This document shows positions 1 to 64,000 of a DNA stretch of 64,000 nt, piece by piece. The stretch is from positions 62,001 to 126,000 of the forward strand of contig JAAYSV010000006.1 in assembly GCA_012518215.1 (NCBI GenBank). The letters run 5' to 3'. The translations under genes and the position numbers were made by a program. The notes beneath the pieces were generated by a model that searched no databases, was not told where the DNA came from, and saw only the letters and a list, made by a program, of their open reading frames with translations. The DNA comes from Bacillota bacterium (GTDB lineage: Bacteria; Bacillota; Dethiobacteria; DTU022; PWGO01). Positions within the stretch are counted from its first letter, which is position 1; the number at the start of each line of letters is the position of its first letter.

Positions 1-1076
<1,076 letters not shown>

Positions 1077-1094
1077 AGTGAAAGGAAAGATGGT

Positions 1095-2102
1095 ATGAAA
1101 ACTGCTTCCGGGAAACGTCATTATTTTTCTGAAAAGTGGGAGATGGAGCGCATCTGCAGATGGGGTTGCCTGGCCCTGGTAGTTGCTCTGGGCATCATCC
1201 TTTATCTTTACTGGGATCCGTTGCGATCCAATGATCTTGTAAAAGCTTTTCATGTTAGAACTGCTGTTCCGGCAGTGGAATATTTCTTCCGCTTCATCAC
1301 TTTCTGGGGCGACGAGCAAGGGCTCGTCATCGCCATCGCTCTGTTTTTCTGGTGTATCGACAAGGCATTGGGATTCGGAACGATGGTGGCATTGTTGGTT
1401 TCCGGGATCTATTCTTTTCTGCTCAAAGGATATTTCATGGAACCGAGGCCGATGATCGAAGGGGTGACCCCTCCGGCCAATTCTTCCTACCCCAGCGGGC
1501 ACACGCTTTCCATAACCGTTGTCTGGGCTTATCTGGCCGCCAACATCAGGAACAAAAAGTTCTGGTTTTTGTCGGTTATCATGATCGTTATGGTGGGCCT
1601 GTCACGGATATTTCTCGGCGTACATTTTCCCGGCGATATAGTCGGTGGGCTTATCTTCGGAATCATCTTTGTTGCGGTTTTTCTATGGGGGGGCCGTCTT
1701 CTGGCAGAACGGCAATTCAAGATATCTCCCGGAGTGAATTTTCTTGTTCAACTCGTCATATTCATCATTATATTTTTTGTATCAACCATGCTGATACCCG
1801 GGACCGATCCTCCCAAGGTGATGGGCTTTTTTGCCGGAATTTGCCTCGGGCATCTTCTGGAAAGGGAATCGATAAAATTTGATGTCAGGGGCAAGTTTTA
1901 TCAGCACCTGCTGAAGATGATTGTCGGCCTTGTTGTGCTGCTCTCCATACAGGCGGGCCTGAAAGTATTGATACCGACTACCGGAACCGTTCCCTCCCTC
2001 TGTTTTGCCCGTTATTTTCTGGCTGGTTTCTGGGTAACATTTTTGGCGCCCCTGGTGTTCGTGGTCACCGGATTGGCCGCGGGGGCAAAGGATCAGGTGT
2101 AG
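1095..2102 (+). CDS. PAP2-family membrane phosphatase
   Basis: Integral membrane protein of 335 residues from the phosphatidic acid phosphatase type 2 superfamily, whose members remove phosphate from lipid phosphates or undecaprenyl pyrophosphate at the outer membrane face. All three family motifs are visible: KGYFMEPRP (K-x6-RP), SYPSGH, and SRIFLGVHFPGD (SR-x5-H-x3-D). After the motif region there are four or five further hydrophobic segments, so the protein is longer than minimal PAP2 enzymes. It starts 18 bases after ligA and probably shares its transcript. The substrate cannot be told from sequence; undecaprenyl pyrophosphate recycling is one possibility. Confidence 0.9.
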   Translation: MKTASGKRHYFSEKWEMERICRWGCLALVVALGIILYLYWDPLRSNDLVKAFHVRTAVPAVEYFFRFITFWGDEQGLVIAIALFFWCIDKALGFGTMVALLVSGIYSFLLKGYFMEPRPMIEGVTPPANSSYPSGHTLSITVVWAYLAANIRNKKFWFLSVIMIVMVGLSRIFLGVHFPGDIVGGLIFGIIFVAVFLWGGRLLAERQFKISPGVNFLVQLVIFIIIFFVSTMLIPGTDPPKVMGFFAGICLGHLLERESIKFDVRGKFYQHLLKMIVGLVVLLSIQAGLKVLIPTTGTVPSLCFARYFLAGFWVTFLAPLVFVVTGLAAGAKDQV

Positions 2103-2285
2103 GAATGTGGCCTGTTTCGCATTTATGTTGATATCGATCAATATAATATATTGTTTCTCCGGATGCACTACGTAAATTCTGCAATGTTTGCACACACGAA
2201 CAATACATTTTCCCTGCAATGATTCCGGCAACCCTGTAATTACAAGTTTATTGCCGTTCCGGGAGTTTTGTATCGCTGGAAGCTA

Positions 2286-2314
2286 CCCCGGGGCAAGTAT
2301 TACCGGGTTTTTTT
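2286..2314 (+). terminator. Hairpin with T-run upstream of the dehydratase gene
   Basis: Arms CCCGG (2287-2291) and CCGGG (2303-2307) are followed directly by seven T residues (2308-2314). This is a short but terminator-like structure only about 50 bases before the start codon at 2365. It could end transcription from the PAP2 gene or act as an attenuator. The stem is only five to six pairs, so confidence is low. Confidence 0.4.
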
Positions 2315-2364
2315 CAACAAAAAATCACCTGAGCGGTGAAAATATTGAAATGGAGGATAATTGT

Positions 2365-3795
2365 ATGGGTATTATTTCGGCGGAGGAGTATATCGAAAGG
2401 ATAAAGAAGTTGAAACCCAATATCTATATGGGAGGGGAGGTGGTTGGCCGTGACCATCCGGCACTGAAACCGGGTCTTGATCTTATCGTCGACACCTATG
2501 AACGGGTTGGCGATAAAGATTTGCAGGGCTTGATAACGGCAACTTCCCATCTTACCGGCGAGGAAATTCACCGGTTGAACCATATCCACCAGAGTTCCGA
2601 TGACCTGCTCAAGAAACAGGAATGTACGCGTTTGCTCTGTCAGAAAGCAGGGGGATGTGTACAACGTTGCATGGGCATCGATGCATTGAATGCTCTCACG
2701 GTGGTATCCAAGGATGCCGATGATAATTACGGAACTGAATATTATCCGCGCTTGCTGGAATTCATCAAATATTTTCAGAAAAACGATCTGGTCGGCTGCT
2801 GTGCACAATCCGATGTCAAGGGGGATCGTTCCAGGCGGCCGTTCGAGCAGAGTGATCCAGACCTTTACCTGCGGGTAATAGAGAGAAACAATAAAGGAAT
2901 CATCGTCAGAGGTTGCAAGGCACACAATTCCAACGCCCCTTACAGTGACGAGATCATCGTGGTGCCGACCCGGTTGATGACCGAGGAAGATGTTGACTGG
3001 TCGGTGGCTTTTTCCATTCCTGCTGACACCAAGGGGATAAAACAGGTCGTCCGCGTGGCTGCACCTCGCGAGAGAAAATATCTCAAGACACCCCATCGTT
3101 TCGGGCTGGCCGATTCATACACCATATTTGACGATGTCCTGGTGCCCTGGGAGAGGGTATTCCTTTGCGGGGAAACTTTCTTTGCCAGTTTTGCAGCAAT
3201 GCTTTTCGCCACTTTCCACCGACACAGCTATACCGGCTGCAAACCGGCAATAACGGACATCATCCTGGGGGCAACAGCTCTGGTAGCCGAGTACAATGGC
3301 GTTGCCGAAGCTTCCCATGTAAAAGATAAACTTTCCGAGCTGATCGCCACGGGTGAACTGGTTTACAGCGCGGGTATCGCTGCTTCCGTTAAATCCACGG
3401 TGGCTGCTTCCGGCACACATATACCCAATATCATCTATACGAATGTGGGACGTTATCATGCCGGGGTCAGCCTCTATCATGAAATAGAGACGCTGGCGGA
3501 CGTGGCTGGCGGTCTGCCGGCAACCTTGCCCATGGAGGACGAATTTTTTGTACCGGAGTTGAAAGAGTTGATGGACAAATACATCATGCGCAAAGACGGC
3601 GTCCCGGCCGAGGACCAGCATCGGCTCTTCCGGGGCATCTCGGACATGATCTGCTCGTCGTACGGCGGGGTGGCGCTGGTAGGGGGGTTGCATGGTGGCG
3701 GTTCCCCGATCATGGAAAAAATAGCCATCCGCAACCAGTATGATATCGATTATCGTAAAAACCTGGTGAAGTACCTCTGCGGTATCAAGAAATAA
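2365..3795 (+). CDS. 4-hydroxybutyryl-CoA dehydratase / 4-hydroxyphenylacetate 3-hydroxylase family protein (AbfD-like)
   Basis: This 476-residue flavoprotein belongs to the family of AbfD, which dehydrates 4-hydroxybutyryl-CoA to crotonyl-CoA by a radical mechanism using FAD and a [4Fe-4S] cluster. The ATG at 2365 is chosen because GGAGG lies eight bases upstream; the open frame extends further 5' without a better site. The four cluster ligands known in Clostridium aminobutyricum AbfD (C99, C103, H292, C299) have counterparts: C98 and C102 in GGCVQRCMG, and H285 and C292 in HRHSYTGC with the same seven-residue spacing. A hydroxylase of this superfamily would lack them, so the dehydratase/isomerase branch is favoured. 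No succinate semialdehyde or CoA-transferase genes adjoin it, so the pathway is unclear. It stands alone between two hairpins. Confidence 0.85.
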   Translation: MGIISAEEYIERIKKLKPNIYMGGEVVGRDHPALKPGLDLIVDTYERVGDKDLQGLITATSHLTGEEIHRLNHIHQSSDDLLKKQECTRLLCQKAGGCVQRCMGIDALNALTVVSKDADDNYGTEYYPRLLEFIKYFQKNDLVGCCAQSDVKGDRSRRPFEQSDPDLYLRVIERNNKGIIVRGCKAHNSNAPYSDEIIVVPTRLMTEEDVDWSVAFSIPADTKGIKQVVRVAAPRERKYLKTPHRFGLADSYTIFDDVLVPWERVFLCGETFFASFAAMLFATFHRHSYTGCKPAITDIILGATALVAEYNGVAEASHVKDKLSELIATGELVYSAGIAASVKSTVAASGTHIPNIIYTNVGRYHAGVSLYHEIETLADVAGGLPATLPMEDEFFVPELKELMDKYIMRKDGVPAEDQHRLFRGISDMICSSYGGVALVGGLHGGGSPIMEKIAIRNQYDIDYRKNLVKYLCGIKK

Positions 3796-3827
3796 GATCT
3801 GCATGCAGGCTGTGGAACAGGGTAAAT

Positions 3828-3871
3828 CAACGGCGGGAGCTGAATGTTCCCGCCGTTGAAATAATTTCTTT
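3828..3871 (+). terminator. Intrinsic terminator after the dehydratase gene
   Basis: A perfect 11-bp stem (3828-3838 with 3848-3858) with a 9-base loop is followed by a T-rich stretch. It lies 33 bases after the stop codon of the AbfD-like gene. Confidence 0.8.
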
Positions 3872-4017
3872 CAATATTTTTCCGGTGGAAAGGAGAGGCC
3901 GTTGGAAGCATTTTACTACAGGGTCGAGGGTAGAGCGAGACCATGAATGGGGGTTTGCGCCGGCAGCATTTGTTTGCAAACTAATCGGGCAGATGGTTTA
4001 CAGATGCGTGGCCGGCG

Positions 4018-4275
4018 TTATCCCCGTTTATTTCTGTCTATCAAGTTTTGAATTTTTCTTTTTATTTTCTCCTGCTGATTCACTTTTTCCGTTTCAAGCA
4101 TGGTGACGGAGACGACATTGCCCTCTTCAATGCAGGCCAACAGTATGTCCCCCTCGGTTATCCCCGGGGGGAGTTGTTCAAGCGGGATATCATACCTGAC
4201 AGTCTCATCCCGGCGCAGGAGCAAGACGGCCAAATCTTCTTCGATCCGATCTACCGTGTATTCATGACAGGACAT
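4018..4275 (-). CDS. DUF3006 domain protein
   Basis: Small protein of 85 residues with the DUF3006 pattern: an N-terminal 'YTVDRIEEDLAVLLL' strand, then a proline-rich turn 'IPLEQLPPGITEGDIL' and a charged C-terminal helix. DUF3006 proteins are commonly encoded next to ComEC-like metallo-beta-lactamase hydrolases, and that is the arrangement here: its start overlaps the end of the upstream hydrolase gene by 14 bases, indicating translational coupling. Biochemical function is unknown. Confidence 0.75.
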   Translation of the reverse strand: MSCHEYTVDRIEEDLAVLLLRRDETVRYDIPLEQLPPGITEGDILLACIEEGNVVSVTMLETEKVNQQEKIKRKIQNLIDRNKRG

Positions 4276-5242
4276 TTTTACAAAACCACTCCCATATATA
4301 TTTCAATATTTCTATTATTGCCGGGAATGCATGCGGAGTACCCGTTTCAACGGTGTAGGTTTGACCATCCGATCTGATAACGATATCACCGTGGAGATCG
4401 GTACGGAAAATATCCATGTTTCTTTTCTGTAAAGTATCCAGTGTTTCCTGGTGCGGGTGGCCGTAGGGATTTCCCGCGCCGCACATGATAACAGCCACCG
4501 AAGGGTTGGCTACTTGCAAGAACTGATCGGAAGAAGAGGATCTGCTTCCATGGTGGCCCACTTTCAATATCTGTATTCCGGAAAAATCGCTGCATTCAAG
4601 AATTTCCGATTCCGCTTCTTTCTCGGCATCACCGGTAAATAAAAAACCAACCTGGCCGTGAACCATTTCTATTACGATGGAGGCGTTGTTCGCTTTTGCG
4701 TAACTTTCTATTTTTTTGCCTTTCCCGGGGTGGAGTATCCTTATCGAAACTGATGGGTCGAGGTCAATCACATCTCCTGACCGGGCGAGAGTGAAGGGTA
4801 TATCCTTTTGCTCTATTCTGGTCAGGTAGTCTTCATATGTCTTTGATGTATGTGGATAACCCGAATCGATTACCAGGCCTACGGTAATTTTATCAAGAAT
4901 GCCTATCAAGCCCCCGATATGGTCAGCATGGGGGTGGGTTGATATAACGATGTCGATTTTGTCAATCAATTGTTTGCCCAGATAGGAAAGCACTGTTTGG
5001 CTTTCCTTTCTGTCTCCGGCATCAATCAATATGGTCTTCCTGTTAGGTGCAATTACCAGGATGCTGTCTCCCTGTCCCACATCAATAAAATGGGCTTCAA
5101 GAAGGGCGTTGTCTGTATCGGTTTTGTTATCCCCGTTCAGATTGCCATATACAGGGTTGGCAACTGCCACGGTGCAATGCAGTAACATGCACAGGCAGAT
5201 AAGTGCTGCCAGCAGAAATCTTTTCTGGCCCAATTTTGACAT
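4262..5242 (-). CDS. Secreted ComEC/Rec2-like metallo-beta-lactamase-fold hydrolase
   Basis: Protein of 326 residues resembling the C-terminal hydrolase domain of ComEC. The ATG at 5242 is chosen because AGGAGG lies eight bases upstream; an in-frame ATG 48 bases further 5' has no such site. Residues 1-30 form a signal peptide (a basic start, then a hydrophobic stretch rich in Leu and Cys, ending near VAVANP), so the enzyme is exported or membrane-tethered. The metal-binding core follows: FIDVGQGDSILV, then STHPHADHIGG (HxHxDH motif), and later GDAEKEAE and VGHHGSRSSS, all standard for this family. Secreted stand-alone versions have been proposed to act on extracellular DNA or nucleotides; that is not shown here. 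It is co-transcribed with the DUF3006 gene. Confidence 0.87.
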   Translation of the reverse strand: MSKLGQKRFLLAALICLCMLLHCTVAVANPVYGNLNGDNKTDTDNALLEAHFIDVGQGDSILVIAPNRKTILIDAGDRKESQTVLSYLGKQLIDKIDIVISTHPHADHIGGLIGILDKITVGLVIDSGYPHTSKTYEDYLTRIEQKDIPFTLARSGDVIDLDPSVSIRILHPGKGKKIESYAKANNASIVIEMVHGQVGFLFTGDAEKEAESEILECSDFSGIQILKVGHHGSRSSSSDQFLQVANPSVAVIMCGAGNPYGHPHQETLDTLQKRNMDIFRTDLHGDIVIRSDGQTYTVETGTPHAFPAIIEILKYIWEWFCKNVLS

Positions 5243-5286
5243 TGCCGGGGCCTCCTGTTCGGGGTTTCTCGTTGGCGGAAACTCGA

Positions 5287-5550
5287 TCATTCCTTTTCTT
5301 CGTCCGGGGGATGATTGATGAAATACTCGCGTTCAAGAAGTTCATGATAGTCTTCCGGTACTGGCACAGCATGTTTGTGTGCGGGATTGTCACCCGCCGA
5401 CAGAATAAAAACCAGCTCATAATTGCCTTCCGGGCTCTTGCGCGGCCACCATCGTTCAAGCATGCCCCCCTCGCGGTCAATGTAGACTTGCACGGCATCA
5501 TCGCACCAGGTAAAAAAACGCTTCTGAATATCATCGATATATTCGTACAT
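5287..5550 (-). CDS. Hypothetical protein, 87 residues
   Basis: I do not recognise this protein. It is acidic and rich in aromatic residues (WWPRKSPEGNYELVFIL near the middle), with no signal peptide or membrane segment. The GGAGGG site about eight bases before the ATG and the 44-base spacing to the secreted hydrolase gene support a real first gene in a three-gene reverse-strand operon. The motif-free composition gives no functional clue. Confidence 0.6.
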   Translation of the reverse strand: MYEYIDDIQKRFFTWCDDAVQVYIDREGGMLERWWPRKSPEGNYELVFILSAGDNPAHKHAVPVPEDYHELLEREYFINHPPDEEKE

Positions 5551-5727
5551 TTACATGCCCTCCAGATCCAAAATCAAATCTTCGGATGGTATGCCTGATG
5601 CAGAATGGGTTACCGGGGATTGCATGGCGGGTTTACTGGAAACGCATGACCGGATCATCTGTTATTGCAGGCTGGATAATGCTGCTCTATACATCGTGAG
5701 CAGTCGCCTGGCAGCTCCATGAAAAAA

Positions 5728-5802
5728 TGGTGGGGACGAGAGGATTTGAACCTCCGACCTCCTGAATGTGAGTCAGGCGCTCTCCCCCTGAGCCACGTCC
5801 CC
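5728..5802 (-). tRNA. tRNA-Val (anticodon CAC)
   Basis: On the reverse strand the 7-bp acceptor stem GGGGACG/CGTCCCC, the D-arm GGCTCAGGGGGAGAGC, an anticodon stem CCTGA/TCAGG with loop CTCACAT, and a GGTTCAAATCC T-arm form a complete cloverleaf. The anticodon is CAC, reading GUG valine codons. The 3' CCA is encoded. Confidence 0.95.
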
Positions 5803-5970
5803 ACGTATATCTATATTTGATTATAGCATCCATGGGAAAAAGGTCAACGAAAAATCCCGCCCTTCTGTTTCCCCGGGTATGTTGATATACACAGATAGGA
5901 AGTTCTGTTATAGTAAAAGTGACAGGATCATCACTTGCTCCGGTTTGAATCATCAAGGAGGTACGTACCC

Positions 5971-6909
5971 TTGAAAAAACAACACCTTTTTGGCCCTGTT
6001 CCTTCGCGGCGACTGGGCCTGTCGCTGGGTATCGACCTGGTCCCGTTCAAAACCTGTTCTCTGAATTGTGTTTACTGTGAATGTGGCCGCACCACGGATC
6101 TGACCATGACCCGGAAGGAATATGTTCCCGTGGCAGCGGTTCTTGCCGAGCTGGATCATTACCTGAAGAGTGATCCCGAACTTGACTACATCACTTTCGC
6201 CGGTTCCGGGGAACCCATGCTGCACGAGCATATCGACCGGGTGGTCGATCACATCAAGGAACGCTATCCGCAATATCCCCTCTGCCTTCTCACCAACGGT
6301 ACGCTTTTTTCTTCCGCCCGGGCACGCGACCAGATCAATCAGATTGACCTGATCGTTCCTTCCCTTGATGCCGCATCGGAAGAGGTATTCCGGAAACTGA
6401 ACCGGCCCCATCCCGATCTTGACTGCAAGGATGTTATTTCCGGACTGGTTTCCCTGCGGCACGAATACAGGGGAGAAATATGCATGGAGGTATTCATCGT
6501 TCCCGGACTGAATGACACTGACGAGGAACTGGCGGCGATCAAAAAAGCCCTGGAAAAAATCAACCCGGACCGGATTCAGCTGGGAACGCTGGATCGACCG
6601 GGAACGGAGGCATGGGTGAAGGAGGCCGCGCCGAACAGGATGTTGGAAATTGCCGAGCAACTGGGCTGTGAAGCTGAGTTGATCGAAGAGGAACCATCTC
6701 TAGCGAAAACCCCTGCCTTTGATACCGGTTATGCTGATACGATCCTGCAAACTTTACAGCGCAGGCCCTGTACCGTCGAGGATCTTTCCCGCATCATCGG
6801 TGCCCGACCCGCGGAGGTGCAGAAATATCTGCGCCAACTTTTATCTGCAGGATTGGTCGAGATGGAACGACAGAAAAGGGGCGTATTCATCAGAATCAAA
6901 GGTCATTGA
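5971..6909 (+). CDS. Radical SAM protein with C-terminal winged-helix domain
   Basis: Protein of 312 residues. The TTG at 5971 is chosen because AAGGAGGT lies eight bases upstream and the next residues (KKQHLFGPVPSRRLGLSLG) match the usual N-terminus of this COG0731-like family. The CxxxCxxC cluster motif is present as CSLNCVYC, followed by CGRTTDLT. The radical SAM barrel fills about the first 220 residues (FAGSGEPMLH and LLTNGTL are typical). The last 70 residues look like a winged helix (VEDLSRIIGARPAEVQKYLRQL), suggesting DNA binding or a substrate-recruiting function. The reaction is unknown. No gene partner is contiguous: the tRNA upstream is on the other strand and the next gene has its own promoter. 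Confidence 0.85.
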   Translation: MKKQHLFGPVPSRRLGLSLGIDLVPFKTCSLNCVYCECGRTTDLTMTRKEYVPVAAVLAELDHYLKSDPELDYITFAGSGEPMLHEHIDRVVDHIKERYPQYPLCLLTNGTLFSSARARDQINQIDLIVPSLDAASEEVFRKLNRPHPDLDCKDVISGLVSLRHEYRGEICMEVFIVPGLNDTDEELAAIKKALEKINPDRIQLGTLDRPGTEAWVKEAAPNRMLEIAEQLGCEAELIEEEPSLAKTPAFDTGYADTILQTLQRRPCTVEDLSRIIGARPAEVQKYLRQLLSAGLVEMERQKRGVFIRIKGH

Positions 6910-6964
6910 CACGCTTGCCGGAACGTGACCAGGGCATGTTTGGGAGTGGTGGACAAATCATTCC

Positions 6965-6993
6965 TTGACACCCGGACAGGCCTGTGATATATT
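6965..6993 (+). promoter_or_regulatory. Sigma-A-type promoter for the importer operon leader
   Basis: A perfect TTGACA (6965-6970) and TATATT (6988-6993) are separated by 17 bases. Transcription would start near 7000, about 320 bases before the first gene, leaving a long leader that contains the structured element and terminator described next. Confidence 0.75.
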
Positions 6994-7025
6994 TATTTTC
7001 GGATTGTTTGGCATATTGCCAGAAA

Positions 7026-7162
7026 ATTGAATAGTCTTATTTCCGAGCATTGGAACCTAAGGGAACATGGGTCCTATGGATTCAATGCCGTCAGCTCGGG
7101 GAGCTGGCCGGGGTATAATTTGGAAACGAATATGCCTTACCCTATGTACAAGGAAATTCAAT
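7026..7162 (+). ncRNA. Structured leader RNA, candidate riboswitch (possibly Moco/Tuco type)
   Basis: Several mutually compatible helices can be drawn by hand. A closing stem pairs ATTTCC (7039-7044) with GGAAAT (7152-7157), extended by ATTGA/TCAAT (7026-7030, 7158-7162). Inside are GCATTG/CAATGC (7047-7052, 7083-7088) enclosing an ACC...GGGT hairpin, an 8-bp hairpin GTCAGCTC/GAGCTGGC around 7090-7108, and GGGTA/TACCC (7111-7115, 7138-7142) enclosing ATTTG-GAAA-CGAAT, a GNRA tetraloop hairpin. This multibranch layout with a GNRA loop, and short stretches such as GCCGT...GGCC and TGGAAA...ATATGCCTTAC, remind me of the molybdenum cofactor riboswitch, compared from memory with the E. coli moaA leader. 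A structured regulatory leader is well supported; the ligand class is a guess. Confidence 0.6.
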
Positions 7163-7169
7163 CATGCAC

Positions 7170-7228
7170 AAGTCGGTTTTCTTGTATATAAAGAAAATCG
7201 GCTTTTTGTTTATATTCTTTTTTTTTAT
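7170..7228 (+). terminator. Leader terminator (probable expression platform)
   Basis: A 14-bp stem with two G-U pairs (7170-7183 with 7191-7204), a 7-base loop and a following T-rich tract form an intrinsic terminator inside the leader, after the structured element and about 95 bases before the first start codon at 7323. Its position implies conditional read-through. Confidence 0.8.
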
Positions 7229-7322
7229 CTCCATTCTGTAGCCGGCGACAAACAGGGATAAAAAAACGGGACGTTGCAATGATGCTTGAAAAATCCAAAG
7301 AAGCTTAAATGGGAGGATGATC

Positions 7323-8375
7323 ATGAAAAACAATTGCCATGGAAGAAACTTTCTGTATCTGTTGTTGCTGATCCTCATGTTGATGCCGTTTGCAGCTGTC
7401 GGTTGCGGGGATCAAGATCTGCAGGGGGACGATGAAGGCCAGGATGTTGCCGGCACTGTAGAACTGACCGATATGCTTGGACGAAAGGTGGTGGTTCCTG
7501 AAAACGTGGAAAGGATTGCTGCCCTGAGGCATCTGGGGACAATGGTATTTGCTTTGGGCGAGCAGGATAAATTGGTACATCAAGGGTTGTTTGATGCTGC
7601 CGGCCGTGCCATGGCTGATCTTGATCCGGAATTTGCCGCTCTGCCCTTTTTCAAAAATGCATCCGTGGAAGAACTGATGAAATTGAAAGTGGATTTGTTC
7701 TTCAATTATGTCGATACCGATCCCAGGGAAATAGAACAGCTGGCCGAGGTTGGCATCCCTTTCATTGCTTTGAAAAGTGAAACCATGGAAGAGAGCTACG
7801 AGGCAGTCCGTATCATGGGAAAAGCTTTGAAAGTTGAAGACAGAGCGGAAGAGTACATAGCGGCCTGCCAGGAAATTGTCAACCTGGTGGAAACCAGAAC
7901 GGACAAAATACCCCGCGGGGAGAGGCCCAGGGTATTCTTTGCGGGTCCCAAAAGTATATATACCGCTGCCACCGGTGAGATGCTGCAGGATACGATGATC
8001 AAAATGGCCGGGGGAATCAATGTGGCGGAAGACGTTGTGGGCCGATGGGCGCAGATTTCTCCGGAACAGCTGGTCGAATGGAATCCCGATATCATTTTTC
8101 TGGGATCGAGCCTCGATCAGTATGCGGCCGAAGATGTTTTCGGAAATACGGCAATTCAATCAGTGAATGCCATCAAGAACAACAGGGTATATCCTTTCCC
8201 ATCCAATATCGGATGGTGGGATTTCCCCGCACCCCACTGTGTTCTGGGAATTGAATGGATGGCTACCAAATTGCACCCGGAACTCTACCGGGACATAGAC
8301 ATGACCGAAGTTGCTGATGAGTTTTACCTTAATTACATGGGCCGGACCTTTACCGAACTTGGAGGCAAGCTTTGA
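7323..8375 (+). CDS. Lipoprotein substrate-binding protein of a FecCD-type ABC importer
   Basis: Class III periplasmic-binding-protein fold (BtuF/FepB type), 350 residues, for metal chelates, corrinoids or oxyanions. The ATG at 7323 follows GGGAGG by six bases; another ATG six bases upstream abuts that site and is unlikely. A lipoprotein signal peptide ends in the lipobox AVGC around residue 26. The mature part starts with the typical 'VELTDMLGRKVVVPENVERIAAL' segment (split here for length: VELTDMLGRK, VVVPENVERIAAL) and contains WNPDIIFLG near residue 260. It heads an operon with permease, ATPase and NTPase. The leader suggests metabolite control; if the leader senses molybdenum or tungsten cofactor, the substrate would be molybdate or tungstate, as for the FecCD-type MolBCA system. 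Iron chelate or cobalamin remain alternatives. Confidence 0.85.
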   Translation: MKNNCHGRNFLYLLLLILMLMPFAAVGCGDQDLQGDDEGQDVAGTVELTDMLGRKVVVPENVERIAALRHLGTMVFALGEQDKLVHQGLFDAAGRAMADLDPEFAALPFFKNASVEELMKLKVDLFFNYVDTDPREIEQLAEVGIPFIALKSETMEESYEAVRIMGKALKVEDRAEEYIAACQEIVNLVETRTDKIPRGERPRVFFAGPKSIYTAATGEMLQDTMIKMAGGINVAEDVVGRWAQISPEQLVEWNPDIIFLGSSLDQYAAEDVFGNTAIQSVNAIKNNRVYPFPSNIGWWDFPAPHCVLGIEWMATKLHPELYRDIDMTEVADEFYLNYMGRTFTELGGKL

Positions 8376-8396
8376 TCATTTCTTTGGAGGAATAAG

Positions 8397-9407
8397 ATGA
8401 AGAGGTCCGTTCCTTTGATAATTATCATTGTATTTGTTGTTTCCATCATCGTCGCTTTGAATTCCGGGCGCTATCCTGTTTCCATTGTAGATGCCGCCAG
8501 GCATTTTCTCTCCGGGGCCGGGTTGACGGGCAACCGGGAACCTCTGGCCCCGGAAATGTGGGATGTGTTATACAGTATACGCCTGCCCCGCATAGTGCTT
8601 GCCCTGGCCGTGGGGGCGGCACTTTCCGTATCCGGAGCAGTATTTCAAGCTCTTTTTCGCAATCCCCTGGCCTCTCCCGATCTGCTGGGGGCCACTGCGG
8701 GTGCAAGTTTCGGTGCGGTTCTGGCTCTGCTCATTTTTCCTCCATTGAGCGTCTGGATACGTTTTTCGTCTTTTATATTTGGTATCGTGGCTGTTGCAGG
8801 TACCTATATACTGGCCTCGAGGAGCAGGGACAGGTCTGCTGCAGTTCTTATACTGGCCGGAATTGTAATCTCGGCCATATTTCAAGCGGGGGTCTCCATC
8901 ATAAAGTATCTTGCTGAACCCTACAATGAATTGCAGAAGATCGTTTTCTGGCTCATGGGCAGCCTTCAGGCCACCACATGGTCTTCTATCAGGGGGGTTC
9001 TGGGGATTACCGTTATCTGTACAGCCCTGGTGACCATTTTCAGCTGGCAATTGAATCTGATGTCCCAGGAAGATGAACAAGCTTTGTCGCTGGGGGTGGA
9101 CATTTTCAAATGGCGTATTTTCTATATCGTTATCACGGCGTTGATGATTTCTGTCAGCGTTTCCACCTGCGGTACCATCGGCTGGATTGGCCTTATCGTT
9201 CCTCATATAGCTCGCTACATCGTGGGTGCCGAGCACAAAAAATTGATCGTCACCGCGGCTTTTCTGGGAGCAGCGTTGATGCTCCTCATGGACACTGCTG
9301 CACGTTCCTTGCTGAGTTCCGAGATTCCAATTTCCATTGTTACATCCTTGATTGGAGCACCATTTCTGGGTTATCTGATTTTAAGTCAAAGAAAGGGGAT
9401 GGCGTGA
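8397..9407 (+). CDS. FecCD-family ABC transporter permease
   Basis: Membrane protein of 336 residues with about ten predicted transmembrane helices. It carries the family hallmarks: LRLPRIVLALAVGAALSVSGA-like sequence near residue 65 (SIRLPRIVLALAVGAAL), FRNPLASPDLLGATAGASFG at the first cytoplasmic loop region, and GWIGLIVPHIARYIVG near residue 265, the coupling region that contacts the ATPase. It follows the binding protein by 21 bases and is followed four bases later by the ATPase, indicating one operon. The sequence does not reveal the transported substrate. Confidence 0.93.
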   Translation: MKRSVPLIIIIVFVVSIIVALNSGRYPVSIVDAARHFLSGAGLTGNREPLAPEMWDVLYSIRLPRIVLALAVGAALSVSGAVFQALFRNPLASPDLLGATAGASFGAVLALLIFPPLSVWIRFSSFIFGIVAVAGTYILASRSRDRSAAVLILAGIVISAIFQAGVSIIKYLAEPYNELQKIVFWLMGSLQATTWSSIRGVLGITVICTALVTIFSWQLNLMSQEDEQALSLGVDIFKWRIFYIVITALMISVSVSTCGTIGWIGLIVPHIARYIVGAEHKKLIVTAAFLGAALMLLMDTAARSLLSSEIPISIVTSLIGAPFLGYLILSQRKGMA

Positions 9408-9411
9408 AAAA

Positions 9412-10206
9412 TTGAGCATTCTTGTTAACAAACTTGTAGCCGGTTATGATAGCAAAACTGTATTGAAGGGTATCGATCTGGAAATACAAAAAGGCCGCAT
9501 CTATGCCCTTCTGGGCAGAAACGGTTGTGGTAAAACCACCCTTTTAAGATGTATCAATGCCATTATAAGGCCAATCGAAGGAAACATCCAGATCGATGGT
9601 AAAGACCTGGCGAAGCTCTCCAGGCGCCATATTGCCCGCCTGGTCAGCGTGGTACCCCAGAGTACCGTCATAACTTTTGACTATTCTTCACAGGAAATCG
9701 TTCTGATGGGGGAGGCGGCCCGGATCCCCTTATGGGGCGCACCGGGTGCTGCTGAAAGAAGGCGGGCGGAAAAAGTTTTCGATCAGATAGGAATCAAGTA
9801 CCTGATGAAAAGGCCGTTCAACATGCTTTCCAGCGGGGAAAGACAGATGGTCCTTCTGGCCAGGGCATTGTTTCAAAACAGCCCTTACATGCTACTGGAT
9901 GAACCCAACTCCCATCTGGATTTTTCCAATCAACACAGGATCATGGATCTGGTTCGTCAGCTGTCCAGAGAATTGAACATTACGGTTCTGGTTACTTTGC
10001 ATGATCCCAATCTGGCCCTCTATTACTGTGACGAGGTTTTCCTTTTACATGGGGGGAAAATACTGGCCGAGGGTTGTACCGATCATGTATTGCAGGATAG
10101 TTTCCTTTCTCATGTTTACGGTGAAAATATCCGCACCGATTATACATGCAATCATGGTTTGCCGATCGTGGTACCCAAAAACGTTGCCCAACCGATGGCT
10201 ATATAA
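9412..10206 (+). CDS. ABC transporter ATP-binding protein (FecE/BtuD/MolC-like)
   Basis: ATPase of 264 residues powering the FecCD-type importer. Walker A is GRNGCGKTT (about residue 37), the Q-loop lies in VSVVPQ, the signature is LSSGERQMVLLARAL, Walker B is YMLLDEPNSHLD, and the switch histidine is in VTLHDPN. The start is TTG at 9412, four bases after the permease stop, so translation is probably coupled. The 264-residue length is normal for this family. The short C-terminal tail after the nucleotide-binding domain has no extra domain. Confidence 0.92.
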   Translation: MSILVNKLVAGYDSKTVLKGIDLEIQKGRIYALLGRNGCGKTTLLRCINAIIRPIEGNIQIDGKDLAKLSRRHIARLVSVVPQSTVITFDYSSQEIVLMGEAARIPLWGAPGAAERRRAEKVFDQIGIKYLMKRPFNMLSSGERQMVLLARALFQNSPYMLLDEPNSHLDFSNQHRIMDLVRQLSRELNITVLVTLHDPNLALYYCDEVFLLHGGKILAEGCTDHVLQDSFLSHVYGENIRTDYTCNHGLPIVVPKNVAQPMAI

Positions 10207-10215
10207 TGTAACTTT

Positions 10216-10824
10216 GTGGTCGTGGCTTGTGAGCCTGTCACGGCTCTGTTCGGGGAACAGGGGGGAGATACCATCAGCAATATTTTTCTTACCGGGGATA
10301 TCCGGATAGGCAAGAGTGCTCTCATCGACCGGGCGGTAGATGGTCTGCGTCTCAAAGCGGGGGGATTCAAAACTCTCCGTCATTACAGTGGTGGCGAACA
10401 CGATGGCTTCGTCATGGAGGATCTGAATGAAGAAAAAGTTTCTCCCGTAAATCGGCTTTTTGTGGCCAAAAAAGGTGAAAAGGGCCGCTGGAAAGACATT
10501 CCGGAAACCTTTGAGGGCTTCGGGGTTGATATTTTAAGAAAGAGTCTGTCATCGAACATCGATCTGATCATTATGGACGAGCTGGGTTATTTCGAATCGA
10601 ATGCTTTGAACTTTCAAAAGCAGGTTTTCAAATGTTTGTCCGCTTCACTCCCGGTTTTGGGGGTGGTCAAAAAGCGTTCCACCGCTTTTCTTGATCGTAT
10701 AAGAGCCATGGAAAACGTGATTGTCCTGCCGGTTACAATGGAAAACAGGGATAATGTCGGGGTGGAATTGTGTGGCATCATGATGGAGCTGCTGGCCCGT
10801 CGCCCCGGAGTTCTTCATTCATGA
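10216..10824 (+). CDS. P-loop nucleoside-triphosphatase (THEP1/NTPase_1-like)
   Basis: Protein of up to 202 residues with Walker A GDIRIGKS and a later LIIMDELGYFES that serves as Walker B, matching the small THEP1-like NTPase family also related to MobB-type P-loop proteins. It lies ten bases after the ATPase and is the last gene of the importer operon. The annotated GTG at 10216 has no ribosome binding site; GGGGGGAG (10260-10267) instead precedes an ATC codon at 10273, which would begin the protein directly at the first beta-strand (ISNIFLTGD). The family's biological role is poorly known. In this operon it may act in metal or cofactor handling, but that is inference from position only. 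Confidence 0.78.
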   Translation: MVVACEPVTALFGEQGGDTISNIFLTGDIRIGKSALIDRAVDGLRLKAGGFKTLRHYSGGEHDGFVMEDLNEEKVSPVNRLFVAKKGEKGRWKDIPETFEGFGVDILRKSLSSNIDLIIMDELGYFESNALNFQKQVFKCLSASLPVLGVVKKRSTAFLDRIRAMENVIVLPVTMENRDNVGVELCGIMMELLARRPGVLHS

Positions 10825-11024
10825 TAGCTTTCAAGTTTCTCTGCTTGAGCAAATTACAACTGCAAAGCCCTCAACAATCAGGGATGCATGGGGCGCCAGC
10901 TTCGTCAATACCACAAAGTGGGGAATATAGCCGGTGAATGACCACAAAATTTGTTTTGTTTTTTCTTGAGAACGGGGACACCAAATACAGAAACAATTTC
11001 TACACAGGTTGTGCGCCGCATTGT

Positions 11025-11076
11025 CTGTCATGGTTTTTGCGCGCCATTTTCTGTCATGGTTTTTGCCCGCCATTTT
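11025..11076 (+). repeat. Two tandem 26-bp repeats upstream of gatC
   Basis: Bases 11025-11050 and 11051-11076 are head-to-tail copies differing at one position. Each starts CTGTCATGG and ends GCCATTTT. They sit immediately upstream of a TATAAT at 11101-11106, so they lie where a regulator could bind. The rest of the 318-base gap (10825-11142) shows no gene. Confidence 0.85.
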
Positions 11077-11077
11077 C

Positions 11078-11106
11078 TTTTTTTTACCGAATGGGTATGT
11101 TATAAT
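11078..11106 (+). promoter_or_regulatory. Possible gatCAB promoter (consensus -10 only)
   Basis: A perfect TATAAT lies at 11101-11106, 37 bases before the first possible gatC start. The -35 region at the correct distance is a T-tract without TTGACA, so any promoter here would be weak or activator-dependent. Confidence 0.4.
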
Positions 11107-11142
11107 ACACATGTTTTACCATTGGTACAGGGGGGGATGATT

Positions 11143-11430
11143 TTGAGCATCGGCGATGATGAGATCAGGAATTTGTTCGAGGCGGCAAAGTTGGCCCCGA
11201 GCGAGGATAGATTGCAAGAAGCAAGAGAAGACATATGCACCTTTGAAGAGTGGATCGCGCCGCTTCTTGCTGTAAAAACTGAAGGGGTGGAGCCCACGCT
11301 GTACAATTTCACAGGAACCAACAGGTTGCGTGAGGATGTGGCCACTGCCAGGGTTGATAACAACAAATTTTACCGGGCGGCTTCAAATTTTGAGGAAGGA
11401 TTTTACCGGGTTCCGCCGATTCTTGAATGA
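11143..11430 (+). CDS. gatC: Aspartyl/glutamyl-tRNA amidotransferase subunit C
   Basis: GatC is the small clamp subunit of the tRNA-dependent amidotransferase that makes Gln-tRNA(Gln) and Asn-tRNA(Asn). The 95-residue product has the family pattern: an N-terminal helix EIRNLFEAAKLAPSEDRL, then GVEPTLYNFTGTNRLREDV (compare the usual V-EP...N-LREDV), and a C-terminal YRVPPILE. TTG at 11143 is preferred because GGGGGG lies six bases before it and it gives the usual MSI start; the ATG at 11137 directly abuts that site. gatA follows after 51 bases. Confidence 0.85.
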   Translation: MSIGDDEIRNLFEAAKLAPSEDRLQEAREDICTFEEWIAPLLAVKTEGVEPTLYNFTGTNRLREDVATARVDNNKFYRAASNFEEGFYRVPPILE

Positions 11431-11481
11431 ATACGGGGATTGATTTTCAGGGTAACATTTTCTTGATACGGAGGTTGTACA

Positions 11482-12900
11482 GTGGAATTGTTCGAGATGA
11501 CCGCCGGTGAAGCGGTGGAAGCCATAAAAGGAAAAAAAATCAAGGCGCGCGAACTGACCGAAGCGATCCTGGCGCGATCTGGTGAAATTGATGACGGAAT
11601 AAAGGCATTTGCAACCGTAACTGCTGAAAAAGCTCTGGAGCAGGCCGATGCGGTGGATCGCGATATATCCGGACAGGGCGATCCTCTCTCCCTGGCCGGA
11701 TTGCCAATTGTTCTGGGAGATGACATCTGCCTTGAAGGTGTTCCCGCTGCAGCCGGCTCGAGGGTCATAGCATCTTTTCCCGCTCCATACACGGCTACGG
11801 TGGTGCAGAAATCACTTGAAGCCGGGGCGGTTGTCATCGGGAAGGCCAGCATGACCGAATTCGGTATGGGCAGCACAGGCGGGGAATCGCTTCATCCACA
11901 TAGCCGCAACCCTTTGAACACGTCATACTCGGCCGGAGACGGTTCTGCCGCGGCGGTTGCTTCCGGGCAGGCCATGCTGGGGCTTACCTCGGATAGCGGC
12001 GGTTCCGCGCGGATCTCCGCCTCGTATTGTGGCATTGCCGGGTTCAGGCCGACCCCGGGATCGATTTCGCGCTATGGTTTGATTTCGTCTGCTTCTTCGA
12101 TGTCCCAGATAAGTTTTGTTGCCAGGAAGGCGGCTGATTTCAAATTGTTGTTTGACCCCTTGTTCGGGTTCGATCCCCGTGATTCTTCAACGGTGTTTGC
12201 CGATGAACAGATTCCCGGGGAGGAAGGGACGGTAACCAGAATAGGTTTTCCCGGGCAACTGTTTGATGGGGCCGGGGAACCCGAGCAGGCCTCTTTTCGC
12301 AGAATATTCGATGGGATTGTTTCCCGGGGGGTGGAGGTGGTGGAGGTTTCCCTGCCCCATTTTGCCCCGGCACTGCTGGCTTATCATGTTATCACCATCG
12401 CCGAATCCTTTTCCAACCTGTCCCGTTATGATGGTATCCGCTATGGATTCAATGCGGACAGCGGCGATCTGGAAGAATGGTACCGGCAGACCAGGGATCG
12501 GGGTATCGGTGAGGAGGCAAAGAGACGTTTTATCCTGGGTGCTTTCTTGCTGGGCCGTGACAATCATGAGAAATATTATGAACAGGCTCTTCGCGTATGG
12601 ACCCTGGTCAAAAAAGATTTTACGGAAGCGCTGCATGGATGCGATTTGATCCTGTTGCCCGTGGTGCGTTCCGCGGCGCCCCTTCTGAATGAAAAAAAGC
12701 CTTTTATTGAAAACTACTGCAGGGAAGAATTCTGCGCGCCGGTGAGTATGGCCGGAATGCCTTCCGTGAGCATTCCTGCCCGTGCAATTGGGGGGATGCC
12801 GCAGGGCATCCAACTGGTGGGGAAGTCTGCTGCTGACTGCCTTCTGATCGATTTTGCAGCCGATCTGGAAAAGGAGATTGGCAGCTGGAAAGAAAACTGA
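11482..12900 (+). CDS. gatA: Aspartyl/glutamyl-tRNA amidotransferase subunit A, with altered active site
   Basis: GatA normally hydrolyses glutamine to give ammonia for GatB. This 472-residue protein clearly belongs to the family: IGKASMTEFGMGST, SDSGGSAR, SNLSRYDGIRYG and a C-terminal PQGIQLVG all align. Yet key residues are missing. The catalytic lysine expected in the 'PxxxKDN' motif is Gly79 (PIVLGDDI). The serine pair of the 'GGSSGGS' motif is Ala151-Gly152 (SYSAGDGS). The aspartate expected to bind glutamine ('SDIFTVPA') appears as Glu (REEFCAPV). The nucleophile Ser175 remains. GTG at 11482 follows ACGGAGG by seven bases. The frame is intact, and the gene lies between gatC and an ordinary gatB, so it is not an obvious pseudogene. 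Confidence 0.88.
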   Translation: MELFEMTAGEAVEAIKGKKIKARELTEAILARSGEIDDGIKAFATVTAEKALEQADAVDRDISGQGDPLSLAGLPIVLGDDICLEGVPAAAGSRVIASFPAPYTATVVQKSLEAGAVVIGKASMTEFGMGSTGGESLHPHSRNPLNTSYSAGDGSAAAVASGQAMLGLTSDSGGSARISASYCGIAGFRPTPGSISRYGLISSASSMSQISFVARKAADFKLLFDPLFGFDPRDSSTVFADEQIPGEEGTVTRIGFPGQLFDGAGEPEQASFRRIFDGIVSRGVEVVEVSLPHFAPALLAYHVITIAESFSNLSRYDGIRYGFNADSGDLEEWYRQTRDRGIGEEAKRRFILGAFLLGRDNHEKYYEQALRVWTLVKKDFTEALHGCDLILLPVVRSAAPLLNEKKPFIENYCREEFCAPVSMAGMPSVSIPARAIGGMPQGIQLVGKSAADCLLIDFAADLEKEIGSWKEN

Positions 12901-12925
12901 TTATACGATTTCAAGAGGAGCGAAA

Positions 12926-14356
12926 ATGAGTTACGAAATTGTGATTGGATTGGAAGTTCACGTGGAATTGCTTACCCGCAGCAAGCTGTTCTGCGGTTGC
13001 CCCAACGATTTTTCGTCCAAGCCGAATACCAATGTATGCGAGGTCTGCCTTGGTTTTCCGGGTACCCTTCCCCATCTCAACGGCGGTGCGGTTGACCAGG
13101 CCCTCAGGGCTGCCCTTGCTTTGAATTGCGAGATATCACTTTGTAGCCGTTTTGACCGGAAAAACTATTTTTATCCTGACACCCCGAAGGGGTACCAGAC
13201 CACCCAGTTTTTCAAGCCCATAGGTGAACATGGTCATCTGGAAATAGAAGGACCGGAAATGGGGAAGAAGGTTGTCGGAATCACCCGGGTGCATATCGAA
13301 GAAGATGCCGGCAAACTTGTGCATTCCCCGGCGGGTGATTGCTCCATGGTGGATTTCAACCGGGCGGGGGTTCCCCTGGTGGAGATAGTCTCCGAGCCCG
13401 ATCTGCGTTCACCGGCCGAAGCACGCTGCTATCTGGAAAGGTTGAAAAGCATCTTGCAGTATGCCCGTGTCTCCGATTGCAAGATGGAAGAAGGAAGCTT
13501 GCGCTGTGATGCCAATATTTCCTTGCGGTTGCCTGGCCAGGAAAAATTGGGGGTCAAGACAGAGTTGAAGAACATGAACTCTTTCCGTGCCGTGGAGAGG
13601 GCATTGGAGTATGAGATCAGGCGCCAGGCGGAGATCCTCGACGGGGGAGGGGAGGTAATCTCCGAAACGAGGAGATGGATCGAAGAGGATGAAAAAACGG
13701 TTGCCATGCGCAGCAAGATTGAATCCTACCGTTATTTCACCGATCCCGAGCTTGCCCCGGTTGAGTTGAGTGCGGCATATGTTGAAGAAACACGTTCTTC
13801 CCTTCCGGAGTTCGCTCCGCAGAGGATTATCCGTTACATTGAAGAATATGAACTTCCCCGCTATGACGCTGAAGTGATCACCGGCAATTATTTTCTATCG
13901 GAATATTTCGAGGCATGTTTGCAAGAGTATCCCCATCCCAAGACGGTCAGCAACTGGCTGATGGGTGATTTCACGGCCCTGGTGAAAGCGGAAGGAAAGG
14001 AAATCGAGGAACTCGATTTTTCACCTTCGCATCTGGCCGACCTTCTCAACATGATTGATGAAGGCCTGATCAGCGGCAAGATCGCCAAACAAGTGCTGGA
14101 AACGAGTTTCAAGACAGGACAGAAACCGCGCAAGGTTGTTGAAGCGGAAGGATTGTTGCAGATAACCGATGAAGAGGAAATAGAAAATATCGTCAACGCC
14201 GTGGTAAGCGAGAACCCTTCATCAGTCAACGATTACCGGGCCGGCAAAAAGAAGGCACTGGGTTTCCTGGTCGGTCAGGTAATGAAAATCACCGCAGGGA
14301 AAGCCAATCCTCAAATGGTGAACAAATTGCTAAGAAAGATTCTGGATGAATCTTGA
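12926..14356 (+). CDS. gatB: Aspartyl/glutamyl-tRNA amidotransferase subunit B
   Basis: GatB phosphorylates the misacylated Glu or Asp on tRNA and amidates it. The 476-residue protein is canonical: YEIVIGLEVHVELLT at the N-terminus, FCGCPNDF and NVCEVCLGFPGTLP containing the zinc-site cysteines, FDRKNYFYPDTPKGYQ, and a C-terminal YqeY-like tail (GFLVGQVMK...ANPQMVNKLL). The ATG at 12926 follows AAGAGGAG by about five bases, 25 bases after gatA. All expected GatB regions are present, which contrasts with the altered GatA. Confidence 0.97.
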   Translation: MSYEIVIGLEVHVELLTRSKLFCGCPNDFSSKPNTNVCEVCLGFPGTLPHLNGGAVDQALRAALALNCEISLCSRFDRKNYFYPDTPKGYQTTQFFKPIGEHGHLEIEGPEMGKKVVGITRVHIEEDAGKLVHSPAGDCSMVDFNRAGVPLVEIVSEPDLRSPAEARCYLERLKSILQYARVSDCKMEEGSLRCDANISLRLPGQEKLGVKTELKNMNSFRAVERALEYEIRRQAEILDGGGEVISETRRWIEEDEKTVAMRSKIESYRYFTDPELAPVELSAAYVEETRSSLPEFAPQRIIRYIEEYELPRYDAEVITGNYFLSEYFEACLQEYPHPKTVSNWLMGDFTALVKAEGKEIEELDFSPSHLADLLNMIDEGLISGKIAKQVLETSFKTGQKPRKVVEAEGLLQITDEEEIENIVNAVVSENPSSVNDYRAGKKKALGFLVGQVMKITAGKANPQMVNKLLRKILDES

Positions 14357-14459
14357 CATCTGCGGTTCTGCCATCATTGATTTGATTCAAGCATGGTGTG
14401 ATCACCCGGTTATCAGGTTCCGAAGTGTTTTTTGAATACAATGTCTGGAGCGGAATTCA

Positions 14460-15302
14460 ATGAGAGAAATCCAAGCGGAACTGGTTGTGAACAGGGTGTC
14501 CAGGATGTGCCAGGAAGCCAATATCATCATCGCCCCCCGGCTGGCCGACGCGTTGAAGAAAGCATCCGACCGGGAAGAATCGCCAATCGGGAAAGCAGTT
14601 TTGAAGCAGATTCTGGAAAATGCCGTGATTGCCCGCGAAGAACGCATTCCACTTTGCCAGGATACCGGGGTTGCCGTTTTTTTTGTCGAGTGGGGGGAGG
14701 ATACAGTCATCACCGGATCCACCCTTGAAGAAGCTATCAACGAAGGGGTGAGAAAGGGGTACACGGAAGGGTATTTGCGGAAATCGATGGTCGAAGATCC
14801 CTTGCGAAGGTCAAACACCGGTGACAATACACCGGCCATAATTCATATCAAATCGGTTGCCGGCGACCGCCTGAAGATCACTTTTCTGGCCAAGGGGGGG
14901 GGAAGTGAGAACCAGAGCAAGGTGGGGATGCTGAAGCCCGCGGATGGCCGCGAGGGGGTAGTCAATTTTGTTGTCGATCATGTAAAGGAAGCGGGCCCCA
15001 ACCCCTGCCCACCGATAATCGTGGGGGTGGGTATTGGAGGCACCTTTGAATATGCGGCCTATCTTTCCAAGAAGGCCTTGTTGAGATCGATGGGTGAGCC
15101 GCACCCTGATCCTTACTATGCGGAGATGGAAGAAGAGATCCTCGAGAAGATAAACAACCTGGGTATCGGCCCCCAGGGGTTCGGCGGAAGGGTTACGGCC
15201 CTGGCTGTTCATATTCTGACCTATCCCTGCCATATAGCCAGCTTGCCCGTGGCGGTCAATATCGATTGTCATGCCAGCAGGCATATGAAGATCGTGATCT
15301 GA
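14460..15302 (+). CDS. Fumarate hydratase class I (Fe-S), alpha subunit
   Basis: N-terminal half of a two-subunit oxygen-sensitive fumarase (or the related L-tartrate dehydratase) that interconverts fumarate and malate. The 280-residue protein carries three cysteines suitable as [4Fe-4S] ligands: C66 in PLCQDTGVA, one in NPCPPIIVGVGIGG, and one in TYPCHIASLPVAVN. The beta subunit begins 44 bases after this gene's stop. Class I two-subunit fumarases are standard in anaerobic Firmicutes. Tartrate dehydratase has the same layout, but fumarase is the more common activity. Confidence 0.9.
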   Translation: MREIQAELVVNRVSRMCQEANIIIAPRLADALKKASDREESPIGKAVLKQILENAVIAREERIPLCQDTGVAVFFVEWGEDTVITGSTLEEAINEGVRKGYTEGYLRKSMVEDPLRRSNTGDNTPAIIHIKSVAGDRLKITFLAKGGGSENQSKVGMLKPADGREGVVNFVVDHVKEAGPNPCPPIIVGVGIGGTFEYAAYLSKKALLRSMGEPHPDPYYAEMEEEILEKINNLGIGPQGFGGRVTALAVHILTYPCHIASLPVAVNIDCHASRHMKIVI

Positions 15303-15346
15303 AGAATGTTTCCTCGTTATTTAAAATTGAAGGGGGCTGCCAGGCC

Positions 15347-15916
15347 ATGGCCATCAAAAATATTCATGCCCCGCTCGGCGAGAATGATGTTTCAGCTTTG
15401 AGATCAGGGGACATGGTCAACGTCAGCGGCATCATCTACGTGGCCAGGGATACCGCCCACAGGAAGATGGTTGATGCTCTCGGGGAGGGGGCTGCTCTTC
15501 CTTTTCATCTGGAAGGGCAGATCGTATATTATTGTGGGCCATCTCCGGCCAGGGAGGGGCAGATCATCGGTGCAGCGGGGCCCACCACGAGCAACCGCAT
15601 GGATGTCTACACCCCTTTGCTGCTGGCCAACGGCATGAAAGCCTGTATCGGCAAAGGGAGCAGAAGTGAAAAGGTCAGAAAGGCCCTCTGCAGATACAAG
15701 GGGGTCTACCTGGCAGCAATTGGCGGATGCGGTGCGCTGTTATCCCGCAAGATTACCGCCAGCGAAATCATAGCTTTCCCCGAACTCGGGCCTGAAGCCA
15801 TCCACCGTTTGGAAGTGAAAAATTTTCCGGCCATAGTGGTCAATGATATGTACGGAAATGACCTGTACAAAGAGGGAAAGAGAAGATTTGAAATCACCGT
15901 TGACGGTGAAGGATAG
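15347..15916 (+). CDS. Fumarate hydratase class I (Fe-S), beta subunit
   Basis: C-terminal half of the two-subunit fumarase, 189 residues. Typical segments include GEVV-like LRSGDMVNVSGIIYVARDTAH, then YYCGPSPA, AAGPTTSNRMD and GKGSR, and AIGGCGALLSRKI near residue 125. The ATG at 15347 is used because GAAGGGGG lies about ten bases upstream and it gives the normal beta-subunit N-terminus. It forms an operon with the alpha subunit. Confidence 0.9.
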   Translation: MAIKNIHAPLGENDVSALRSGDMVNVSGIIYVARDTAHRKMVDALGEGAALPFHLEGQIVYYCGPSPAREGQIIGAAGPTTSNRMDVYTPLLLANGMKACIGKGSRSEKVRKALCRYKGVYLAAIGGCGALLSRKITASEIIAFPELGPEAIHRLEVKNFPAIVVNDMYGNDLYKEGKRRFEITVDGEG

Positions 15917-15967
15917 TATCCTTCTGTTCAGGGCAAGAATAGAATAAAACGCCATGGAGGTTACATC

Positions 15968-16141
15968 ATGCCCAAAACTTTCGAGGTGGGTGGAATAAAG
16001 GTTACAAGCCATGTAGAAAAAGAAGAGCTCAACCGTTTTGTGGACACGATTCCCCCTGAAAAAAGAAGAGATCTTACCGATGTCTTGCTTATCCTGCATG
16101 AAGAAGGGTTGATCACCATCGAGGAGAAAGAGAAGCTTTGA
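15968..16141 (+). CDS. Hypothetical protein, 57 residues
   Basis: A short open frame beginning ATG at 15968 with GGAGG (15956-15960) seven bases upstream. The product starts MPKTFEVGGIKVTSHVEKEE and ends with LHEEGLITIEEKEKL. It is charged, soluble-looking and likely helical, with a basic run EKRRD in the middle. I do not recognise a family. It lies 51 bases after the fumarase beta gene and before the nth gene on the same strand. The strong ribosome binding site and regular amino-acid composition support a real gene. Confidence 0.6.
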   Translation: MPKTFEVGGIKVTSHVEKEELNRFVDTIPPEKRRDLTDVLLILHEEGLITIEEKEKL

Positions 16142-16230
16142 GGAGCCGGCCGGCTGGTCCGGCTTGCCCGGAGGAATCAGACAATTCCACCTTGCTGTAA
16201 GAATCTGAAAAACAGGTCAGGTAAACCGCC

Positions 16231-16854
16231 ATGGAAGACAACATCAAGAGGATACTGGATTTATTGAAAAAACATTATCCCGGGGCAAGGACCTCTCTGC
16301 ACTACAATACGCCTTTTCAGCTTCTGGTGGCGGTCATTCTTTCCGCCAGAAGCACCGATGAGCAGGTCAATCGTATCACGCCGGCTTTGTTTGCCGCATT
16401 CGGGACTCCCGATGCCATGGCCGGAGCCAGCGTGCCGGAAGTTGAGGAACTGGTCAAGAGCTGCGGGCTTTACAGGAGCAAGAGCAGGAACCTGGTCAAG
16501 ATGGCCGGGATGGTCAAGTCCCGCTACGGCGGGAATATACCATCGACCCTGGAGGAACTGATTTCCCTGCCCGGTGTGGGGCGGAAGACCGCCAATGTTG
16601 TTCTCAGCGTTGCATTTGACAAACCGGCCATTGCGGTCGATACCCATGTTTTCAGGGTGTCAAAACGCCTGGGGCTGGCCTCGGGGAAAACGCCGCTTGC
16701 TGTAGAAAGGGAGCTGATGGAGATCATTCCGCGCCAACAATGGTCCGCAACTCACCATCGGCTGATTGCCCATGGGCGTTCTATCTGTATTTCCCGGAAA
16801 CCCTGCTGCGAAGAATGTTTTTTGAACTGTTACTGTGTCAGAAAAGGAATATAA
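16231..16854 (+). CDS. nth: Endonuclease III (DNA glycosylase/AP lyase)
   Basis: Base-excision repair enzyme that removes oxidised pyrimidines. The 207-residue protein has the helix-hairpin-helix LPGVGRKTANVVL containing the catalytic lysine, the catalytic aspartate in VDTHVFRV, and a C-terminal [4Fe-4S] loop with spacing C-x6-C-x2-C-x5-C (CISRKPCCEECFLNCYC). All hallmarks are intact and the length is normal. Confidence 0.97.
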   Translation: MEDNIKRILDLLKKHYPGARTSLHYNTPFQLLVAVILSARSTDEQVNRITPALFAAFGTPDAMAGASVPEVEELVKSCGLYRSKSRNLVKMAGMVKSRYGGNIPSTLEELISLPGVGRKTANVVLSVAFDKPAIAVDTHVFRVSKRLGLASGKTPLAVERELMEIIPRQQWSATHHRLIAHGRSICISRKPCCEECFLNCYCVRKGI

Positions 16855-16928
16855 AGGATTATCCCCGGTTGATAACGAATAGAAAAACAATATCAATATG
16901 CTGAAAGAAAGGAGATTCTCGGCTATAC

Positions 16929-19346
16929 ATGGGTGGTAAAAAAGTACCGATGGAAGGTCTTTATATTTTATGTGATCCCCTGGAGTTTGAATTTGAAACC
17001 ACGGAGGAAGTTCCCCCTCTCGAAGATATTATCGGACAGGAGAGGGCGGTAAAAGCGATGGATTTCGGCCTGAGAATAAAGCAGCATGGTTATAACATCT
17101 ATATTTCCGGGATCACGGGCACGGGGAAGAACAGTTATGCCCGGTCGCTGATCAAGGAAATTGCTGCCGGGGAAGATGTTCCCGATGACTGGTGCTATGT
17201 CTACAATTTCAAAAAACCAGAGGAACCGATCGCCCTCAATTTTCCGGCTGGCGAGGGGGCAGTCTTTGCCCGCAACATGGAAAATTTTATTGCGGAACTG
17301 AAAGAAGCCATTCCGAATGCTTTCAGCAGCGAGGATTATGACCGAAAAAAAACAGAATACATAAAGGAATATCAGGATATCAGGACGGCATTGATGGATA
17401 AATTGAACCGGATAGCCAGCGAGAAAGGGTTCTTGCTGAAAAAAACGAGCAGCGGCTTTGTGACCGTTCCTGTCGTTGATGATAAACAGGTAAGCGAGCA
17501 AGACTATGACAAACTGCCTGAAGAAACGAAAGAGGAGCTGGAGGCCAGGTCAAATGAAGTACAGCTGAAAGCATTGGAGATACTGAGAAAGATACAGGGA
17601 GCCGAAAAAGAACTGCGGAAGAAGATCAAGAAGATGGACAGGGAGATTGCCCTCATGGCCATCGGGCATTTTTTCGAGGAGATGAACGAGGAATACAGGG
17701 ATCATACCAAGGTCATGAATTATCTCCATGATTTTCGCGAGGATGTTTTGAACAATATCGGCATCTTCAGGGCCGATGAAGAGGATAGTTCACATGAGCC
17801 CCTGGCCTGGCTTGGCAGGCAGAGCAAGCAGCGCGAGATACGCTACAAGGTCAACCTCCTGGTGGACAATCAGGATCGGAAGGGTGCCCCTGTCGAGATC
17901 GAGCATAACCCTTTCTATTACAACATGATCGGACGGGTGGAATATGAAAACCGCATGGGGATGGTGTTGACCGATTTTACCATGATCAAGGGGGGAGCCC
18001 TGCATAGAGCAAATGGCGGGTACCTTATCTTGCAGGCGCTGGATGTTCTGAACAGTTTACAGTCATGGGAAGTGATCAAGAGGGTTCTTAAAACGAAAAA
18101 GATCACCATAGAAAATATTGCCGAGCAATATGGGTTGGTAGCGATGTCGACCTTGAAACCCGAGCCCATCCCTCTGAATACCAAGGTGATCATGATCGGC
18201 AGCCAGCTAATTTACCAGCTACTCTATCACTATGATGAAGATTTTCGTAAACTTTTCAAGATCAAAGCGGATTTTGATGTGGAAATGAAGAGGGATCGGG
18301 TCAACATGACGAAGATGGCCAGCTTCATTTCGGCTCACTGCCGGAAAGAAAAACTGAAACATTTTGATCGGGAAGCGGTGGCTCGTGTGGTAGATTACGG
18401 CTCCAGGCTGGCGGAGGATAGGGAAAAAATAAGTACCCGCTTCAATGACATAGTCGAGATTCTCTACGAAGCGGATGCCTGGGCGGGAGTCGAGGGAGAT
18501 GATCTGGTGTCGGGTGGGCATGTACAGAAAGCCATCACCGAAAAGATATATCGTTCCAACAAATTGGAGAACAAGATTCAGGAACTGGTTGAGAAAGAGC
18601 AGATCCTCCTTGATGTTGAGGGCAGTGCCGTAGGGCAGATCAACGGCCTTTCCGTTGTGGACCTGGGAGACTACCGCTTCGGGTACCCGACCCGTATCAC
18701 CGCCTCTACCTTCCTGGGCCGGCAAGGAATTATCAATATTGAAAGAGAAAGCGAATTGAGCGGTAAAATTTACAACAAAGCTGTCCTCATCATCGGCGGT
18801 TTCATCGGTCACCGTTATGCACAGAAAGTGCCCCTGAGTTTATCAGCCAGCATCTGTTTTGAACAAAGCTATTCCGGTGTGGAAGGTGACAGTGCTTCCG
18901 TGGCAGAACTGCTGGCCATCCTTTCCAGCCTGGCCGAAGTCCCTCTCCGCCAGGGGGTGGCTGTCTCCGGTTCTGTCAATCAGAAAGGAGAAGTGCAGCC
19001 GGTGGGTGGGATCAACCAGAAAATCGAAGGATTTTATCATACGTGCAGGGTGAAGGGACTTGACGGTGATCAGGGAGTTGTTATTCCGGCTGCGAATTAT
19101 TCCAATCTGATGCTTTCTCCCGAAGTCGTGGAAGCGGTGAAAGAGGGATTGTTCTCGGTTTATCTTGTTAACGATATCGATGAGGCCGTTGAACTGATGA
19201 CAGGGATGGCGCCCGGAACCATGCAGGAGGACGGCACCTTTCCCGAAGGTACTTTCAATTATCTGGTTCAGGAAAAATTGCTTCATTACCATCGTCTGAT
19301 CGGCAAAAAAGATGAGGATGAGCAGAACGGAATGAAGAAAGATTGA
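16929..19346 (+). CDS. Lon-like ATP-dependent protease (COG1067 type)
   Basis: An 805-residue AAA+ protease of the Lon-like group that lacks the classic N-terminal Lon domain. The P-loop GITGTGKNS lies near residue 60, a long coiled-coil-rich insertion (about 140-270) follows, and the C-terminal protease domain has the Lon Ser-Lys dyad: Ser655 in EGDSAS and Lys698 in INQKIEGF, the same 43-residue spacing as in Lon. The ATG at 16929 has only a distant GGAG; a start seven codons later is possible. Substrates of this group are mostly unknown. Such proteases in sporulating Firmicutes are sometimes stress or sporulation related, but nothing here proves that. Confidence 0.9.
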   Translation: MGGKKVPMEGLYILCDPLEFEFETTEEVPPLEDIIGQERAVKAMDFGLRIKQHGYNIYISGITGTGKNSYARSLIKEIAAGEDVPDDWCYVYNFKKPEEPIALNFPAGEGAVFARNMENFIAELKEAIPNAFSSEDYDRKKTEYIKEYQDIRTALMDKLNRIASEKGFLLKKTSSGFVTVPVVDDKQVSEQDYDKLPEETKEELEARSNEVQLKALEILRKIQGAEKELRKKIKKMDREIALMAIGHFFEEMNEEYRDHTKVMNYLHDFREDVLNNIGIFRADEEDSSHEPLAWLGRQSKQREIRYKVNLLVDNQDRKGAPVEIEHNPFYYNMIGRVEYENRMGMVLTDFTMIKGGALHRANGGYLILQALDVLNSLQSWEVIKRVLKTKKITIENIAEQYGLVAMSTLKPEPIPLNTKVIMIGSQLIYQLLYHYDEDFRKLFKIKADFDVEMKRDRVNMTKMASFISAHCRKEKLKHFDREAVARVVDYGSRLAEDREKISTRFNDIVEILYEADAWAGVEGDDLVSGGHVQKAITEKIYRSNKLENKIQELVEKEQILLDVEGSAVGQINGLSVVDLGDYRFGYPTRITASTFLGRQGIINIERESELSGKIYNKAVLIIGGFIGHRYAQKVPLSLSASICFEQSYSGVEGDSASVAELLAILSSLAEVPLRQGVAVSGSVNQKGEVQPVGGINQKIEGFYHTCRVKGLDGDQGVVIPAANYSNLMLSPEVVEAVKEGLFSVYLVNDIDEAVELMTGMAPGTMQEDGTFPEGTFNYLVQEKLLHYHRLIGKKDEDEQNGMKKD

Positions 19347-19388
19347 ACCCGCATGCAGGGCTGCAATCAATTCCAGGAAGAGAAACAA

Positions 19389-19847
19389 ATGCACGTCATA
19401 CTTGTTGAACCTGAAATACCGCAGAATACCGGCAATATTTCCCGCACCTGCGTTCTGACCGATTCCGAATTGCATCTTGTCAAACCACTGGGTTTCTCCC
19501 TGGATGACCGCCACCTGAAGAGAGCCGGCCTGGATTACTGGCCCCATTTGAAACTCCATCTGCATGACAGTTTTGCATCGTTGAGCGGCCGCTACCCCGA
19601 AGCACGGTTCCTGTTTTTTTCGGTAAAAGGCGGCACATTATATACAGATTTCGCATACAGGGATGATGATTTCCTCGTATTTGGCAGTGAAACCAGCGGT
19701 TTTCCCGAAGGTTTCCTGCAAGAAGGGCAAACTGTCTTGCGGATGCCGATGAACAGAAATATCAAACGTTCATTGAACCTCTCCAACGCGGTCGCTATTG
19801 TTCTCTACGAAGCCTTGAGGCAGCAGGATTTTCCCCGGATGAAATAA
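19389..19847 (+). CDS. trmL: tRNA (cytidine/uridine-34-2'-O)-methyltransferase, SPOUT family
   Basis: 152-residue SPOUT methyltransferase that modifies the wobble base of tRNA-Leu species. Typical segments are LVEPEIPQNTGNISRTC at the N-terminus, then LVKPLGFSL, the cofactor-knot strand LVFGSETSGFPE and MPMNRNIKRSLNLSNAVAI. The ATG at 19389 gives the standard N-terminus; an in-frame ATG 36 bases upstream only adds unrelated residues. It follows the Lon-like gene by 42 bases and may be co-transcribed. Confidence 0.93.
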   Translation: MHVILVEPEIPQNTGNISRTCVLTDSELHLVKPLGFSLDDRHLKRAGLDYWPHLKLHLHDSFASLSGRYPEARFLFFSVKGGTLYTDFAYRDDDFLVFGSETSGFPEGFLQEGQTVLRMPMNRNIKRSLNLSNAVAIVLYEALRQQDFPRMK

Positions 19848-20033
19848 AGTCGGAATCTGGCGCAGAAACAGCCACGGTTCCGGGAAATGGGAACCGACAA
19901 CTCCTGTGGAAGGTGGTACGGTTATCCCCTGCCACGCATAAAAGGCGCACCCCGGGAATATTTTAATTCAGGTTACAATTGGTAGCGGTTGCAAATTAAG
20001 ATGATGTGCCTGCAGGAATGGGGGCGTGGCAAT

Positions 20034-20330
20034 ATGAAGTTTACAGGCGGGGAATATCTGGGAGGGGCGGTTTCTCTGCTGTTGTTGGTGCTCGGCATAC
20101 TGTTGTTGCCTTTCGGGGAAGCGGGGCTTCCACGTATCTTTGCCCTGAGCTGGGTGGCCGTGGCCCTCTTGCCCACGATCGCATTCTTCAACAGGGCACG
20201 CAGGAAGGAACAGCTTTCGGCGGCAAGAAAAAGGCAATGGAAAGACAGGAGTGCCGTCCCTCATCGTGAATCCGCGGAGATAAAAAATGGGGCTGTCAAT
20301 CAATATTCAAGGGAGAACAACGAAGATTGA
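20034..20330 (+). CDS. Small membrane protein, function unknown
   Basis: 98 residues with two hydrophobic segments (about 8-26 and 32-50) followed by a basic, polar C-terminal tail rich in Arg, Lys and Glu. No family recognised. The 186 bases between trmL and this gene show nothing clear. The ATG at 20034 lacks a good ribosome binding site, and upstream in-frame ATGs exist at 19989 and 20001. Its last 35 bases overlap the 3' end of the convergent gene on the other strand, which lowers confidence. Confidence 0.45.
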   Translation: MKFTGGEYLGGAVSLLLLVLGILLLPFGEAGLPRIFALSWVAVALLPTIAFFNRARRKEQLSAARKRQWKDRSAVPHRESAEIKNGAVNQYSRENNED

Positions 20331-20742
20331 AGATAATCTGATCGCTGACAACGAGCCACATGATTTCAGTTTGGAAGATGCGGCCATCCTGAAGTTTTAT
20401 TTCCCGTTTGTTGAGCATCTGGTAAAGAAGCTGTGGATTGATACTGCTCAATTCCTCGCCGATCATATCACCGGCAATCTGATTGATAGCCTGACGCAAT
20501 GCCTGTTTGGTAAAGTCGTCCTCTTCCGTTTCGATTTCGATTTTCACCTCCCTGACAAGGGGGTTGTGGCGAATTGCCAGTTGATCTTCCAGCTTCGATA
20601 ACCTTTTTGAGGTTTCAAACAATGCGATCTTCAATTCTTCCTTTTCCCAGTACATTTTGTCGACCGATCGTCCATGAAGCAGGTTTATCATGGATGTGCC
20701 CAGGAGTATTCCCAGAAGGAAAATGGCAAAATACCTTTTCAC
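20296..20742 (-). CDS. YtrI-like sporulation membrane protein
   Basis: 148 residues with an N-terminal membrane anchor (about 4-23) followed by a coiled-coil-like segment and a soluble domain. The GTG start at 20742 follows AGGAGG by eight bases and lies one base after the stop of the ytrH-like gene. In Bacillus, ytrH and ytrI are paired sporulation genes next to dnaE, and this pair has the same neighbour. The YtrI call rests mainly on topology and synteny, not on strong sequence motifs. Confidence 0.6.
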   Translation of the reverse strand: MKRYFAIFLLGILLGTSMINLLHGRSVDKMYWEKEELKIALFETSKRLSKLEDQLAIRHNPLVREVKIEIETEEDDFTKQALRQAINQIAGDMIGEELSSINPQLLYQMLNKREIKLQDGRIFQTEIMWLVVSDQIIFNLRCSPLNID

Positions 20743-20743
20743 C

Positions 20744-21067
20744 TCAGCGTCCTCCTGCCAGATTGATGATGATCAGGTAGCCAAGGTGGGCGCCACAAAA
20801 AGCGCTGATCAGAAAGAAAAATTGCTGAAGAAGCTGTCCGGGGTGGCCACCGACCAACCCCGTATCGAGGGCTTCAAGGATACTGATACTTCCTCCCAGG
20901 GCGGTGACGAGAGCCCAAATTTTCATCTTGCCGGCCAGCTCCACCATTATTTTCATGGGTGGGTGCTCCCCGATCATTGCCCCCAGGGCTCCAAGAATGC
21001 AGCCGCCGAGAATGACACCCAGGGCTGTGAAGAAAGTTAACACGAGGGTCGTTAAAAATTTGCTCAT
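20744..21067 (-). CDS. ytrH: YtrH-family sporulation membrane protein
   Basis: 107-residue membrane protein with three or four hydrophobic helices, including TALGVILGGCILGALGAMIG and a conserved-looking PPMKIMVELAGKMKIWALVTALGG region characteristic of YtrH (given here in parts: PPMKIMVELAG, MKIWALVTALGG). The ATG at 21067 follows GGGGAG by nine bases. In Bacillus the ytrHI operon is expressed in the mother cell and is needed for efficient sporulation. It is transcribed divergently from dnaE. I could not find a convincing sigma-E promoter in the 168-base gap. Confidence 0.75.
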   Translation of the reverse strand: MSKFLTTLVLTFFTALGVILGGCILGALGAMIGEHPPMKIMVELAGKMKIWALVTALGGSISILEALDTGLVGGHPGQLLQQFFFLISAFCGAHLGYLIIINLAGGR

Positions 21068-21235
21068 TTCCCGATGCTCCCCTGTTTGCAGTTTGGCATA
21101 CTTCATCATGAATGTAATAATATTCGTCTAAATAAAATGCTTATTTCCGGCGGAAGATAATTATAACTATTTGAAGGAAATGTATCTGCCGAAAGAGAAG
21201 TTAAGTTAAAATACAAGCTCGAATAGGGTGAAAAA

Positions 21236-24200
21236 ATGTCATCTTTTGTTCATCTGCATGTACACTCCGAATTCAGCCTTCTGGATGGAACAGCACGCAT
21301 AACGGAACTGGTCTCTACCGCCAAGGCGATGTCCATGCCGGCTCTTGCCGTTACCGATCACGGTGCCATGTTCGGTCTCATTGATTTCTACAAGGAAGCC
21401 ACGAATCAAGGTATCAAACCGATCCTCGGTTGTGAAGTCTATGTGGCACCGCGCACCCGTTTTGATCGTGATCCTGTACTGGACAAGACTCCTTACCATC
21501 TGGTGTTGCTTGCCCGGAACAGAACAGGTTTTCAAAACCTGATCAAGATTGTAACTGCCGGGTATCTCGAAGGATTTTATTACAAGCCGCGCGTTGACCG
21601 GCAGCTGCTGGAGGGGCATGCAGAGGGTATCGTGGCACTAAGTGCCTGCCTGGCGGGGGAGATCCCGTCCAAAATACTCACGGGTAACATGGAAGAGGCG
21701 ATCAGCATTGCTGAACACTATGCTTCCGTTTTCGGAACGGATAATTTCTACCTGGAGTTGCAGAATCATGATTTGCCGGAACAGGAAACTGTCAACGAAG
21801 CACTGCGGGTGATCTCCGATAAAACCGATTTGCCCATGGTGGCCACGAATGATGTTCACTACATCAAAAAAGAGGATGCCATGATCCATGATGTCCTGCT
21901 CTGCGTTCAGACCAACAAGACGATCTATGATCAAAACAGGTTGCGTTTCAAGTCGGACCAGTTCTATTTCAAGAGCCCCGAAGAGATGAAAGAACTCTGG
22001 AGCGATTACCCGGGGGCGTTGGAGAATACAATCAAGATAGCCGAAAGATGCAATCTTGAACTTGAATTCGGCCGATTGAAAATGCCCGATTTTCCGATGG
22101 CGGACGATGTTGCCGGCACGGAAACAGAATATCTGAGAAAATTGTGCATGGAAGGCCTGAAGGAGCGTTATGGAACAGTACACAAGGCCCACCGGGAAAG
22201 GCTGAACTACGAACTTGAAGTCATAGAGCAGATGGGTTACTGCAGTTATTTTCTTATCGTCTGGGATTATATCCGTTATGCCCGCGAACAGGGTATCCTG
22301 GTGGGACCGGGCCGTGGTTCTGCAGCGGGGAGCCTGGTGGCCTACTCCCTGAAGATCACGGATGTCGATCCGCTCAGATACGGACTGCTTTTTGAACGGT
22401 TTTTGAATCCGGAAAGGGTAAGCATGCCCGACATCGATATCGATATTTGCGATGATAGGCGCGATGAGGTTATCGCCTACGTGATCAACAAATACGGGGC
22501 CGAACATGCAGTCCAGATCGCCACCTTTGGAACGATGGCTGCCCGTTCGGCGATCAAAGATGTGGGGCGGGCACTGGATATCGAATACAAGGAAGTGGAT
22601 CGCCTGACAAAACTCTTTCCTGAAGAAAAGACGACGATAGAGAAGGTCCTTGCCGAAAACAAGTATTTCCAGGAATATTACAGGCAGGAGGAAAACAGGA
22701 AGTTGATCGATATTTCCCGTGCCCTCGAAGGCTTGCCCAGGCATACCGGCAGGCATGCTGCCGGGGTGATCGTGTCTCGTGAGCCCCTTCTTGATCATGT
22801 GCCCCTGCAGAAGCTGGTCAAGGAAAACAAGGTGGTTACCCAGTTTCCCATGGAGACGTTGGAAGACATAGGGCTGGTCAAGCTCGATCTGCTGGGATTG
22901 AAAACATTGAATGTGATCTTGAATACACTGCAACATATAGAAGGAAGATACGGAAAAAAAATCGATATAGAGCGGATACCCTTGAATGACAGGGCAACCT
23001 ATGAATTGCTTTCCAAAGGGGAGACAGATGGAGTATTTCAGCTGGAGAGCAGGGGGATGAAGAATGTTTTGCAGGATTTGAAGCCCAACAAGTTTGAAGA
23101 CATCATTGCAGTGGTGGCTCTTTACAGGCCCGGCCCCATGGATCAGATTCCCGTCTTTGTCAACAGCAAGCATCATCGTGAACAGATAAAATATTTTCAT
23201 CCGGCGCTGGAAAACATCCTGAAGGAGACGTACGGGGTTATAGTATATCAGGAACAGATCATGCAGATAGCTGCCGAGATAGCCGGATTCACCCTGGGAC
23301 AGGCTGACCTGCTGCGTAGGGCTATCGGGAAGAAAGAGAAGGGGATCATCGATGAACAGCGAGAACTCTTTATCAAAGGATGTGTAGACAAAGGTTATTC
23401 CGCCAAACTGGGCCATGATATCTATGATCTTATCGAAAAATTTGCTTCGTACGGTTTCAACAAATCACATGCTGCCGCATACGCCTTGATCTCATACCAG
23501 ACCGCCTACCTGAAGGCCAACTATCCCGTCGAATTCATGGCGGCCCTGCTGACCAGCGTGATGGATAAAAGCGACAAGGTTTCTCTTTATATCTCCGATT
23601 GCATCCGGCAGGGGATCGAAGTTTTGTTGCCGGACGTCAATGAGAGCGCTGTGAATTTTTCGGTGGTGGGTGATCGGAGGATCTGTTTTGGACTGTCAGC
23701 CGTGAAAAATCTCGGGTCGGGGGCCATCGAAAATATAATTTCCGTCCGGGAGGAGGGCCTTTTCCGCTCCTTGACCGATTTCTGCTCCCGCGTGGATTTG
23801 CGGGCTTGCAACAAAAAGGTGGTGGAGAGCCTTGTAAAAGCGGGGGCATTTGACAACATCGAGAAAAACCGTGCTGCCCTTCTGGCTATCCTGGACGATG
23901 CCATCGCCGAGGGGCAGAGGATACAGCGTGACCGCAGGAACGGCCAGATATCGATGATGGCCCTCTTCCATGATGATGGGGCCGATCATCAGATAACGGA
24001 TATCCTGCCCGATATACCTCCATTTACAGTCAAGGAAAGGCTTTTTTACGAGAAAGAAGCTCTCGGTTTTTATATCTCCGGCCATCCGCTGGATCAGTAC
24101 AGGCTTGTACTGGAAAGCCTTCCCAACCTTACCCGTTGTGCGGAATTGGCGGAAATAGGGGGCGGGAAGCGGGTGTCGGTGGGAGGGATCATCAATTCTG

Positions 24201-24673
24201 TCAGGGAGATATACACGGTTCGCAATCAGCCGATGGGTTTTGCCATCCTGGAAGACCTTACCGGTTCGGTAGAGGTAACCATTTTTACCGATCTTTACGG
24301 GAAGAATCCGGAACTGATACAGAAAGACCAGCCGATCATCATCAGGGGCAATACCCAGATAGAACATGATATGGGCGGGAAAGAAGAAGTCAGGATTCTC
24401 GCGAAAGAGATTGTCCCCCTGCCCTTGAAAACAAAACAGCTCTTTATCAGGGTGGATCTGAAGGAAGAGGAATATATCAAATTGACCGAGCTGCGCAAGT
24501 TGCTCTACGATAAAAACGGTGATATTCCCGTTTACCTTGATTTCAAGAACCTGCACAAGATGATGTTGCTTCCGGAAAGGTTCTGGGCCAGAAATGAACC
24601 TCGATGTTTTGACAGTATAAGAAACCTGCTGGGAGATGACAGCCTGGAGTTCAAGGAGATAAAATCCCGGTGA
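21236..24673 (+). CDS. dnaE: DNA polymerase III alpha subunit (DnaE)
   Basis: 1145-residue replicative polymerase of the DnaE1 type. The N-terminal PHP domain starts FVHLHVHSEFSLLDG. The catalytic aspartates lie in PDIDIDICDDRRD and in VKLDLLGLKTLN. YGFNKSHAAAYALISYQ marks the thumb/finger region, and an OB-fold domain near the end begins VSVGGIINSVREIYTV. Length is close to E. coli DnaE. Many Firmicutes also carry PolC; that gene is not in this window. The gene is divergent from the ytrH-like gene. Confidence 0.97.
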   Translation: MSSFVHLHVHSEFSLLDGTARITELVSTAKAMSMPALAVTDHGAMFGLIDFYKEATNQGIKPILGCEVYVAPRTRFDRDPVLDKTPYHLVLLARNRTGFQNLIKIVTAGYLEGFYYKPRVDRQLLEGHAEGIVALSACLAGEIPSKILTGNMEEAISIAEHYASVFGTDNFYLELQNHDLPEQETVNEALRVISDKTDLPMVATNDVHYIKKEDAMIHDVLLCVQTNKTIYDQNRLRFKSDQFYFKSPEEMKELWSDYPGALENTIKIAERCNLELEFGRLKMPDFPMADDVAGTETEYLRKLCMEGLKERYGTVHKAHRERLNYELEVIEQMGYCSYFLIVWDYIRYAREQGILVGPGRGSAAGSLVAYSLKITDVDPLRYGLLFERFLNPERVSMPDIDIDICDDRRDEVIAYVINKYGAEHAVQIATFGTMAARSAIKDVGRALDIEYKEVDRLTKLFPEEKTTIEKVLAENKYFQEYYRQEENRKLIDISRALEGLPRHTGRHAAGVIVSREPLLDHVPLQKLVKENKVVTQFPMETLEDIGLVKLDLLGLKTLNVILNTLQHIEGRYGKKIDIERIPLNDRATYELLSKGETDGVFQLESRGMKNVLQDLKPNKFEDIIAVVALYRPGPMDQIPVFVNSKHHREQIKYFHPALENILKETYGVIVYQEQIMQIAAEIAGFTLGQADLLRRAIGKKEKGIIDEQRELFIKGCVDKGYSAKLGHDIYDLIEKFASYGFNKSHAAAYALISYQTAYLKANYPVEFMAALLTSVMDKSDKVSLYISDCIRQGIEVLLPDVNESAVNFSVVGDRRICFGLSAVKNLGSGAIENIISVREEGLFRSLTDFCSRVDLRACNKKVVESLVKAGAFDNIEKNRAALLAILDDAIAEGQRIQRDRRNGQISMMALFHDDGADHQITDILPDIPPFTVKERLFYEKEALGFYISGHPLDQYRLVLESLPNLTRCAELAEIGGGKRVSVGGIINSVREIYTVRNQPMGFAILEDLTGSVEVTIFTDLYGKNPELIQKDQPIIIRGNTQIEHDMGGKEEVRILAKEIVPLPLKTKQLFIRVDLKEEEYIKLTELRKLLYDKNGDIPVYLDFKNLHKMMLLPERFWARNEPRCFDSIRNLLGDDSLEFKEIKSR

Positions 24674-24765
24674 GCGGGGGCAATCCGGCAAGCCATTCCT
24701 CATTTCATTCGTTGACAGTATTCATGGATACAGATGCTTCCCAGGTTCTTGAACCCATGGGCAGG

Positions 24766-26034
24766 TCAGTTTCCAAGCTTGTTGATCAGCAGGCCGCTGA
24801 CCAGCTTGGGGTAAAAGTATGTTGATTTCTGGGGAAGCCGCAATCCCCGGTAAGCGGTCTCCACGATGGATTCCATCCGGGGCGGATTCATGAAGAAAGA
24901 AATCCCTGCATTCTGCTCGCGCAGTGCAGAAAGAGCTTTCTCCTCGCTGTGGGTGTAAGTTAACAGGTCGTTGTCACGCAGGTCCCCGGGGGAAAGGTTG
25001 ATGGTCTTCTCCAGGATGAATTTTTGCAGGATATCCACATCGTGCAGTTGTTCCCGGGGGGAGCGAAAAGTAAGTTGATACATCCGACCCCCGGCGCCGA
25101 AACCGATGACTGGGTTACGCAGGCCGTCTTTTTTCAGTCTTTCGGTATATTTTGATAATTCCACCTCACCGACAGGGCCGCAATCTTCGATGACAAAATG
25201 CTCCTGCAATTTTTTCGAGAATGCATCGATGTCAAAGTCCTTCAGGTTGCTCAAAATACGGTGTGTGGGCAGGACCAGAAGCCCGGGGCTGTATATATTG
25301 ATCAGGAAAATAAGGGCGTGCTCATAACCCCGTTTCTGTCGAGCGGCCATGATTTCGGAAAAACGAAGTGCCGTCTCGTAACGATGATGCCCGTCAGCAA
25401 TGAAGATCGACCATGACAGGAACAGATCTTCAAGGCGGCGGTGAAGTGAGGGGTCTTCCAGAATCCACAAGCGGTGCGATTGCCCTTCCGCATCGGTGAA
25501 TGAGATGACGGGCTCATTTTCCTTCTTTACGGCGGAACATGCGTGGTCGACACTTCTGTCACGGTCAGGATAGAGGCCGAAGATGGGGCTGAAGTTGGCC
25601 CGGCAATGGTGCAACAGATTCAACCGGTCTTCCTTGGGCCTGGAAAGCGTCTCCTCGTGGGGTATGACCGCTTTTTGTTTGTAGGGCTCAAGCTTTATGG
25701 TTCCAACGAGTCCTTCACGGCTGTATGTAGTGCCTTTCCAGACAAATTTCTGTTCATACCAGTAATATACAGGATTTTTTTCGCGGATGAGGATCCCCTC
25801 GTCCAGCCAATTGTTGAAATGGGAAGCAGCCCTGGTATAGCGGTTGTCGTCCGCGGTATCATCGTCCTGCTCGAGTCCGTATTCAAGACGAACCAGATTG
25901 TAATCACTCCTGTGGTATAGTTCCAGCTGGAGTTGGTGATCTATTACATCGTAAGGGGGGGTAATAACGTCTGCACAATCCGATATCATGGAGGGGTTGT
26001 ATCTTACTCCCCGGAAAGGGGCAATCTCGGCCAT
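24766..26034 (-). CDS. DUF1015 family protein
   Basis: 422-residue protein with the standard DUF1015 start (AEIAPFRGVRYNP, then DVITPPYDVID) and the internal motif DGHHRYETALRF. Members are widespread in anaerobes, and some resemble HTH-domain or kinase-like proteins in annotation, but no activity is established. ATG at 26034 follows AGGAGG. It has its own promoter on the reverse strand and is divergent from the helicase gene. Confidence 0.85.
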   Translation of the reverse strand: MAEIAPFRGVRYNPSMISDCADVITPPYDVIDHQLQLELYHRSDYNLVRLEYGLEQDDDTADDNRYTRAASHFNNWLDEGILIREKNPVYYWYEQKFVWKGTTYSREGLVGTIKLEPYKQKAVIPHEETLSRPKEDRLNLLHHCRANFSPIFGLYPDRDRSVDHACSAVKKENEPVISFTDAEGQSHRLWILEDPSLHRRLEDLFLSWSIFIADGHHRYETALRFSEIMAARQKRGYEHALIFLINIYSPGLLVLPTHRILSNLKDFDIDAFSKKLQEHFVIEDCGPVGEVELSKYTERLKKDGLRNPVIGFGAGGRMYQLTFRSPREQLHDVDILQKFILEKTINLSPGDLRDNDLLTYTHSEEKALSALREQNAGISFFMNPPRMESIVETAYRGLRLPQKSTYFYPKLVSGLLINKLGN

Positions 26035-26068
26035 TTTTGAGCCTCCTGTGAGTTTGATTCCAAGGTGA

Positions 26069-26097
26069 ATTTTATTATATATTCATTGTTAATGCAA
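26069..26097 (-). promoter_or_regulatory. Promoter for the DUF1015 gene
   Basis: On the reverse strand TTGCAT (26092-26097) and TAAAAT (26069-26074) are 17 bases apart and lie 35 bases before the start codon. Each hexamer differs from the sigma-A consensus at one or two positions. Confidence 0.55.
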
Positions 26098-26205
26098 ACA
26101 TCGGGCGACTCTCCGGATTGATGAACGAATGAAATGAAGGATATCGGCCCGATTGATAAGAATTAATCTATATACGTTGACTGTAGAAGGAAGTGTTTCA
26201 AAAAG

Positions 26206-28173
26206 ATGGGCAGGAAATATGAAATCGAAGAACAACCCCCGCCAAATTTGGAGGACTGGGAACTCAACCTGCAACGGGAGTTGAACCGTTCACAGTACAA
26301 TTTTGCCACCTCCGAGGCAACGGCCATCATGGGGCTGGCGGGGCCCGGTTCGGGGAAGACCAGGGCACTTGTTTATCGTACGGCAAATCTTATCCAGCGC
26401 GGCATCCCCCCCTACCGGATACTGCTGGTAACCTTCACCAACAAGGCCGCCGAGGTCATGAAATCGAGGCTGACCGGGATACTGGGACGTTATCCGCATG
26501 ACCTGTGGGCAGGGACTTTTCACAGTATCGGGGCACGGATCCTGCGGAGTTATGCCCCCCTGTTTGAAAGGAGCGGGCAGTTCACCATACTCGATGAGGA
26601 CGACCGTGCAGTGATATTGAAAAGCGTCCTCGAGGACGTCAAGAAAAATCTTACCCCGGAGGAACAGAAGCTGTTTCTGAAAAGGGGGTTTGCCGGCAAA
26701 TTGATCAGCCAGGCCCGGAATTCGGGCAAAACAATCGCCGTGACTGTAGAAACATATTACAGAAAACTTGCCGAATACACGGAACTTCTTCAAAGAATGG
26801 CCGATCGATATGAACAGAGGAAGATCGACACCAATTCTTTTGATTTTGACGATCTGCTCGTCAAATGGCTTGAATTGTTCACCACCCATGATGAAGCAAA
26901 AAAAAGATACCAGGAACAGTTTCAACACGTGCTGGTGGATGAATTTCAGGACACAAACATAATCCAGGGGAAATTGGTCGATCTGCTGGCGCAGGAATCC
27001 AATGTATGTGTGGTGGGCGACGATGCGCAATCAATCTATGCATTCCGCTTTGCAGAAATTGACAACATCATCAAGTTTCCCGGGCGCCATCCCAACTGCC
27101 AGCTTATCAGGATGGAAGAGAATTATCGCAGTTCTCCCCAGATCGTGGAATTGATCAACGAAATCATATCTATCAATAAAGGGCAGTTCCCCAAAAAGTT
27201 GGTTTCGCAGAAAACGGGCGGGGAGAGGCCCTGGGTGATAAAGGCCTGGGATGTCCACGAGGAAGCGGCATTCGTGGCCCAGAGGATCCAGGAGCTTTAC
27301 CATGAGGGATTACGCCTCAGCGGGATGGCGGTGCTCTACCGCAGTTCATATCTTTCACAGGACCTGGAACTGGAGATCATCAGGCGGCAGATACCCTATC
27401 GAACCTATGGTGGCCTGAAATTGATGCAGAAAGCCCATATCAAGGATATTCTTGCCTGGATGAGGATTTTGTACAATCCCCATGATGAATCCTCCTGGAG
27501 ACGGATCATACCCCAGTACCCGGGATTGGGCAAGGTGACATGCAGCAGACTGGTCGATAGGATTCTGGAACTGGAGGATCCCCTGCAGGCGATTGTTTCC
27601 GGGGAATTGTACCCCCCGCGCGGCAAGGAAGGGTGGGAGGCCATCAGAACCACCCTGGAGGCAATTGCCGATGAAAGAGGGATTGCCAGGCTTATCTACC
27701 TGATCCTGGAAAACGGTTACTACGAGCTGCTGCAGAAAAACTTCCCCGACAGCTGGGAAGATCGTTACCGGGGCCTGGAGAGGTTGGCTTCGTACAGCGA
27801 GAAATATGACGAGCTGGAACAATTCATCGAAAGTTTGAGCCTGGAAGAGACCCTCTTTTATGAAGACAACGAGTTTTCTCCGCAGGAACGGGACTTTTTA
27901 ACCCTGTCCACGATCCACAGCGCCAAGGGAAAGGAATGGGACGCCGTGTTTGTTCTGGGGGTCAACGAAGGGCATTTCCCCAGCAGTTGGGGTGATGCCA
28001 ACCTGGAGGAGGAGCGGCGTCTTTTCTATGTGGCCACTTCACGTGCAGCACGCTTCCTGCATATCTCTACCTACAGCCGCGATTACCGGCAGGGGGCATC
28101 GTTTGTCACCGGCCCCTCGATATTCTTGCGGGAACTTTCCCCACAGAAATACGAACTGATCCATCTCAGATGA
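26206..28173 (+). CDS. UvrD/PcrA/Rep-type superfamily 1A DNA helicase
   Basis: 655-residue 3'-to-5' helicase. Motif I is GLAGPGSGKTRAL, motif II VLVDEFQDTN, motif III GDDAQSIYAFRFA, motif IV near MEENYRSSPQI, and motif V/VI STIHSAKGKEWDAVFV followed by EERRLFYVATSRA. It is shorter than typical PcrA (about 740 residues), lacking most of the C-terminal extension that contacts RNA polymerase. It could be the main PcrA or an accessory UvrD paralogue. ligA, the usual partner of pcrA, is 25 kb away. Confidence 0.92.
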   Translation: MGRKYEIEEQPPPNLEDWELNLQRELNRSQYNFATSEATAIMGLAGPGSGKTRALVYRTANLIQRGIPPYRILLVTFTNKAAEVMKSRLTGILGRYPHDLWAGTFHSIGARILRSYAPLFERSGQFTILDEDDRAVILKSVLEDVKKNLTPEEQKLFLKRGFAGKLISQARNSGKTIAVTVETYYRKLAEYTELLQRMADRYEQRKIDTNSFDFDDLLVKWLELFTTHDEAKKRYQEQFQHVLVDEFQDTNIIQGKLVDLLAQESNVCVVGDDAQSIYAFRFAEIDNIIKFPGRHPNCQLIRMEENYRSSPQIVELINEIISINKGQFPKKLVSQKTGGERPWVIKAWDVHEEAAFVAQRIQELYHEGLRLSGMAVLYRSSYLSQDLELEIIRRQIPYRTYGGLKLMQKAHIKDILAWMRILYNPHDESSWRRIIPQYPGLGKVTCSRLVDRILELEDPLQAIVSGELYPPRGKEGWEAIRTTLEAIADERGIARLIYLILENGYYELLQKNFPDSWEDRYRGLERLASYSEKYDELEQFIESLSLEETLFYEDNEFSPQERDFLTLSTIHSAKGKEWDAVFVLGVNEGHFPSSWGDANLEEERRLFYVATSRAARFLHISTYSRDYRQGASFVTGPSIFLRELSPQKYELIHLR

Positions 28174-28432
28174 CCCGTGTCGGGAGGAAGCAGATTGGCG
28201 ACATGAGGCACCCGGAAAAATTTTTGCCTTGCCAATACAGGGGTACAGTTTGTCGGGTAAAATACCGCAGGATTTTTTTTCGTGGGCAGGGGCAGCAAAT
28301 AGCGGGAAAAAAGGGAAAAAGGACGGCATAGTTTTCATGGGGATGAAAAAGATATTGTTGAAGGGGCAGCGCATCATTTTGTTTTCCCGCTTCGATGAAG
28401 CAGCGGCCCAACCTTTTCAGAACTTGGAGTGA

Positions 28433-29026
28433 ATGCCAGTGGGTTCAAATTTTGCAGCGGTGATCTGGCCTGAACACGAAATGCCCGCCGAGGCCGCGGA
28501 ATACGAAAAGTGCGAAGTGTGCACACCAAGGTCTCGCGTCATCTGGGGGGAGGGCAACCCGGAGGCTCCTGTTCTGGTTATACTTGACAATCCGGGTGCC
28601 CGTGAAGACAGGGATGGAAGGGAATACGTCTGCGGGACAAGATGCACGTTGCAGGAAGCCATCCATCGGGTCGGGCTGGCAGCCGGTGATGTTTATCTGA
28701 CTTACCTGTTGAAATGCAGGCCCCTTTGCCATTATGACAGGGAGAAAGCCAGGGCGTTCAGCAAACCTTTTCTCGTAGAGCAGATAAGGAATATTGACCC
28801 TGACTTTATCGTCTGCCTCGGTGATGTCGTGGTTCGTTGGATGTTTGAAAGCGCAGAACCCCGTGTGAAGTATTTACGGGGAAAGTGGCATCTACTGATG
28901 GGGCTCCCGACCATGGTATCCTATCATCCTCTGGCAATTAGAAGAAGGCCGAACCTGATGAAGCCCTTTCTTGAAGATTGGCGGATGCTGGCGGAAAGAT
29001 TTGCGGCCGATCGCCCGGGAAACTGA
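28433..29026 (+). CDS. Uracil-DNA glycosylase superfamily protein (family 4-like, divergent)
   Basis: 197-residue protein with the general layout of Fe-S uracil-DNA glycosylases: a CxxC (C27, C30), WGEGNPEAPVLVI, a motif-1 equivalent LDNPGAREDRDG, YLLKCRP, and motif 2 SYHPLAIRRRP. It departs from the family at several points: the usual GE(A/G)PG reads LDNPG, and the fourth cluster cysteine ('CRPYL') is Ser110. Other cysteines (67, 71, 99) could substitute. ATG 28433 is only three bases from its GGAG; GTG at 28439 has better spacing. Activity on uracil is plausible but uncertain. The preceding 259 bases (28174-28432) show no convincing gene. Confidence 0.72.
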   Translation: MPVGSNFAAVIWPEHEMPAEAAEYEKCEVCTPRSRVIWGEGNPEAPVLVILDNPGAREDRDGREYVCGTRCTLQEAIHRVGLAAGDVYLTYLLKCRPLCHYDREKARAFSKPFLVEQIRNIDPDFIVCLGDVVVRWMFESAEPRVKYLRGKWHLLMGLPTMVSYHPLAIRRRPNLMKPFLEDWRMLAERFAADRPGN

Positions 29027-29208
29027 CGGGGGTAGGAAATTCTTGAGACGGAAGGGGATTTGACTGCTATCATTGCAAGGGGATACAGATAGATGTTTGA
29101 AAGATGTGGAGCAGGGGGAAGAAAATTGCCGAAAACGGAAGGATGATCTTGTTTTTCATGATTTTCTGCGGACAGTAAGATCGGACTTGCAAAGCAAACA
29201 AAAAAAAA

Positions 29209-29284
29209 TGGTGAGCCATCCAGGACTCGAACCTGGGACACCCTGATTAAAAGTCAGGTGCTCTACCGCCTGAGCTAATGGCCC
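29209..29284 (-). tRNA. tRNA-Lys (anticodon TTT)
   Basis: Reverse-strand cloverleaf with acceptor stem GGGCCAT/ATGGCTC (one G-U pair), D-arm AGCTCAGGCGGTAGAGC, anticodon stem CCTGA/TCAGG with loop CTTTTAA, and T-arm AGGTTCGAGTCCT. The anticodon is TTT and the CCA end is encoded. Confidence 0.96.
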
Positions 29285-29816
29285 AACCACAGTCTACGAA
29301 AAATATTTTAACCTGAAGGGATCTTTAAGTCAAGCGATACGGATGAGTTTTTCGCTGAAACGGGCAGAGTTTCGTTCACCGGCTTTCAACAGGTATAACA
29401 GATATTGCAAAAGGTGGATACTCCTGTGCATTGCGGTTTGAAAACATAAAACACCGAGGAAGGAAACTCACCTGATAAAATTGTACAACCAACCCAAGCA
29501 TTCCAGCAACCCCCATGCCGCAATTTGAACGATTATTTCTTTGCTAGACAGCTTTTTCCGGAGGAAGTAAGCGAAACAGCTGTCAGGAGGATGTCTTCCA
29601 TCGTTTTTTCTACAGATCGGCATTGCAATAATCACCGATCTGCCCCCCGGGACAACAAATTGTAATTCATGTACGAAAATTTTTGATTTTGCAGGGAAAT
29701 GAGATGGTAGCGGGGAATATGATATGTACAAAATTGTAAGAAGAGGATAAACATGTATGCGCCGGATTGAATGAATCAGGAAGGCTGCGAGAACATTACC
29801 GGAGGAGGTTTTTAAA
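29285..29816 (+). other. 532-base gap with two inverted repeats
   Basis: No gene is recognised. Two inverted repeats are visible: GACAGCT (29547-29553) with AGCTGTC (29578-29584), and CAGATCGG (29613-29620) with CCGATCTG (29635-29642). Neither is followed by a T-run. They may belong to the leader or operator region of the dockerin gene downstream. Confidence 0.5.
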
Positions 29817-31076
29817 ATGAAGGGCGTAGGAAGAGAGAAATACATGAAAATTTCAAGCATGGTGTTGGTATTTCTGTTTGTTTTCTCATGGGCGGGGATT
29901 CCTCCCTTGATGTCGGCAAATGAATTATCAGCGGTAACAGCGGAAGGCCCGAGCATTGGTGATGTGGATGGGGAGGGGGCAGAAACTGTGTGTGATGCCA
30001 TCCTGGCCCTGCAAGGGATTGTCGGCCTGGTTGATATCGATGGAAACACGGGGGCACGGATAGATATGAATGGTGATGGGGCGATCGATGTCAATGATGC
30101 AATTTCCATCCTCCGCCGCATTGCCAACAATCAGGAGCCCTTTCCCGCTGAACCGGGGGGTAGGATCGACGGGGCATCGGCTCAATCAACGACCATGCTG
30201 ATCGAAAGCACGATGGCTCAAGTGGGAAACAATGTTGATGTCACCTTCTCGGTGACCGATCCCATCGATATTGCCGGGTTTTCTATAAAAATTAACTACG
30301 ACCGAGATTCATTGGAATTTGTTGAGTGTCAATTTCATATAGAACAAGGCATAATGGCTATAAATCCCGAATTCGCTGAGGGAACCATTTCAATGGCCTG
30401 GGCAACCCATGAAAACAATCATGTTACAGGAAATATGTTTACACTGAAATTCAAAATTACCGAGTCTCCCACAGGTATGGGGGTGTGGGTTGATGAAGAT
30501 GATGAGTTTCACAAGTTTGCTGGCTATGATGACAATAATCAGTTTTATTTTATTACGGTAAAATACGAGTACAAGGAAGAAGGCCTCGATCCCGATCCAG
30601 ACCCAGATCCTGATCCCGACCCAGATCCTGATCCCGACCCCGATCCTGATCCCGACCCAGACCCCGATCCAGATCCCGATCCAGACCCAGATCCTGATCC
30701 CGACCCCGATCCAGATCCCGATCCAGACCCAGATCCTGGTCCCGACCCAGATCCTGGTCCCGACCCAGCCCCTGATCCCGACCCTGATCCAGATCCCGAT
30801 CCAGACCCAGATCCAGATCCCGACCCTGATCCCGATCCCGACCCTGATCCTGCCCCCGACCCCATAATTTACGGGGATATTTCAGGAGATGGGGATATAA
30901 CAGTCAATGACGCCATCCTCTTGTTAAGATACGTGGTCGGCCTGGAGGAATTTTCGGAGGAACAACGGAAAGCCGCCGATGTCAACGGGGATGGCACTGT
31001 TGATGTTAATGATGCGATATGGATTCTGCGCCACATCGTGGGGCTGGTAACCGAGTTTCCGGTGGAGGAGCTGTAA
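29817..31076 (+). CDS. Secreted dockerin-cohesin-(Asp-Pro)n-dockerin protein
   Basis: 419-residue exported protein. ATG 29817 follows GGAGGAGG by eight bases. A signal peptide spans about residues 8-37. Residues 45-105 resemble a dockerin: a calcium loop DMNGDGAIDVNDAI with a degenerate partner near DVDGEGAE. Residues 120-245 look like a cohesin-type beta-sandwich (DIAGFSIKINYDRDSLEFVE). Then come about 92 residues of almost pure Asp-Pro repeats, and a C-terminal dockerin with two F-hand calcium loops (DISGDGDITVNDAI and DVNGDGTVDVNDAI), each followed by a helix ending LRxxVGL. Dockerin-cohesin pairs assemble extracellular complexes. One protein carrying both, and possibly self-associating, suggests a scaffold or surface fibre; there is no cellulase nearby. 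Confidence 0.85.
   Translation: MKGVGREKYMKISSMVLVFLFVFSWAGIPPLMSANELSAVTAEGPSIGDVDGEGAETVCDAILALQGIVGLVDIDGNTGARIDMNGDGAIDVNDAISILRRIANNQEPFPAEPGGRIDGASAQSTTMLIESTMAQVGNNVDVTFSVTDPIDIAGFSIKINYDRDSLEFVECQFHIEQGIMAINPEFAEGTISMAWATHENNHVTGNMFTLKFKITESPTGMGVWVDEDDEFHKFAGYDDNNQFYFITVKYEYKEEGLDPDPDPDPDPDPDPDPDPDPDPDPDPDPDPDPDPDPDPDPDPDPDPDPDPGPDPDPGPDPAPDPDPDPDPDPDPDPDPDPDPDPDPDPAPDPIIYGDISGDGDITVNDAILLLRYVVGLEEFSEEQRKAADVNGDGTVDVNDAIWILRHIVGLVTEFPVEEL
30588..30864 (+). repeat. Hexanucleotide repeat encoding (Asp-Pro)n
   Basis: About 277 bases of GAY-CCN units encode nearly uninterrupted Asp-Pro, with a few Gly or Ala replacements. The third positions vary in an irregular pattern of GATCCC, GATCCA, GACCCA and GATCCT. 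The array resembles a length-variable linker; changes by whole 6-base units keep the frame. Confidence 0.95.
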
Positions 31077-31151
31077 AGGGGTTGCGGTAGATAATACAAT
31101 GGTTCCTGCATGTCGGGCAGAGAAGTGTTTTACATGGAAGTGTGGAAATAA

Positions 31152-31180
31152 AGCGCCGAAATATCGGCGCTGTTTTTTTT
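31152..31180 (+). terminator. Intrinsic terminator after the dockerin gene
   Basis: Arms AGCGCCG (31152-31158) and CGGCGCT (31165-31171) with a 6-base loop are followed by G and eight T residues. The remaining bases up to the next gene end (31181-31406) show no clear feature. Confidence 0.9.
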
Positions 31181-31406
31181 GCCCGCTGCTGGATTGACAG
31201 ACCCTTCAACCGCCTCAAGAAGACGAAAACACACGAAAAGGCGTGGGGGCTCTCGGGCAGCCTAAAGAGACGACCGTTGGAACTCCAGATGATGGGTGTT
31301 CAACATGTCGTTCACCATAACGGTGAAAAAGGAGACGCAATACACCGCATGTGAGGAAAAAGCTGTTTCGTTATCTGCAAAATGAACGGGAATTTTGTAT
31401 CGCTGT

Positions 31407-32888
31407 CTAGCGGGCTTCAGTCAGGACTGCAGCTTTGCTTTCCAGTTCTCTTTCCCTTCTCTTCTCGTTGAGTTCATCAAGAATCTCTTTGTGTTTTTCC
31501 TTGCTGAGATCATATTTCCACATCGGCAGAGCAGCCAGGGCGGAACCTGCGGCAGGCAAGATGGTGATTATGACAAAGAGGGCCACCATGACCTCCGGGA
31601 AACCTTCACTGGCAACACCTCCCGCCGCCACGTATTTCTGCATCAGTTCGGAATTGTAGCCGACAAAGCCCAGTATCAACAGAGCGCCGTAGTAAGCCAC
31701 CGCTGCCTGCAACTTGACCAGGAAGGTCAGGCCTGCGAAGCAGAGGCCATCCGCCTTCTCGCCGGTCTTCCATTCCATGTAATCCACCGAATCGGCAATC
31801 ATCGACACCTGCAACACGATGGGGAAACCGTGCAAGCCTCCCGCAAAGAATATCATGAGGGAGACCAGAAAAATGGTGTCCAGTTTCAACATGAACAGGC
31901 CGAAGGTGATCAGGAAGGGGATGACACTTAGAAGGTGTGACCAGTTGTAGAGATCCTTTTTGGAGAAACGATTGAGAAGGGCGGGGGTAAAATACATGGC
32001 CAGCAGTGTCCCGATGAAATAACCGCCGCCGATCACGGCAAAATAGAACATGGTATGCGCTTCATTGCCGTTGGCATAATACCAGAGGATCAGATAGCTG
32101 GAACAGCTGGCTATCATCATTTTGGTGCTGCTTAGAATACCGGAAAGCATGATCCGGATGAAGGGTTTGTTATGCCTGAGCAGGGCGAGGTTTTTGAAGA
32201 AATTTGCCTCCTTGTAGGTCGGGACAATCTTCTCCGTGACGTTGAACCCCAGCAACTGGAACATTACACTTCCGACGACGGCAAATACGAGTGTGGCCAT
32301 GAAATAACCATAAGCACCGGAACTGGGAAAGATGAATGTGGCTCCGGTATTTTTGAAGACGCCCACCAGGGTGACATAGGCCAGAAGGGGCAGGGCAGAG
32401 CCGAAAGAGCCGGCGATTCTGGCCAGAGAGAGCAGTTTGGTCCTGTCTTTTTCGCTCTCGGTCATCAGTGCCGTGATGCCCCAGAGGGGGATGTCTCCCA
32501 TGGTGTAAATCATGCCCCACAGTATGTAGGTTATATAGATGAAGACCACTGTCAGAACCGGATTTTGGTGATAATTGAAAGTGGCTGAAAAAGCTGCTAT
32601 GGTGGCAATCATGATCAGCAGGGGGGCTGCGATAAGATAGGGCCTGCATTTGCCCAGCCTGGAACGGGTTCGATCAACGATGGCCCCCATGATAAAGTCG
32701 TTGATGGCATCCCACAGCCTGGCCAGCAACATGAGCAGGGCTACCGTGGCCGGGGGAACATAGAGGGCTTCCGTGTAATACAAAGCCAGGCCGACTCCAA
32801 TGACATTGTAGATGATGTTCTGGCCCATCAATCCAACAAGGTAGTAATTCCTTTCTTTCTTGGTATATGTTTTCAGTGCTCTTGCCAT
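31407..32888 (-). CDS. GPH-family (glycoside-pentoside-hexuronide) cation symporter, MFS
   Basis: 493-residue sugar transporter with about twelve hydrophobic helices. It has the GPH signature at its N-terminal half (LARLWDAINDFIMGAIVDRTRSR, given in parts: LARLWDAINDFIMG, IVDRTRSRLGKCRPYL), resembling melibiose or xyloside carriers. ATG 32888 follows GGAGG. It lies 243 bases downstream of a GH38 mannosidase gene on the same strand, suggesting uptake of the substrate that enzyme cleaves. The 243-base gap (32889-33131) shows no other feature. The substrate is inferred from context only. Confidence 0.88.
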   Translation of the reverse strand: MARALKTYTKKERNYYLVGLMGQNIIYNVIGVGLALYYTEALYVPPATVALLMLLARLWDAINDFIMGAIVDRTRSRLGKCRPYLIAAPLLIMIATIAAFSATFNYHQNPVLTVVFIYITYILWGMIYTMGDIPLWGITALMTESEKDRTKLLSLARIAGSFGSALPLLAYVTLVGVFKNTGATFIFPSSGAYGYFMATLVFAVVGSVMFQLLGFNVTEKIVPTYKEANFFKNLALLRHNKPFIRIMLSGILSSTKMMIASCSSYLILWYYANGNEAHTMFYFAVIGGGYFIGTLLAMYFTPALLNRFSKKDLYNWSHLLSVIPFLITFGLFMLKLDTIFLVSLMIFFAGGLHGFPIVLQVSMIADSVDYMEWKTGEKADGLCFAGLTFLVKLQAAVAYYGALLILGFVGYNSELMQKYVAAGGVASEGFPEVMVALFVIITILPAAGSALAALPMWKYDLSKEKHKEILDELNEKRRERELESKAAVLTEAR

Positions 32889-33131
32889 TTGACACCTCCG
32901 GATTGATTTGATTTTCCTGCAAGGATAGAAGCAATGTTGGATAAAGGAATTCGGTTTGAAATGGGAACAGGCCCTGCAATCCCCCCCTGGATCGATGCTT
33001 TTCTCCCGACAGCCTGAAAATGGATGCTTTCTCTATATTGATTCTTCATCTGACGGTCAATTCCTTCCGTTTGTTATGCCAACGTTTTCGCCATGGCCTT
33101 GCATACCGGTTTCTGATAACGCTGAAAATTC

Positions 33132-35954
33132 CTATATCTCGAAACGCAGGGTGGCGATCTGCCAGGGTTTCAGGTTGAGCTTGATCGCGCCCGGGGAGGC
33201 CTGCAGGGGCTCGCCGGATGGTTCTTCGAGCAGGTTGGCCCGGAATACTTCCCGGAAATGGAAACCCGGCCTGATCTCTGCCTCCTGTTCACGGTCCGAA
33301 CAGTTGAACAATCTGACGATGACGGCATCGCCATCATCCGCTTTTTTCATGCAGCTCAGTTGAATATCCTCAGGTTCCACGCCGAACATGGAATGTGAGG
33401 CGGGGAGGGAACCGGATTTTCTACCAGCGGCAAGGCTGCAGGGCGGTGCGTTGAAGAGGTTGGCCAGGAGTTTGACCCTTCCTTCCTGCCATGTCCCCTG
33501 ATAGGGCAGCAGAGCGTAACGGGCAGCCTGTTCACCGGGGCATTGACCTTCCGGGGTTTCCACGGCAGGGCCGGCATGTTCGGGGCGGTTGGCAAGGTCG
33601 CCCCGTGAAAGCCAACCCACGGAACGCAACAGGGTCAGGGCAATCTCGCCGCCTCCGGTTTCAGTCCCGGGCAGAACCTCGTATTCCGGAAGCCCCCTGT
33701 TGATCACGGCGATGCCGAAGTTTCCATCGTCGATGGCGACGAACTGTTTCTGTGGGGCCAGTCCGTCCGGTTTCTCTGCCCAGGCGCTGTAATCGCCGGC
33801 AGGCGGTTGAGCGGAGCGATGGATAACAGCAAAGTGCCCGTCGGCCCAACATTTTTGGGCAGGGAAGGGGACGGTGAAATGTACGCGCAGGCGGTGATCC
33901 CGGGCTCGGTTGTCGATGATGGTTTCAAAGTAAATCCCGGGGGTTCCTGCATAAAGGCTGACACTGGTGGTGATGCGGCAATTTACCTTCCGACGGGAAC
34001 GTTTCCTCCGATCCGGTTGGAGGGAGGTCGGCAGACGGTAGTTGCGGGTCATGCGTATCGTTGCCCGTACCGGACCGGTCTCTGTTACCTCGAATTTAAC
34101 TCCTCCGGTTAGAAGCGATGGACTTTTCACCAATCGATCTTCCTCGGGGGCGGTAAAGGTGTAGAGATCGCCCCGATCACCGCCATCAACGAGGCGATGA
34201 AGGCGGGGTATTTTTATTCCGGATTTCCTGTCAAGCAGATCGAAAGTACCGTCGGCATTGAATTTGATACGGTAGAAACTGTTCTCCAGACTACGACGGC
34301 CAACTTGCAAATCGCCCTGCTGCCTGTCTTCCCTGGCACCGCTTGCGGGGGAGTAACTGCGCCAGCCGCAGGGGGGAAGGTTCTTTGCCAGGAAAAGGCC
34401 GCGTTCGCCGCTCTGTCGGGCCACGGCCCGAATTCGTTTGATTCTTTTATCCGCAAGGATTTCAAGGGCCATTTTTTTCAGAGCGTCGACATCCATTTCA
34501 CCGATGGGGTCATTGCCCATGATCAGATCAACACGGAGGAGCCCATCCCGGTCCGGTTCGCCTATCCTGAAATCATTCAGGTAGAGGCCCTGTACCTCTC
34601 TCCCGTGGATCATTCCCAGGGCCATCCGTGCTTGCAACGGAGTTCCCGTAACACTGAAGTATTCTCCCCGGCCGCCGCTCAGTGGTTGCCAGGGCATGGC
34701 ATTTCCATCGTCATCGGTCAGAGCGGAAAAACTGTTTCCGCCTGTATCGGGGAGTTCCGCTTCCACCGGGTAATTGACAGGGACAGGATGTGGATTGAAA
34801 ACCAGCAGGCCCCATTTCCCCTCGAAATTCCGGGTGTCAACATGTCCGACGAGGCGATTCATACTTTCTTCATTGACGAGGGTGGCGATCTGCTCCCCCC
34901 GGTCAAAACGAATCTCTATTTCACGATGCACCTGGTCATTGCAGCAGCCGCAAATACTGTCATGGGGTTGGTTGAGCAGCAACTGGTGCCAGGCCTCCTT
35001 GAGGAAATTGGCCGGGTAGGGATCCTCCTGCAGCCAGGACCAGCAGGCGAAAGGTTCGGCGTATTTTTCCAGCAGTATTTCCAGTTCGTGATTTCGTTGT
35101 TTCTGATACATCCGGGAAGAGGCGCAGCTGACCAGAAGCGGAGCCCGTTCTCCGGAACGCAGTTCCCCGCATATGTGGGAGAAACGGGTGTTGCTTTTGC
35201 GCATGTGGTCTATGTAGAGTGGCAGGGTTGATATTTCAAGCTTGGTTCCGGAAAGTAACCCGGCCTCGGCGAGGGCTGCCGGCAGGCGGGGTTGAGGCAT
35301 GGCATGGTCGGAACCGTTCATCAGCAGTATGGCCTGCGTGGACAGGAAAGGCCGTTGGCTTTCCACCAGTGCGTTGACCGATCTGGCCAGTTCCTCCGCT
35401 TCCTCGGGTAACCCGGCAGCGTTGCCGTAGGTGTCCATAAGGTAGAAGGTGTCAACTGAACTTCCATCGGGTGCTTCCCATACAAATTGTGTGTCACGGC
35501 ATTCACTGCCCACCCCCCGCCAGAGCACAGCCGTGTCGATACCGGCGGCCTGAAAAATCTGGGGCAACTGGGCAATATGCCCGAACTGATCCGGAACATA
35601 GCCGACGAACATCCCCTGACCGAAGGAGGAGCATATATTCAGACCTTTTTGCAAGTTGCGGATGATGGATTCGCCGCTGACCAGAAATTCGTCGGGCAGC
35701 ACATACCAGGGGCCTATCAACAGGCGGCCGTCGCGGATCAATCTTTCTATCCTTTCACGCTCCCCGGGGTTGATTTCCAGATAGTCCTCGAGGATAACAG
35801 TCTGGCCGTCAAGGGTAAAATGTTTGAATCGGGGATCGTTTTCAAGGATATCCAGAACTGAATCCACCAGCTTCACCAGTTTGAAACGAAATTGCTGGAA
35901 GGTAAGGTACCATTCCCGATCCCAGTGTGAGTGGGGGATGATGAATCCACGCAT
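33132..35954 (-). CDS. GH38 alpha-mannosidase / mannosylglycerate hydrolase-like
   Basis: 940-residue glycoside hydrolase family 38 enzyme without a signal peptide, hence cytoplasmic. Zinc and catalytic residues are in place: His10 and Asp12 in HSHWDREW, nucleophile Asp122 in PDQFGHIAQLPQ, and His217 in NGSDHAMPQ. Glutamine after the nucleophile and the LPQI context are like bacterial MngB-type enzymes, which hydrolyse alpha-mannosyl glycosides such as 2-O-alpha-mannosyl-glycerate. ATG 35954 follows AAGGAGG. Together with the GPH symporter it forms a small sugar-use module; the actual sugar is unknown. Confidence 0.9.
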   Translation of the reverse strand: MRGFIIPHSHWDREWYLTFQQFRFKLVKLVDSVLDILENDPRFKHFTLDGQTVILEDYLEINPGERERIERLIRDGRLLIGPWYVLPDEFLVSGESIIRNLQKGLNICSSFGQGMFVGYVPDQFGHIAQLPQIFQAAGIDTAVLWRGVGSECRDTQFVWEAPDGSSVDTFYLMDTYGNAAGLPEEAEELARSVNALVESQRPFLSTQAILLMNGSDHAMPQPRLPAALAEAGLLSGTKLEISTLPLYIDHMRKSNTRFSHICGELRSGERAPLLVSCASSRMYQKQRNHELEILLEKYAEPFACWSWLQEDPYPANFLKEAWHQLLLNQPHDSICGCCNDQVHREIEIRFDRGEQIATLVNEESMNRLVGHVDTRNFEGKWGLLVFNPHPVPVNYPVEAELPDTGGNSFSALTDDDGNAMPWQPLSGGRGEYFSVTGTPLQARMALGMIHGREVQGLYLNDFRIGEPDRDGLLRVDLIMGNDPIGEMDVDALKKMALEILADKRIKRIRAVARQSGERGLFLAKNLPPCGWRSYSPASGAREDRQQGDLQVGRRSLENSFYRIKFNADGTFDLLDRKSGIKIPRLHRLVDGGDRGDLYTFTAPEEDRLVKSPSLLTGGVKFEVTETGPVRATIRMTRNYRLPTSLQPDRRKRSRRKVNCRITTSVSLYAGTPGIYFETIIDNRARDHRLRVHFTVPFPAQKCWADGHFAVIHRSAQPPAGDYSAWAEKPDGLAPQKQFVAIDDGNFGIAVINRGLPEYEVLPGTETGGGEIALTLLRSVGWLSRGDLANRPEHAGPAVETPEGQCPGEQAARYALLPYQGTWQEGRVKLLANLFNAPPCSLAAGRKSGSLPASHSMFGVEPEDIQLSCMKKADDGDAVIVRLFNCSDREQEAEIRPGFHFREVFRANLLEEPSGEPLQASPGAIKLNLKPWQIATLRFEI

Positions 35955-36291
35955 GATTTGCAGGCCTCCTTGTTGCTTGATTTTTATGGACGTTTCTACA
36001 AGTTTTCCTGATATCTTTATTCAATTTCCCCATCAAGTTTACCTTCTTCCTTGCGGAGATGCTGAAGGGCCAGGCATATGGTTCTCAACCGCGAGCTTTC
36101 ATCCCCGGATCTGCTTGTAGCACAAAATATTGCCGTTGGTGAAAAGGAAATATCTGTTTCATGGTGAACCTGATATAGAAAGTCGGTTTTGTAGATCTTT
36201 GAAACCGGATGGCCAGGGCCAATCAATCATTGATTCCGGATATTGATAGCTAGTAATTGTTTTCACCACATATTTATGGAGAGGTGTACCT
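35955..36291 (+). other. 337-base intergenic region between divergent genes
   Basis: Divergent spacer between the mannosidase gene and the crotonase gene. A short reverse-strand open frame inside it starts with TTG and has no ribosome binding site. No convincing promoter pair was found by eye. Confidence 0.4.
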
Positions 36292-37116
36292 ATGAATTTA
36301 TCCTATCGTTTTTACAGGGTCGAGAAAAAGGGGAAACTTGCCTGGGTTTTTCTGAACAGGCCGGAGAAAAAAAATGCCATGGGCCCCGATGCCTGGACGG
36401 AGATCATTCCCATCTTCGATGACATCGGTGCCGACGAGGAGATCAGGGTGGCCATCATCGCCGGCGAGGGCGATGATTTTTCTTCCGGTATCGATCTGGC
36501 CGGGATGGCAGCATTGGTCCCGAGTGTTGCGGAATGGGACAGGAGTGCCAGAGGCACTGCAGAACTTTTCAAGGCCATTTTCCCCCTGCAGGAGGCCATG
36601 AGCTGTGTTGAAAAATGTACGAAACCCGTGATCTGTGCATTTCATGGTTATTGTATAGGTGCCGCCCTGGACCTGGGCGCTGCTTGCGATATACGCCTTG
36701 CATCGGAAGATGCCCGGATCTCACTGCGGGAAGCTGCTGTTTCTATCATCGCCGATGTGGGAGTTCTCCAGAGGCTTCCCCATATCGTGGGACAGGGTGT
36801 TACCAGGGAGATGGCTTTTACAGCCGAGTTTATCGATGCGCAGCGGGCCAGGGAAGTAAATCTGGTCAATGAGGTCTACCCGGACAGGGAGTCCCTTCTT
36901 CGGGGAGCAGAGGATCTGGCCCTGAAGATTGCCGCCCAGGCGCCCCTGGCTGTACAGGGGGCCAAGGAGGTTCTGAATTACTGTCGTGGCAAAAGCATTG
37001 CCGATGGCCTCGAGTACGTCGCTGCCCGCAGCGCCATGATCCTGCCCTCGGATGACCTGAGGGAAGCTCTGGTTTCCTTTGTGGAAAAAAGGTCTCCGGA
37101 TTACAAAGGCAGTTGA
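36292..37116 (+). CDS. Crotonase-family protein, delta(3,5)-delta(2,4)-dienoyl-CoA isomerase-like
   Basis: 274-residue enoyl-CoA hydratase/isomerase superfamily enzyme. Oxyanion-hole regions are FSSGIDLAG and HGYCIGAALDLGAACDIR. The acidic residues used by eukaryotic dienoyl-CoA isomerase (ECH1) have counterparts: Asp in ACDIR, Glu in ISLREAAV, and Asp in IADVGVLQRLP, a stretch nearly identical to ECH1's ADVGTLQRLP. So isomerisation of a dienoyl-CoA is more likely than simple hydration. ATG 36292 follows GGAGAGG by about eight bases. The gene stands alone. A dienoyl-CoA reductase gene lies 5 kb downstream, compatible with unsaturated fatty acid or cyclic acid degradation. Confidence 0.83.
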   Translation: MNLSYRFYRVEKKGKLAWVFLNRPEKKNAMGPDAWTEIIPIFDDIGADEEIRVAIIAGEGDDFSSGIDLAGMAALVPSVAEWDRSARGTAELFKAIFPLQEAMSCVEKCTKPVICAFHGYCIGAALDLGAACDIRLASEDARISLREAAVSIIADVGVLQRLPHIVGQGVTREMAFTAEFIDAQRAREVNLVNEVYPDRESLLRGAEDLALKIAAQAPLAVQGAKEVLNYCRGKSIADGLEYVAARSAMILPSDDLREALVSFVEKRSPDYKGS

Positions 37117-37269
37117 TCGTTGTCCGGACCGGCGAAAACATGGATGAACATGCAGGTCGGAAACAAAAATGTATTTCCCCCGGAGTAGCCGTGACAGAAC
37201 AGCCGGGAGCAGGCCGAGAAAAAAGGGAGTAGCATCGGCGGGGGGTTTGTCGAATGCCCGGGCAGTGGT

Positions 37270-37298
37270 TTGCCATTGTCGGTGCATTTATGTATATT
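37270..37298 (+). promoter_or_regulatory. Sigma-A-type promoter
   Basis: TTGCCA (37270-37275) and TATATT (37293-37298) are 17 bases apart, about 110 bases upstream of the lipoprotein gene. Each hexamer has one mismatch to consensus. Confidence 0.6.
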
Positions 37299-37408
37299 AC
37301 TTAATAAAAAACTCGGGCAACAAAAAAGGAATTTCCCCTGTTTTGCAGAATAGCCATATTGATTCCAAATCTTATTATCTCAAGAGACTTTAGGAGGTCG
37401 GGGGACAG

Positions 37409-38137
37409 TTGAAAAGATATAAAATTGCCATGATGGTACTGGTTATCGTTATATCTGCAATATGTTTGGCCGGGTGTGTCGAGGGCCATATGAAGGTCCA
37501 ATTCAATATCGATGGAAGCTCCGATACCGAGTTTGAACTTCTGGCCAGTTCCACCCTCGGTTTGCTGGGGGGTGGGGATGAGGATATATTTGCTTCCTTG
37601 AGGAAGGACCTGATCCAGGATGGATTTGCTCTGGAAGATCTGGAGAAGAATAGCATGAGCGGATTCAAGGCCAGAAGGCATATGGACAGTATCGAGGAAT
37701 TCGAAAAGATGAGTCTTTTCCCCGGGTTGGAAAAACCGGAAGTTACCGTTACGGAGGGGCTGTTGTTCAATACTGTCCATTTCAAACACATTTTCAAACC
37801 AACGATAAAGGGTTTTGACGATGAAAAAGGTGCATCGGTGCTGCAGATGATGAATCCGGACTTCAAATTGATCATCGGTTTCCCCATCACGCCGTTGAGC
37901 CACAATGCACCGACCGTCTCTCCCGATGGAAAGACACTGGAATGGCCGCTCAGCTTTGAGGATGAAAATGATATCGAACTGCTTATCAATGTTCCCAACG
38001 TTCTCAGGATAGTGATCGCCGTTGCGGCGCTCATCATTGTCATCGTTCTCGCCATAGTATTGATCTTGAGATGGAGATCAAAACGCGGGAAAACGAAAAC
38101 AAAGGGAATTCCGGCTAAAGTAATCAAAAAACAGTAG
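37409..38137 (+). CDS. Membrane-anchored lipoprotein, DUF3153-like
   Basis: 242-residue protein with a lipoprotein signal peptide ending in the lipobox LAGC (about residue 23), an extracytoplasmic domain of about 165 residues, a C-terminal transmembrane helix (about 200-222) and a basic cytoplasmic tail (RWRSKRGKTKTK). The TTG start at 37409 follows AGGAGG by 11 bases. The layout resembles DUF3153 lipoproteins. Being anchored at both ends is unusual for a simple binding protein. No function can be assigned. Confidence 0.7.
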   Translation: MKRYKIAMMVLVIVISAICLAGCVEGHMKVQFNIDGSSDTEFELLASSTLGLLGGGDEDIFASLRKDLIQDGFALEDLEKNSMSGFKARRHMDSIEEFEKMSLFPGLEKPEVTVTEGLLFNTVHFKHIFKPTIKGFDDEKGASVLQMMNPDFKLIIGFPITPLSHNAPTVSPDGKTLEWPLSFEDENDIELLINVPNVLRIVIAVAALIIVIVLAIVLILRWRSKRGKTKTKGIPAKVIKKQ

Positions 38138-38159
38138 CAATAGAAACGTTTTTTTCTGG

Positions 38160-38212
38160 CTGGATAGATATCGTCAACTGGATTGACATCGGTGTCTATC
38201 CAGATTTGTTAT
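38160..38212 (+). promoter_or_regulatory. Inverted repeat overlapping a possible recD2 promoter
   Basis: CTGGATAGA (38160-38168) and TCTATCCAG (38195-38203) are a perfect 9-bp inverted repeat. A TTGACA at 38183-38188 lies within it, with a weak TGTTAT at 38207-38212 (18-base spacing). The repeat could be an operator or simply a hairpin before recD2. Confidence 0.4.
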
Positions 38213-38231
38213 CAGGAAGGATAATTCGCCA

Positions 38232-40415
38232 GTGGATACGATTTTCGGCTACCTTGAACGCATCGTTTTTTTTAACGAGGAAAATTATTTTACTGTTGCC
38301 AGGATCAAGGAGAAAGGGCAGCGTGAATTAACCACCATCATCGGCAATATGGCCGGTGTGTTCCCGGGTGCCTACCTGAAACTTGATGGGAAATGGATCA
38401 ACAGCAAAAAATACGGGGAACAATTCGAGGTTGAAGGCTACGAGATAGTCACCCCGGCCACGGCACGTGGTATAGAAAGGTACCTTGGATCGGGATTGAT
38501 CAAGGGGATTGGTCCGGTCATGGCCAGGCGGATTGTCAAAGTGTTCGGGGACGAAACGCTGGAAATAATCGAGAATAACCCCAAAAAGCTTCTCTCGGTG
38601 GAGGGCGTTGCCGAGAAAAGAGTGGAGATGATCGTAAGGGGCTGGGAAGAACACAAGGACATCAAGCATATCATGATCTTCCTGCAGGAATATGGGGTCA
38701 GCACGGCTTATTCCACCAAGATCTACAAGCAGTATGGACCCGAATCAATAAATATTTTGCAAGATAATCCTTACAGGATGGCTTCCGAGGTTCGCGGCAT
38801 AGGGTTCGTGACTGCCGATCAGATCGCACAGAAAATGGGTATCGATCGCAATTCTATTTCCAGGGCGGAGGAGGGTATTCTGTATGTACTGAACAGCTTC
38901 GTCGGTGAGGGGCATGTTTTCTGCCCTTATGACACACTGGTTGAAAAGTCGGTGGAGTTGCTGGGAATCGATCGGGAAATCGTGCTCAAGGCGATGGCTG
39001 TCTTGTTTGAAAATCAGAGAATCATGATGGAAGATATCAATTCCGCTTCCCTTGAAGATTTTGTTCCAAACCTGAAAGCTGTCTATCTTCCACCATTCTA
39101 TGTTGCCGAGAAAAATCTGGCACGTGAACTGAAGAAGATTTACCGTGAGCAGACTTTTTTTGGACAGCTGGACACGGACAGGATCCTCGCTGACTATGAA
39201 ACCAGAAATAATATCAAACTGGCTTCCAAACAGCGGGAGGCGGTTCGCCTTTCGGTGCGGAGCAAGGTGATGATCGTGACCGGCGGACCCGGTACCGGAA
39301 AGACAACCATCATCAAGTCCATTCTGAATATCTACAAAGAAATCGGACTGAGGGTGCTCCTGGCTGCCCCGACAGGGCGTGCCGCAAAGCGCATGCAGGA
39401 AGCCACCGGCTATGAAGCCAGGACCATACACCGTCTGCTTGAATTCAGCCCCAAGAAAGGTCGTTTCCAGAAAGATCGTGATAATCTTCTGGATGCCGAT
39501 GTGATCATCATTGACGAGGCATCGATGGTCGATCTCATGCTCATGTACAGCTTGGTAAAGGCCATTCCGTCGCATGCTATCTTTATTCTGGTCGGGGATA
39601 TCTATCAACTTCCGGCGGTGGGGGCAGGAAATGTTCTTGGCGATATGATCGATTCCGATGTATTTCCGGTCATCACCCTGACGGAGATTTTCAGGCAATC
39701 ACGCCAGAGCAAGATCGTGACAAACGCCCACCGTATCAACATGGGGGAGTTTCCCGATACAAGAAATCCGCCTCCGGGACAGACCTCCGATTTTTATTTT
39801 GTGGAGGAAGATGATCCTGAAGAAGCGCTGCGAAAGATTTGCAGCTTCTGCAAAAAACATCTGCCGGAACGTTTCGGTTTCGATCCCCTTGATGATATCC
39901 AGGTGCTCACACCGATGTACAAAGGGGTTATCGGCGTCGTGAATTTGAATGCCGAGCTGCAGAATCTGTTGAACGCCAACAAGCACGGGGTCAAAATTGG
40001 CAGCAAGTTTTTTCGCATCGGTGACAAGGTTATGCAGCTTGAAAACAATTATGACAAAGATGTTTTCAACGGAGACATAGGAAAGGTTGTATACCTGGAC
40101 CAGGAGGAGAAGGAACTGATCGTCAATTTTGATGGGAGACGGGTACACTACGATTTTTCGGAGGCCGATGAACTTTCACTTGCCTACGCTATTTCTGTCC
40201 ACAAGTCACAGGGAAGCGAGTATCCGGTGGTGGTCATGCCGGTGATGACCCAGCATTACATATTGTTGCAGAGGAATCTGATCTACACGGGAATTACCAG
40301 GGGTAAAAAAATGACCCTGTTGATTGGAACGAAACGTGCATTGGCCATCGCGGTCAAGAACAACAAGCCCCTGGAACGTTTTACCATGTTGAAGGAAAGA
40401 TTGTCCGGTCCGTGA
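38232..40415 (+). CDS. recD2: RecD2-type 5'-3' DNA helicase
   Basis: 727-residue superfamily 1B helicase of the RecD2/TraA group, acting in repair and replication stress without RecBC. Features in order: an N-terminal OB-like region (residues 1-80), tandem helix-hairpin-helix motifs (LIKGIGPVMARRIV, LLSVEGVAEKRVE), Walker A VTGGPGTGKTTIIK near residue 355, Walker B IIDEASMVD, and motif VI AYAISVHKSQGSEYPVV near the end. The start is GTG 38232 with GGAAGGA upstream. Length matches the family. Confidence 0.95.
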   Translation: MDTIFGYLERIVFFNEENYFTVARIKEKGQRELTTIIGNMAGVFPGAYLKLDGKWINSKKYGEQFEVEGYEIVTPATARGIERYLGSGLIKGIGPVMARRIVKVFGDETLEIIENNPKKLLSVEGVAEKRVEMIVRGWEEHKDIKHIMIFLQEYGVSTAYSTKIYKQYGPESINILQDNPYRMASEVRGIGFVTADQIAQKMGIDRNSISRAEEGILYVLNSFVGEGHVFCPYDTLVEKSVELLGIDREIVLKAMAVLFENQRIMMEDINSASLEDFVPNLKAVYLPPFYVAEKNLARELKKIYREQTFFGQLDTDRILADYETRNNIKLASKQREAVRLSVRSKVMIVTGGPGTGKTTIIKSILNIYKEIGLRVLLAAPTGRAAKRMQEATGYEARTIHRLLEFSPKKGRFQKDRDNLLDADVIIIDEASMVDLMLMYSLVKAIPSHAIFILVGDIYQLPAVGAGNVLGDMIDSDVFPVITLTEIFRQSRQSKIVTNAHRINMGEFPDTRNPPPGQTSDFYFVEEDDPEEALRKICSFCKKHLPERFGFDPLDDIQVLTPMYKGVIGVVNLNAELQNLLNANKHGVKIGSKFFRIGDKVMQLENNYDKDVFNGDIGKVVYLDQEEKELIVNFDGRRVHYDFSEADELSLAYAISVHKSQGSEYPVVVMPVMTQHYILLQRNLIYTGITRGKKMTLLIGTKRALAIAVKNNKPLERFTMLKERLSGP

Positions 40416-40431
40416 TACAAGGGGGTACAGT

Positions 40432-41655
40432 ATGTCTACAATCGTTCAAAAATATGGCGGCAGCTCGCTGGCCACGATAGACCATTTCAGGAAGGTGGCC
40501 CGAAAAATTGCCTCGACCCGCGATGCCGGAAACAAGGTGGCGGTGGTTCTGTCGGCGATGGCCGGGGAAACAGACCGATTGCTGGCCCTGTCGCACTCCT
40601 TTTCCCCGGGGGTTCCATCGGGGCGGGAACAGGATCTGATTGTTTCTACCGGGGAACAGATCAGCTCCGCCCTGATGGTCATGGCCCTGGAAGAGCGCGG
40701 TTGCCCCGCGCAGCCCTTCCTGGGGAGCCAGATTCCGTTGCGGACCAATGCGGCTTTTACCAGAGCTCATATTGTCGAGGTGGGGAAGGAGAACCTGTGT
40801 AAAGCTTTGAACGAGGGGAAAGTGGCCGTTGTCGCCGGGTTCCAGGGCGTAAATGAGCGGAATGAAATTACAACTCTGGGGCGGGGAGGGTCGGATACCA
40901 GCGCAGTGGCGATTGCCTGGGCAATTGGCGCGGATATCTGTGAAATATACACGGATGTTGACGGCGTGTATACTGCTGATCCCCGAATTTGTGTTCAAGC
41001 GCGCCATCTCGATTCGATAACTTACGAGGAGATGCTGGAATTGGCAGGGCTGGGCTCGAAAGTGTTGCAGGCCCGTTCGGTGGAGTTGGCCCAGAAATAC
41101 AAGGTGCCCCTGCTGGTAAAATCAACTTTTGGCGGTGAGCGTTGTACCTGGATAAAGGAGGAGGATGAACCCAGGATGGAAGATGTAATTATTTCAGGGA
41201 TTACCCTTGATCGCGATGAGGCCAAGATATCCGTACTGAAAGTTCCGGACGAACCGGGCACTGCTTACAGGATATTGTCGCCTCTTGCTGATGCGGGGAT
41301 CAGTATCGACATGATCATCCAGAATATCAGTGTGGATGGTTACACCGATCTTACTTTTACGGTGCCCGGAACCGAACTGGATCGCGCCGGGGAATTGTTG
41401 AAAGAAGTTGCTGTTCAGATCGGGGCACAGGATGTTCTGACCAACGATGCCATCGGCAAGGTTTCCATTGTCGGCATCGGCATGAAGAATCATCCCGGCG
41501 TTGCGGCAAAGATGTTCAAGGCACTTTCAGAAGAAAATATCAACATTCAGATGATCAGCACATCCGAAATCCGTATATCCTGCGTGATCGAAGCCAAATA
41601 TGGCGAACTTGCCGTACGAGTTTTGCATGATACATTCTATCCCGAACAAAAATAG
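40432..41655 (+). CDS. Aspartate kinase
   Basis: First enzyme of the aspartate pathway to lysine, threonine, methionine and the dipicolinate precursor. The 407-residue monofunctional enzyme starts IVQKYGGSSLA (usual KFGGSS motif), has TLGRGGSDTSAVAIAWA in the kinase domain, and carries two ACT domains in the last 150 residues (ISVLKVPDEPGTAYRILSP, then VSIVGIGMKNHPGVAAKMF), so feedback control by lysine or threonine is expected. It begins 16 bases after recD2. No other lysine-pathway gene is adjacent. In B. subtilis an aspartate kinase gene, dapG, sits with spoVFAB; here it does not. Confidence 0.96.
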   Translation: MSTIVQKYGGSSLATIDHFRKVARKIASTRDAGNKVAVVLSAMAGETDRLLALSHSFSPGVPSGREQDLIVSTGEQISSALMVMALEERGCPAQPFLGSQIPLRTNAAFTRAHIVEVGKENLCKALNEGKVAVVAGFQGVNERNEITTLGRGGSDTSAVAIAWAIGADICEIYTDVDGVYTADPRICVQARHLDSITYEEMLELAGLGSKVLQARSVELAQKYKVPLLVKSTFGGERCTWIKEEDEPRMEDVIISGITLDRDEAKISVLKVPDEPGTAYRILSPLADAGISIDMIIQNISVDGYTDLTFTVPGTELDRAGELLKEVAVQIGAQDVLTNDAIGKVSIVGIGMKNHPGVAAKMFKALSEENINIQMISTSEIRISCVIEAKYGELAVRVLHDTFYPEQK

Positions 41656-41706
41656 AAAAATTCAGAAGGACCGGGCATTCAATATATGATGAAAGGAGTG
41701 AGGCTG

Positions 41707-43701
41707 TTGAAACATCTTTTTACTTCCTGTTATATCAATAAACTTGAAATCAAAAACAGGATCGTCATGCCGTCGATGCATTTGAATTATGCCCCTGGCG
41801 GTGAAATCAATGAAAAAATCATTGAATTCTATCTGGAGAGGGCCAGGGGGGGGGCAGGCCTTATCATTGTCGGTGGGTGTGCCATAGATGATGTTGGTGC
41901 CGGCCCCTTGATGATCGATGTTAGCGATCCCCGTTTTCTGGAGGGGTTACATAGACTGACCGGGAAAATAAAAAAAGAGGGAACTGCCATTGCGGCGCAA
42001 CTGTATCATGCCGGAAGGTATGCTTACTCCTTTTTGACCGGCAAGCAATCCGTTGCCCCATCGGCAATTGCCTCCAGGCTGACGAGGGAGACGCCCCATG
42101 AGCTTTCCAACGATGAGATACAGGAATTGATGGAAAGGTACGTCAGCGCGGCTCTGCTGGTAAAAGAAGCGGAATTTGACGCCGTGGAGATCCTGGCCAG
42201 CGCCGGGTACATCATCTCACAATTCCTGTCTCCGCAAACCAATCGCCGCAACGATCGGTACGGTGGGGACTTCAAGGGTCGGATGCGTTTTGGTCTGGAG
42301 GTGGTAAGCAAGGTCAAGGAAGCGGTCGGTCCGGAATATCCGGTTATCGTACGCGTTGGCGGCAACGATTTTATCCCCGGCGGCAATACCAACGTGGAAA
42401 TAAGAGAATTCTGCCGCCATCTGGAAAACGTGGGGGCAGACTGTCTCAACGTTACCGGGGGATGGCACGAGACCCGTGTTCCACAGCTGACCATGGTCGT
42501 GCCGCCAGGAACATTTGTTTACCTGGCCGAGAATATCAAGAACGATGTATCGCTACCCGTGGTAGCTTGCAACCGGATAAACGATCCGCGGATCGCCGCA
42601 AAAATAATCGAGGAGAAAAGGGCCGATTTTGTGGGGATGGCAAGGCCCCTGATTGCCGATCCTCAATTACCGGCCAAGGCGGCGGGGCGGAACCCGGGCA
42701 GGATAAGAAAATGTATAGGATGCAATCAAGGATGCCTGGACAAGGTATTTTCACTCCAGGAGGTAACCTGCCTGGTGAATGCCGCGGCGGGGAGGGAAAA
42801 AGAAACGAAAATCGAGGCTGCAGCTGCTCCCCGGAAGATCCTGGTGATCGGCGGCGGTGTGGCAGGAATGGAGGCGGCCAGGGTTTCCGCGGCACGTGGG
42901 CATGAGGTTACCCTCTGGGAAAAAGGGAATGAACTGGGGGGGCAGATCAAGCTGGCCGCGGCTCCACCGGGCAGAAATGATTTTCTGGATTTTCATTCCT
43001 ATCTTGAAGGTGAAATCGAAGCACTGGGGGTAAAGGTTGTCCTTGACAGGGCGGCAGATGCGGGTGCGATCATCGCAGAGAATGCCGATGTGGTCGTCCT
43101 GGCCACGGGAGCGGAGGCAATCAGGCCTGACATTCCGGGAATTGATCGGAAACATGTATGCCTTGCCGAGGATGTATTGATGGACAGGGTTGAAACTGGC
43201 GGCAAAGTGGTGGTGGTCGGGGGAGGCGCCGTGGGTGTTGAAACAGCACTTCATCTTTCGCAGAAAGGCGCACTTTCGGCTGAATCCCTGAAATTCCTTC
43301 TGCTTGCCCGGGCCGAAAAACCGGAAGACCTTTACGATATGGCGGTCAGGGGGCCCAAGGATATCACGATCATGGAAATGGAGAAGGGGATCGGGCGTGA
43401 TATCGGTATTTCCACCCGCTGGACCCTGCTCGATGCCCTGAGGCGTGCCGATGTGAAAATGATGGAGAATACCACGGTCAAAAGTATCGAGGATGAAGGG
43501 ATCATTGCCGAAGCGGAGGGGGAAGAGATATTTACCGAAGCGGATACGGTGGTGATAGCTGTTGGTTCCATGCCTGTAAACAAGCTTTACGAGGAACTGA
43601 AGGGTAAGGTCGAACACCTTCATCTGATCGGTGATGCGCGCAAGCCGGGGAAAGCCCTGGATGCTGTCCGGGATGCTTTCGATCTTGCTTTGAAAATATA
43701 G
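41707..43701 (+). CDS. NADH:flavin oxidoreductase, 2,4-dienoyl-CoA reductase/enoate reductase family
   Basis: 664-residue multi-cofactor flavoenzyme. TTG 41707 is chosen because AAAGGAG lies eight bases upstream and the protein then starts at the usual LFxxxxI region; an ATG 21 bases upstream precedes that site. The N-terminal TIM barrel binds FMN (NRIVMPSMHLNY, QLYHAGRYA). A [4Fe-4S] motif follows (CIGCNQGC, then a fourth Cys 12 residues on in EVTCLVN). Two Rossmann motifs close the protein: VIGGGVAGMEAA for FAD and VVGGGAVGVETA for NAD(P)H. Family members reduce dienoyl-CoA, bile-acid enones or enoates. The substrate is unknown. The crotonase gene at 36292 could be a pathway partner. Confidence 0.9.
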   Translation: MKHLFTSCYINKLEIKNRIVMPSMHLNYAPGGEINEKIIEFYLERARGGAGLIIVGGCAIDDVGAGPLMIDVSDPRFLEGLHRLTGKIKKEGTAIAAQLYHAGRYAYSFLTGKQSVAPSAIASRLTRETPHELSNDEIQELMERYVSAALLVKEAEFDAVEILASAGYIISQFLSPQTNRRNDRYGGDFKGRMRFGLEVVSKVKEAVGPEYPVIVRVGGNDFIPGGNTNVEIREFCRHLENVGADCLNVTGGWHETRVPQLTMVVPPGTFVYLAENIKNDVSLPVVACNRINDPRIAAKIIEEKRADFVGMARPLIADPQLPAKAAGRNPGRIRKCIGCNQGCLDKVFSLQEVTCLVNAAAGREKETKIEAAAAPRKILVIGGGVAGMEAARVSAARGHEVTLWEKGNELGGQIKLAAAPPGRNDFLDFHSYLEGEIEALGVKVVLDRAADAGAIIAENADVVVLATGAEAIRPDIPGIDRKHVCLAEDVLMDRVETGGKVVVVGGGAVGVETALHLSQKGALSAESLKFLLLARAEKPEDLYDMAVRGPKDITIMEMEKGIGRDIGISTRWTLLDALRRADVKMMENTTVKSIEDEGIIAEAEGEEIFTEADTVVIAVGSMPVNKLYEELKGKVEHLHLIGDARKPGKALDAVRDAFDLALKI

Positions 43702-43804
43702 GACTGTCCCTGACCGTGCCGGTTCTATTATCATGCAAAGAAGAAGGCGTCAAGTTGTTATCAGGGGCCGTGAGGATACCGGCCGGGGGGATGATCCTTT
43801 TTCA

Positions 43805-44080
43805 ATGGTTAAAAAAAAACAAAACTGGCTGCGTTACGGGCGCTATATCAACCTGGCATTGTCATTTGGCATCATGATGGTCGTAAGCCTTTTTCTGGGG
43901 CTTTACGGAGGGGACTGGCTGGATCGGCGCCTGGGAACGTCGCCGATTTTCATGATACTGGGCATATTTCTGGGGGTGGGCATAGGTTTCTACAGTTTGT
44001 TTGCCGAGCTGGAAGGATTGATGAAACAGAAGTCGGGGGACAAGGTCAAGCGGGAAAAGGACAGGGAAGATGATGAATAG
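43805..44080 (+). CDS. AtpI/AtpZ-like small membrane protein
   Basis: 91 residues with two transmembrane helices and the pattern YGGDWLDRRLGTSPIFMILG followed by GVGIGFYSLF, typical of AtpZ/AtpI proteins usually encoded just upstream of the F-type ATP synthase operon. Here no ATP synthase gene follows; the next gene is a JAMM-LysM protein. The start is uncertain: ATG 43805 is used, but its nearest GGGGGG is 14 bases upstream, and an in-frame ATG exists at 43733. Confidence 0.7.
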   Translation: MVKKKQNWLRYGRYINLALSFGIMMVVSLFLGLYGGDWLDRRLGTSPIFMILGIFLGVGIGFYSLFAELEGLMKQKSGDKVKREKDREDDE

Positions 44081-44203
44081 CCTGACCATTGGTGTTTTCT
44101 CGCGGTGACTGCCCTATCCCGAAATGCAAGTTGGTCCCCGGAATTCTTGAACTGGGGGGCATGGAAGCAGAATAAAAAATGACGCACGTTGCCAGTTCGA
44201 TCC

Positions 44204-44232
44204 TTGACTTATCCATTAATTTCTTTTACCAT
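44204..44232 (+). promoter_or_regulatory. Sigma-A-like promoter upstream of the JAMM-LysM gene
   Basis: TTGACT (44204-44209) and TACCAT (44227-44232) are 17 bases apart, 67 bases before the start codon at 44299. The -35 has one mismatch and the -10 two. Confidence 0.5.
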
Positions 44233-44298
44233 AAATTTAGAAAATCGGATCACTATTACATGCAATGAAGGATCCAGCAATGGCGGAGGAAGCAACCG

Positions 44299-45396
44299 AT
44301 GAAGGAACAAGATTCCATGGACTCCACGGCAGGGGAAAATCTTGATGAGGCGATTTCAAAAAGTGGCGATCTTATCGATGATCTTCTGGCCGGGAAGGAT
44401 GGAGAAGGGAAAGGAACACGGGATTGCAGGGAAACCGGGTATTCGGGCAGTTGTGTCTTCATGAGCAATGCTGCCTTCGAGTTTATCGAGGATTATTCCC
44501 GCACGGATACTTCCAGGGAAATCGGAGGATTTCTTCTGGGGCATTATTCCGGGGATCAAGACGATTTCAAGGTGTGGATCGAAGCAGCCGTGGAGGCTGC
44601 TTATGTGGAAACGTCGAAAGCAGGCTTGAGGTTCACGCACCGCACATGGGAATTCCTGGCCGAGACAAGAGAGCAAAATTTTCCGGATTGCAGAGTGGTG
44701 GGTTGGTTCCATACCCATCCCGGATTGGGTACTTTTATCTCCAAGCATGATCTGTTCATCCATGATACATTTTTCGAGTCTTTCTGGAAGGTGTCCTACG
44801 TTATTGACCCTCTTTCCGAGGAACATGCTTTTTACGGATGGAACAAATATGGTAACCTGGCCCCGATATCTTTCAAGGTGGAAGGGGAACCGCTTTATAT
44901 CGCGCTGACCCGGGAGGAAAAAAGGGAAAGACGATTGGGCCGGGCCATGAAGGAAAAGAAAATGCCCAGGTTTCTGGGTATAGGCAAAACCGCAGCTGTT
45001 TTTGCTGGAATATTGTTCGTTTTGTTTTTTTTGAACAATTATTTTGTTCTCCATCCTCTCTACGAGAAGATCAATGAGCTGGAATCTCTCGTGGGCTCCA
45101 AGGAAGAGACTATCGAGGCATTGCAGATGGAAAACGAAGCGCTGGTAAATCTTCTGCCCCGGGAAGATGAATCCGGAATACCCGAGAGTGGTTCGGAAAC
45201 TGCCGGGGAACAGAAACCGGTCATCAACAGAGAAGATGTTCCCTATGAAACCTATACAGTGGCTGAAGGGGATACTTTGTGGAATATCAGTGCGCGCCTG
45301 CTGGGTGATGGCAACCGTTATCAGGAGCTGGCCGATTTCAATGATTTGGGGGATTCCGGTTTGAAGCCCGGCATGAAACTCAAAATACCCAAATAA
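44299..45396 (+). CDS. Membrane JAMM/MPN+ metalloprotease-like protein with C-terminal LysM domain
   Basis: 365 residues. Residues 50-200 form a JAB/MPN domain with a complete JAMM motif: Glu74 (REIGGFLLG), then His138, His140, Ser148 and Asp151 in HTHPGLGTFISKHD. This is the zinc site of isopeptidases that cleave ubiquitin-like tags or C-terminal peptides. A basic stretch precedes a transmembrane helix (about 228-250), then a coiled-coil segment (255-286), a polar linker and a LysM domain (318-363, YTVAEGDTLWNISARLL). The positive-inside rule places JAMM in the cytoplasm and LysM outside, facing peptidoglycan. The combination is unusual. No ubiquitin-like or E1-like gene adjoins it. Confidence 0.85.
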   Translation: MKEQDSMDSTAGENLDEAISKSGDLIDDLLAGKDGEGKGTRDCRETGYSGSCVFMSNAAFEFIEDYSRTDTSREIGGFLLGHYSGDQDDFKVWIEAAVEAAYVETSKAGLRFTHRTWEFLAETREQNFPDCRVVGWFHTHPGLGTFISKHDLFIHDTFFESFWKVSYVIDPLSEEHAFYGWNKYGNLAPISFKVEGEPLYIALTREEKRERRLGRAMKEKKMPRFLGIGKTAAVFAGILFVLFFLNNYFVLHPLYEKINELESLVGSKEETIEALQMENEALVNLLPREDESGIPESGSETAGEQKPVINREDVPYETYTVAEGDTLWNISARLLGDGNRYQELADFNDLGDSGLKPGMKLKIPK

Positions 45397-45462
45397 GCAT
45401 GACAGAACAGATAAATTTTGGTACGGAAACGGATCATTGATAATCTGACGGAGGTGTTGGCA

Positions 45463-46224
45463 GTGGGGAAAAAGATCATGCCCGGTGGCGAACCTTTTTT
45501 TTATGAGGCAGGAAAAGTTGGATGTCTTCTGATACACGGTTTTACCGGTACCGCTTCTTCCATGAAGCCGATGGGCGAAGCGCTGGCCCGGAAGGGTATT
45601 ACCACTTTGGGGGTCAGGCTTGAGGGGCACGGGACAAGCGTCGAGGATATGCAAAAATCCACGTATCCCGATTGGATTGCATCGGCAGAGAAAGGCCTCT
45701 CTGAATTGCAGGATCATTGTGATTATATCTATGTTTCCGGGCTTTCGATGGGCGGGGCATTGTCTCTGTACCTGGCTTCTGTTTTTCCCAGGGAGGTTCT
45801 TGGCGTTATTCCCATATGTGCTCCGGTTTTCATGAAAGAATTCAAAATCAAACTGGTGCCGATTTTGAAGCATGTGATCAAGACGGTACCTGCTATCGGT
45901 GGAAACCTGAAAGATCCCGAAGCTGTTGAGATCACATATGACCGCACCCCGGTCGCAGCAACTCATGAACTGATAAAATTGCTCAAAATAGTCAATAATA
46001 ATCTGGCATCCATAAAACAACCGGCGCTCATTTTTGCGGCGGTGGAAGATGGGGTGGTTTCTCCGGATAATGCACCCCATATTTACAAACATATCTCTTC
46101 TGCAAAGAAGGAGTTGGTCTGGTTGAAAAATTCCTACCATGTGGCCACCCTCGATTATGACAAGGAAATTATCTTTAACAAAACGGCTGAATTTATAAAT
46201 AACAACCAGAAAGAGATCGGATAA
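45463..46224 (+). CDS. Alpha/beta hydrolase, carboxylesterase (Est30/monoacylglycerol lipase-like)
   Basis: 253-residue serine hydrolase. The nucleophile lies in GLSMGGA, the acid in AVEDGVVSP, and the catalytic histidine in NSYHVATLD. An oxyanion loop HGFTGTASSM starts near residue 27. These match the Geobacillus Est30 carboxylesterase type. GTG 45463 follows GGAGG by eight bases; the frame is open to 45418 but has no better site. The gene lies 66 bases after the JAMM-LysM gene and may share its transcript. Confidence 0.88.
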   Translation: MGKKIMPGGEPFFYEAGKVGCLLIHGFTGTASSMKPMGEALARKGITTLGVRLEGHGTSVEDMQKSTYPDWIASAEKGLSELQDHCDYIYVSGLSMGGALSLYLASVFPREVLGVIPICAPVFMKEFKIKLVPILKHVIKTVPAIGGNLKDPEAVEITYDRTPVAATHELIKLLKIVNNNLASIKQPALIFAAVEDGVVSPDNAPHIYKHISSAKKELVWLKNSYHVATLDYDKEIIFNKTAEFINNNQKEIG

Positions 46225-46266
46225 AAAAGGGGAGTTCAAAAAGAGGCTGAAATCGTTTTTTACTTC

Positions 46267-46295
46267 TTGCCAACTGATGGGTAATATGTTAAACT
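46267..46295 (+). promoter_or_regulatory. Promoter of the rimP-nusA-infB operon
   Basis: TTGCCA (46267-46272) and TAAACT (46290-46295) are 17 bases apart, roughly 80 bases before the rimP start. Confidence 0.55.
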
Positions 46296-46324
46296 GTTCG
46301 TGTTATTCAAGTATGTTGCTGCCG

Positions 46325-46346
46325 AAGAGTGGGTTAACCCACTCTT
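46325..46346 (+). other. Perfect 22-bp palindrome in the rimP leader
   Basis: An 11-base arm beginning AAGAGTGGG is followed at once by its exact complement, giving an extended stem without a run of T. Similar GAGTGGG/CCCACTC hairpins precede rimP (ylxS) in other Firmicutes as I recall, so it is probably a conserved leader element and not a terminator. Confidence 0.6.
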
Positions 46347-46375
46347 TCGCGTATTAGGAACAAGAGGGGTTGCAT

Positions 46376-46879
46376 GTGCGGAAGAAAAACGACCTGGTAT
46401 CCGAAGTTGAAGAAGCGATTGCTCCGATAATGAATTCCTACCGCTTTGAACTGGTCGGTGTGGAGTGGGCCAGAAAACAAGGGCGGTGGAATCTTTGTAT
46501 CTATATGGACAAACCCGGCGGAATCACAATCGATGATTGCGAGAATGTCCACCACGAGATATCGGATTTGCTCGATCGTGTCGATCTGATCCCGCATAGC
46601 TATGTTCTGGAGGTTTCTTCTCCCGGACTGGACCGGCCACTGAGAAACAGGGAGGACTTTGAAAAGTTCGATGGAGATTATGCCAAGATTACAACCGATG
46701 TCCCGATCAACGGACAGAAAAGGTTCAAGGGGTTACTGCGCGGATTGAAGGATGATTGCGTGTTGCTGGAAAACAGGGAGGGGCAGGTAAAGGAAATACC
46801 ATTCAACACGGTTGTAAAGGCAAATCTCTGGTACAAGCCAGACTTTAAAGAGTATGAAAGGAGGAGGAAGAAAAAGTGA
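46376..46879 (+). CDS. rimP: Ribosome maturation factor RimP
   Basis: 167-residue factor for 30S subunit assembly. Typical segments are YRFELVGVEW and YVLEVSSPGLDRPLRNREDFEKF (in parts: YVLEVSSPGLDRPL). GTG 46376 follows AGAGGGG by six bases; a TTG six bases upstream is also in frame. Its stop overlaps the GTG start of nusA. First gene of the operon rimP-nusA-rnpM-infB-rbfA-nrnA-truB-ribF. Confidence 0.95.
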   Translation: MRKKNDLVSEVEEAIAPIMNSYRFELVGVEWARKQGRWNLCIYMDKPGGITIDDCENVHHEISDLLDRVDLIPHSYVLEVSSPGLDRPLRNREDFEKFDGDYAKITTDVPINGQKRFKGLLRGLKDDCVLLENREGQVKEIPFNTVVKANLWYKPDFKEYERRRKKK

Positions 46880-48141
46880 GTCAGGATCTGTTGATGGCAC
46901 TCAATGCCATAGAAAAGGAAAGAGGTATTGAGAAAGAAATACTTTTCGAGGCGATTGAAGTAGCCCTGATGTCAGCCTACAAACGAAATTTTAACCATGC
47001 TACCAACGCAAGGATCGAGATAAACAGGAACACCGGACAGATAAAAGTTTTCAGAACCTACGAAGTGGTCGACAGTGTAGATAACGCCGATACGGAAATA
47101 ATGCTGGAAAAGGCCCGTGAACTGCAACCGGAGATCGAAATCGGCGAAATAATAGAAACAGAAGTTACTCCAAGGGATTTCGGCAGGATAGCGGCGCAAA
47201 CAGCGAAACAGGTTGTTATCCAGCGTATACGTGAGGCCGAACGCGACTTGATCTATGAAAAATATGTGGACCGGATCGGTGATGTAACCAGTGGAACCGT
47301 GCAGAGGTTCGAGCAAAAAAACATTTTGATCGATCTTGATCGCGCGGAGGCCATTCTGCCTCCCATGGAGCAGATTCCCAATGAAAGGTTCCGGCAGGGC
47401 GAGATAGCCAGGGTATATATTCTGGATGTCAAAAAGACCAACAAGGGGCCGCAGATCATTGTTTCCCGTTCTCATGCTGTTCTGCTGAAGCGTCTATTCG
47501 AGATGGAAGTTCCTGAAATATATGATGGAGTGATCGAGATAAAAGCGGTCGCACGGGAGGCCGGCCACCGTTCAAAAATTGCGGTTACCTCCAAGAACAG
47601 GGATGTCGATCCCGTGGGAGCCTGCGTGGGGCAGAAGGGTTCCAGGGTCCAGTCCGTAAGCAATGAGTTGCGCGGTGAGAAGATCGATATCATACAATGG
47701 AGCGACAATCAGGAAGAATTCATCATGAGGGCGCTTAGCCCGGCCAAGGTAAATCATGTGGAATTGAATGCGGAGGAAAAGATTGCCAGGGTGGTAGTTC
47801 CGGATAACCAACTTTCACTTTCTATCGGCCGTGAAGGGCAGAATGTTCGTCTTGCAGCCAAGATTACCGGTTGGAAGGTGGATATTTTAAGCGAGTCACA
47901 ACTTGCCGAGCTTTCCAAGGCCGAGGAACCCGGTGAGATGGCGGAAGGTGAAGAGGCGGTGGAAGAGGTAACGGTGGAAGAAGAAGAAAATGAAGAGCTT
48001 CCAGGGGAAGGAGTGGAGGCGAAAGATGCTTTGGAAGATGAGGCGGAAAATGAAGTCCAGGTGGAAGATTCTCCGATAGAAGATTCCATGGAAGAGGAAG
48101 TTTCCCGGGAACCGGAAGAAGAGGATTCCGGGCAAGATTGA
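46876..48141 (+). CDS. nusA: Transcription termination/antitermination factor NusA
   Basis: 421 residues: an N-terminal RNA polymerase-binding domain, an S1 domain (about 130-200, TSGTVQRFEQKNILIDL), and two KH domains (RSKIAVTSKNRDVDPVGACVGQ-like region and LSIGREGQNVRLAAKITGW). The last 70 residues are a strongly acidic tail dominated by Glu, longer than in B. subtilis NusA. GTG start overlaps the rimP stop by four bases. Confidence 0.96.
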   Translation: MSQDLLMALNAIEKERGIEKEILFEAIEVALMSAYKRNFNHATNARIEINRNTGQIKVFRTYEVVDSVDNADTEIMLEKARELQPEIEIGEIIETEVTPRDFGRIAAQTAKQVVIQRIREAERDLIYEKYVDRIGDVTSGTVQRFEQKNILIDLDRAEAILPPMEQIPNERFRQGEIARVYILDVKKTNKGPQIIVSRSHAVLLKRLFEMEVPEIYDGVIEIKAVAREAGHRSKIAVTSKNRDVDPVGACVGQKGSRVQSVSNELRGEKIDIIQWSDNQEEFIMRALSPAKVNHVELNAEEKIARVVVPDNQLSLSIGREGQNVRLAAKITGWKVDILSESQLAELSKAEEPGEMAEGEEAVEEVTVEEEENEELPGEGVEAKDALEDEAENEVQVEDSPIEDSMEEEVSREPEEEDSGQD

Positions 48142-48193
48142 TGTCGGCCGCTGAAAAGGAACAGTCAGGTTTTGAAAGGAGAGGTCTTTACTG

Positions 48194-48481
48194 GTGGCAA
48201 AACCCCGCAAGGTTCCACTGAGGGCCTGTGTTGGATGTAAAGAAAAAAAACCAAAAAGGGACCTGATCAGAATTGTGAGCGTTCCCGGTGGCCCGGTGGA
48301 GGTTGACTTGACAGGAAAAAAATCGGGTCGCGGGGTGTATATATGTCCCGACAAGGCGTGCATGGATCGTGCTTGCAAGGCCAGGCGACTGGAAAAAAAT
48401 TTGAAAAGGGAAATACCGGCATCGCTCAAGGAGGAAGTGTACAGAATACTGGAAGAGAACGGTCATGCGGAGGATAATTAA
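48194..48481 (+). CDS. rnpM: RnpM (YlxR-family RNase P modulator)
   Basis: 95-residue YlxR protein: PLRACVGCKEKKPKRDLIRIV, then GRGVYICPDKACMDRACK. YlxR/RnpM binds RNase P RNA and modulates tRNA processing in B. subtilis. The GTG start at 48194 follows AAAGGAGAGG. In B. subtilis the L7Ae-like ylxQ follows; here infB comes directly next. Confidence 0.93.
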   Translation: MAKPRKVPLRACVGCKEKKPKRDLIRIVSVPGGPVEVDLTGKKSGRGVYICPDKACMDRACKARRLEKNLKREIPASLKEEVYRILEENGHAEDN

Positions 48482-48505
48482 TCGTTTCATGTGGGGGTGA
48501 TCAGG

Positions 48506-50611
48506 ATGGGAAAACCAAGCAAGGTAAGAGTATATCAACTGGCCAAGGAACTTGGTACTACCAGCAAAAAGATAATTGAAGTACTGGAAGAAATGAAGGT
48601 TCCAATCAAAAATCACATGAGCACCGTGGATGAAGGGGTTGCTCAAAAATTGATATCTGTCCTGACCGGCCAGGCAGAATCCGGGAAAACAGCTACTGCG
48701 GTAAAAGATAAAAAACGAGAGGAGCCGCAGGAGGGTGTCGAGAGCAAGGCAAAGCCTGCTGTGGTAAAAAGGGAATCCAGGCCTGAAACCATCGGCAGGA
48801 AGACACGCAAAACATATGCCAGGGAGAAGGCCGGGGAGAAGAAAAAAGAACAGAAAAAAAAGGTGATAATAGAAGGACATACCACGGTGGGCGAATTTGC
48901 AGCCAAGATAGGCGTTTATCCGGAGGATGTTCTGAAACTGCTTCTTGAATTGGGAATCATTCTAAATATAAACAAGGAACTGGCGCCGGATATAATGGAA
49001 CTGGTGGCCTCGGAGTATGAATTGGAGATCATCTACAAACGCGATCCCGAGGAAGAAGAACTTTTTCATTACGAGGGAAACCGGGTAGAGGGCGAGTTGG
49101 CCTCTCGTTTCCCGGTGGTTGCGGTGCTGGGCCATGTCGACCATGGCAAAACCTCCCTGCTGGACTATATCCGCCAGTCGAATGTAACCGCACAGGAAGC
49201 CGGCGGAATTACACAGCATATAGGCGCCTACAAGGTTTATGCCGGGGGCAAAGGGGTGCTTTTTCTGGATACGCCCGGGCACGAAGCCTTTACATCGATG
49301 AGGGCGCGCGGCGCCCAGGCCACGGATATAGCGGTTCTTGTTGTTGCTGCAGATGATGGGGTTATGCCGCAGACGGTCGAAGCCATCAACCATGCCAAAG
49401 CTTCGGGTGTCCATATAATTGTGGCTATCAACAAGATCGACAAACCTGACGCAAACCCTGACAGGGTAAAACAACAGCTTTCGGAATACGGGCTTGTCCC
49501 CGAAGAATGGGGAGGGGAAACCATATTCGTGCCTGTCAGTGCGATCAGGGGTGACGGCGTGGATGAACTCCTGGAAATGATCCTGTTGGTTGCAGAAATC
49601 AACAATCTGAAGACCGATCCTCATCGTCCCGCCCGCGGTATTGTTATCGAAGCAAAACTGGATAAAGGACGCGGGCCTGTGGCTACAATATTGATCCAGG
49701 ACGGAACGCTGAGGGTGGCGCAGCCGGTTATCTGCGGATCCGTGTATGGCAAGGTAAGGGCCCTCACAAATGATAGCGGGGAAAAAATAATGGAAGCGGA
49801 TTCCTCCGTTCCGGTCGAGGTTATCGGCCTTAACGATGTTCCGCAGGCCGGGGATATGCTACAGGCTGTGCATGATGAAAAGTTTGCACGCCAACTGGCG
49901 GGGAAAAGGTTGCGCAGAATGAAAGAGGCAGCCAGGTCCACGCCGCGCCTTTCCCTGGAGGATCTTTTTGAACAGATCAAAACAGGTGAAATCAAGGATC
50001 TCAACCTTATTGTTAAAGGGGACACGCAGGGTTCTGTCGAGGCACTGCAGGATTCCCTCCTGAAGTTGAGCCAGGAAGAGGTAAAAATCAAAATTATTCA
50101 CAGTGGCGTCGGGGCGGTCAACGAATCGGATGTTATGCTTGCAGCCGCTTCCAATGCAGCCATAATCGGTTTCAATGTCAGGCCGGACATCAATGCACGA
50201 AAGATGGCGGAAATGGAAAATGTGAATATCCGTTCTTACAGGATAATCTACGAGGCAATCGAGGAAATGCAGGATGCCATCACGGGGATGCTGGATCCTG
50301 TTTACGAGGAAGTGGTGCAGGGTGCAGCCGAGGTAAGGCAAATTTTCAAATCGTCACGGTTCGGGACCATCGCCGGTTCATATATTTCAGATGGAAAGAT
50401 TTTGCGCAATTACAGGATCAGGGTAATTCGCGATGGAAAGATTATCCACGAAGGAAAGATAGAATCGCTGAAACGATTCAAGGAGGATGTCAAGGAAGTG
50501 TCCAGTGGATATGAATGTGGTATTCTGGTCGAAAGTTTCAACGATGTCAAAAAAGGGGACATCCTTGAAGCCTACACCCTGGAAGAGACCAGGCCCCAGA
50601 AAAAAAGGTAG
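48506..50611 (+). CDS. infB: Translation initiation factor IF-2
   Basis: 701-residue GTPase that positions initiator tRNA. The N-terminal IF2-N motif is [21 protein letters not shown], followed by a short basic linker and a second IF2-N-like domain. The G domain has G1 [12 protein letters not shown]3 DTPGHEAF and G4 NKIDKPDA. Domains II-IV complete the protein. ATG 48506 is preferred; a GTG at 48491 is in frame. The linker is short compared with B. subtilis and E. coli IF-2. Confidence 0.97.
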
Positions 50612-50650
50612 ATCGATTGATTGTACAGGGGGGAGAAGGTTATCAGCAGT

Positions 50651-51007
50651 TTGCGCGCAAGCCGGGTTGCCGGCCAGATAAAAAAAGAAATCAGCAACAT
50701 TATCGCCGATGAAATCAAGGATCCACGCGTCAAGCCTGCCGTTACCACCGTGACCGATGTGCAGGTTTCGCGGGATCTTGGACACGCCTGGGTTTATATC
50801 AGTATTTTTGAGGACGATGAGGAAGACCGGAAAGTTATTCTGGAAGCTCTGGAGAGGGCGGCGGGATTTGTTCGTTTACAGATAGGTAAAAGAATCAGGT
50901 TGCGTCATATTCCGGAAATACACTTCATGATCGATCATTCCATCGGTTACGGGGCACACATCAACAAGGTTTTAAAAACGATCTTTCCGGAAAAAAGGGA
51001 AAAATAA
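50651..51007 (+). CDS. rbfA: Ribosome-binding factor A
   Basis: Cold-shock 30S maturation factor. The product from TTG 50651 is 118 residues and begins with the usual LRASRVAGQIKKEIS, later containing KDPRV and VTDVQVSRDLGHAWVYIS. The start is ambiguous: a TTG at 50621 opens the frame, and the best ribosome binding site (GGGGGGAG, 50628-50635) precedes an ATC codon at 50642. The stop overlaps the nrnA start (TAATG). Confidence 0.92.
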   Translation: MRASRVAGQIKKEISNIIADEIKDPRVKPAVTTVTDVQVSRDLGHAWVYISIFEDDEEDRKVILEALERAAGFVRLQIGKRIRLRHIPEIHFMIDHSIGYGAHINKVLKTIFPEKREK

Positions 51008-52005
51008 TGGCTACCGATAACTTTACAAAAATTGTAGATGTGATAAGAGAGGAAGAATCCTTTCTTGTTGCTTCTCACTTCCTGCCAGATGGTGACAGCG
51101 TGGGTTCCTCCCTGGCTCTGGCCCGTTCCCTCATCCGGAACGGTAAAAGAGTGATGCTTTTCAACCGTGATCCGATTCCGGTCAAGTATCAGTTTTTGAA
51201 TCATGCAGATCTTTCCGCATTGATGATCAATGATTTTGCAGGTGATGCAGCAAAAACCAATCTGGTTGTTCTGGACTGCAGTGATTTTTCAAGATCCGGG
51301 CTTCTACCGGAATTGAAAAACAGTTTCAAGACGCTCATAAACATCGATCATCATGTGACCAATGAATATTACGGAACGGCAAATCTGGTGGTGCCCGAAG
51401 CCGCGGCAACCGGGGAAATCATATATGAACTCTTGAGACACGGACACTTTTTTATCGATGATCATATAGCCACGGCCCTGTATGTGGCAATAATTACCGA
51501 CACCGGTTCCTTCAAGTTCGAAAATACAACCAGCCAGACGCACAGGATTGTTGCCGATCTTCTGAATTACGATATCGATGTCGCTGCCATCTCGCAGCGT
51601 ATTTTTGACGAAAAACCGCTTGTATATTTTATGATTTTGAAGAAAGCTCTCTCCACACTGGAGCTCTGGGAAGGTGACAGGATCGCCGCGTTGACTGTTA
51701 GCCGGGATTTGCTTGTTCAGGAGGGTGCAGATATGGAGATCCTTGATGGGATGATAAACTACACCAAAAATATTGACGGTGTGGAGGTAGGCATCCTCTT
51801 TTTTATAGATCAGGACAATGAAATCAAGGTGGGCTTACGTAGCAAGAATGTCGATGTGAGCGTGATAGCGGATCGTTTTGGCGGGGGCGGGCATGTCAGG
51901 GCTGCAGGGTTTCGCCACAAGGGCCCCTACCATGATTTGAAAAGAAAAACGATCGCCGCGGCGGCCAGGCTGATAGATACAGGTACGGAAGGGTTGGGGC
52001 ACTGA
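51007..52005 (+). CDS. nrnA: Bifunctional oligoribonuclease and PAP phosphatase NrnA
   Basis: 332-residue DHH-DHHA1 phosphodiesterase that degrades nanoRNAs and 3'-phosphoadenosine-5'-phosphate. Motifs: ASHFLPDGDSVGSSLAL, VVLDCSD, INIDHHVTNEYYG (DHH), AIITDTGSF, and the glycine-rich DHHA1 GGGGHVRAAGF near the end. Overlaps rbfA by one base. Confidence 0.95.
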   Translation: MATDNFTKIVDVIREEESFLVASHFLPDGDSVGSSLALARSLIRNGKRVMLFNRDPIPVKYQFLNHADLSALMINDFAGDAAKTNLVVLDCSDFSRSGLLPELKNSFKTLINIDHHVTNEYYGTANLVVPEAAATGEIIYELLRHGHFFIDDHIATALYVAIITDTGSFKFENTTSQTHRIVADLLNYDIDVAAISQRIFDEKPLVYFMILKKALSTLELWEGDRIAALTVSRDLLVQEGADMEILDGMINYTKNIDGVEVGILFFIDQDNEIKVGLRSKNVDVSVIADRFGGGGHVRAAGFRHKGPYHDLKRKTIAAAARLIDTGTEGLGH

Positions 52006-52033
52006 TCCGATCTGCATTGACATGGAGATTTTT

Positions 52034-52963
52034 ATGAATGCCATCCTGAATATTTTAAAACCCTCGGGTATGACCTCCCATGATGTTGTTTCTTTTGCCA
52101 GGAATAAATTGCCCGGTATCAAAGTAGGGCATGCGGGGACTCTCGATCCGGCAGCATCCGGTGTTCTGCCCCTCTGTCTGGGTAAAGCTACCCGGATCTC
52201 GTCTTTCCTGCTGGAAGGGGATAAGGGGTACCGGGGGGAGATCATGCTGGGGATAGCTACCGATACGTTTGACGGTGATGGGCGGATAACCTGTCAGAAA
52301 CCGCTCGGGGTGCCAGGGATTGATCCGGAACGGGTTCGAGCCGTGCTGCGAAAAAATATCGGGAGGATGGAACAGGAGCCGCCTTCTTTCTCTGCTATAA
52401 GGTACCGTGGGAGGCGGTCCTACGAATGGGCGCGGAAAGGTAAAACAATCAAACTTCCGCCTCGCAAGGTGAGCATTTATTCTTTAAAATTGGTGCAATA
52501 CATGGAAGGAAGTTTCCCACGCATCATTTTTGATGTAAAATGTTCACATGGTACATATATCAGATCCCTGGCAGTCAAAATCGGAGAGGATCTGGGTTGC
52601 CCTGCTCATCTTTCCTTTCTTTTAAGGACATCGGTGGGGCCCTTTACCATAGATAGAACGGTAACGATAGAGGATCTTGGAAAAGCGGTGGAAGAGAACG
52701 GTATCGGGGAAATATTCTTGCCCATCGATATTGCCCTGTTACATATGCCCGAAGTGGTGGTTGTCAAGGAAGCGTTGCGCTATCTGGTTCATGGGAATTA
52801 TCTTTACGCAAATCAAGTTTCAAGCCCGGATGGCGAACCTCCAGTCCCGGGCAAAGTGTACAGGGTTTACGGCCCCGAAAGGGAATTCTGGGGTCTGGGG
52901 GAATGGACAAGGGTAGAAAAGGGGATCATGTTCAAGCCAACAAAGTTGTTGCGATTATGTTAA
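52034..52963 (+). CDS. truB: tRNA pseudouridine(55) synthase TruB
   Basis: 309-residue enzyme making pseudouridine-55 in the T-loop of tRNAs. Motifs: ILKPSGMTSHDVV, KVGHAGTLDPAASGVLPL containing the catalytic aspartate, and SYEWARKG. ATG 52034 is preferred because GGAG lies six bases upstream; the ATG at 52022 precedes that site. Located between nrnA and ribF, the usual Firmicutes order. Confidence 0.96.
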   Translation: MNAILNILKPSGMTSHDVVSFARNKLPGIKVGHAGTLDPAASGVLPLCLGKATRISSFLLEGDKGYRGEIMLGIATDTFDGDGRITCQKPLGVPGIDPERVRAVLRKNIGRMEQEPPSFSAIRYRGRRSYEWARKGKTIKLPPRKVSIYSLKLVQYMEGSFPRIIFDVKCSHGTYIRSLAVKIGEDLGCPAHLSFLLRTSVGPFTIDRTVTIEDLGKAVEENGIGEIFLPIDIALLHMPEVVVVKEALRYLVHGNYLYANQVSSPDGEPPVPGKVYRVYGPEREFWGLGEWTRVEKGIMFKPTKLLRLC

Positions 52964-52978
52964 TAAAGAGGGTTCAGA

Positions 52979-53959
52979 ATGCAAATCGTTTTCGGATTGG
53001 ACAATTTGCCATCGGCGTGCAGGGAAAACATTTTTTTGGCACTGGGAAATTTTGATGGCGTACATAAAGGCCATCAGCATGTTATCAGAACGGCGGTAGA
53101 AGCAGCCAGATCCTGCGGAGGAAATAGCGCCGCATTGATATTTGATCCCCATCCGGCCCATGTTGTCAGGCCTGAAGGGAATTTGCTTTTGCTATCCGAC
53201 CTTGAAGCCAAGGGAGAGATCCTCGGGGCACTGGGGCTGGATTACATGATCGTGGAACCTTTCAGCGAGGAAACTTCACGTTTTTTACCCGAAGAGTTTG
53301 TGAAAATTTATTTAAAGGGGAAAATAGGGGTAAGGGGTGTAATTGCAGGTTTCGATTACACTTTCGGCCGGGGGGCAGCCGGAAACATCTCCCATTTGAA
53401 GGAATGGGGTGATATATTGGATATTGATGTGCGGATCTGTTCACCGGTAAACGTGGAAGGAAAACAGGTAAGCAGTTCTGCAATCCGTGAACTGATTGTT
53501 GCCGGGAAGGTCAGGCAAGCCTGCAAATTGTTGAACTACCATTATTTTCGCCACGGCAAGGTTGTTCCCGGGGCGGGAAGGGGAAAGGACCTTCTCGGTT
53601 TTCCCACGGCAAATGTCAGTTTTGATCCGTCCATGGTCCTGCCCGGCAAGGGGGTATATTGCACGATCGTAAAACTGGATGGGCAACTGTTTGTCGGTGC
53701 AGCCAATATAGGGGTACGCCCAACATTCCCGGACCAGGATCTGGCAGTTGAAATCAACATAGTCGATTATCATGGGGATCTGTACGGCCAGATATTGACG
53801 GTTTACTTTATTGATAAAATCAGGGATGAGATTGCTTTTTCCAGTGCCGATGAATTGAAAATGCAGATCGCGGCAGATATAGAAACTATCAGGCGGAAAG
53901 CGGAAGGTTCTCTGCCGCTTCTTTTACCCGGTGGGTACAAATACGGGGTGACTAAATAA
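52979..53959 (+). CDS. ribF: Bifunctional riboflavin kinase/FAD synthetase
   Basis: 326 residues. The N-terminal FMN adenylyltransferase domain shows LGNFDGVHKGHQHVI and FDPHPAHVV. The C-terminal riboflavin kinase domain shows GAGRGKDLLGFPTANV and AANIGVRPTF. Converts riboflavin to FMN and FAD. It lies 15 bases after truB. No FMN riboswitch precedes it. Confidence 0.96.
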   Translation: MQIVFGLDNLPSACRENIFLALGNFDGVHKGHQHVIRTAVEAARSCGGNSAALIFDPHPAHVVRPEGNLLLLSDLEAKGEILGALGLDYMIVEPFSEETSRFLPEEFVKIYLKGKIGVRGVIAGFDYTFGRGAAGNISHLKEWGDILDIDVRICSPVNVEGKQVSSSAIRELIVAGKVRQACKLLNYHYFRHGKVVPGAGRGKDLLGFPTANVSFDPSMVLPGKGVYCTIVKLDGQLFVGAANIGVRPTFPDQDLAVEINIVDYHGDLYGQILTVYFIDKIRDEIAFSSADELKMQIAADIETIRRKAEGSLPLLLPGGYKYGVTK

Positions 53960-54095
53960 TTTGCATGCCCTGTTAATTTGCGTCATTTTCTGATATCATT
54001 ATGCCATTAAACAAAATGAACCATGGGCTAGGTTTTACGAATCCCGCCGTTTTACTTGGCTTATGGCGATTTATCGAAGGGGAGGTGAGTATCAA

Positions 54096-54362
54096 GTGCT
54101 GAAGCAGGAAGAAAAACGCAATCTGATCAATAGTTTCCGTTTACATGATAGTGACACCGGTTCTCCCGAAGTTCAGATTGCGCTGCTGACGGAAAGGATC
54201 AACAATCTGACCGAGCACCTGAAAAGCCACAAGAAGGACCACCATTCCCAGCGTGGTCTTTTGAAGATGGTTGGAAAGAGGAGGGGGCTTCTAAATTATT
54301 TGAGGAACAACGCCCCGGACCGTTACCAGTCCATACTGTCAAAACTCGGGCTGAGGAAATAA
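54096..54362 (+). CDS. rpsO: 30S ribosomal protein S15
   Basis: 88-residue ribosomal protein: [26 protein letters not shown] and [24 protein letters not shown] (shown in parts: [32 protein letters not shown]). GTG 54096 is chosen because GGGGAGGTGA lies just upstream and the result has the family's usual length; the frame is open 11 codons further 5'. The 136-base gap after ribF may hold a separate promoter, but none is clear. Confidence 0.96.
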
Positions 54363-54394
54363 TTCATGACAGGCAGCTGCTTGACTTGGCCAAT

Positions 54395-54420
54395 CAAAGC
54401 GGGGTGAAGGCCCCGCTTTG
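54395..54420 (+). other. Perfect 10-bp hairpin between rpsO and pnp
   Basis: CAAAGCGGGG (54395-54404) and CCCCGCTTTG (54411-54420) enclose a 6-base loop. No T-run follows, so it is unlikely to be a terminator. In other bacteria the rpsO-pnp spacer contains an RNase-processed hairpin through which PNPase represses its own synthesis; this hairpin is in the right place. Confidence 0.65.
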
Positions 54421-54444
54421 AAATTGAAAAGGAGGAAATGTATT

Positions 54445-56601
54445 TTGGATACGTTCAAGTTGGATTTGCAAGGACGGGAATTGCTATTGCAGACCGGGAA
54501 ACTGGCAAAACAGGCTGGAGGATCGGTACTTGTAAGATACGGCGATACCGTCATTCTGGTTACGGCCACGGTTTCGGATCAACCGAGAGAAGATGCCGAT
54601 TTTTTCCCGCTTACCGTGGACTACGAGGAGAGGCTCTATGCTGTTGGCCGTATACCGGGTGGGTTTATCAAAAGGGAGGGCAGGCCGACGGAGAAGGCCA
54701 TACTGGCAGCAAGGCTCACGGATCGCCCCTTGCGGCCGCTTTTCCCTCAGAAGTTCCGTAACTCAGTTCATATCGTGACCACCGTTTTTTCTGTGGATCA
54801 GGATTGCCCTCCGGAGACACTTTCCATCATCGGTGCTTCAGCGGCTCTTTCTATTTCCAGGATCCCCTTTGACGGACCGGTGGGGGCGGTGGTTGTGGGT
54901 ATGGTGGATGATATGCCTGTGATAAACCCTACCGTGGAGCAGATGGAAAAAAGCATCATCAATTTGATTGTTGCCGGAACCGCAGATGCGATCATGATGA
55001 TTGAATCATCGGCAGCCGAGATTGGCGAGGAAAGGTTGCTGGCCTGTATCGAGGCTGGTCATGAACAGATCAAGCGAATCGTGGAACTGCAGGAAAAAAT
55101 CGTGGAACAGAAAGCTGTTCCCAAGATGGAGGTGCCCGAGGCCGAAGAACTTCCCCGGGAAGTGGAAAATGAGGCCAGGCAGGCACTGTCCCGTGAAATC
55201 CGGGCAGCATTTGATGTTCATGAAAAACTGGAAAGAGAAAAACAGCTGGAACATGTCAAGGAGGCGTTTTTCGAACAGTACAATGAACTCTATCCCGACC
55301 ATGAGGCGGCAATCAAGGATGTATTTGAATCCTCAATGAAAGAGACCCTGCGTACAATGATACTGGAAGAAAACATCAGGCCCGATGGAAGAAAAGCCAA
55401 TCAGATCAGGGAAATAAGTTGTGAGGTGGGGATCTTGCCCCGTACCCATGGCTCTGCACTGTTCACCAGGGGGCAGACACAGGTGTTGAACGTCTGTACT
55501 CTCGGGGCGTTGAGAGACATGCAAATTCTTGACGGCCTGGGGGTAGAAGAATCAAAGCGTTTCATTCACCACTACAATTTTCCGCCATTCAGCGTTGGGG
55601 AAGCCGGTTTCATAAGAGGCCCGGGGAGGCGGGAAATCGGGCATGGTTCTCTTGCCGAGCGGGCTCTGGAGGCGACAATTCCGAACGAAGATGATTTCCC
55701 GTATACGATCAGACTGGTTTCCGAGGTGCTGGAATCAAACGGTTCGTCATCGATGGGCAGTGTCTGTGCTGCTTCCATGGCCCTGATGGATGCCGGGGTG
55801 AAAATCAAAAAAGCCGTTGCTGGCATTGCCATGGGCATGATCAAGGAAGATGGAAAGTATGTCATTCTTTCTGATATACAGGGTATCGAGGATTTTCTGG
55901 GAGATATGGATTTCAAAATTGCCGGAACCAGGGATGGAATAACGACGATGCAGATGGATATAAAGGTCAAAGGTCTTTCCCGGGATATCATGGCCGAAGC
56001 TATCTCCAAGGCCAGGGAAGGTTATCTGTACATCATGGATATCATGGACGAAACCATCTCCAGGCCCAACGACGATCTTTCCCCCCATGCACCACGTATC
56101 ATCACCATGCAAATCGATGTTGATAAAATCCGGGATGTGATCGGCCCCGGTGGGCGGATGATCAACAAAATCATCGCTGATACCGGTGTGGGGATAGATA
56201 TTGAATCTGACGGGAAAGTATATATATCTGCTGTGGACAGGGATGCCGGGCAGAAAGCTCATGATATAATCGAAAGTCTGGTAAAAGAAGTGGAACCCGG
56301 CGAAAAATATCTGGGTAAAGTGACCCGTGTGGAAAAATACGGCGCATTTGTTGAAATATTGCCGGGCAAAGAAGGCCTCGTTCATATTTCACAGCTCGAT
56401 TTTGCACGGGTGGATAAAACCGAGGATGTCCTCAATCTTGGCGACGAAGTGCTGGTCAAGGTTATCGGTATAGACGAGAGAGGAAGAATCGATTTATCCC
56501 GGAAAGAAGCCATGACGAGGCCTGCCAATCAAAAACGGTCATTTGAAAAAGGTCGGGATAGAGATCGCAAAAGACCTTTTCCGCCACGCAGGAATCGCTA
56601 G
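54445..56601 (+). CDS. pnp: Polyribonucleotide nucleotidyltransferase
   Basis: 718-residue PNPase, the 3'-5' phosphorolytic exoribonuclease. TTG 54445 follows GGAGG by nine bases. Two RNase PH domains are separated by a helical domain; the first has [21 protein letters not shown] (in parts: [16 protein letters not shown]) and the second [13 protein letters not shown], with [20 protein letters not shown] domain ([16 protein letters not shown]) and an S1 domain ([20 protein letters not shown]) end the protein, followed by a basic tail. Confidence 0.97.
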
Positions 56602-56638
56602 ATTCAAAGCGGGCGGCCAGGTGCATAATTGAACATGG

Positions 56639-56678
56639 AAGTGCATATCTATAATCAAAAAAAAAGAGGTATGCACTT
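56639..56678 (+). promoter_or_regulatory. Inverted repeat enclosing the ribosome binding site of the first deacetylase-like gene
   Basis: AAGTGCATA (56639-56647) and TATGCACTT (56670-56678) are exact complements. The 22-base loop contains the AAAGAGG site, and the second arm ends directly at the TTG start at 56679. A structure here could modulate translation after pnp. Confidence 0.5.
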
Positions 56679-57389
56679 TTGTTATGGTTGAATATCCCCA
56701 GGAAACAGCTGCTCAGATTGCTCATCATTCTGCTTGTTTTGCTGGCTGGTGTCTTGTTTTACAGTACGATAATAAGCACTGCGGATGACGGCCCCTATTA
56801 TTTCAGTGATACTTCCCAGCCACAGGCAGCTCTCACTTTCGAGGTCACATGGGGTGAAGGGAACCTGAAAGAAATTCTGGCTATCCTGAAAGATGAGAAG
56901 GTGAAAGCCACCTTTTTCGTCAGTGGAGCCTGGATTGAAAATTTCCCTGAAAAAGCCAAAGAGATACTACTTCAGGGGCATGAATTGGGCAAGTATTCTT
57001 TTTCCAGTATCCCCTTTACTTACCTGACCGAGGAAGACATGACCATCGAATTTGAAAATTTCAATCGGCTTGCTGCCGAAATACTGGAGTACCGTCCCGG
57101 AGTTTTTCGACCCCCGCTGGGAGAATACAATGAAATTTTGCTCGACGTGGCGAAAAAGAATGGTTACCAAACTGTTCTTTGGTCAATTGATTCCCGTGAC
57201 CTGGTGGCCAATGACAGCGAGGAGATCATCGAGTGGATATCGGAGAAACTCCATCATGGAAGCATCATCAATTTTCGTACCAGCAGCGACCATACCACCG
57301 TTGCTTTACCCTTGATCATAAAACATATCCGGAAATCCGGCTACGACGTGCTGGACGTATCCCGGCTGATAGAAAACCATAATAAATGA
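56679..57389 (+). CDS. Polysaccharide deacetylase-like protein with lost metal ligands (YlxY position)
   Basis: 236-residue NodB-fold protein with an N-terminal membrane anchor (about 10-30). It aligns with sporulation-type deacetylases: LTFEVTWGEGNLKEIL, VKATFFVSGAWIENFP, QGHELGKYSFSS, FRPPLGEYN. The catalytic Asp of the usual FDxxWG motif is Glu, and both histidines of the HSxxH-type zinc motif are replaced (KYSFSS). It is therefore probably not an active metal-dependent deacetylase. The position right after pnp matches ylxY in Bacillus. The TTG start lies eight bases after AAAGAGGT. A second such gene follows 17 bases downstream. Confidence 0.8.
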   Translation: MLWLNIPRKQLLRLLIILLVLLAGVLFYSTIISTADDGPYYFSDTSQPQAALTFEVTWGEGNLKEILAILKDEKVKATFFVSGAWIENFPEKAKEILLQGHELGKYSFSSIPFTYLTEEDMTIEFENFNRLAAEILEYRPGVFRPPLGEYNEILLDVAKKNGYQTVLWSIDSRDLVANDSEEIIEWISEKLHHGSIINFRTSSDHTTVALPLIIKHIRKSGYDVLDVSRLIENHNK

Positions 57390-57406
57390 AAGGAGCGTGA
57401 AGGATA

Positions 57407-58426
57407 ATGCGGAAAAGGACCTTGTTCCTTGCCGGTTCAGCTAGCAGGATCAAAAGAATCATGTTCGTTCTGGCTATCATAATCCTGCTAATATTTGCAG
57501 CCAAACTGATCGTCTCGGCTTACCATACCAAGATGACCAGTGTGGAGAAGGGGGTCGTATTCTGGGAAAAAAATGTGGGAAAATGGTCTCGGGATGATGT
57601 AGAGAAATACGTAAAGAAGATCGCAGCCCGGGAAATTCGTCAGCCGATCGATGCCGAAATTGACCTGGCCAATAAAATGATCGTCCCCGAAGTCAGCGGG
57701 ATGCGCATAGATGTCGATGCTACGGTTGAAAAGATCATGGATGCAGAGCCCCATGAGAAGGTATTGCCTCTTTACCGACAGATAAACGCACGTATCAAAT
57801 GGGATGATTACCCTGCATTGCCGGCTTCCCGGGGGAATCCCAATGAAAAGTGTGTTTCCTTGATGATCAATGTTGCCTGGGGAGAGGAGTACCTTTCTGA
57901 ACTGCTTTCGGTTTTGAGAGATGAAAATGTAAAGGCGACTTTTTTCATTACCGGAAAATGGGCCGAAAAGAATCAGAAATGGGTTCAAAAAATTGCCGGG
58001 GATGGCCATGAACTTGGGAGCCACGGTTATTCGGATGCAGAGGTGATGACCGATCTCAACAATGACGAAATAGAAAAGTCATTGCTGGCTACCAACGAGA
58101 TACTGTATGAAGCCAGTGGGAAAGAACCGAAGTATTTTACTCCCCACAAAGGTGAATATAACCAGCTCGTTCTGGAAATAGTGGCACGGAATTCCATGCG
58201 TACGGTGTTGTGGTCTCTTGATACGGTGGATTGGCGTGACCAGATTGAAAAAATGGAAAGCAGTATCAAGGAGAATGTCAAGGGTGGGGATATAATCTTG
58301 ATGCATCCCACCAGGGACATTTCCGAGCTGTTGACCAGGATTTTACCTTTCATGAAAGAAGAGGGGCTGCATGTTGTCACGGTAGATGAACATCTGTCTT
58401 CTTTTCCCTTTTTTGATGGCCCATAA
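57407..58426 (+). CDS. Polysaccharide deacetylase-like protein with N-terminal peptidoglycan-binding-like domain
   Basis: 339 residues: membrane anchor (about 15-38), a domain at about 55-135 (IDLANKMIVPEVSGMRI, then ATVEKIMDAEP), and a NodB fold from about 150. Motif 1 reads LMINVAWGEEY, with Asn in place of the catalytic Asp; motif 2 reads GHELGSHGYSD, keeping the first His but with Asp for the second; THHP-like residues near the end include ILMHPT. Metal binding may be weakened or different. Its middle domain resembles the one in the VanW protein encoded next. ATG 57407 follows an AAAGGAG site. Confidence 0.82.
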   Translation: MRKRTLFLAGSASRIKRIMFVLAIIILLIFAAKLIVSAYHTKMTSVEKGVVFWEKNVGKWSRDDVEKYVKKIAAREIRQPIDAEIDLANKMIVPEVSGMRIDVDATVEKIMDAEPHEKVLPLYRQINARIKWDDYPALPASRGNPNEKCVSLMINVAWGEEYLSELLSVLRDENVKATFFITGKWAEKNQKWVQKIAGDGHELGSHGYSDAEVMTDLNNDEIEKSLLATNEILYEASGKEPKYFTPHKGEYNQLVLEIVARNSMRTVLWSLDTVDWRDQIEKMESSIKENVKGGDIILMHPTRDISELLTRILPFMKEEGLHVVTVDEHLSSFPFFDGP

Positions 58427-58462
58427 CCCGGTATATAGAACAAAAGAGGGGAGACAATAGGG

Positions 58463-59314
58463 ATGGCCAGGTTCAAATTTTTCAATTACAAATTCTTGCT
58501 CCTCGTCCTTTTGATATCGGCAGTCATATTTTTTCTGGTTTTCAACCCCCTGGACAGATACAAACGCTGGAGATACGGAGTCAAAAGCGGGGTCAGGCTG
58601 GAAGGCCTCCTGGTGGAGAGGTTGCTTGAAGACGAATTGATAGATATAATAGGCCGCGCTGCTCCGAGTATAGAAGTTCCCCCCAGAAATGCTTTTGTTG
58701 ATCACAAGAACAACGAGCTGGTACCTGAAGTAAATGGCAAGAAGATACATACTTCCATGACCGTGGAGAAGTTGCTCAACGCTGGTTCCGACTCATGGGT
58801 TTCACTGGAAATCATAGATATAGATCCACTGATCACTGTTTCTCTATACGAGAGTATTGCGAACGAGATCGGCCGTTATCAGACATGTATCGGGGGCGGT
58901 GGTGGACGTGCCGAAAATATAATTCTGGCTACCTCCTTGCTTGACAATTATCTTCTTTCGCCCGGTGAAGTTTTTTCCTTCAACAAGGCGGTCGGTCCGA
59001 TCACCTGGGAAAGGGGTTTCAGGTACGCACCGATAATTTCCGGCGGGGCTATCGTGCCGGGGATTGGAGGGGGATTGTGCCAGGTTGCATCGACTCTTTA
59101 TAACGCCGTTATGAACGCCAGCCTTGAAGTGGTGGAAAGGACCCCGCACAGCCGCCCCGTGGGATATGTCCCCCGCGGGAAAGATGCCACCGTATCTACA
59201 AACATCGATTTCAAGTTCCGGAATAATACCGGGGATTTCATTCTACTCAGGACCTCCAATGCCGGAAACATGATCAACATTTCCATACTGAACAACGGGG
59301 ATAGGGATTCTTGA
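58463..59314 (+). CDS. VanW-family protein
   Basis: 283-residue membrane-anchored protein (hydrophobic residues about 10-28) with a peptidoglycan-binding-like middle domain (about 70-125: LVPEVNGKKI, MTVEKLLNAG) and a C-terminal VanW domain (about 145-260: LSPGEVFSFNKAVGPITWERGF, in parts SPGEVFSFNKAVGP; GGGLCQVASTLYNAVMNA). VanW proteins occur with vancomycin resistance genes and in cell-wall loci; the reaction is unknown. It forms an operon with the two deacetylase-like genes. ATG 58463 follows AGGGGAG. Confidence 0.9.
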   Translation: MARFKFFNYKFLLLVLLISAVIFFLVFNPLDRYKRWRYGVKSGVRLEGLLVERLLEDELIDIIGRAAPSIEVPPRNAFVDHKNNELVPEVNGKKIHTSMTVEKLLNAGSDSWVSLEIIDIDPLITVSLYESIANEIGRYQTCIGGGGGRAENIILATSLLDNYLLSPGEVFSFNKAVGPITWERGFRYAPIISGGAIVPGIGGGLCQVASTLYNAVMNASLEVVERTPHSRPVGYVPRGKDATVSTNIDFKFRNNTGDFILLRTSNAGNMINISILNNGDRDS

Positions 59315-59369
59315 CAACAGTTTCTTCAGCATGTACCTTCAAAGTAAATGAAGAAATGGAAGTGAACTG

Positions 59370-59819
59370 ATGAAAACTGTCAAGGTCCACATCAAAAAAA
59401 TCAATGAAAATGACGGACTGCCCCTGCCTTCATATATGACCGGGGGGGCTGCAGGAATGGATCTCCATGCCGCCATTGACGGTGCCATTACAATTGAACC
59501 TGGGCAACGGGTGCTTGTTCCCACGGGAATAATTGTTGCTCTGCCGGATGGGTATGAAGCTCAGCTGAGGCCGCGAAGCGGATTGGCCATCGATCACGGT
59601 ATAACCGTTCTCAACACACCCGGAACGATTGACTCCGATTACCGGGGCGAGATCAAAGTAATATTGATAAATCTGGGCTCTCGCAAATATACTGTTGATA
59701 GGGGGGATCGTGTCGCCCAGCTGGTCGTCAAACCGTGCCCGACGATAGAACTCCTTCTTTGCAATGACCTTCCTTCCACGGGGAGGGATTCAGGCGGATT
59801 CGGGCACACGGGCCGGTAA
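59370..59819 (+). CDS. dut: Deoxyuridine 5'-triphosphate nucleotidohydrolase (dUTPase)
   Basis: 149-residue trimeric dUTPase with all five motifs: GAAGMDLHAA, RPRSGLA, NTPGTIDSDYRGEI, GDRVAQLVV, and the C-terminal RDSGGFGHTGR (usual R-GSGGFGSTG). It removes dUTP to prevent uracil in DNA. Positioned between the VanW gene and ymxH. Confidence 0.96.
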   Translation: MKTVKVHIKKINENDGLPLPSYMTGGAAGMDLHAAIDGAITIEPGQRVLVPTGIIVALPDGYEAQLRPRSGLAIDHGITVLNTPGTIDSDYRGEIKVILINLGSRKYTVDRGDRVAQLVVKPCPTIELLLCNDLPSTGRDSGGFGHTGR

Positions 59820-59899
59820 TCATGACCTGAAGCAACCGACTGTATGACAAACTTGAATTTGTCCGTGCCCTATCATTTCTGAACAAAGTGAGGAAAAAA

Positions 59900-60151
59900 A
59901 TGAGATTGAGTGAAATTGCCCGCAAAGAACTTATTGATTTTAACGAGGGAAGATTCTGGGGGCCTGTAGGACGGGCGGATCTGATGATCGATGAAGAAAG
60001 CGGAGCTATAAAATCATTGGTCCTGGGAAGGGGCCGCTTTGCGGGTTTTGCCCAGAGTGAGGAGATTGCCATACCCTGGTCAGCGATAATCAAAGTCGGT
60101 AAAGATGTAATCATTATCGATATAGATTCCCGGAAAACAGGCATGGATTAG
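59900..60151 (+). CDS. ymxH: YlmC/YmxH-family PRC-barrel sporulation protein
   Basis: 83 residues with a PRC-barrel pattern: MRLSEIARKELIDFNEG, DLMIDEESGAIKSLVL, EIAIPWSAIIKVGKDVIIID (in parts: IPWSAIIKVGKDVIIID). ATG 59900 follows GTGAGG. YmxH precedes spoVFA in Bacillus; here one extra gene lies between. Confidence 0.85.
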   Translation: MRLSEIARKELIDFNEGRFWGPVGRADLMIDEESGAIKSLVLGRGRFAGFAQSEEIAIPWSAIIKVGKDVIIIDIDSRKTGMD

Positions 60152-60176
60152 AAAAGTGGCCATGGATGCTCATGGT

Positions 60177-60206
60177 GCATAAAATGCCCCCTTTGGGAAG
60201 ATACTA
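60177..60206 (+). promoter_or_regulatory. Possible forespore (sigma-F/G-type) promoter
   Basis: GCATA (60177-60181) and GATACTA (60200-60206) are 18 bases apart, close to the GHATR / CATNHTA pattern for sigma-G. They lie 35 bases upstream of the glycine-rich protein gene. The match is only suggestive. Confidence 0.3.
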
Positions 60207-60240
60207 ATGGACGTATCATCAACAAGGGGGATAGCTGTTT

Positions 60241-60708
60241 ATGTCTAAAGTAGTGATCGGATTGTTTCATGATAGGGAGATGGCCGAAGATACGGTCATG
60301 GAGCTGAAAGATGAGGGTTACGAGAAAGAAATTTCACTGGTAGTCAAAGATGAACAGGGTGATCCGGGCGGCATGGATGACCAGAGTTTGATGGAAGGCA
60401 CGGTCACCGGCGGTGTCCTGGGTGGTATTGCCGGATTGCTGGCCGGAGCGGGAGCGTTGCTCATTCCGGGTATCGGCCCGATTGTGGCCGCCGGTCCTTT
60501 CGCCGCCACTCTTGCGGGTCTGGTTGGAGGGGGGCTGGCGGGGGGCCTGATCGATTATGGTGTACCGGAAAGTAGAGGGGAATATTATGCAGAAAGGGTT
60601 CGTCAGGGCAATATCCTGATCACCCTCGAATCCAGCGATGCTCATGTTGACGATGCCGTTTCCATCTTGCGTGCAAACGGGGCCAGGGATGTGGAGGTAC
60701 ATGGATAA
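60241..60708 (+). CDS. Glycine-rich membrane-hairpin protein, general-stress YflT/DUF1269-like
   Basis: 155 residues. The N-terminal domain (VVIGLFHDREMAEDTVMELK) is an alpha/beta stress-protein-like fold. Residues 60-105 form a Gly/Ala-rich hydrophobic hairpin (GGIAGLLAGAGALLIPGIG) that may insert into membrane, and a C-terminal ferredoxin-like half follows (GNILITLESSDAHVDDAVSIL). This layout matches general stress protein 17M-like families. Placed between ymxH and dpaA and ended by its own terminator, so it is a monocistronic unit within a sporulation neighbourhood. Confidence 0.75.
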   Translation: MSKVVIGLFHDREMAEDTVMELKDEGYEKEISLVVKDEQGDPGGMDDQSLMEGTVTGGVLGGIAGLLAGAGALLIPGIGPIVAAGPFAATLAGLVGGGLAGGLIDYGVPESRGEYYAERVRQGNILITLESSDAHVDDAVSILRANGARDVEVHG

Positions 60709-60734
60709 TTGAATATGTAGAAAATGATTTTATG

Positions 60735-60768
60735 TAGCCCCGGGGGGTTCCGCCGGGGCTATTTTTTT
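60735..60768 (+). terminator. Strong intrinsic terminator
   Basis: A 9-bp stem TAGCCCCGG/CCGGGGCTA (60735-60743 with 60753-60761) is followed by seven T residues. It separates the stress-type gene from dpaA. Confidence 0.93.
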
Positions 60769-60769
60769 C

Positions 60770-60799
60770 ACCGTGCCACCCCGGGAAACATATACTGTA
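60770..60799 (+). promoter_or_regulatory. Possible sigma-K-type promoter of dpaAB
   Basis: ACC (60770-60772) is followed 16 bases later by CATATACTG (60789-60797), one mismatch from the CATANNNTA -10 of mother-cell sigma-K promoters. B. subtilis spoVFA is expressed under sigma-K. The start codon is 31 bases further on. Weak consensus makes this tentative. Confidence 0.35.
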
Positions 60800-60830
60800 A
60801 TGAAAATGTTTGGAAAAGAGGGCAAAGGGT

Positions 60831-61775
60831 GTGATTTCTCAATTAAGCAAATTGAATATAACAGTGTGTGGGGGGGACTCCAGAGAACTGGAATTGTACA
60901 GGATATTCAGACAGAAAGGCCTCAATTTGAAGATGGTCGGTTTTGACAGGATTCAAGATATTTCCGCTGCAGACCGGGCAGGGCTTGAAAATCTGGATGG
61001 TATTGATGTGCTAATATTGCCGATCCGGGGTTTCAACGAGAACGGCCGGATCATCTCAAATTTCAGTCGCGTTCCGGAAGCGAAGCAGGAAGGATCACGG
61101 GTTGGGGGATGCGATGAAGAGTTTGAATCATACCATATCGAGCCCATGCTCCGAAACTACAAAGGCAAGAATCTCCTGGTCCTTATCGGCTCTGTGAAAG
61201 ATGAATTGCGACGGGAAGTACCATCGACGGTACGCTTCATAATCACCACCGCAGACAAGGAGTTCATGCAGTTGAACTCCATTCCCACGGCAGAGGGTGC
61301 CATCATGAAAGCAATGGAAGTTTTCCCGTCGACCATACATTCCAGCCGCATTTTGATTTTGGGATTGGGGAAATGCGGCATCACCCTTGCCCTGATGCTG
61401 AAAGGATTGGGCGCCAGAGTGACGGCGGTGGCAAGAAGAGTTGAATCCTGCGCCATGGCAACCAGTCTGGGTATCGAGGGGATTCTATTTGATGATCTGG
61501 ACAGCGTTCTGTCCCGGGCAGATCTGATTTTCAATACGGTACCGGCACGGGTTTTGCCGCACAGCGCTTTACAATTGATCAGCAGGGAGACGTATATCTT
61601 TGATCTTGCTTCACATCCTGGCGGGGTAGACCTTGAAGCTGCACGGAATTTGAATCTAGAAGTCTACCTTTTGCCGGGGTTGCCGGGAAAGGTGGCGCCG
61701 AAAAAAGCGGGAGAGATACTGGCCCGGGTTTATCTCCGACTCATTCACACACACTGTGATTTTATCAATTCATAA
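60831..61775 (+). CDS. dpaA: Dipicolinate synthase subunit A
   Basis: Mother-cell enzyme subunit making dipicolinic acid from dihydrodipicolinate, needed for spore heat resistance. The 314-residue protein has the family start (LNITVCGGDSRELELYRIF), a Rossmann motif ILILGLGKCGITLALML near residue 175, and a C-terminal FDLASHPGGVDLEAARN and LPGLPGKVAPKKAGEIL. GTG 60831 is preferred over TTG 60810 because AGAGGG precedes it with normal spacing. dpaB follows after 13 bases. Confidence 0.93.
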   Translation: MISQLSKLNITVCGGDSRELELYRIFRQKGLNLKMVGFDRIQDISAADRAGLENLDGIDVLILPIRGFNENGRIISNFSRVPEAKQEGSRVGGCDEEFESYHIEPMLRNYKGKNLLVLIGSVKDELRREVPSTVRFIITTADKEFMQLNSIPTAEGAIMKAMEVFPSTIHSSRILILGLGKCGITLALMLKGLGARVTAVARRVESCAMATSLGIEGILFDDLDSVLSRADLIFNTVPARVLPHSALQLISRETYIFDLASHPGGVDLEAARNLNLEVYLLPGLPGKVAPKKAGEILARVYLRLIHTHCDFINS

Positions 61776-61788
61776 AGGAGGTTTGGCC

Positions 61789-62379
61789 ATGAGTTTGAAA
61801 GATCTTCACATCGGTTTCGGATTGACCGGTTCACACTGCACAGTTGAACAGGTATTGCCTGTAATGAAAGAAATTGCATCCCGCGGTGCATTCATATATC
61901 CCATCATTACCCCGTCATTTGACCAGGGGGAAACCCGATTCGGATCGGCGAGTGACTGGAAAAAAAGAATCGTGGCAATTTCCGGCCGACCGATCCTTAA
62001 AACAATTTTTGACGTTGAACCGCTGGGGCCGGGTAACATCCTGGATGTTCTCGTCATTGCCCCATGTACGGGTAATACCCTGGCAAAGTTGTCAAGGGGC
62101 ATCACGGACACATCTGTTCTTATGGCGGCGAAAGCTCAATTTCGCAATCGCAAGCCCGTTGTGGTTGCCATATCAACCAACGATGGCCTGGGTATAAATG
62201 CAATCAGTCTTGGCTATCTACTCAATTACAAGAATATTTATCTTGTGCCATTCATGCAGGATGAACCGTACAATAAACCGAATTCACTGGTTGCCCGGAT
62301 GGATCTTCTTGTTCCTACCGTGATTTCCGCCCTTCAGGGAAAACAGATTCAACCGCTGCTTTTTACCCCGAATCAGTAA
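61789..62379 (+). CDS. dpaB: Dipicolinate synthase subunit B
   Basis: 196-residue flavoprotein-like subunit: HIGFGLTGSHCTVEQVLPVM, then VLVIAPCTGNTLAKLSRGITDT and a C-terminal YLVPFMQDEPYNKPNS (pieces of longer conserved runs). ATG 61789 follows a perfect AAAGGAGGT. Together with DpaA it forms dipicolinate synthase, so this organism should form true endospores. In B. subtilis asd-dapG-dapA follow; here an RNase J gene follows after a 331-base gap. Confidence 0.95.
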   Translation: MSLKDLHIGFGLTGSHCTVEQVLPVMKEIASRGAFIYPIITPSFDQGETRFGSASDWKKRIVAISGRPILKTIFDVEPLGPGNILDVLVIAPCTGNTLAKLSRGITDTSVLMAAKAQFRNRKPVVVAISTNDGLGINAISLGYLLNYKNIYLVPFMQDEPYNKPNSLVARMDLLVPTVISALQGKQIQPLLFTPNQ

Positions 62380-62710
62380 TATCGATATCAGGGAATTTAC
62401 GAGGGGTTTTGCACGGCAGCAAGCCGGAAGACGAAAAAAATGTTTTCAACAGGCAGGAGTGCACATTGTATTTGTACAGGGCTATCAATTCCGGGGTAGC
62501 AATGGAATTTATTCAAGCTACTGCAGGAGCCTGCAGCTAGAAGCAGGGTTCTATCAGTCAATGTTTCATTCAGGCTGTATTTCTGGTATATTATATATAC
62601 TGCAAGGTGATGATGGTATCAGGCATTGGTGCTGGTTTCTTGCCAAATTTGCAAATCGTGTTACGGTCGGTTTATGCAGTTGTACATAATCATACAAGAG
62701 GTGCATACAG
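62380..62710 (+). other. 331-base gap before the RNase J gene
   Basis: No gene is recognised. The gap has a CTGCAG/CTGCAG inverted repeat near 62521-62536 and AT-rich TATATTATATATA near 62588, which could serve as a -10 region although no good -35 was found. A short open frame within it has no ribosome binding site. Confidence 0.4.
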
Positions 62711-64000
62711 TTGCCGCACAATATGAAGAAACAGGATACGTTGCAGATTATCCCACTGGGCGGGGTGGGGGAAATCGGCAAAAATATGTTTGTGGTCAAG
62801 TACGGGGAAGAAATACTGGTCCTGGATGCCGGCCTGGCTTTCCCTGAAGATGAGATGCTCGGTATTGATATTGTCATCCCCGATATTTCTTACCTTGTGG
62901 AAAACAAGGAATGGGTCAAAGGAATAATCTTGACCCATGGCCATGAGGACCATATCGGGGCGATGCCCTATGTTCTGTCCGATCTGCCTGATGTCCCGGT
63001 CTGGGGAACCAAACTCACCCTGGGAATGTTAAAGGCAAAGTTCACCGAATTTCCGCAATTTGATGACCTTGAATTGCATGAAATTCACCCCAGGGACAGG
63101 CTGGAGATCACGCCCAGCCTGAAATTGGAATTTTTCCGTACCAATCACAGTATTCCCGATTCCGTGGGGGTAATCATAAAAACCCCTTCTGGCATCGTGG
63201 TCTATACCAGTGATTTCAAATTTGATCAGACACCGGTCAGTGGGTTGGTTACTGATTACAACCAGCTTGCCAAGCTGGGTCGGCAGGGTGTGCTGGTTAT
63301 GCTTTCGGACAGTACCAACGCTGATTTGCCCGGTTACACGCCTTCTGAAAAGGAGGTGGGTGAAACGTTGGACGATATCTTCAGGGTGGCCGAAAGCCGA
63401 ATTGTAATTGCCACCTTTGCCTCCAATATTCACAGGATTCAACAGGTCGTGGATGCTGCAGTACGATATGACAGGAAGATGGCCATCACGGGGAGAAGTA
63501 TCATCAACTCGACCAGGATAGCCATGGAACTGGGGTACCTGCACGTTCCCGAGGGGTTTCTTGTGGAATTGGAAGATCTGGAGAAAATGCCCAGAGAAAA
63601 GACAGCTGTACTCATGACCGGCAGCCAGGGGGAGCCGATGTCCGCCCTGTCGAGGATATCGAACTGCGAACACAGGGATATGGGAATCCACCGCGGAGAC
63701 ACGGTGATCATATCTGCATCTCCGATTCCAGGCAACGAGAAGATGGTTTTTCGCACAGTGGACAATCTGTTCAAACTGGGTGCAGAGGTTTTCTATCATC
63801 AATTTTCCGGGGTGCATGTATCCGGGCATGGTAGCGAAGAAGAGATAAAAATGATGATCAACATGGTTCGCCCCAGGTACCTTATCCCTGTTCACGGAGA
63901 ATACAGGCATATGATGCACCATGCCAAGATAGCGGTGAAAATGGGCATGCCCGAAGAAAATGTTTTCCTGACCGAAAACGGAACGGTGATGGAAATTGTT
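62711..64000 (+). CDS. Ribonuclease J (cut by window end)
   Basis: The open frame runs from TTG 62711 to the end of the window (430 codons of about 555). TTG 62711 follows AAGAGGTG by seven bases; ATG 62723 is an alternative. RNase J is a zinc-dependent 5'-exo/endoribonuclease of the metallo-beta-lactamase/beta-CASP fold. Visible motifs: IIPLGGVGEIGKNM, DAGLAFPEDEMLG, LTHGHEDHIGA, beta-CASP segment LMTGSQGEPMSAL, and VSGHGSEEEIKMMI with IPVHGEYRHM. Its location downstream of dpaAB matches rnjB in B. subtilis, but RNase J1 and J2 cannot be told apart from this part. Confidence 0.96.
   Translation, partial: MPHNMKKQDTLQIIPLGGVGEIGKNMFVVKYGEEILVLDAGLAFPEDEMLGIDIVIPDISYLVENKEWVKGIILTHGHEDHIGAMPYVLSDLPDVPVWGTKLTLGMLKAKFTEFPQFDDLELHEIHPRDRLEITPSLKLEFFRTNHSIPDSVGVIIKTPSGIVVYTSDFKFDQTPVSGLVTDYNQLAKLGRQGVLVMLSDSTNADLPGYTPSEKEVGETLDDIFRVAESRIVIATFASNIHRIQQVVDAAVRYDRKMAITGRSIINSTRIAMELGYLHVPEGFLVELEDLEKMPREKTAVLMTGSQGEPMSALSRISNCEHRDMGIHRGDTVIISASPIPGNEKMVFRTVDNLFKLGAEVFYHQFSGVHVSGHGSEEEIKMMINMVRPRYLIPVHGEYRHMMHHAKIAVKMGMPEENVFLTENGTVMEIV

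Follow-up and report, generated by a model that had tools for sequence, protein, structure and literature searches.

A leader in the window (the whole 64,000-nucleotide stretch of DNA analyzed here) very likely carries a P3-type Moco riboswitch that ends transcription early and in this way controls an importer of type II (FecCD/BtuCD fold) for molybdate, or possibly tungstate. The riboswitch class is known and the leader is a textbook case of it; the switch design is clear, and the target is less usual. Importers of the FecCD type are routinely labeled iron or B12 transporters. A Moco RNA ahead of such an operon provides a sequence-readable sign of molybdate/tungstate cargo, so that a batch of iron/B12 annotations becomes correctable and testable.

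Aptamer class, regulon, and ligand

A sequence-only reading had described a consensus promoter, a multibranched foldable leader with a GNRA-capped hairpin resembling the Moco RNA class, and a terminator some 95 bases ahead of an ABC importer operon. Each of these elements was recovered (Table 1), with Peripla_BP_2, FecCD, and ABC ATPase genes downstream. The aptamer begins 36 bases past the strong promoter, and the intrinsic terminator adjoins its 3' end. Promoter-like sites by themselves are not rarer than chance (2 found in the scan versus 1.8 expected); terminator-like sites in that scan numbered 6 against 1.3 +/- 1.0 in shuffled sequences. Directly upstream and on the same strand, positions 5935-6909 encode a radical SAM protein that ends in an HTH of the ArsR type; its resemblance to TIGR04317, the tungsten-cofactor oxidoreductase maturase family, is weak and falls far short of the cut-off.

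Table 1. Coordinates of the leader elements and operon genes in the window
Feature	Position	Strand	Details
Sigma-70-type promoter	6965..6993	+	TTGACA-17 bp-TATATT, extended -10 TG; 11/12 consensus matches; predicted start at about 7000
Moco riboswitch aptamer (RF01055), P3-containing form	7029..7171	+	75.8 bits (gathering 36), E 1.6e-16, model 1-135 of 135
P1	7039..7157	+	7039-7044 with 7152-7157, 6 bp
P2 hairpin	7047..7088	+	CCUAAG/UAUGG internal loop = tetraloop receptor region
P3 hairpin	7090..7108	+	7090-7097 with 7101-7108, 8 bp in MFE
P4 hairpin	7110..7138	+	GAAA cap at 7123-7126
P5	7138..7148	+	Two pairs, U7138-A7148 and A7139-U7147; compensatory change from usual CC/GG
Antiterminator	7143..7190	+	7143-7158 with 7175-7190, 16 bp
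Intrinsic terminator stem-loop	7170..7204	+	14 bp; T-runs to about 7228
Substrate-binding lipoprotein (Peripla_BP_2), MolA-like	7323..8375	+	Likely ATG 7323, SD GGGAGG 7311-7316; alternative start 7317
FecCD-type permease (MolB/BtuC-like)	8397..9407	+	Profile match
ABC ATPase (MolC/BtuD-like)	9412..10206	+	Profile match
NTPase_1 (PF03266, THEP1-like) P-loop NTPase	10216..10824	+	Fourth gene of the operon; absent from the earlier reading

The leader RNA belongs to the Moco riboswitch class (RF01055), described since 2008 (Regulski et al. 2008, PMC2408646). The match is full-length and far above threshold, and the conserved fold is present with P1, P2 and its receptor, P4 with the GNRA tetraloop, and P5, together with the P3 stem of the Moco-type subgroup and a terminator platform. 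Besides RF01055, Rfam matches across the 64-kb window are confined to two tRNAs; RF00174 was not found anywhere in it, and a cobalamin or other riboswitch class at this leader was thus rejected. Covariation is also present: 17 of the 25 consensus pairs show at least one pair-keeping double change among 19 leaders, a count taken from a MAFFT alignment that displaces the window row by one base at P5. The aptamer departs from the consensus at this point. P5 is formed by UA/UA, with both pairs altered on both sides relative to the usual CC/GG, and the P5/P1 junction reads UACAAGG instead of GGAAAGG. The same P5 and junction variant occurs in a second RNA ahead of ModABC (G146:C37:3523-3659, CCUUACC...UGUACAAGG), and we consequently rejected the idea that UACAAGG is a sign of decay.

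We surveyed the order (71 genomes, 52 with RF01055 at E <= 0.001) for genes controlled by such RNAs. Sorting by clustering the genes behind 99 Moco RNAs, we found moeA-moaA genes in 35 cases, Tup in 29, a FecCD-type importer in 10, Mod in 6, and Wtp in 1, with 18 other or cut. The ten FecCD-linked RNAs are spread over nine genomes, seven genera, and three families, and their operons show several gene arrangements. Beyond this order, three further families have the pairing as well (G123, G134 twice, G084, and G191), as do Thermacetogenium (L072) and a MAG of the Syntrophomonadaceae (L063). In one of the G134 operons the Moco RNA is followed by XdhC, FmdE, DUF364, FecCD, ATPase, and substrate-binding protein genes. 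Importers linked to Moco RNAs in these relatives have molybdenum/tungsten surroundings, not iron or B12 ones. A recurrent link between Moco RNA and FecCD-type importers, as suggested by these loci, appears to be new as far as we searched the literature, where we found nothing relevant joining the two; the FecCD-type target is not named in the parts of Regulski et al. considered here (PMC2408646).

Several other features recur at these loci. Genes of the DUF364/DUF4213 family, annotated as "putative heavy-metal chelation," are repeatedly found in Moco-RNA operons and next to Mod and Mol-like importers (L072:4018-4842, L070:7910-8662, L238 at 1428-2183 downstream of the RNA, L002:1826-2569, L288:60-839). 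This provides a lead for the function of the family; our literature search returned nothing relevant joining DUF364 to molybdenum. A TiaS-like protein of about 250-290 amino acids is encoded under or beside Moco RNAs at three loci (L175, L176, and L144; G018:C136, G013:C31, and G015:C54), and we know of no link between TiaS and molybdenum. G015:C54, G029:C12, G042:C152, and G125:C21 have Moco RNAs in tandem, from two up to several in number, an arrangement also reported in Syntrophomonas wolfei.

The genome from which the window derives contains three RF01055 sites: besides the window leader, ModABC and a set of moeA-moeA-moaA-mobB-type genes each have one upstream. Its ModA scores above the TIGR01256 equivalog cut-off, and the genome pairs Mod and Mol-like systems, as does Haemophilus influenzae. 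RNAs with P3 have been proposed to sense Moco and those without it Tuco, according to Regulski et al. (PMC2408646), which also states that direct Moco binding in vitro was never demonstrated for the Escherichia coli RNA. Folding of the P2-P5 segment gave a third hairpin, located between P2 and P4, for just 2 of the 102 Moco RNAs examined, the window leader and G052:C30. No Moco RNA of the order besides these two has P3; the second (G052:C30:328266-328402, L112:57-193) precedes genes for NHL-repeat-like and further secreted proteins rather than a recognized molybdenum gene. P3 is absent from all Tup-linked (29/29) and Mod-linked (6/6) RNAs of the order. At face value, the FecCD importer of the window's genome would follow Moco and its Mod and moe operons, whose RNAs lack P3, would follow Tuco, by a rule that leaks: in a phylum sample picked by length, P3-containing RNAs are found before ModA and, in five genomes, before TupA/TupABC. 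We therefore rejected a strict rule that P3 means Moco, and we lowered our claim about the ligand because P3-containing RNAs also precede TupABC in those five genomes. We still prefer Moco over Tuco as the putative ligand of the window RNA, with fair rather than high confidence.

The alternative that survives best, although we regard it as rather unlikely, assigns the same design to tungsten, with the RNA sensing Tuco and the importer taking mainly tungstate. It draws on the enzyme inventory of the genome, which encodes an AOR-family enzyme of the tungsten type (AFOR_C) and in which a MoCoBD_1 hydroxylase was not found. Both of its PF00384 molybdopterin oxidoreductases contain one in-frame TGA each (L188 and L189; G000:C55:42296-43561 and G000:C56:4016-5614) and are probably selenocysteine formate dehydrogenases. 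The two other Moco RNAs of the genome lack P3 and hence have the proposed Tuco form (PMC2408646), and MolA of H. influenzae binds molybdate as well as tungstate (PMC4031551). The window RNA, however, has P3, which is paired with Moco in the published survey (PMC2408646), and a search of the genome for a TupA-like protein gave no match, with a query that lacked a positive control. This genome has one P3-containing RNA beside two that lack P3, on two importers whose metals may overlap and put them in competition, so that whether P3 decides between Moco and Tuco becomes testable within the leaders of one organism.

A Mol-like importer and its predicted cargo

The downstream operon, comprising substrate-binding protein, FecCD permease, ATPase, and NTPase_1 genes, is MolBCA-like in its make-up, with a FecCD permease, a BtuD-like ATPase, and a class III substrate-binding protein, and we infer its substrate from this likeness and from the context. 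We compared it with H. influenzae MolBC-A (HI1470-HI1472; PDB 3psa and 3psh), which takes up molybdate with low affinity alongside ModBC-A (PMC4031551). Both are type II systems with the same permease and binding-protein types, and both have ModABC alongside. They differ in that the window operon has an NTPase_1 gene, and the word riboswitch does not occur in the H. influenzae paper (PMC4031551). The best PDB sequence matches of the window substrate-binding protein are 4hn9 (labeled "iron") and 4ovk, both uncharacterized, followed in third place by MolA HI_1472 (3psa) with an E value of 6e-25. In a comparison of the predicted structure (pLDDT 84.6), 3psa ranks 4 by fold (TM 0.75/0.80), again below 4hn9 and 4ovk, and E. 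coli BtuF ranks 46. Identity to MolA is only about 21% over the structural alignment, and the placement of MolA in our tree of substrate-binding proteins is weakly supported (80/48). The matches with a known ligand include MolA, among the best in both sequence and fold, which supports the earlier suggestion of a MolBCA-like importer.

Of the eight closest homologs of the binding protein from named genomes, seven (L064-L070) lack a Moco RNA within the sequence inspected around them; these belong to the clade of the window protein. At several loci a radical SAM protein related to AmmeMemoRadiSam flanks or follows close importer homologs (L063:4283-5287, L066:6132-8378, L067:7884-10996, L065:2653-3660, and L173 in G026:C30), and at some of these an open reading frame of about 379 amino acids with no Pfam or NCBIfam match does so as well. 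Two Desulfobacterium homologs, about 45-48% identical, adjoin TonB-dependent-receptor-like genes, which stand directly before the importer genes (L064:2-1984, L069:464-4918); these neighbors could point to Mo/W uptake in chelated form or gated at the outer membrane.

Large chelates are the usual cargo of type II importers. Together with the TonB-receptor-like neighbors, this speaks for an importer that takes a metallophore complex of Mo/W or a cofactor precursor instead of the free oxyanion. We nevertheless consider this improbable, as free molybdate is what MolBC-A was found by experiment to import (PMC4031551), and metallophore synthesis genes were seen neither in the operon nor beside the Moco-linked relatives that we read.

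A far weaker case can be made for an ordinary importer of iron-siderophore, haem, or B12 that has come under Moco RNA control through a molybdenum-iron or molybdenum-B12 link, since the only relatives that NCBIfam and Pfam give for the operon are generic iron/B12 ones, with NCBIfam scores that are all far below the equivalog cut-offs. We used cobalamin riboswitches as a control, as BtuFCD under RF00174 shares both the importer architecture and the logic of a cofactor riboswitch placed before an importer. In the order, cobalamin riboswitches precede 45 related substrate-binding proteins, in most cases by no more than a few hundred bases, and no binding protein was assigned to both RNA classes. 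The genome of the window itself has one of each: its BtuF-like, cobalamin-linked paralog is located on contig C9. In a tree of 61 substrate-binding proteins the cobalamin label requires 3 changes and the Moco label 8, of which 6 are forced by well-supported branches. The B12-linked proteins sampled thus form nearly one clade under another RNA class, whereas the Moco-linked proteins are found in several branches apart from it. It appears that the Moco link arose, or persisted, more than once in separate parts of the tree, a pattern that fits poorly with a role in B12 or iron supply. With the neighborhood and regulon evidence against it, we rejected an iron or B12 substrate.

The terminator platform

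The preferred reading, a Moco-type riboswitch acting on the transcription of a Mol-like operon, is reinforced by the helices that follow the aptamer. A predicted antiterminator excludes both P1 and the terminator, because it includes the 3' strand of P1 and occupies the 5' arm of the terminator. Its duplex has a computed energy of -16.4 kcal/mol, a value reached by none of 2000 shuffles of the upstream segment (mean, -6.3). When we folded the growing transcript, the antiterminator was the best structure for transcripts ending between 7187 and 7200, and the terminator was best once the end had reached 7206. The complete folds are close in energy (-67.4 kcal/mol with P1 and terminator, -64.0 with the antiterminator), and the small gap could leave the decision to ligand binding and timing. 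Terminator-like hairpins are also present 3' of most FecCD-linked Moco RNAs and of both other Moco RNAs of the genome. The transcription-attenuating layout that had been read from the leader is therefore borne out by mutually exclusive helices.

This layout is that of a standard ligand-OFF transcription switch, and the direction of switching in the cell is likely to follow it. When the cofactor is scarce, the 3' strand of P1 would pair with the 5' arm of the terminator, and the operon would be transcribed. Binding of the cofactor, most likely Moco, would close P1 at the expense of the antiterminator; the terminator could then form and would switch the importer off. An ON switch, or one acting mainly on translation, is scarcely plausible here: some Moco RNAs do hold the ribosome-binding site in P1 and act on translation, according to Regulski et al. 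(PMC2408646), but in the window the terminator comes directly after P1, the strand of P1 takes part in the antiterminator, and the ribosome-binding site sits about 150 bases beyond P1.

NTPase_1, the fourth gene of the operon

The product of the fourth gene scores well above the gathering threshold of PF03266 (96.5 bits, cut-off 23.9). Homologs follow the substrate-binding protein gene in two other Moco-RNA operons (G123 and G134; loci L226 and L259), both from other families; within the order, no other Moco operon has NTPase_1. Because of these two operons we dropped the idea that NTPase_1 is a chance fourth gene. We next asked how NTPase_1 genes are placed across 160 genomes. Eleven of 22 non-self loci have a Mo/W-type gene or a Moco RNA within 1.5 kb, compared with none among 40 segments of 3.5 kb taken arbitrarily from the same phylum; the reference gene list was partly added to after seeing the loci, so that the p-value of 3e-7 is not usable as it stands, and with the list fixed beforehand and without a weak radical-SAM hit the count is 6/22. 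The neighbors counted are a FecCD substrate-binding protein, DUF364, XdhC, MoCF_biosynth, MobA-like, MoCoBD_2, ModE-like/CoxS-like, and Oxidored_molyb with a Moco RNA.

From its neighborhood, NTPase_1 probably serves the cytoplasmic handling of the metal or of its cofactor. The biological role of the THEP1/NTPase_1 family is unsettled (Aquifex THEP1, PMC1079890), and the window member differs from that precedent in sitting in a Moco-RNA-controlled importer operon. A link of this THEP1-like family to molybdenum metabolism, as gene neighborhood suggests, would be new as far as our search of the literature reached, in which no paper joined the two. It would also be a first functional lead for the family. 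More broadly, we tentatively propose, with doubt and support nearly in balance, that Moco riboswitches mark widespread mis-annotated FecCD-type Mo/W importers and that the co-encoded NTPase_1 is a dedicated, so far unrecognized NTP-driven factor for Mo/W handling, such as a metal or cofactor chaperone.

NTPase_1 genes are found unusually often beside XdhC, MoeA-type, ModE-like, MobA-like, and FecCD substrate-binding protein genes (the window, L281, L282, L283, L284, L288, L297, L300, and L302). The L283 protein joins NTPase_1 and a methyltransferase in one fusion; several other loci have a methyltransferase gene of its own next to NTPase_1.
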